Shown: positions 1-16,864 of the stretch, piece after piece
Numbering within the stretch: position 1 is the first letter of the stretch
Layout: each line of letters begins with the position of its first letter
Origin: Oscillospiraceae bacterium
GTDB lineage: Bacteria; Bacillota; Clostridia; Oscillospirales; Ruminococcaceae
DNA length: 16,864 nucleotides
Assembly: GCA_017848155.1 (NCBI GenBank)
Contig: JAGAKC010000320.1
Coordinates: forward strand, 1 to 16,864
Reading direction: 5' to 3'
Notes under the pieces: generated by a model
Databases searched by the model: none
What the model was told of the DNA's origin: nothing
Seen by the model: only the letters and a program-made list of their open reading frames with translations
Translations under genes and position numbers: made by a program

Positions 1-513
1 CAGACCCACCGCAAGCAGGGGTATCGCACAAAGATACACCATGGAAAGACCACTGTGTATATTAAATGCTGATGTGAATGCGAATATCAGCATAGCAGGC
101 GCTCTTACCGTGACACGAGTTATCATCTGGAATGCCATCTGCACATTCGACACGTCAGTGGTAAGTCGTGTAACTATGCTGGCAGTTGAGAACTTGTCGA
201 TGCTGAAAAAAGAGAATCTCTGCACGTTCTCAAACATATCATGACGGAGATTTGCCGCAAAGCCTGCGCTTCCGTGGGAAGCCGTAAAGCCTGCCACAAC
301 TCCGAAAAACAGCGTAAGACAGGTAAGCACTATCAGCTTTACACCCGTGACCAGAATAACATCCATATTTTCACCGTATATTCCCTGGTCGATAAGCTCC
401 GCCATTACCAGCGGAATAAGCACCTCAAGCACCGTTTCGATAATGACGAAAAGCGGCGTCAGCAGTGCAGGAAGCTTGTATTCACGCACGCATGATGCAA
501 GTCGTTTTATCAT
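1..513 (-). CDS. ABC exporter subunit, N-terminal transmembrane part (open at the left edge)
   Basis: The first 171 codons are present and the reading frame is open to the window edge. The protein begins MIKRLASCVREYKLPALLTP and shows hydrophobic segments at about residues 14-37 and 55-78. It also has the cytoplasmic-loop motif RLTTDVSNVQ, typical of type I (MsbA/MdlB-like) exporter transmembrane domains. The ATP-binding domain would lie outside the window. The ATG at 513 overlaps the marR stop as ATGA, and AAGGAGG lies just upstream inside marR, so the two genes are probably co-transcribed and translationally coupled. In Firmicutes such MarR-linked exporters often come as two adjacent half-transporters forming a heterodimer; a partner further left is an inference. 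The substrate cannot be told from this part. Family assignment is confident. Confidence 0.9.
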   Translation of the reverse strand, partial: MIKRLASCVREYKLPALLTPLFVIIETVLEVLIPLVMAELIDQGIYGENMDVILVTGVKLIVLTCLTLFFGVVAGFTASHGSAGFAANLRHDMFENVQRFSFFSIDKFSTASIVTRLTTDVSNVQMAFQMITRVTVRAPAMLIFAFTSAFNIHSGLSMVYLCAIPLLAVGL

Positions 514-962
514 ATATTCTCCTCCTTGTCTGTCGGCTCGATATTGTCCTTAAGTCGCTTCAGATACTCCGAAAGCTGCGACAGCTCCTCCTCGGAAAAA
601 CCCGATATGAGCCTTGCCTCCATGCGGAATGCGTTCTCCTCCAGCGATCTTGCTATAGCCCTTCCCTTATCGGTCAGCTGCAGCTTTTTAAGCCTTGCGT
701 CGCTTGCAACGCCTTCCCTTATGATGATGCCCTTCTTTTCAAGCAGTATCAGCACCTTTGATACCGTCGAACGAGTTACCCCGAACTCTTCCTCGATATC
801 CCTCTGATAAACATCTGCCTGTGCTTTGGCAAGATGCCCTATTATCCACGCATTGGAGCAGGTTATCCTGTCCTCCGTCAGCTCTGCCGCCGACTGCTCC
901 AGATATCTGCGCACCGCATTGTTCAGGGAACGCAGCTCTATTCCTATAAACCGTTCCTTCAT
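510..962 (-). CDS. MarR-family transcriptional regulator
   Basis: This 150-residue protein has the normal MarR length and a winged helix-turn-helix. Residues 50-78 form the helix-turn-helix, with the recognition helix around 63-76 (TRSTVSKVLILLEK). The wing follows, with the family signature SDARLKKLQLTDKG near 87-100, and helices at both ends would form the dimer interface. The ATG at 962 is preceded by GGAGGA at good distance. It is the first gene of a unit with the downstream ABC exporter (4-bp overlap). The usual arrangement is a repressor that senses a small molecule and controls its own promoter and the exporter; this role is inferred from context. A strong sigma-A type promoter sits directly upstream. 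The ligand is unknown. Confidence 0.92.
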   Translation of the reverse strand: MKERFIGIELRSLNNAVRRYLEQSAAELTEDRITCSNAWIIGHLAKAQADVYQRDIEEEFGVTRSTVSKVLILLEKKGIIIREGVASDARLKKLQLTDKGRAIARSLEENAFRMEARLISGFSEEELSQLSEYLKRLKDNIEPTDKEENI

Positions 963-1013
963 TACTCCTCCCGATCGCTGTCATACCTGTATCATTTTTG
1001 TCGCACATTCAAC

Positions 1014-1042
1014 ATTATAAGCCATTTTAAACAAAAAGTCAA
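1014..1042 (-). promoter_or_regulatory. Predicted sigma-A promoter of the marR-ABC unit
   Basis: Read on the minus strand, TTGACT (1042-1037) is separated by exactly 17 bp from a perfect TATAAT (1019-1014). It lies about 50 bp upstream of the marR start. The AT-rich spacer is a plausible place for autoregulatory MarR binding, but no clean palindrome was identified there. Confidence 0.8.
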
Positions 1043-1068
1043 TAGAATTTTTGTGATAAAATGCTGAA

Positions 1069-1094
1069 ACCTCCGCAGTTTTCGCTGCGGAGGT
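1069..1094 (-). terminator. Hairpin terminator after degV
   Basis: A perfect 10-bp stem, ACCTCCGCAG/CTGCGGAGGT, with a 6-base loop, lies 17 bp past the degV stop. On the minus strand the T-tract after the stem is short and interrupted (TTTCAGCATTTT), so termination may be incomplete, with read-through toward marR possible. Confidence 0.7.
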
Positions 1095-1110
1095 CTTGAT
1101 GATCAATATA

Positions 1111-1983
1111 TTAAGCTCTCTCGGGACCTCTGAGGAGGATACCGATCATATCAGGTCCTGCGTTGCAGGATACTACCATACCTGTAGGCTCTACCATTGC
1201 AGGTCCGTAGCCAAGCTTTTTGGTGAGCTTGTCAATGATCTCCTTATCAAGCTCGGGACGTGTAGTGGTGATGACAGTATAAGGTGTTTCGGGAATGATG
1301 CGTGCTGCGATATACTCAACAGCTGTGTCGATAGCAGCCTTTTCGCCTCTTGCCTTTTTTACTACCTCGGTCTTTTCTGCAAAGAGAGAGATGATAGGCT
1401 TAAGACCCATAAGCTCGCCAAGGAACGAAGCGGCAGCAGTGATCCTTCCTGACTTTTTCATGTGACGCAGATCGAAGCCTACGACATAAGCCTCGATATG
1501 TCTTGCCCAGTCCTCAAGATATGCGACAACGCTGTCAACAGACTGACCCTCGCTGAGCTTTCTGCATGCCTCAACGACAGGATAGCCATAGCCAAGGCTG
1601 TAATTCTGGCTGTCCACTGTATGGATGACAAGATCGGGAAGCTCGTCCTTTACAGCTTCCTTAGCCATTACAGCGCTTGCATATGTCTGGGAGCCTGCTG
1701 CGTTGATAACATCAACGATTATCTCACGAACGCCCTCAGCATAAAGCTCACGGTACTTCTCCTCGAAGCGGATAGCGGTTATCTGGGAGTGCTTCGGTAT
1801 CTCGGAGTTTTCCTTAAGTATCTTGTAAAACTCGTGGATCTCGATGTCCTTGCGGTCTGTAAAGCTCTCACCGTTAATGGTCAGCTCAAAGGGGATGATC
1901 ACCAGCAGATCCTTGTACTTCTCCTCGTTTGCGGGAGAGATGTCGCAGCCGCTGTCTGTTATGATCCTTACATGTTCATTCAT
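1111..1983 (-). CDS. DegV family fatty-acid-binding protein
   Basis: This 290-residue protein has the full length and motifs of DegV. The N-terminal motif TDSGCDI is at 9-15, followed by a central HTVDSQNYSLGYG segment, the LRHMKKSGRIT motif near 173-183 and a C-terminal CNAGPDMIGILL segment. DegV proteins bind a single fatty acid between two domains. In Firmicutes some act as FakB, handing exogenous fatty acids to the kinase FakA for phospholipid synthesis; whether this paralogue does so cannot be told. No fakA is in the window. The ATG at 1983 has AAAGGA about 10 bases upstream. The gene follows trmL by 30 bp and probably shares its promoter, with a hairpin terminator downstream. Confidence 0.93.
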   Translation of the reverse strand: MNEHVRIITDSGCDISPANEEKYKDLLVIIPFELTINGESFTDRKDIEIHEFYKILKENSEIPKHSQITAIRFEEKYRELYAEGVREIIVDVINAAGSQTYASAVMAKEAVKDELPDLVIHTVDSQNYSLGYGYPVVEACRKLSEGQSVDSVVAYLEDWARHIEAYVVGFDLRHMKKSGRITAAASFLGELMGLKPIISLFAEKTEVVKKARGEKAAIDTAVEYIAARIIPETPYTVITTTRPELDKEIIDKLTKKLGYGPAMVEPTGMVVSCNAGPDMIGILLRGPERA

Positions 1984-2013
1984 ATGCGGGAATTCCTTTC
2001 AAAATGATTCTTT

Positions 2014-2517
2014 TTATTCTGCGTTGCTCCAGTCGAATTCTCTCAGCCTGCCGTTGTTTTCGAGGTCGGGAAAGCCCCACTGCCGCAGGACCTCGTACAC
2101 TCCTATAGCAACGCTGTTTGAGAGATTCAGACTTCTTAATGTGCTTTTCATAGGTATCCTTACACAGCGCTTCATATTCTCGAAAAGAAGCCGCTCAGGA
2201 AGTCCTGCGTCCTCTCTGCCGAAAAACAGAAAGCTCCTGTCGGGATAGCTTACATCCGAATAGCAGTTAGGCGCCTTGGTGGTGAAGTAGAAATACTCGC
2301 CGTCATTACGGGAAAAGAAATCGTCGAGATCATCATAATATGTGATATCAAGATAGCTCCAGTAATCAAGACCTGCACGCTTAAGATGCTTGTCTGTCGG
2401 TGTAAAGCCCATGGGTCTTATTATATGAAGTCTTGCACCTGTCACAGCGCAGGTCCTGGCGATATTGCCCGTATTCTGCGGTATCTGCGGCTGTACAAGC
2501 ACGATGTTAAGCTCCAT
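2014..2517 (-). CDS. trmL: tRNA (cytidine(34)-2'-O)-methyltransferase TrmL
   Basis: This 167-residue protein is a minimal SPOUT (SpoU-class) methyltransferase of usual TrmL size. It shows the three knot motifs: QPQIPQNTGNIARTC at 9-23, FGREDAGLP near residue 100, and RSLNLSNSVAIGVYEVLRQ near 128-146, which binds S-adenosylmethionine. TrmL methylates the ribose of the wobble base (C34 or cmnm5U34) in tRNA-Leu isoacceptors. The ATG at 2517 has a GGAGGG ribosome binding site. It is the first gene of a probable two-gene unit with degV, and a promoter lies about 35-60 bp upstream. The older name cspR/YibK-like applies to the same family. Confidence is high. Confidence 0.93.
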   Translation of the reverse strand: MELNIVLVQPQIPQNTGNIARTCAVTGARLHIIRPMGFTPTDKHLKRAGLDYWSYLDITYYDDLDDFFSRNDGEYFYFTTKAPNCYSDVSYPDRSFLFFGREDAGLPERLLFENMKRCVRIPMKSTLRSLNLSNSVAIGVYEVLRQWGFPDLENNGRLREFDWSNAE

Positions 2518-2549
2518 AAATTACCCTCCTCTGCACATACATCGTTTCT

Positions 2550-2578
2550 ATTGTAGCATAATAATAGACATTTTGCAA
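2550..2578 (-). promoter_or_regulatory. Predicted sigma-A promoter of trmL-degV
   Basis: On the minus strand, TTGCAA (2578-2573) is followed by a 17-bp spacer and TACAAT (2555-2550). It lies about 33 bp upstream of the trmL ATG. Confidence 0.72.
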
Positions 2579-2671
2579 GCATTTTTCTATTATTTTCTTT
2601 ACATGCAGAATTTTCATGGAATAACACAACTTATATTGCTGAATAATAGCGGTGTAAAGGAGCTGATAAAA

Positions 2672-2845
2672 ATGACGAAAAAACACGAGAGCCTTATGAA
2701 AGCAGGCGTTGCGGGCGTCGTGACAGGCAGCCTTGCTTTTTTTGCGGTGAACTCTCTTTGTGCACGCAAGAGCCGCAGAAGAGCAAAGCGCATGACCGCA
2801 GCAAAGACCTTCAAGCTGATAGGAAATCTGATGGATACCTTCTGA
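2672..2845 (+). CDS. Small basic single-pass membrane protein, function unknown
   Basis: This encodes a 57-residue protein. The ATG at 2672 is chosen because AAAGGAG sits 8-14 bases upstream and because residues from here on have protein-like composition, whereas the upstream in-frame extension overlaps the divergent trmL promoter and start. Residues 11-30 form one Gly/Ala/Val-rich hydrophobic helix, followed by the strongly basic patch RKSRRRAKR at 32-40 and a short amphipathic tail. By the positive-inside rule the tail is cytoplasmic. A stable terminator begins directly after the stop, which supports a genuine transcript. Small proteins of this look are common in Clostridia, but I do not recognise a named family. 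No clear promoter was found upstream. Confidence 0.7.
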   Translation: MTKKHESLMKAGVAGVVTGSLAFFAVNSLCARKSRRRAKRMTAAKTFKLIGNLMDTF

Positions 2846-2885
2846 AAAGATCTCGGAAAAGCCTTTTGACTTTTCCGAGATCTTT
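2846..2885. terminator. Bidirectional terminator between the small gene and the secreted pair
   Basis: A perfect 16-bp stem (AAAGATCTCGGAAAAG/CTTTTCCGAGATCTTT) with an 8-base loop has A/T-rich ends on both sides, so it can stop transcription from either strand. It starts at the base after the plus-strand stop and overlaps the minus-strand stop codon. Confidence 0.88.
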
Positions 2886-3993
2886 ATTCTATGGTCATTA
2901 TCCTGCAAGCGCCGTTTGCATCTACCTCGGCAAACACCAGCCTGCCGTAATTCTCATAAATTCCGCAGCGGTCGGAAAAGCCGTCTGCCGATGTTATGCT
3001 GTTGTTATCTATATCCATGATCACAGGGCACGTGTTTCCGAAAAGCACAGTATCTGTTCTCCATACCGCCAGCTTATCCTCCGTCACGGTGACGTCGTAG
3101 GGTCTTGTGCCGCTGCGGGAGCCTGCCAGCCACTCTACGCTCCCCAGATCATTCACATATCCCACAAGACACGGCACTCCAAGGGGACCGCTTTCATCGG
3201 TACGGCGCACTATGCCCCTGTACGACCCTTTCTGATATACATCTGCGTCCATGCATGCATACTTTTCCACAGGTGCTCCATAGAAATCCTCCTGTGCTAT
3301 TCCCATTGACGCATAGTAATCATATGGTTCGGCTTCTATGCAACCGCCCGACCGTTTAGGCGCTCCGCCGAACATCGTTACACCGCATGCATTCATCTCA
3401 TACACGTCAGTGCTGCCGTCCGACCCGTACCTTACATATATGACGGGCAGCGTATATACCTCGCCGTCCACCGTCATCTCATACACTCCGTCGTAGTACA
3501 GCTCACGTCCGAATCGCACGATATCCTCATCTGTCACGGGTATCTCCATAAGGCTCTCCTGCCAGCCGTTCGTTTCACGGATATAACATTCGGATATGCC
3601 GTCAGAGTCTGTCACGGTAAATACGATATATACGCTGTCAGCGTAGTTTACGGCCACCTCTCCCCTGTCATTCGATACAGACTGACAGAAATTGATACTT
3701 CCGTTCGTGCAGTTTACTCTTTTAACGACAGTACAGTTGTTTTCGGTATCCATCTCACTGTAGTACAGCTCGCCCTTGTCTGCACCGATGAGCTGCGCAC
3801 CTGCCGACAGCTGTACAGTGATGTCGTTCACCGTTCCAAGCTCCGACAGCTCCGCCCGATGCAGACCGCTGAGATCGTAATACTTTTCTATATCAAAGCG
3901 CCTGTTTTCGGTGATAGATACTCCGCTCACCGCATATGCCGTAGCTCCTGCCGTGAGCACCGCCGCAAGCGCAGCCGCAGCATGCTTTTTCAT
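2884..3993 (-). CDS. Secreted beta-rich (propeller-like) protein, unknown function
   Basis: This 369-residue protein starts with a short signal sequence, MKKHAAAALAAVLTAGATAYA, without a lipobox cysteine, so it is either cleaved and secreted or retained by its N-terminus. The rest is rich in predicted beta strands and turns with repeating blocks such as GELYY followed by a polar turn and VKRVNCTNGS (about 73-95). This suggests a beta-propeller or related repeat fold. It contains about ten cysteines, which is unusual for an exported protein of a Gram-positive. No catalytic motif was recognised. The ATG at 3993 overlaps the stop of the upstream lipoprotein as ATGA and is preceded by GAGGTGAG, so the two are coupled. 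The two proteins share a recognisable segment and are probably diverged paralogues. Confidence 0.8.
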   Translation of the reverse strand: MKKHAAAALAAVLTAGATAYAVSGVSITENRRFDIEKYYDLSGLHRAELSELGTVNDITVQLSAGAQLIGADKGELYYSEMDTENNCTVVKRVNCTNGSINFCQSVSNDRGEVAVNYADSVYIVFTVTDSDGISECYIRETNGWQESLMEIPVTDEDIVRFGRELYYDGVYEMTVDGEVYTLPVIYVRYGSDGSTDVYEMNACGVTMFGGAPKRSGGCIEAEPYDYYASMGIAQEDFYGAPVEKYACMDADVYQKGSYRGIVRRTDESGPLGVPCLVGYVNDLGSVEWLAGSRSGTRPYDVTVTEDKLAVWRTDTVLFGNTCPVIMDIDNNSITSADGFSDRCGIYENYGRLVFAEVDANGACRIMTIE

Positions 3994-5366
3994 CCGATCT
4001 CACCTCTTTTCACGGTAATGATGCCACTGTCCATCACAACATATATCGCATCACTTTCACGAAGCAGCCTTACATATCCCTGCCCTTCAAGGTCGATACA
4101 GGTGATCTTTTCTGCCGTGATATCAGCCACCGCAATGTATGTGTTTCCGTCCCTGTCCGCACCGCCGACCGCAAATAACCCGTCATCCGTCAGCACAGGA
4201 AGCAGCTGCAGATAAGTCTTACTGCCGCTGTGCAGCACCTCTGCGATGTCATATGCACCATCCTCACCGAAGCCAGCATAGCTGAACGATCTGATAGTGC
4301 TTTCATCCCTTATCATCATACCCATCAGCAGCGGCGACCTCGTATATCCTTCGATATTGCTCCAGCCCTTATACTCGGAAAAAACATGCGACGGCACGGT
4401 AGGGTCATCCGATGTGCACACCACACCGTCATGTCCCAGCCGTGGATAGTGCGCATTGAAGCGGTACATGGTCACTTCTCCCGTGGCGATATCGTATCTC
4501 CTGACGCAGCGTATACCCTCCTCATTATCGAAGTATATTCCCCCGTCATAAAGCTCCAGTGAAATATGATCCTCCAGCACATCACGATCAACAACGGTCA
4601 CGGTGCCGTCAAGGGAGATATGCTTCAGACAGCGCTCACTGCCGTTGTATTCGCTTATCAGCAGACCGTATTCGTTGAACCGCCACAGCCAATATGCCGT
4701 ATCAGCTGTGCCCCCGAACCGCATGAACTCACGTGCCGTGCCATCGCTGCAATCAACGGCAATGATGCTGAATGTCCTCTCATCGTTCTCCAGAACATAG
4801 TATAGCTGTCCGTCCTTTACAAACCTGAGCCTCGGCAGCTCACCCTCATACCCACGGTCGAATGCTCCGCCCTCATCCACCTCTGTCACGTCACGCGGCA
4901 TATCTATATCGGAAAGTAAAGAATACTCTCCCAGTGCGGAAAAATCCGTATCAACTGACGTCACGGAAATATCCATATCCCCGACCTCGCAGTATTCCCC
5001 GTCAAACAGGACGAGCCGTTTCAGCTCCTCCACCTCGTCAGGAAGCTCCTTATCGGGCGGCACCTCTGTCTGAACAGGCGGAACGGTATCGGCGGTACTC
5101 GCCGTCATATCTGACGGGCGGAGAAAATGCGGCACGACCACCGTTTCAGACGATGTATCGGCGCTTTGTGCGGCTGTCACCTCTGTAGCCTCTGTAGCCC
5201 CTGTAGCCTCTGCCACCTCTGCCGTCAGATATTCAGTTGTATCGTCTGCAACATCACGGACGGACGCTTCCGTCCTGCTTTCGGGTACGGAATACTCTTT
5301 CTCATCATCTGCGCAGCCTGACAGCAGCAGTGCTGACACAAGAAATAAAACGGCGATCTTTCTCAT
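3990..5366 (-). CDS. Lipoprotein with Thr/Glu/Ala linker and beta-rich (propeller-like) domain, unknown function
   Basis: This 458-residue protein starts at the ATG at 5366. A GTG at 5378 would add four residues, but the GAGGTG ribosome binding site lies between the two, which favours the ATG. Residues 1-18 form a lipoprotein signal ending in the lipobox LLLSGC, so the mature protein should be anchored to the outer face of the membrane by Cys18. A low-complexity linker follows, including a three-residue T-E-A/V repeat encoded by a 9-bp tandem repeat. From about residue 110 the sequence is beta-strand-rich with propeller-like blocks (for example DGQLYY at about 184, then IIAVDCSDGT). It lies upstream of, and overlaps, the second secreted protein. 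No catalytic residues were recognised. It diverges from spoIIR, but a functional link is not shown. Confidence 0.82.
   Translation of the reverse strand: MRKIAVLFLVSALLLSGCADDEKEYSVPESRTEASVRDVADDTTEYLTAEVAEATGATEATEVTAAQSADTSSETVVVPHFLRPSDMTASTADTVPPVQTEVPPDKELPDEVEELKRLVLFDGEYCEVGDMDISVTSVDTDFSALGEYSLLSDIDMPRDVTEVDEGGAFDRGYEGELPRLRFVKDGQLYYVLENDERTFSIIAVDCSDGTAREFMRFGGTADTAYWLWRFNEYGLLISEYNGSERCLKHISLDGTVTVVDRDVLEDHISLELYDGGIYFDNEEGIRCVRRYDIATGEVTMYRFNAHYPRLGHDGVVCTSDDPTVPSHVFSEYKGWSNIEGYTRSPLLMGMMIRDESTIRSFSYAGFGEDGAYDIAEVLHSGSKTYLQLLPVLTDDGLFAVGGADRDGNTYIAVADITAEKITCIDLEGQGYVRLLRESDAIYVVMDSGIITVKRGEIG
5180..5224 (-). repeat. Five-copy 9-bp tandem repeat inside the lipoprotein linker
   Basis: Five units of period 9 occur on the plus strand: CCTCTGTAG twice, CCCCTGTAG, CCTCTGCCA and CCTCTGCCG. 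They encode the three-residue units AEV, AEA, TGA, TEA and TEV in the linker between the lipid anchor and the folded domain. Copy changes would alter linker length without a frameshift. Confidence 0.85.
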
Positions 5367-5509
5367 GGCACACCTCACAAATTCATTATCTGTAAAAGAA
5401 GTCCGATGTTTTTCAAAAAAAGTTACAGAAAAAAGGTTACGATCTGATTACAGTCTGCCGCTTCGTCCATACTGAAGCTGAAAGGCAATACAGCTACGGA
5501 GGACAGCAT

Positions 5510-6106
5510 ATGAAACGATATATACTTGACATTACGATGGCAGTGGGACTTGTACTCGCAATGCTTCTTGGCAGCTTCCACGGATTTGCAAGAGAATGTG
5601 AGGACGTGCGCACGGAGGTACTGAGGCTTCATATCCCTGCAAATTCCGACAGCGCATACGACCAGGAGATAAAGCTGCTGCTTCGTGACCATCTGCTGAT
5701 AAAGTACGGTAGGACGCTTTCGGAAAGTACTGATATATCCGCCGCAAAGCAGCATGCAGAGGAGCTTCTCCCCGAGATACAGCAGACCTGCTGCGACTTT
5801 CTGAAAGAACACGGCGCAGGCTACACCGCAAAAGCCGAGCTTTGCGACATGTACTTTACCACAAGGGTATACGAAAACGTCACGCTTCCTGCTGGTACAT
5901 ACACGGCACTGCGCATAACGCTTGGCAGCGGAAAGGGACAGAACTGGTGGTGCGTGATGTTTCCGCCGCTCTGTATTCCTGCCGCAGCCGACCTGCACGA
6001 AAAAGCCGAGAGAGCGATGCCCGACGTGCTTGTCAGTGACGATGACAATAACAAAATTGAGATACGCTTTGCTCTTTTCGAGTTTTTCAAATGGCTTCTG
6101 GGATGA
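5510..6106 (+). CDS. spoIIR: Stage II sporulation protein R
   Basis: This 198-residue protein matches SpoIIR in length and motifs. A hydrophobic N-terminal export segment is at 5-25, then RLHIPANSDSAYDQEIKLLL at 39-58, and NWWCVMFPPLC at 145-155. In Bacillus subtilis SpoIIR is made in the forespore under sigma F and secreted into the intermembrane space. There it triggers the protease SpoIIGA to cleave pro-sigma E in the mother cell. The ATG at 5510 has the ribosome binding site CGGAGGA. It stands alone on the plus strand, divergent from the lipoprotein gene, and ends in a bidirectional terminator. A sigma F promoter was looked for in 5379-5509 and none with proper spacing was found. Its presence implies the sporulation pathway is at least partly retained. 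Confidence 0.93.
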   Translation: MKRYILDITMAVGLVLAMLLGSFHGFARECEDVRTEVLRLHIPANSDSAYDQEIKLLLRDHLLIKYGRTLSESTDISAAKQHAEELLPEIQQTCCDFLKEHGAGYTAKAELCDMYFTTRVYENVTLPAGTYTALRITLGSGKGQNWWCVMFPPLCIPAAADLHEKAERAMPDVLVSDDDNNKIEIRFALFEFFKWLLG

Positions 6107-6146
6107 AAAACAGCGCTGACCGATAAGCACAGGTCAGCGCTGTTTT
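6107..6146. terminator. Bidirectional terminator between spoIIR and the GNAT gene
   Basis: A perfect 15-bp stem (AAAACAGCGCTGACC/GGTCAGCGCTGTTTT) encloses a 10-base loop. A- and T-tracts on either side make it work for both strands. It starts at the base after the spoIIR stop and touches the stop of the minus-strand gene. Confidence 0.9.
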
Positions 6147-6675
6147 ATTTCAAAGCGTCCGCCGCCATCTCATAGAGGAACTCTTTTCTCTCCTCATCAG
6201 ACGAGCGGTTCTTCCTGCCGCCGTGCACCTCCGAAAGGCGCATTCCCAGCTTCTCCATGACCCTTGCCGAGCCTTTGTTTTCACTGTCGCAGTGTGCGAT
6301 GTACCTCTTTGCGCCGTAGTGCTCTGCACCTGCCGCAGCTATCGCACGGGCAGCCTCAAATGCATAGCCCCTGCCCCAGTGATGCTTGTCGATTATCCAC
6401 CCGAATTCCCATGTATCAGGGTCGTCACAGCGGTATATGCCCACCGCACCGATATGCACCCCGTCCAGAAGCACCGCAAACTCCAGATAATCAGGACGCT
6501 GCATGCGCCACTGCTTTTCGCAGTCCATCAGAAATTCCATAGTTTCCTCACGGCTGTCATTCGGGAGAAACATCATCAGCTGCGTGTTTTCTATATCCGA
6601 CGAGTACGCATGCGTCGTGTCGATGTACTCCGTGCCATGCGGCTTTAAGGTCAGGCGTTCAGTTTTTATTGTCAC
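6145..6675 (-). CDS. GNAT family N-acetyltransferase (RimJ/RimL-like)
   Basis: This 176-residue protein has the GNAT layout: an opening strand TERLTLKPH typical of the RimJ/RimL group, and the acetyl-CoA pyrophosphate loop HHWGRGYA at 98-105 (a Q/R-x-x-G-x-G/A variant). The C-terminal motif with SENKGSARVMEKLGM lies near 130-145. It would transfer an acetyl group from acetyl-CoA to an amine, perhaps a protein N-terminus or a small molecule; the substrate is not predictable. The start is a GTG at 6675 that overlaps the stop of the preceding gene as GTGA. A GGAG lies about 14 bases upstream, so translation probably depends on coupling. It is the last gene of the long minus-strand unit. Confidence 0.88.
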   Translation of the reverse strand: MTIKTERLTLKPHGTEYIDTTHAYSSDIENTQLMMFLPNDSREETMEFLMDCEKQWRMQRPDYLEFAVLLDGVHIGAVGIYRCDDPDTWEFGWIIDKHHWGRGYAFEAARAIAAAGAEHYGAKRYIAHCDSENKGSARVMEKLGMRLSEVHGGRKNRSSDEERKEFLYEMAADALK

Positions 6676-7082
6676 TGCGGCGTGTCATCTCCTATAAATC
6701 TTTTTTCAAGGCGGTTTGCCCATGCTTCGGTGTAAAAGCTGTAGTAGGACCGCTTCTTCCTTGCACGGTATCCGCCGAAGGCACCTGCCCAGATGACGGA
6801 CGGAAGTCCCACCACAACGAGGTACAGCGGACCTAAAAAAAGCGATTGTATGGTGTGTCCGTATTCATGTGCAAGCAGCCTGCTCTTATGCTCCGTATCG
6901 CCTTTTTCGCAGATAAAGATGAACTCGCCGAGCGATACGCTGCCGCCGCAGCTCCACTCTGTCACCACCGCTCCGTGATGCAGATAGTGCTTTTTCCGCA
7001 GATTCACCAGAAACAGCAGCGCTCCCAAAGCGCTCTGTACAGCGCCCCAGAGGCACTGCCACAAGATATACAGCGTTCTCAT
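6672..7082 (-). CDS. Membrane protein with HEYGH zinc-protease motif
   Basis: This 136-residue protein has an N-terminal hydrophobic helix (about 7-27) and the zinc-binding HEYGH at 72-76. A second hydrophobic segment, GPLYLVVVGLPSVIWAG, follows at about 84-100, and FYTEAWAN at 116-123 supplies Glu119 as a candidate third zinc ligand. The order HExxH then downstream Glu is that of gluzincin peptidases in a very short form. I recognise the pattern as one seen in uncharacterised bacterial proteins, but know of no demonstrated activity. The ATG at 7082 overlaps the upstream tRNA thiolase stop (ATGA), and the downstream GNAT gene overlaps its own stop. Function is inferred from the motif only. 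Confidence 0.78.
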   Translation of the reverse strand: MRTLYILWQCLWGAVQSALGALLFLVNLRKKHYLHHGAVVTEWSCGGSVSLGEFIFICEKGDTEHKSRLLAHEYGHTIQSLFLGPLYLVVVGLPSVIWAGAFGGYRARKKRSYYSFYTEAWANRLEKRFIGDDTPQ

Positions 7083-7807
7083 TCTTCCGTCTTATATCCC
7101 CAGCGGTCTATACCTGCTTTTCTCATTGCACCGAAAACACGCTGCTTTATACCCTTGTCCTCATGCTCCATCCTCGCCAGCATCTCCTTTGTGGTCTGAC
7201 GGGTAGTTGCCTTGTCGGCAGGGCATTTTGACTTTACGATACTAAACTCATTCCGCCTTGCACAGGACGAAACAGCATATTCGGGAACAAAAACCAGCGG
7301 CCTTATCATGGTGATATCCTTACGGGAAAGGTAGGATATCGGCGCAAAGCAGCCTATCCTGCCCTCCTTGAAAAGATTCATCATAAATGTTTCGATGGCA
7401 TCGTCGTTGTTGTGACCGAGCGCTATCTTGTTGCAGCCATACTCCTTTGCCGCATCGTGAAGCGCTCCACGGCGCATCTTCGCACAAAGCGAGCAGGGAC
7501 TCTGCTCCTTGCGGATGTCAAAAACTATCTCTGCGATATCCGTCCTTATAAGGTGAAACTCCACGTCCAGCTTTTCACAAAGCTCCGTCACCGCAGAGTA
7601 ATCCCCGTCCTCGCCGCCGAAGCGGGGGTCAAGAGTTATCGCCACAAGCTCGTATTTCTTTTCGTAAAAACGGCGCATGTGCGCAAGTCCCGCAAGCAGG
7701 ACAAGGCTGTCCTTGCCGCCCGAAACGCCGACCGCTATCCTGTCGCCGTCCTCAATAAGGTCAAATTCCTGACAGGCGCGGCGGATATAGCCTAAAATCT
7801 TTTGCAT
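7079..7807 (-). CDS. ttcA: TtcA-type tRNA 2-thiocytidine synthetase (PP-loop ATPase)
   Basis: This 242-residue protein belongs to the TtcA/TtuA family. It has the ATP pyrophosphatase P-loop SGGKDS at 29-34, and Cys105 and Cys108 (PCSLCAKMRRG), which with Cys195 (SKCPADK) would bind the [4Fe-4S] cluster. The GHNNDDAIET segment is at 131-140. TtcA activates C32 of certain tRNAs with ATP and replaces its oxygen by sulfur. The spacing of the cysteines fits the two-CxxC-half arrangement of the family, with the second half reduced to a single cysteine. Its ATG shares one base with the preceding stop (TGATG). The exact tRNA substrate in Clostridia is not established, so the gene symbol is a family-level call. 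Confidence 0.88.
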   Translation of the reverse strand: MQKILGYIRRACQEFDLIEDGDRIAVGVSGGKDSLVLLAGLAHMRRFYEKKYELVAITLDPRFGGEDGDYSAVTELCEKLDVEFHLIRTDIAEIVFDIRKEQSPCSLCAKMRRGALHDAAKEYGCNKIALGHNNDDAIETFMMNLFKEGRIGCFAPISYLSRKDITMIRPLVFVPEYAVSSCARRNEFSIVKSKCPADKATTRQTTKEMLARMEHEDKGIKQRVFGAMRKAGIDRWGYKTEE

Positions 7808-8244
7808 CAGTGCCCTCTCAAATCATAATCATAAAAAAACCACGAAACGGCATCTCCCCACTTCTCTACCCTGTACGAAGCTTCAGGGACAGGGTCTGTT
7901 GTGAAGTGCAGCGAGCCGTGCCGCTCGTCTATTTCGGCTGTGTTTTGTACATAGACCTGACAATCATACTGCGAATAGTAGCTTTCAAGCTCCTCATATG
8001 TCAGCTCACTCGTTATCAGCATAGCGCCGAGATACTGCATACCGTTTCCGTTGCCGACAAATCTGCCTGCCCGTGAAAAGCTCTCCAAATACACGGTCTT
8101 TTCAGGTAAAGGGACAGATATAAGCTCCACCTCCACCGCAGAAGCAGTATTGTCATTCACGACCGTAACGACGACCGTAAGAATTATCGGAATAATCAGC
8201 AATACAGCGAATGTAACAAGCAATACTTTGCGCTTCCTGCTCAT
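7807..8244 (-). CDS. Membrane-anchored protein of unknown function
   Basis: This 145-residue protein has a basic N-terminus (MSRKRK), one strong transmembrane helix at about 7-29 and an extracytoplasmic domain of about 115 residues. That domain includes a Tyr/Glu-rich helix (ELTYEELESYYSQYD) and a C-terminal strand-rich end with WFFYDYD. No family was recognised. The topology, positive residues inside and no lipobox, suggests a bitopic membrane protein. It sits 15 bp after ispF and shares one base with the ttcA start. It is therefore cotranscribed with cytoplasmic enzymes, though its own domain should be outside the membrane. The ribosome binding site is weak (CAGGGT). Confidence 0.72.
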   Translation of the reverse strand: MSRKRKVLLVTFAVLLIIPIILTVVVTVVNDNTASAVEVELISVPLPEKTVYLESFSRAGRFVGNGNGMQYLGAMLITSELTYEELESYYSQYDCQVYVQNTAEIDERHGSLHFTTDPVPEASYRVEKWGDAVSWFFYDYDLRGH

Positions 8245-8259
8245 GCTGTTACCCTGAAA

Positions 8260-8730
8260 TCACTGCATCATAAGCAGCACGCTTGCATACGCACCGATTC
8301 CCTGACCTGCAAGTCCGAGGCCCTCTTCCGTTGTCGCCTTGACGCTCACCTTTCCGATGTCACAGCCGAATACTGCGGCAAGGTTGCCCCTCATCTCGGG
8401 AATGAAAGGCGCCAGCTTTGGCTGCTCCGCAATAATGGTTATGTCCAGATTTCCGAGAGCGTAGCCCTTTGCGGTCATAGCCGTAACCACATCCATCAGA
8501 AGCATCATGCTGTCTGCGTCCTTATACTCTGGAGCGTTGTCGGGGAAAAGCTGTCCGATATCCCCGAGTGCCAGCGCACCGAGGATAGCGTCCATCAGCG
8601 CATGCACCGCAACATCTGCGTCCGAATGTCCCATAAGTCCCTTATCGCACGGTATCTCCGCACCGCACAGCACCAGTCGTCTGCCGCTGACCAGCTTGTG
8701 TACATCATATCCGTTTCCTACTCTTATCAT
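8260..8730 (-). CDS. ispF: 2-C-methyl-D-erythritol 2,4-cyclodiphosphate synthase
   Basis: This 156-residue protein is a full-length IspF. Zinc ligands Asp9, His11 (YDVHKL) and His43 are present, as is the HSDADVAVHALMDA motif at 35-48. The ALGDIGQLFPD segment and the C-terminal KATTEEGLGLAGQGIGAYA segment complete the family pattern. It cyclises 4-diphosphocytidyl-methylerythritol 2-phosphate to MEcPP with release of CMP, the fifth step of the MEP isoprenoid pathway, as a homotrimer in the cytoplasm. Its ATG overlaps the ispD stop (ATGA). The ispD-ispF pair is common, and in some bacteria the two are fused. All key residues appear intact. Confidence 0.97.
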   Translation of the reverse strand: MIRVGNGYDVHKLVSGRRLVLCGAEIPCDKGLMGHSDADVAVHALMDAILGALALGDIGQLFPDNAPEYKDADSMMLLMDVVTAMTAKGYALGNLDITIIAEQPKLAPFIPEMRGNLAAVFGCDIGKVSVKATTEEGLGLAGQGIGAYASVLLMMQ

Positions 8731-9422
8731 AATCCTTTCACCATCCTCCTGTTGTCATATATAGCCTGTGCCGCCGCAAGGTCATCAGGTCGGGTTATCT
8801 TCATATTGCAGCAGCATATCTCGGTCAGCTTCACACGCTTACCGCACATCTCGAATATGGAGCTGTCATCGGTGGCGTTTTCTATCCTGTCGCCAAGCGC
8901 TTCAAGACATTCAAGATACAGCGCCTTTGAGAATGCCTGCGGCGTCTGCGCATAGTACAGCGTTTCACGGGGCGGAGTCGCTTCAACAAAGCCGTCAGCA
9001 TCCGATACCTTGACGGTGTCGGTAGCTTTTACTGCCCCGATAGCCGCACCGTATTCCTCCGCATCACAGAGCACCCTGTCTATCTCCTCGGTAGTTATCA
9101 GCGGACGTGCGCCGTCGTGCACCGCCACATGAGCGATATCCTCCGAAACGCACTCAAGCGCTGCTTTGACGGAAAGCGCCCTCGTAGCGCCACCGCCCAC
9201 TGCTGCCTTCAGCTTCGTCAAACCGTAGTTTCTCGCCATTCTTTCAAAGCGCTCCGTTTCATCGGCGGGAGCGGCAATAATTATCTCGCTGACCTTATCC
9301 GAGCGCTGAAAAGCAAGTGCGCTCATTATGAAAACAGGTGTATCAGCTATCTTTGCAAGCTGTTTATTCGTACCCTCCATGCGTGAGGAGGAGCCTGCCG
9401 CAAGGATTATTGCAGAAAACAT
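8727..9422 (-). CDS. ispD: 2-C-methyl-D-erythritol 4-phosphate cytidylyltransferase
   Basis: This 231-residue protein is a full-length IspD. The CTP-binding glycine-rich loop LAAGSSSRM is at 7-15 with Lys20 downstream. VHDGARPLI is mid-sequence, followed by the KATDTVK, PRETLYYAQTPQAF and ATDDSSIFE motifs. It joins CTP to methylerythritol 4-phosphate to give CDP-methylerythritol, the third MEP-pathway step. The ATG at 9422 has AAGGAG overlapping the pheA stop 9 bp upstream, so the two genes are tightly linked. ispF follows with a 4-bp overlap. Confidence 0.97.
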   Translation of the reverse strand: MFSAIILAAGSSSRMEGTNKQLAKIADTPVFIMSALAFQRSDKVSEIIIAAPADETERFERMARNYGLTKLKAAVGGGATRALSVKAALECVSEDIAHVAVHDGARPLITTEEIDRVLCDAEEYGAAIGAVKATDTVKVSDADGFVEATPPRETLYYAQTPQAFSKALYLECLEALGDRIENATDDSSIFEMCGKRVKLTEICCCNMKITRPDDLAAAQAIYDNRRMVKGL

Positions 9423-9431
9423 GATCTCTCC

Positions 9432-10562
9432 TTAACCGATAAAGTTACCGTGGAATTTGTAATAATGAAGCTCGCTCTCGAAATTCTTCAGCTGCTTTCT
9501 CACCACACTGTCGTTGATATTGCCCGAAAACTCGACATAGAACATATAGTCGTTGGGATATTTCAGCCTCACATGTACGGGAAGCGGCTTACTCTGTATC
9601 TTCGACAGGCTGAGCCCGTTTACCGCAAACTTAGTCAGCATCCTGTAAAGAGAGCCTGCGATATTCGGCACGGAAAGCGATACCGCTACAGTATCCGCAC
9701 CGTCATAGACCTCAAGATTCTTTGATATGCAGATAAAGCGTGTAGCGTTATTGGGGTCGGTTGCGATATGCTCACGCACTATGCTTAATCCGTGCATCTC
9801 CGCACACTCCGCAGAGCAGATACAGCCAAGCTCATTGCTGGGATTCTCCGCCACCATGAGCGCTGCGGATGCGTTATTATGGTAGGGTATGACAGTAAGT
9901 CCGCTGCGGCTTTCGATGTAATCCTCACACTGACGTATCGCCTGCTCGTGGCCGAAAAGGATGCGGATATCCTCCTCCCTGACGCCCTGCTTTGCCGCAA
10001 GGACATGTGCACATTCAACTCTTGTGGTGCGATTGATATACACACCGTGCTTTTCGAGAAGCTCCATATTAAGTGTGACCTCGCCCGCATTGTTGTTTTC
10101 AATGGGCAGCACGCCGTAATCCACATCGCCGTTTTCTACTGCTTCAAAAACCTCGGCAAAGCTTGCATAGAAGCTGAGATTGCCGTTTTTGAAAAGCTGT
10201 GTCGCCGCAACATGTCCGTAAGCACCTGTCGCACCCTGCACCGCAACAGACGGCTTGTCCATTATCTTGGACAGGTGCAGTATCGGCTGGTCGGGAGTAA
10301 TGTCATTCTGCTGACTGCACTTCGAGATATCCATTATATTCATAAACAGAAAGGCTGCGCTGTTTTTAAGCTCCTCGGGGGAGTTTTCCCTCACCCTGTC
10401 AAGGATAGCCTTTTCCCTGTCGCCCTGAAACACTACCATGTTATTTGCTGCCTTATATCGTGCGACATCGCCTGTGAGAGTCATCCTCTTTCTGAAAAGC
10501 TCCAGCAGCTGTTCATCAATAGCGTCTATATTATTTCTTATCTCTCCTAAATCCAGCTCCAT
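9432..10562 (-). CDS. pheA: Bifunctional chorismate mutase / prephenate dehydratase (P-protein)
   Basis: This 376-residue fusion protein has an AroQ-type chorismate mutase at about 1-85 (IRNNIDAIDEQLLELFRKRM). Prephenate dehydratase spans about 107-280, with the substrate-site TRF at 274-276. An ACT regulatory domain follows at about 290-370. It converts chorismate to prephenate and then to phenylpyruvate for phenylalanine synthesis. The ATG at 10562 is chosen because AAGGAG lies 6-7 bases upstream; a GTG at 10583 would put the ribosome binding site inside the gene, and an ATG at 10565 is only 3 bases from it. The ACT domain usually senses phenylalanine through an ESRP motif; here the aligned residues read QSKP (323-326). 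It follows the kinase-like gene by 66 bp. Confidence 0.95.
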   Translation of the reverse strand: MELDLGEIRNNIDAIDEQLLELFRKRMTLTGDVARYKAANNMVVFQGDREKAILDRVRENSPEELKNSAAFLFMNIMDISKCSQQNDITPDQPILHLSKIMDKPSVAVQGATGAYGHVAATQLFKNGNLSFYASFAEVFEAVENGDVDYGVLPIENNNAGEVTLNMELLEKHGVYINRTTRVECAHVLAAKQGVREEDIRILFGHEQAIRQCEDYIESRSGLTVIPYHNNASAALMVAENPSNELGCICSAECAEMHGLSIVREHIATDPNNATRFICISKNLEVYDGADTVAVSLSVPNIAGSLYRMLTKFAVNGLSLSKIQSKPLPVHVRLKYPNDYMFYVEFSGNINDSVVRKQLKNFESELHYYKFHGNFIG

Positions 10563-10585
10563 CATTTTCTCCTTTTTAACCACAT

Positions 10586-10610
10586 TCAGGGGCAGCAGCG
10601 CCGCCCCTGA
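10586..10610 (-). other. GC-rich hairpin between the pseudokinase gene and pheA
   Basis: A perfect 8-bp stem TCAGGGGC/GCCCCTGA encloses a 9-base interval that can itself pair in part. It lies in the 66-bp gap. On the minus strand it is not followed by a T-run, so it is not a standard terminator. It could protect or punctuate the transcript, or act as a weak attenuator ahead of the pheA ribosome binding site. Confidence 0.55.
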
Positions 10611-10628
10611 TGACCGTTTTAACTCATT

Positions 10629-12407
10629 TTATTCGACAGGTATTCCGCCGCCCTCGTTTTCATCGGGCTGCGATTCCTCGGCACCTGATGCCTCGGATGT
10701 CTGCGGCGCCTCTTCCGTTTCAGGCTCCTTCTTTTCCTTTGCAACGTATACGGTGATGGTTTCACCCTCCGCAACGTTTACAAGGTCGCCTACCTCCTTG
10801 CTGCACTTTGCAACATGTCCCGGAGGTACATCATTGGTCTCCTTGTCCTCTACGGAATACTTGATATTAAGTCCGTTAAGCTCCGCAATATACTTGTCCA
10901 CCGTCATATCCTTGTACTCGGGCAGCTTCACAAGGCTGGGACCCTTGCTGACCTTGACCTCGATCTGTGTGCCCACAGCCACCATAGTACCTGCTTCTAT
11001 GCTCTGATCGTACATGGCACCTGCCACATAATCGTCGGAATACTCGTATGTGGGAACAAAGGTGAATGTACCCTCATAGCGGCTTACAGTGCTTTCGTAG
11101 CGTCGGTCGGTAAAGTCAGGCAGACTGATGTTTGCGTCCACGACAGGCGCTTCCTCGCTCTCCTTAACAGGCGGCTCCTCTGTTTCGGGCGGCGCCACAG
11201 GCTCTGTCACAGGCGGCGGTGTAGTCACCGCTTCCTGCGTTACGACCTCGGAGGTCTCGGCGGCTGATGACGTGTTATTATCCTTTGGATTCATGGACAT
11301 TATGAAAATAACGGCAAACGTGATAAGTACAAGACCTGCCATGATCAGCATAGCTATGGTCTTTGCACGCTCGCGCTTCTGCTTTTTCAGCTTCTTTGCC
11401 TGCTGCTTCGTCAGCGGCTTTCCGTTGGCATCTCTGTTGATACCGACATATTTCGGCTGCTCAAACAGCTTATCCACAAACTCGGTTATCGTGCGTATCC
11501 TGTCCTCGGTAGAGAGCGAAAGACCACGCATGATGACCCTCGACACATTGGAGGGCACGTTGCGGTTTATCATCATCGGCTCCAGCATACTGCTGCCTGT
11601 CCTTGCGATAGCCTCTGTCGGTGTGCAGCCTGTAAGGCATCTGTACAGCACCGCCGCAATACCGTAAACATCCGTCCAGGTACCATTCCAGTCGTTTGCG
11701 GTATACTGCTCGGGGGCAGCGTAGCCTGCAAATATCTCGCACGCTATCTCGGTGTTGGTGGTGCGTGCGGCGGATATGGAAAATCCCGTCAGCTTAAGCT
11801 CCAGCTTATCTGTAACATAGATAGTGGACAGGCTTATTCCACGATGGATGACGCCTGCCGCATGAACAAGTGACAGCGTCGTGAATATCGGCGGAAAAAG
11901 CTCCTTTATCTGCTCCCACATCAGCTCGCCTGAGGAGTTTGCAAGATAGGTGCTGAGCGGTATGCCGTTGATAAATTCAAACACCACATATGCCGTGTTG
12001 TTTTCGGAAAAGACATCAAGCACCGTCTGAAGATGCGACATGCCACGGGACTTCATAAGAGTCCTGTTGAGGTCGATGAATTCCGAAAGATACGTCTTAT
12101 ACAGCGGCATCATATCGGAATTGACCGTGATGAGCTCCTCACCCTTTTTACGGGAGCACATGGTATCCGGCATGAATTCCTTTATCGTTACCTTAGTACC
12201 TGTCGCCGTGTCAAAGCCGATATATAAAGCGCCCTCGCCGTTATAGCTCAGCACCTTGCCTATGATATACCGCTCATTAAGAAACGTCCTCGGTCTGAGG
12301 TATGAGGGGATACAAGGATTGTCATCGCTGTATCCGCATAGCTTGCAGGGACCGTCATACGTCTTGTCGCACATGCAGCCCATGCATAGAGAGGTTTCTT
12401 GTAACAT
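10629..12407 (-). CDS. Zinc-ribbon / protein-kinase-like / PASTA membrane protein, predicted pseudokinase
   Basis: This 592-residue protein begins with a Cys-rich zinc-ribbon-like stretch (C8, C11, C13, C21, C24, C32). A protein-kinase fold follows at about 47-325 with a glycine-rich loop NGEGALYIG, the strand-3 lysine K76 (VTIK) and an intact GYAAPEQY segment. The catalytic loop reads HRGISLSTI (188-196), where active kinases have HRDxxxxNI, and the metal loop reads TGFS (207-210) instead of DFG. The catalytic Asp, the Asn and the DFG Asp are thus all missing. A transmembrane helix (about 347-369), an acidic Thr/Pro/Glu linker, two PASTA domains (about 427-489 and 490-557) and an acidic tail follow. 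PASTA domains bind muropeptides or lipid II in PrkC/StkP. It is the first gene of the long operon. The architecture is certain; loss of activity is inferred. Confidence 0.9.
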   Translation of the reverse strand: MLQETSLCMGCMCDKTYDGPCKLCGYSDDNPCIPSYLRPRTFLNERYIIGKVLSYNGEGALYIGFDTATGTKVTIKEFMPDTMCSRKKGEELITVNSDMMPLYKTYLSEFIDLNRTLMKSRGMSHLQTVLDVFSENNTAYVVFEFINGIPLSTYLANSSGELMWEQIKELFPPIFTTLSLVHAAGVIHRGISLSTIYVTDKLELKLTGFSISAARTTNTEIACEIFAGYAAPEQYTANDWNGTWTDVYGIAAVLYRCLTGCTPTEAIARTGSSMLEPMMINRNVPSNVSRVIMRGLSLSTEDRIRTITEFVDKLFEQPKYVGINRDANGKPLTKQQAKKLKKQKRERAKTIAMLIMAGLVLITFAVIFIMSMNPKDNNTSSAAETSEVVTQEAVTTPPPVTEPVAPPETEEPPVKESEEAPVVDANISLPDFTDRRYESTVSRYEGTFTFVPTYEYSDDYVAGAMYDQSIEAGTMVAVGTQIEVKVSKGPSLVKLPEYKDMTVDKYIAELNGLNIKYSVEDKETNDVPPGHVAKCSKEVGDLVNVAEGETITVYVAKEKKEPETEEAPQTSEASGAEESQPDENEGGGIPVE

Positions 12408-12463
12408 ACAGGTTGTCGCCTTTCATTGAGGCAGAAAGCAAAGAGCATACTACCTCTTTATAA

Positions 12464-12487
12464 TATAGTGTATAATATTTCACTATA
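12464..12487. repeat. Palindrome at the predicted start of the pseudokinase operon
   Basis: The perfect inverted repeat TATAGTG/CACTATA has a 10-base AT-only spacer. It lies just downstream of the -10 box (12490-12495), over the expected start site. It may be a repressor operator or fold as a 5' hairpin. Confidence 0.55.
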
Positions 12488-12489
12488 AT

Positions 12490-12518
12490 AATATAACCCA
12501 AACACGCTGAAAAGTCAA
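12490..12518 (-). promoter_or_regulatory. Predicted sigma-A promoter of the pseudokinase operon
   Basis: On the minus strand, TTGACT (12518-12513), a 17-bp spacer and TATATT (12495-12490) form a good vegetative promoter. It would give a 5' leader of about 75 bases before the ATG at 12407. Confidence 0.78.
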
Positions 12519-12519
12519 C

Positions 12520-12588
12520 CGTTTCACGTATTCTGTCATAATTCTTAATCGTTTTGTTACCGTTTTGTAATAATTCATCTGCGTTTTG
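12520..12588. repeat. Phased CGTTT direct repeats in the divergent intergenic region
   Basis: CGTTTTG occurs at 12550-12556, 12561-12567 and 12582-12588, with a related CGTTTCA at 12520-12526. Start-to-start distances of 30, 11 and 21 bp are close to whole turns of DNA, so the copies face the same side of the helix. The rest of the 324-bp gap 12408-12731 is AT-rich and holds only the two promoters and the palindrome. Confidence 0.45.
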
Positions 12589-12658
12589 CACATGCTTTTA
12601 CTACACAGAAATACTGTTTTTGGATATTTTGGCAACCGAAGAAAAACAACGATACTCG

Positions 12659-12687
12659 TTGCAATTTAGCGATAGATATGATATAAT
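12659..12687 (+). promoter_or_regulatory. Predicted sigma-A promoter of the YcxB-like gene
   Basis: TTGCAA (12659-12664), a 17-bp spacer and a perfect TATAAT (12682-12687) lie 44 bp upstream of the ATG at 12732. Confidence 0.8.
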
Positions 12688-12731
12688 CAAATGGTAAGAA
12701 AAAAGGAAAACTGTTCCGAAAGGAAATAGAT

Positions 12732-13484
12732 ATGTCATTCAAGCACAAAACAAAAGAAGAGATACTGGAATCAAAGGAAGCAAAGCTCACAAGGATGTTT
12801 GCAGAGATGAATTCCGCAAACGAAAAGGGCAAGGCAGATAAGCTGGTCTGCGAAACCGAATGTACCATGGCAAGGATACGCTCGCTGTCAGATTTTCTGT
12901 ACCTTTTGAGAATAAAGCCGCTGCAGACGCTCTGCTACTATGCGGCATGTGCCTTTCTGCTGCTGATGCTTGCGGCGCTGTGGTGCAGCATAGGCTTCAT
13001 GGACAATATGAAGATGGCGGTATGGCACCTTGTGGCGATATTCGGAGTGCTTTTCCTGATATTCGCAACGCTGCCGCACAACATGAGGATACACTACTTC
13101 AACAAGCAGGCTGACGCACTGGAAAGATCATACGGCAAGATAATCAATGCGGAATTTTCCGATGACCGCATCGTACTTTCCGTCAGCAGCTCCGTCCCCC
13201 ACAAGCAGGAGCTTGACGAGGAGGGAAACGCTATAGCACGCCGCTCGGCTCTTGCAAAGGACGAAAGCAGCACGGTGGTAACTGAGATCCCGTACAAGAA
13301 CATCGACTACGCTTATGAGTGCAGCCACAGCTTCTACATCTTCCCCGTGGACGAGGAAAGAAAAAAGCTGGACACGATAATCTGCGACAAGACCCAATTC
13401 CTGCGTGGCACGCCCATGGAGCTTCGTGACAGGCTCGCAAGAGGCTGCGGAAAGCGTTTCAGGATAAAGACAAAGAAGGCATAA
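12732..13484 (+). CDS. YcxB-like two-helix membrane protein
   Basis: This 250-residue protein has a charged cytoplasmic N-terminus (about 1-60). Two adjacent transmembrane helices follow at about 66-88 and 96-115. The C-terminal domain of about 130 residues contains IPYKNIDYAYECSHSFYIFP and a basic end. This layout, two helices and then a PH-like beta domain, resembles the YcxB family, whose function is unknown; the match is by pattern only. Seven or so charged residues in the first 30 suggest an amphipathic helix. AAAGGAA lies 8 bases before the ATG. It is a single-gene unit, divergent from the pseudokinase operon and closed by a strong terminator. Confidence 0.82.
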   Translation: MSFKHKTKEEILESKEAKLTRMFAEMNSANEKGKADKLVCETECTMARIRSLSDFLYLLRIKPLQTLCYYAACAFLLLMLAALWCSIGFMDNMKMAVWHLVAIFGVLFLIFATLPHNMRIHYFNKQADALERSYGKIINAEFSDDRIVLSVSSSVPHKQELDEEGNAIARRSALAKDESSTVVTEIPYKNIDYAYECSHSFYIFPVDEERKKLDTIICDKTQFLRGTPMELRDRLARGCGKRFRIKTKKA

Positions 13485-13517
13485 AAAAGCTCGGCTCTGA
13501 AATGAGCCGAGTTTTTT
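13483..13517. terminator. Bidirectional terminator between the YcxB-like and GH25 genes
   Basis: The 8-bp stem CTCGGCTC/GAGCCGAG with a 6-base loop is flanked by an A-tract on the left and TTTTTT on the right. It therefore acts as a textbook intrinsic terminator in both directions for the two converging genes. Confidence 0.92.
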
Positions 13518-13518
13518 G

Positions 13519-15132
13519 TTATGCAACATTACTGGTAAGATTATTGTATCCGCCCTTGCGAATGATCTTCGCATAGTCCTTATAGGACAGGTTCAGGTCA
13601 ACATATCCGTCGATTCCCGAAACGATGCCCTTACTGCTGTACTGCCAGATGCCGAAAGGCCCTGTGTACGTGGGAACTGTATTCCACTGTGCCAGCCACA
13701 CATCATACTCGGACAGCTTCGACATATCAAGGTAGTTCGTAAGCCAAGCCTTGTTTGAATATATCATCGCATAATAGCCTGCGTCACGTATCTCATCGAG
13801 GAAAGCCTTGCAGATAGCTGTTATCTTATCCTTTCCGAGATCAGCCTGATACTGCTCCTCAACGTCGAGCACGACAGGATAGGTTATCTTGTACGGCTTT
13901 ATGGTTTCAATGAAGAAGCGTGCTTCCTTGACCGCTTCTTCAACAGTTGTGGCATACAGATAGTGGTAAACTCCCACATCTATGCCCATTGCCGTTGCCT
14001 GGGTCACATTGTACTCAAACGTGATATCCTGCGCCATAGGCTTCTTCTCGCTTATGTAGCCTCTTGAAGCACGGAGTATCGCAAACTCGATGCCTGAACG
14101 CTTTACCTCCGCCCAGTCTATCGCACCCTGCGCATAGGAAACGTCGATGCCCTTTCTGCCCGTATCGGTGGCTTCATCGCTTCCCGAAGAGCCGCCCGAG
14201 CCGCTGTTGTTGTGATAGCGGTAGTCTATCAGCCTGCTGGACTTGGACACCGCAAAGCGTGCGCCCTTTGCCTTGTAATATCTCACGGTCTTTTCAAACA
14301 CGAAAACACCGCTGTTTATCGTTTCGCCATAAAGATAGAATCCGCCCGCAAAGGAAACTCGTCCGCTGATCGAAACTGCAAGATATCCCTTGTTCATCAG
14401 CTTTCCGCCCTCGGGAGTCTGAAGATCGCCCGTCACGGTCATCTTCGCACTCTTGCTCAGCGTCGTCGTGCCGTAGTTTACGTACATTCCGCTCTTATGG
14501 ATGTTCACTGCGCCCGAAAAAGCACAGGACGAGCCGCTTCGTGCAATGTACTCTCCCTGAAGTCTGAATACCGAGCTCAATGTACCCTTGACCTTGCCGT
14601 AGACCTCGGCAGCAGCACCCTTGTACAGCACCATATTTCCCGATACGGTAAGCGTCGATTTCGGCTCAACGACAATGCTTCCCTTTACCTTTAAGCTCTT
14701 CCCCTTGAAGATGGTCAGCTGTGCACCTGGAGTGATGACGAGCTTACTTCCCTCGGGCACTGTAAAACCTTTTTTCGGCTTTATCGTGCCGCTTATGTAG
14801 TAATTCGTGCCTGCCTGCATCTTGGTCTTGCCGTCCCATTTTGTGTAGCCGCTGACATCTATCGGTGTATAATCTATATCCGAAAGGTCAACGTTGGTTT
14901 CAGCCTTTGCGCCTTCCTCCTCGGGAGTTATCACCACCACCTCGGGACTTTTACCGCCTGCACCGCTGTCGTCGGGGTCTATCGTTGACGCTCCGCCGTC
15001 GTCAACAGGGTCGATTATGGTCGTTTCGTTTCCTGCGGCTGATGGCGCTTCGTCCTCGGCAAATGCGGAAGCTCCGCTTAATGCTATGGTCGTTGCCAGC
15101 ATCAGAGCAGCTATCTTTTTGAATATAGTCAT
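13519..15132 (-). CDS. Secreted GH25 muramidase (lysozyme) with solenoid-like N-terminal region
   Basis: This 537-residue protein has a signal peptide at about 1-25 (cut after ASAFA), then an acidic Ser/Asp/Glu linker to about 80. A long region of short beta strands with recurring L-x-V-x-G units spans about 105-305 and suggests a beta-solenoid. A Gly/Ser linker follows, and then the catalytic GH25 domain from about 328. That domain has KGIDVSYAQGAIDW with Asp330, YHYLYA, and LDVEE with Asp423 and Glu425, the residues expected for cleaving the N-acetylmuramic acid to N-acetylglucosamine bond of peptidoglycan. The C-terminal placement of the catalytic domain and the lack of LysM or SH3 repeats are notable; the solenoid may serve as the wall- or glycan-binding part. 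It has its own promoter and a GGAG site 8 bases before the ATG. Confidence 0.92.
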   Translation of the reverse strand: MTIFKKIAALMLATTIALSGASAFAEDEAPSAAGNETTIIDPVDDGGASTIDPDDSGAGGKSPEVVVITPEEEGAKAETNVDLSDIDYTPIDVSGYTKWDGKTKMQAGTNYYISGTIKPKKGFTVPEGSKLVITPGAQLTIFKGKSLKVKGSIVVEPKSTLTVSGNMVLYKGAAAEVYGKVKGTLSSVFRLQGEYIARSGSSCAFSGAVNIHKSGMYVNYGTTTLSKSAKMTVTGDLQTPEGGKLMNKGYLAVSISGRVSFAGGFYLYGETINSGVFVFEKTVRYYKAKGARFAVSKSSRLIDYRYHNNSGSGGSSGSDEATDTGRKGIDVSYAQGAIDWAEVKRSGIEFAILRASRGYISEKKPMAQDITFEYNVTQATAMGIDVGVYHYLYATTVEEAVKEARFFIETIKPYKITYPVVLDVEEQYQADLGKDKITAICKAFLDEIRDAGYYAMIYSNKAWLTNYLDMSKLSEYDVWLAQWNTVPTYTGPFGIWQYSSKGIVSGIDGYVDLNLSYKDYAKIIRKGGYNNLTSNVA

Positions 15133-15176
15133 CTTTCACGCTCCGTCTGTTTTCTTAATATATTTCCGATACATAT

Positions 15177-15205
15177 ATTGTCGCATATTTTTAAGCGTTT
15201 GTCAA
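15177..15205 (-). promoter_or_regulatory. Predicted sigma-A promoter of the GH25 gene
   Basis: On the minus strand, a perfect TTGACA (15205-15200) is followed by a 17-bp spacer and GACAAT (15182-15177). It lies about 45 bp upstream of the ATG at 15132. Confidence 0.65.
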
Positions 15206-15258
15206 ATCCTTTTTTGGCTTTTTTGCATGGAAATTTCAGGACGGCTGCAAATAACATC

Positions 15259-15293
15259 AAAAAACGCTTCCGAAAACAGATCGGAAGCGTTTT
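15259..15293 (-). terminator. Intrinsic terminator after the esterase gene
   Basis: A perfect 13-bp stem (AAAACGCTTCCGA/TCGGAAGCGTTTT) with a 7-base loop is followed on the minus strand by a run of six Ts. It begins 10 bases after the esterase stop. Confidence 0.9.
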
Positions 15294-15303
15294 ACATCAA
15301 ATC

Positions 15304-16215
15304 TTATTCGCACACAGACCGTATCCAGCCCGTAACTCCGTCGGGAAGTCTGTCGTCAGCTGCCCGTCCGTCATCAAACATAAGATCGTTCTGCACCCAG
15401 TTTATCATGCAGTGCTGACCCATTTCAAAGCCATAGAATACAGAGGATACTCCCCCATCTCCGTTATACACCCATTCGGGGAAGAAGCAGATGCAGCTGC
15501 GAAGCTTCATAAGCTTTTCACGGCGTGGCTCCACGCACTCGCTGAATAACGCCATCTCATCATGCTTTCCGTGAGCTATCAGCAGGCTGGTGCCGCTTTC
15601 TTCTATCCTGTCAAGAGCATCGTCGGCAGGGATATATCCCGATGAGATAGGTATAGCTCCGTCAAAATATCCGCAGTAGTCCTCCAGCAGCTGCCATGTA
15701 AAGTAGCCGCCCGAGGACGCTCCCATCACGAAGCGCTTTCCGATGTTATCCTCATGGTCTTTGCAGACCTTGTCGTATATCGCTTTTATCGGTGCGGAAT
15801 GTACCTTGTCCCATGCACCGTGTATCTGTCCGTCATCTGTTCGTGTTTCATTTGCCAGCGGCACGATGATATAGGCTCCGCCCATCTTCTGCTGATACTT
15901 CGGAGAAGCATACTGCTCCGCACCGCAGCACATGATGCAGCCCTCGCCCATCAGCGAATTGCTCGCACCGTGCAGCCACATGAGCACAGGATATTTCTTT
16001 TTCGGGTCAGCTCCGTGCTTCACCGGGTCATAGACATAGTAACGGATATCGCCCGTTTCAGCGCACGGGTAGCTGTACAGGTCAAAAAGGTCAAAATATA
16101 TCTTGCTCTTATAGGTGGTGGAGTAGCTTATATACTCACCCTCTTTAAGATGCACCGCCCACTCGGGAACGACATTTTTATCCTGCGTTATCTTTTTAAA
16201 ATCAGGCAGAGCCAT
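15304..16215 (-). CDS. Alpha/beta-hydrolase fold esterase (PHB depolymerase / LpqC-like)
   Basis: This 303-residue protein has no signal peptide and so should act in the cytoplasm. It shows the alpha/beta-hydrolase elements in order: MWLHGAS with oxyanion-hole His82-Gly83, and the nucleophile elbow GASSGG with Ser167. Asp219 (HGKHDEM) and His268 (MGQHCM) follow as the likely rest of the triad. The arrangement resembles the esterase group that includes PHB depolymerases, feruloyl esterases and related carbohydrate esterases. The true substrate cannot be told. GGAGAAA precedes the ATG. It follows an unknown gene by 24 bp and ends in a strong terminator, so it is the last gene of a unit entering from the right edge. 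Confidence 0.88.
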   Translation of the reverse strand: MALPDFKKITQDKNVVPEWAVHLKEGEYISYSTTYKSKIYFDLFDLYSYPCAETGDIRYYVYDPVKHGADPKKKYPVLMWLHGASNSLMGEGCIMCCGAEQYASPKYQQKMGGAYIIVPLANETRTDDGQIHGAWDKVHSAPIKAIYDKVCKDHEDNIGKRFVMGASSGGYFTWQLLEDYCGYFDGAIPISSGYIPADDALDRIEESGTSLLIAHGKHDEMALFSECVEPRREKLMKLRSCICFFPEWVYNGDGGVSSVFYGFEMGQHCMINWVQNDLMFDDGRAADDRLPDGVTGWIRSVCE

Positions 16216-16239
16216 AACTTTCTCCTTTCATGTGCACCG

Positions 16240-16743
16240 TCACTCAAAAAGGTGCTTCATCTCGTCCATAAACGGCTCGTCGTACAGCTTCGGGTAGAAG
16301 CCGAAAACAAGGTCGTAAAACTGCATCGGCGTAAGTGCACCGAACTCTCCGAAGATGAATCCGGGATAGCTCTTCAATGCGTCAGACATGGATACCGCCT
16401 TGCCCTTATCGCCTTTTTCAAGCTCCGCACAAAGCCTGTCGTTACCGTAGATAATGGCAGGAATATGCGGCAGCGCCCTTTCATAGTCATATTCAAGGAC
16501 AGGGTACATCCTCGACAGGAACTTTTTCACACTGCGGTAGAACTCTCTGTTCGCAGCTTTAAGCTCCCTTTTCAGTGCGCCCATACATTTTCCGAGAGGT
16601 CTTTCGGTGTTTCCGCAATGGGACAGCGCCGCAGAAAAGCTGTCCAGAAGCACAGTGGTATCTTCACACCCGCACTTCATCGAATACAGCGTCCTCAGCG
16701 CATGCAGCACCCTTGCAAGTGCTGCCTTTTCCGTCATAGCCAT
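16240..16743 (-). CDS. Conserved-looking helical protein of unknown function
   Basis: This 167-residue protein starts at the ATG at 16743, since AAAGGAG lies about 8 bases upstream; a GTG at 16749 would be only 2 bases from it. The sequence is mostly alpha-helical with no transmembrane segment or signal peptide. It has four cysteines in the first 55 residues, a basic helix around 60-80 (KRELKAANREFYRSVKKFL) and an aromatic C-terminal part (FYDLVFGFYPKLYDEPF). No family was recognised. It lies 30 bp after the stop of an incoming gene and 24 bp before the esterase, so the three are probably one operon. Confidence 0.75.
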   Translation of the reverse strand: MAMTEKAALARVLHALRTLYSMKCGCEDTTVLLDSFSAALSHCGNTERPLGKCMGALKRELKAANREFYRSVKKFLSRMYPVLEYDYERALPHIPAIIYGNDRLCAELEKGDKGKAVSMSDALKSYPGFIFGEFGALTPMQFYDLVFGFYPKLYDEPFMDEMKHLFE

Positions 16744-16773
16744 CAACACCGCTCCTTTCCCCGTTCATTGCAT

Positions 16774-16864
16774 TTACACCGGCACAGCTATCCCTGCAAT
16801 AAGGCTCTCCACAAGCTGTTCGGGAGTTCCGAACTGCTGCTGACCCGAGGCGAGTATCAACCTG
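16774..16864 (-). CDS. C-terminal end of a gene entering from the right edge
   Basis: The last 29 codons and a TAA stop are visible, reading RLILASGQQQFGTPEQLVES and then a short hydrophobic end (LIAGIAVPV). The open frame, the 30-bp spacing to the next gene and the shared strand make it the probable upstream member of the esterase operon. Too little remains to name it. Confidence 0.5.
   Translation of the reverse strand, partial: RLILASGQQQFGTPEQLVESLIAGIAVPV

Follow-up and report, generated by a model that had tools for sequence, protein, structure and literature searches.

The sequence comparisons support the identification of the 592-aa protein encoded in the window (the whole stretch of 16,864 nucleotides of DNA that was analysed) as a pseudokinase receptor, which is conserved and under purifying selection. 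On balance, we consider it probable that this protein is a catalytically dead PASTA receptor of ancient descent. It probably signals via partner binding instead of phosphorylating its partners, because the parts required for phosphotransfer are lost, and the dead version is kept across genera and, where checked, beside a working kinase. A preliminary description of this DNA had read the protein as a pseudokinase sensor related to PrkC and StkP. The dead, conserved kinase under purifying selection agrees with that reading; the kinship with PrkC and StkP is limited to the layout, and the nucleotide site is more damaged than had been described. The features of the gene and the protein, with coordinates on the window, are as follows.

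12490-12518, minus strand: promoter-like site TTGACT-17-TATATT upstream of the pseudokinase gene, 10/12 matches, from a pattern match only
10629-12407, minus strand: PASTA pseudokinase gene, an open frame of 592 aa with PF00069 and PF03793 matches
12336-12386, minus strand: N-terminal four-cysteine zinc-ribbon-like motif, C8-x2-C11-x9-C21-x2-C24, from the Cys pattern, with putative zinc binding
11448-12308, minus strand: pseudokinase domain, residues about 34-320
12231-12248, minus strand: degenerate glycine-rich loop, S54-Y-N-G-E-G59 (GxGxxG in active relatives)
12180-12188, minus strand: beta-3 strand T74-I75-K76, with the Lys kept in the 592-aa protein and the Ala of VAIK replaced
12069-12071, minus strand: L113 at the alpha-C Glu position, from row comparison and alignment to PpkA
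11820-11846, minus strand: catalytic loop HRGISLSTI, with G190 for Asp and T195 for Asn, from the sequence and the homologue alignment
11778-11789, minus strand: metal-binding loop TGFS, with G208 for the Asp of DFG and F209 kept
11838-11840, 11823-11825 and 11784-11786, minus strand: codons of Gly190, Thr195 and Gly208
11709-11717, minus strand: A231-P232-E233 of the APE segment, with G228 and E233 common to active kinases
11295-11360, minus strand: membrane helix at about residues 350-371, preceded by a stretch rich in Lys and Arg, from the sequence and a predicted helix at 334-371
11133-11294, minus strand: low-confidence linker, about residues 372-425, with pLDDT <50 at 374-396 and 407-420
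10944-11123, minus strand: PASTA domain 1, scoring above the family cut-off
10737-10931, minus strand: PASTA domain 2, from a Pfam-type family match

The pseudokinase domain is predicted to form a complete kinase fold, and the model places one long helix (334-371) at the membrane segment, the topology of which we take from the positive-inside rule. The membrane helix and the PASTA pair named in the preliminary description are both present, the former as a predicted helix and the latter as PASTA family matches. PASTA domains are found in 69/69 aligned pseudokinase members, and the four cysteines of the N-terminal motif are invariant in alignment A1 (69 sequences). The nearest solved structure to the pseudokinase domain is PpkA, and the pseudokinase profile also matches the PASTA part of the PknB structures 3py9, 3m9g and 2kui. 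Promoter-like sites occur seven times in the window, compared with 3.6 expected in shuffles.

The catalytic loop HRGISLSTI and the metal-binding loop TGFS are as the preliminary description had claimed. The surrounding sequences read HRGISLSTIYV and ELKLTGFSIS, in which G190, T195 and G208 replace the HRD Asp, the Asn and the DFG Asp; the interval 11778-11840, to which these losses had been assigned, covers the codons from G190 to S210. By the general measure of a pseudokinase, a predicted kinase fold in which the HRD Asp and the DFG Asp are replaced, the 592-aa protein would be counted as one. The APE segment, which had been described as kept, is indeed represented by PE(Q). The best 120 of the 2820 homologues found are 65-100% identical, the first of them (P0001) being the query itself, and all lack Asp190, Asn195 and Asp208, which rules out a sequencing error or chance; position 190 is Gly in 120/120. 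Two further lists were compiled, each of the best 120 homologues, with a query from a second family-level group (of 490) and one from a genus distantly placed in the same family (of 6419). Position 190 is Gly in 360/360 of the homologues listed (best 120 each of 2820, 490 and 6419, the three queries included), one of which is unreadable at the N-lobe positions.

The same position was read in 119 aligned loci from 118 genomes, a set that overlaps with the homologue lists, so that the counts are not additive, and from which loci with an aligned kinase part of <=200 residues and second fragments of one locus had been dropped. Gly occurs in 113 of these loci, Ala in two, and Ser, His, Asn and Leu in one each; Asp occurs in none. 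No pseudokinase locus that was read carries Asp190, and a lone mutant among intact orthologues is thereby ruled out. Across 92 pseudokinase rows, the HRD Asp is never retained (0%), and of the DFG motif the Asp survives in 15% and the Gly in 6.5%.

Degradation of the nucleotide site also goes further than the preliminary description had indicated. The glycine-rich loop had been regarded as kept; instead, GxGxxG reads S54-Y-N56-G-E-G59, and two of the three glycines are lost. Of the 92 pseudokinase rows, 1.1% have G54 and 2.2% have G56, whereas both are present in 100% of 31 active relatives. Two further losses had gone unnoticed in the preliminary description. The alpha-C Glu, replaced here by L113, is found in 0% of the 92 pseudokinase rows and in 100% of the 31 active rows, and a profile alignment to the PpkA structure sets the Glu of FIQEA against Leu113 and HRD against HRG. 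The Ala of VAIK, replaced here by T74, remains in 2.2% of the 92 rows, with Glu, Thr, Leu, Trp, Val, Phe or another residue in its place. Unlike the pseudokinase, the 31 active zinc-ribbon relatives keep GxGxxG, VAIK with its Ala, the alpha-C Glu, HRD and DFG. Lys76, also described as kept, is retained in the 592-aa protein and in 116/120 of its close homologues, but the family-wide residue is Arg (48 Arg and 28 Lys in an 85-row nonredundant set, from which rows >62% identical to a retained row were dropped). As far as the alignments indicate, nearly every residue for holding or using Mg-ATP is lost somewhere in the family, and most are lost in the 592-aa protein. Nucleotide use is unlikely, given the degenerate glycine-rich loop, the missing alpha-C Glu and VAIK Ala, and Arg at position 76 in 48 of the 85 rows.

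The strongest rival explanation, a non-catalytic nucleotide binder that acts as a nucleotide-gated switch, bears on the same residues. The retention of Lys76 in the own genus and the nearest kin (116/120 of the best-listed homologues) leaves room for nucleotide binding there; moreover, ATP binding is described for certain eukaryotic pseudokinases that have Arg here, and has been modelled for one bacterial family with the same residue (PMC12599244). Such a switch is nevertheless unlikely, as the P-loop is short of two glycines, the Glu of alpha-C and the Asp of DFG are missing, so few rows keep the VAIK Ala, and position 76 is Arg or His in 116/120 of the list from the second family-level group (best 120 of its homologue search).

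The pseudokinase gene is matched in 43/43 genomes of the genus, although one genome (G022) contains a C-terminal fragment only and the matches in two others (G023 and G033) are without the N-terminus. In the family, a search at E 1e-45 gave a match in 224/247 genomes, a few of which may be other zinc-ribbon kinases. Thirteen of the 23 genomes without a match at this threshold were re-searched with a profile. The gene is present and was read in G080, G088 and G122; G068, G142 and G164 have unread matches, G098 has an N-terminal fragment only, and the profile gave no pseudokinase candidate in G051, G058, G079, G085, G089 and G162, which are 55-89% complete. A search of the order found full-length matches in 24 genomes of the second family-level group (f24) and in one genome of a third (f23); the catalytic Asp is absent from every one of these loci that was read, 14 from f24 and the one from f23. 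The named genera among the pseudokinase homologues include Gemmiger, Allofournierella and Caproiciproducens, and nine named relatives are Oscillospiraceae or Clostridia records, the nearest being metagenome-assembled genomes. From the occurrence of Gemmiger and Allofournierella, and of Caproiciproducens and Caproicibacter, among the homologue names, we infer that the own family-level group (f1) and f24 correspond to Ruminococcaceae and Acutalibacteraceae in the GTDB sense. Judged by these loci, the dead form is conserved in gut bacteria of many genera.

An intact PASTA kinase, which the preliminary description had suggested looking for, is encoded elsewhere in the own genome: PrkC (L182) has HRD, DFG and three PASTA domains, compared with two in the pseudokinase. 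PrkC is matched in 42/43 genomes of the genus, the exception being G022, which is 69% complete; the catalytic motifs of PrkC were read for two genomes, the own one and G110. Some families of the order have PrkC-like matches but no full-length pseudokinase match, so that what ties PrkC to the pseudokinase is co-occurrence and shared PASTA domains only.

In a neighbourhood survey of 81 loci, a simple gene caller found the pseudokinase in 78, and no gene family adjoins it in more than 10 of these 78; the genome context therefore names no partner. The pheA gene (chorismate mutase-prephenate dehydratase; 9432-10583, minus strand) lies 45 bases downstream of the pseudokinase gene, with no obvious link; it is also the next gene downstream, on the same strand, in 9/10 loci from the genus and in L074, which belongs to a different genus. 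A divergent gene (12732-13484, plus strand) encodes a 250-aa protein that has hydrophobic stretches but matches no Pfam family, and is found beside the pseudokinase in 7/10 same-genus loci and in no other loci. This gene separates the pseudokinase gene from one for a GH25 lysozyme-type protein (13519-15132, minus strand). An FHA partner, as in MviN, was considered and rejected: the single FHA match of the own genome, a 137-aa frame, sits on another contig (C242), unlinked to the pseudokinase gene. That contig (L237, L002 and L003) carries two active zinc-ribbon kinases together with the FHA-domain protein and a PP2C-like frame that has a hydrophobic segment, a set that looks like a separate phosphorylation module.

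A role confined to sporulation or germination would have a parallel in PrkC, which acts in Bacillus spore germination. In its favour, SpoIVA is matched in 21/28 searched genomes, five of the own genus included, and Spo0A in 12/12, reduced genomes included. SpoIVA is, however, unmatched in 5/5 genomes of 0.7-0.9 Mb from two genera (g69 and g88), and also in G240 and G282, though present in members of their genera. The same five reduced genomes keep the pseudokinase, which was read in two of them (L170 and L171; G110 and G129) and is a match only in the other three (G201, G215 and G267). The role is thus probably not confined to spores, and we regard a spore-only function as improbable.

Compared with the ATP site, the remainder of the domain is well preserved. 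Residues kept in at least 90% of both the active and the dead sets include Y62, E77, P80, F110, T138, Y140, H188, G228, E233, Q234, Y235, D246 and R303, among others, and we take these to be fold-holding positions. F209 is retained in 69/85 nonredundant rows. In the activation segment, R215 is found in 84/92 and Ser or Thr at position 219 in 69/92 pseudokinase rows, an arrangement that would suit phosphorylation in trans by PrkC. The pseudokinase domain is 78-91% identical to those of six congeners, compared with 48-73% for the PASTA domains and 41-56% for the membrane helix and linker, and the dead kinase domain is the most constrained large part of the protein. In the congener comparison, dN/dS is about 0.05-0.11, values that are rough because dS is close to saturation. 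The PASTA pair is highly variable within the genus, so that a conserved ligand would be hypothetical.

These patterns bear on three weaker explanations. Some other transfer chemistry, such as the AMPylation of SelO or the polyglutamylation of SidJ, has precedents among such folds (PMC12599244), and the near-invariant Gly190 indicates that the site is constrained. SidJ, as described there, reuses the ATP-site Lys and the metal-site Asp, whereas here the Lys is found in 28/85 rows and Asp208 in 15% of rows; the two occur together in 2/85, and the 592-aa protein has the Lys only, which makes this explanation very improbable. A working kinase that uses displaced residues is less credible still. 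Asn195 is retained in 26/85 and Asp208 in 11/85 nonredundant rows, but the catalytic Asp is retained in 0/85; the best-preserved rows combine Asn195 with Lys76 (11/85) or Asp208 with Lys76 (2/85), and the full residue set occurs in no row. A decaying pseudogene or an assembly error, which the source of the contig might suggest (a draft genome of 2.39 Mb in 498 contigs, 77% complete), can practically be dismissed, since dozens of genomes have an open frame of comparable length and dN/dS in the dead domain is low.

The kinase domain of the 592-aa protein appears to derive from the zinc-ribbon kinases. In a kinase-domain tree built without the motif columns, 92 pseudokinases and 33 active kinases are split at one branch (SH-aLRT 98); the HRD Asp changes once on this tree, and the Asn and the DFG Asp 13 times each. 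A smaller tree (85 pseudokinase and 16 active rows) gives the same split with a support of 92. Since the catalytic Asp is general in kinases, its single change is a loss. As far as the tree tells, the pseudokinase family is of one origin. Both trees were rooted on PrkC by choice, and therefore do not by themselves place the pseudokinases beside the zinc-ribbon kinases; this placement follows from the shared four-Cys N-terminus, the HRxIS-type loop and the profile scores, which reach about 359 bits for zinc-ribbon kinases vs about 100-137 bits for the kinase part of PrkC. The score against NF033483 (PknB_PASTA_kin) is 141.4 bits, below the 450-bit cut-off. The catalytic Asp is kept in the 16 zinc-ribbon kinase loci read outside the three family-level groups (f1, f23 and f24), and PASTA domains are absent from the six zinc-ribbon kinases scanned by Pfam. 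Descent from PrkC by decay was considered and is disfavoured by the profile scores and the shared four-Cys motif; the trees agree, with the PrkC rooting chosen. The PrkC/StkP-like character given in the preliminary description therefore holds for the layout of kinase fold, membrane helix and PASTA domains, but the kinase domain and the zinc ribbon are nearer to the 'HRDISPDN' zinc-ribbon kinases. In kinship, the protein is probably a chimera, a member of the zinc-ribbon kinase lineage with PASTA domains rather than a decayed PrkC.

The reading that we favour, that of an inherited dead receptor, starts from what the sequences show: a kinase domain of the zinc-ribbon Hanks lineage is coupled to one membrane helix and a PASTA pair, and the catalytic Asp is missing across three family-level groups. 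The glycine-rich loop, the VAIK Ala and the alpha-C Glu have been lost from nearly all members and the Asn and the DFG Asp from most, while the fold-holding residues and the four-Cys motif are kept under purifying selection. The PASTA pair would lie outside the cell and read the state of the wall, and the dead domain would relay this state inside by protein-protein contact, with no phosphate transfer. There it may serve as an allosteric partner, a substrate or a scaffold of the PrkC phosphorylation pathway of the same cell. Binding of wall fragments by the PASTA domains and signalling by conformation, as envisaged in the preliminary description, may belong to the same scheme. We put forward a more specific proposal tentatively, and consider it doubtful: two large families of gut bacteria may possess an obligate wall-sensing PASTA pair, a live PrkC and a dead zinc-ribbon pseudokinase that acts on PrkC, as an allosteric switch or by steering it to substrates, via a mixed dimer; the pair would have been established before these families diverged and retained in genomes as small as 0.7 Mb. 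Receptor kinase-pseudokinase pairs are known in animals, and if this proposal is true, the PrkC-pseudokinase pair would be their bacterial counterpart.

Several known systems resemble parts of this scheme. The protein shares with PrkC, StkP and PknB (NF033483) an inner kinase-fold domain, one membrane helix and then PASTA domains; unlike them, it has lost the catalytic residues (HRDxxxxN and DFG) and carries the four-Cys motif. The zinc-ribbon 'HRDISPDN' Hanks kinases of Clostridia have the same four-Cys N-terminus and are the nearest active relatives by score and tree. In Mycobacterium tuberculosis, PknB is reported to phosphorylate the pseudokinase domain of MviN, which recruits FhaA (PMC12599244, PMC6180346), and by analogy MviN-PknB-FhaA would be the nearest described logic to the proposed mechanism. 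MviN/MurJ (ActPs3) is likewise a peptidoglycan-linked pseudokinase domain phosphorylated by a PASTA kinase; in contrast, it is an actinobacterial MurJ fusion with an activation-loop deletion, whereas the protein described here has its own PASTA pair and a full-length activation segment (PMC12599244, PMC6180346). Segment 210-230 is free of a deletion in nearly all of the 92 rows, and there is no MurJ domain; ordinary kinases fill the 50 structure matches listed, so that the absence of MviN-type pseudokinases from that list is uninformative. EssB/YukC of type VII secretion is described as a membrane pseudokinase that acts by scaffolding but, compared with the 592-aa protein by description only, is part of a secretion machine (PMC12599244). 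The Clostridioides difficile protein CD2148 is a second Hanks-type protein beside PrkC, is reported to show no autophosphorylation in vitro and was phosphorylated in vitro only with PrkC, and its authors cannot exclude that it is a pseudokinase; it differs in having no PASTA domains and in not being known to be dead (PMC9674922).

Bacterial pseudokinases are described as largely unexplored experimentally in a 2025 review, which distinguishes 42 kinase families, of which five consist wholly and two partly of pseudokinases (PMC12599244). The available text of this review describes no PASTA receptor pseudokinase, has the word 'PASTA' once, in a reference, and does not contain 'Clostridia'; the descriptions given there of the DYD, DLHK, GLW, CP1, ActPs1 and ActPs2 families include no PASTA receptor (PMC12599244). 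A literature search, conducted mostly at abstract level, with no preprints and few subscription journals, found no PASTA pseudokinase receptor of this kind. What we call new is a PASTA receptor that has inherited its kinase in a dead state.

The family joins a dead kinase to the standard wall-sensing domain of bacteria, lineage-wide and in commensals that include named genera. Some sources give its members names such as eukaryotic-like or non-specific serine/threonine protein kinase, while others have 'PASTA domain-containing protein'. The serine/threonine kinase names are probably wrong, in which case kinome counts would come out too high in these families, by about one kinase per genome.

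Several other loci were observed in passing. In five genomes (G186, G089, G056, G100 and G050; L164 and L166-L169), neighbouring pairs of zinc-ribbon kinases have large C-terminal parts and reach up to 1192 aa; three kinases of these pairs were scanned and are without PASTA domains. The window also contains two overlapping secreted or lipoprotein-like genes on the minus strand (2884-3993 and 3990-5378), which encode proteins of 369 and 462 aa with no Pfam matches. Elsewhere in the own genome, contig C140 (L239-L241; frame L239:592-2013) encodes a kinase-less PASTA receptor of 474 aa with a four-Cys motif, a hydrophobic segment, TPR repeats and three PASTA domains, which is 59% identical to the PrkC ectodomain over 408-728 and has similar matches in G006 and G030. 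On contig C41 (L245), two PASTA domains are located on a penicillin-binding-protein-like frame adjoined by a MurE-like frame, both named by eye.
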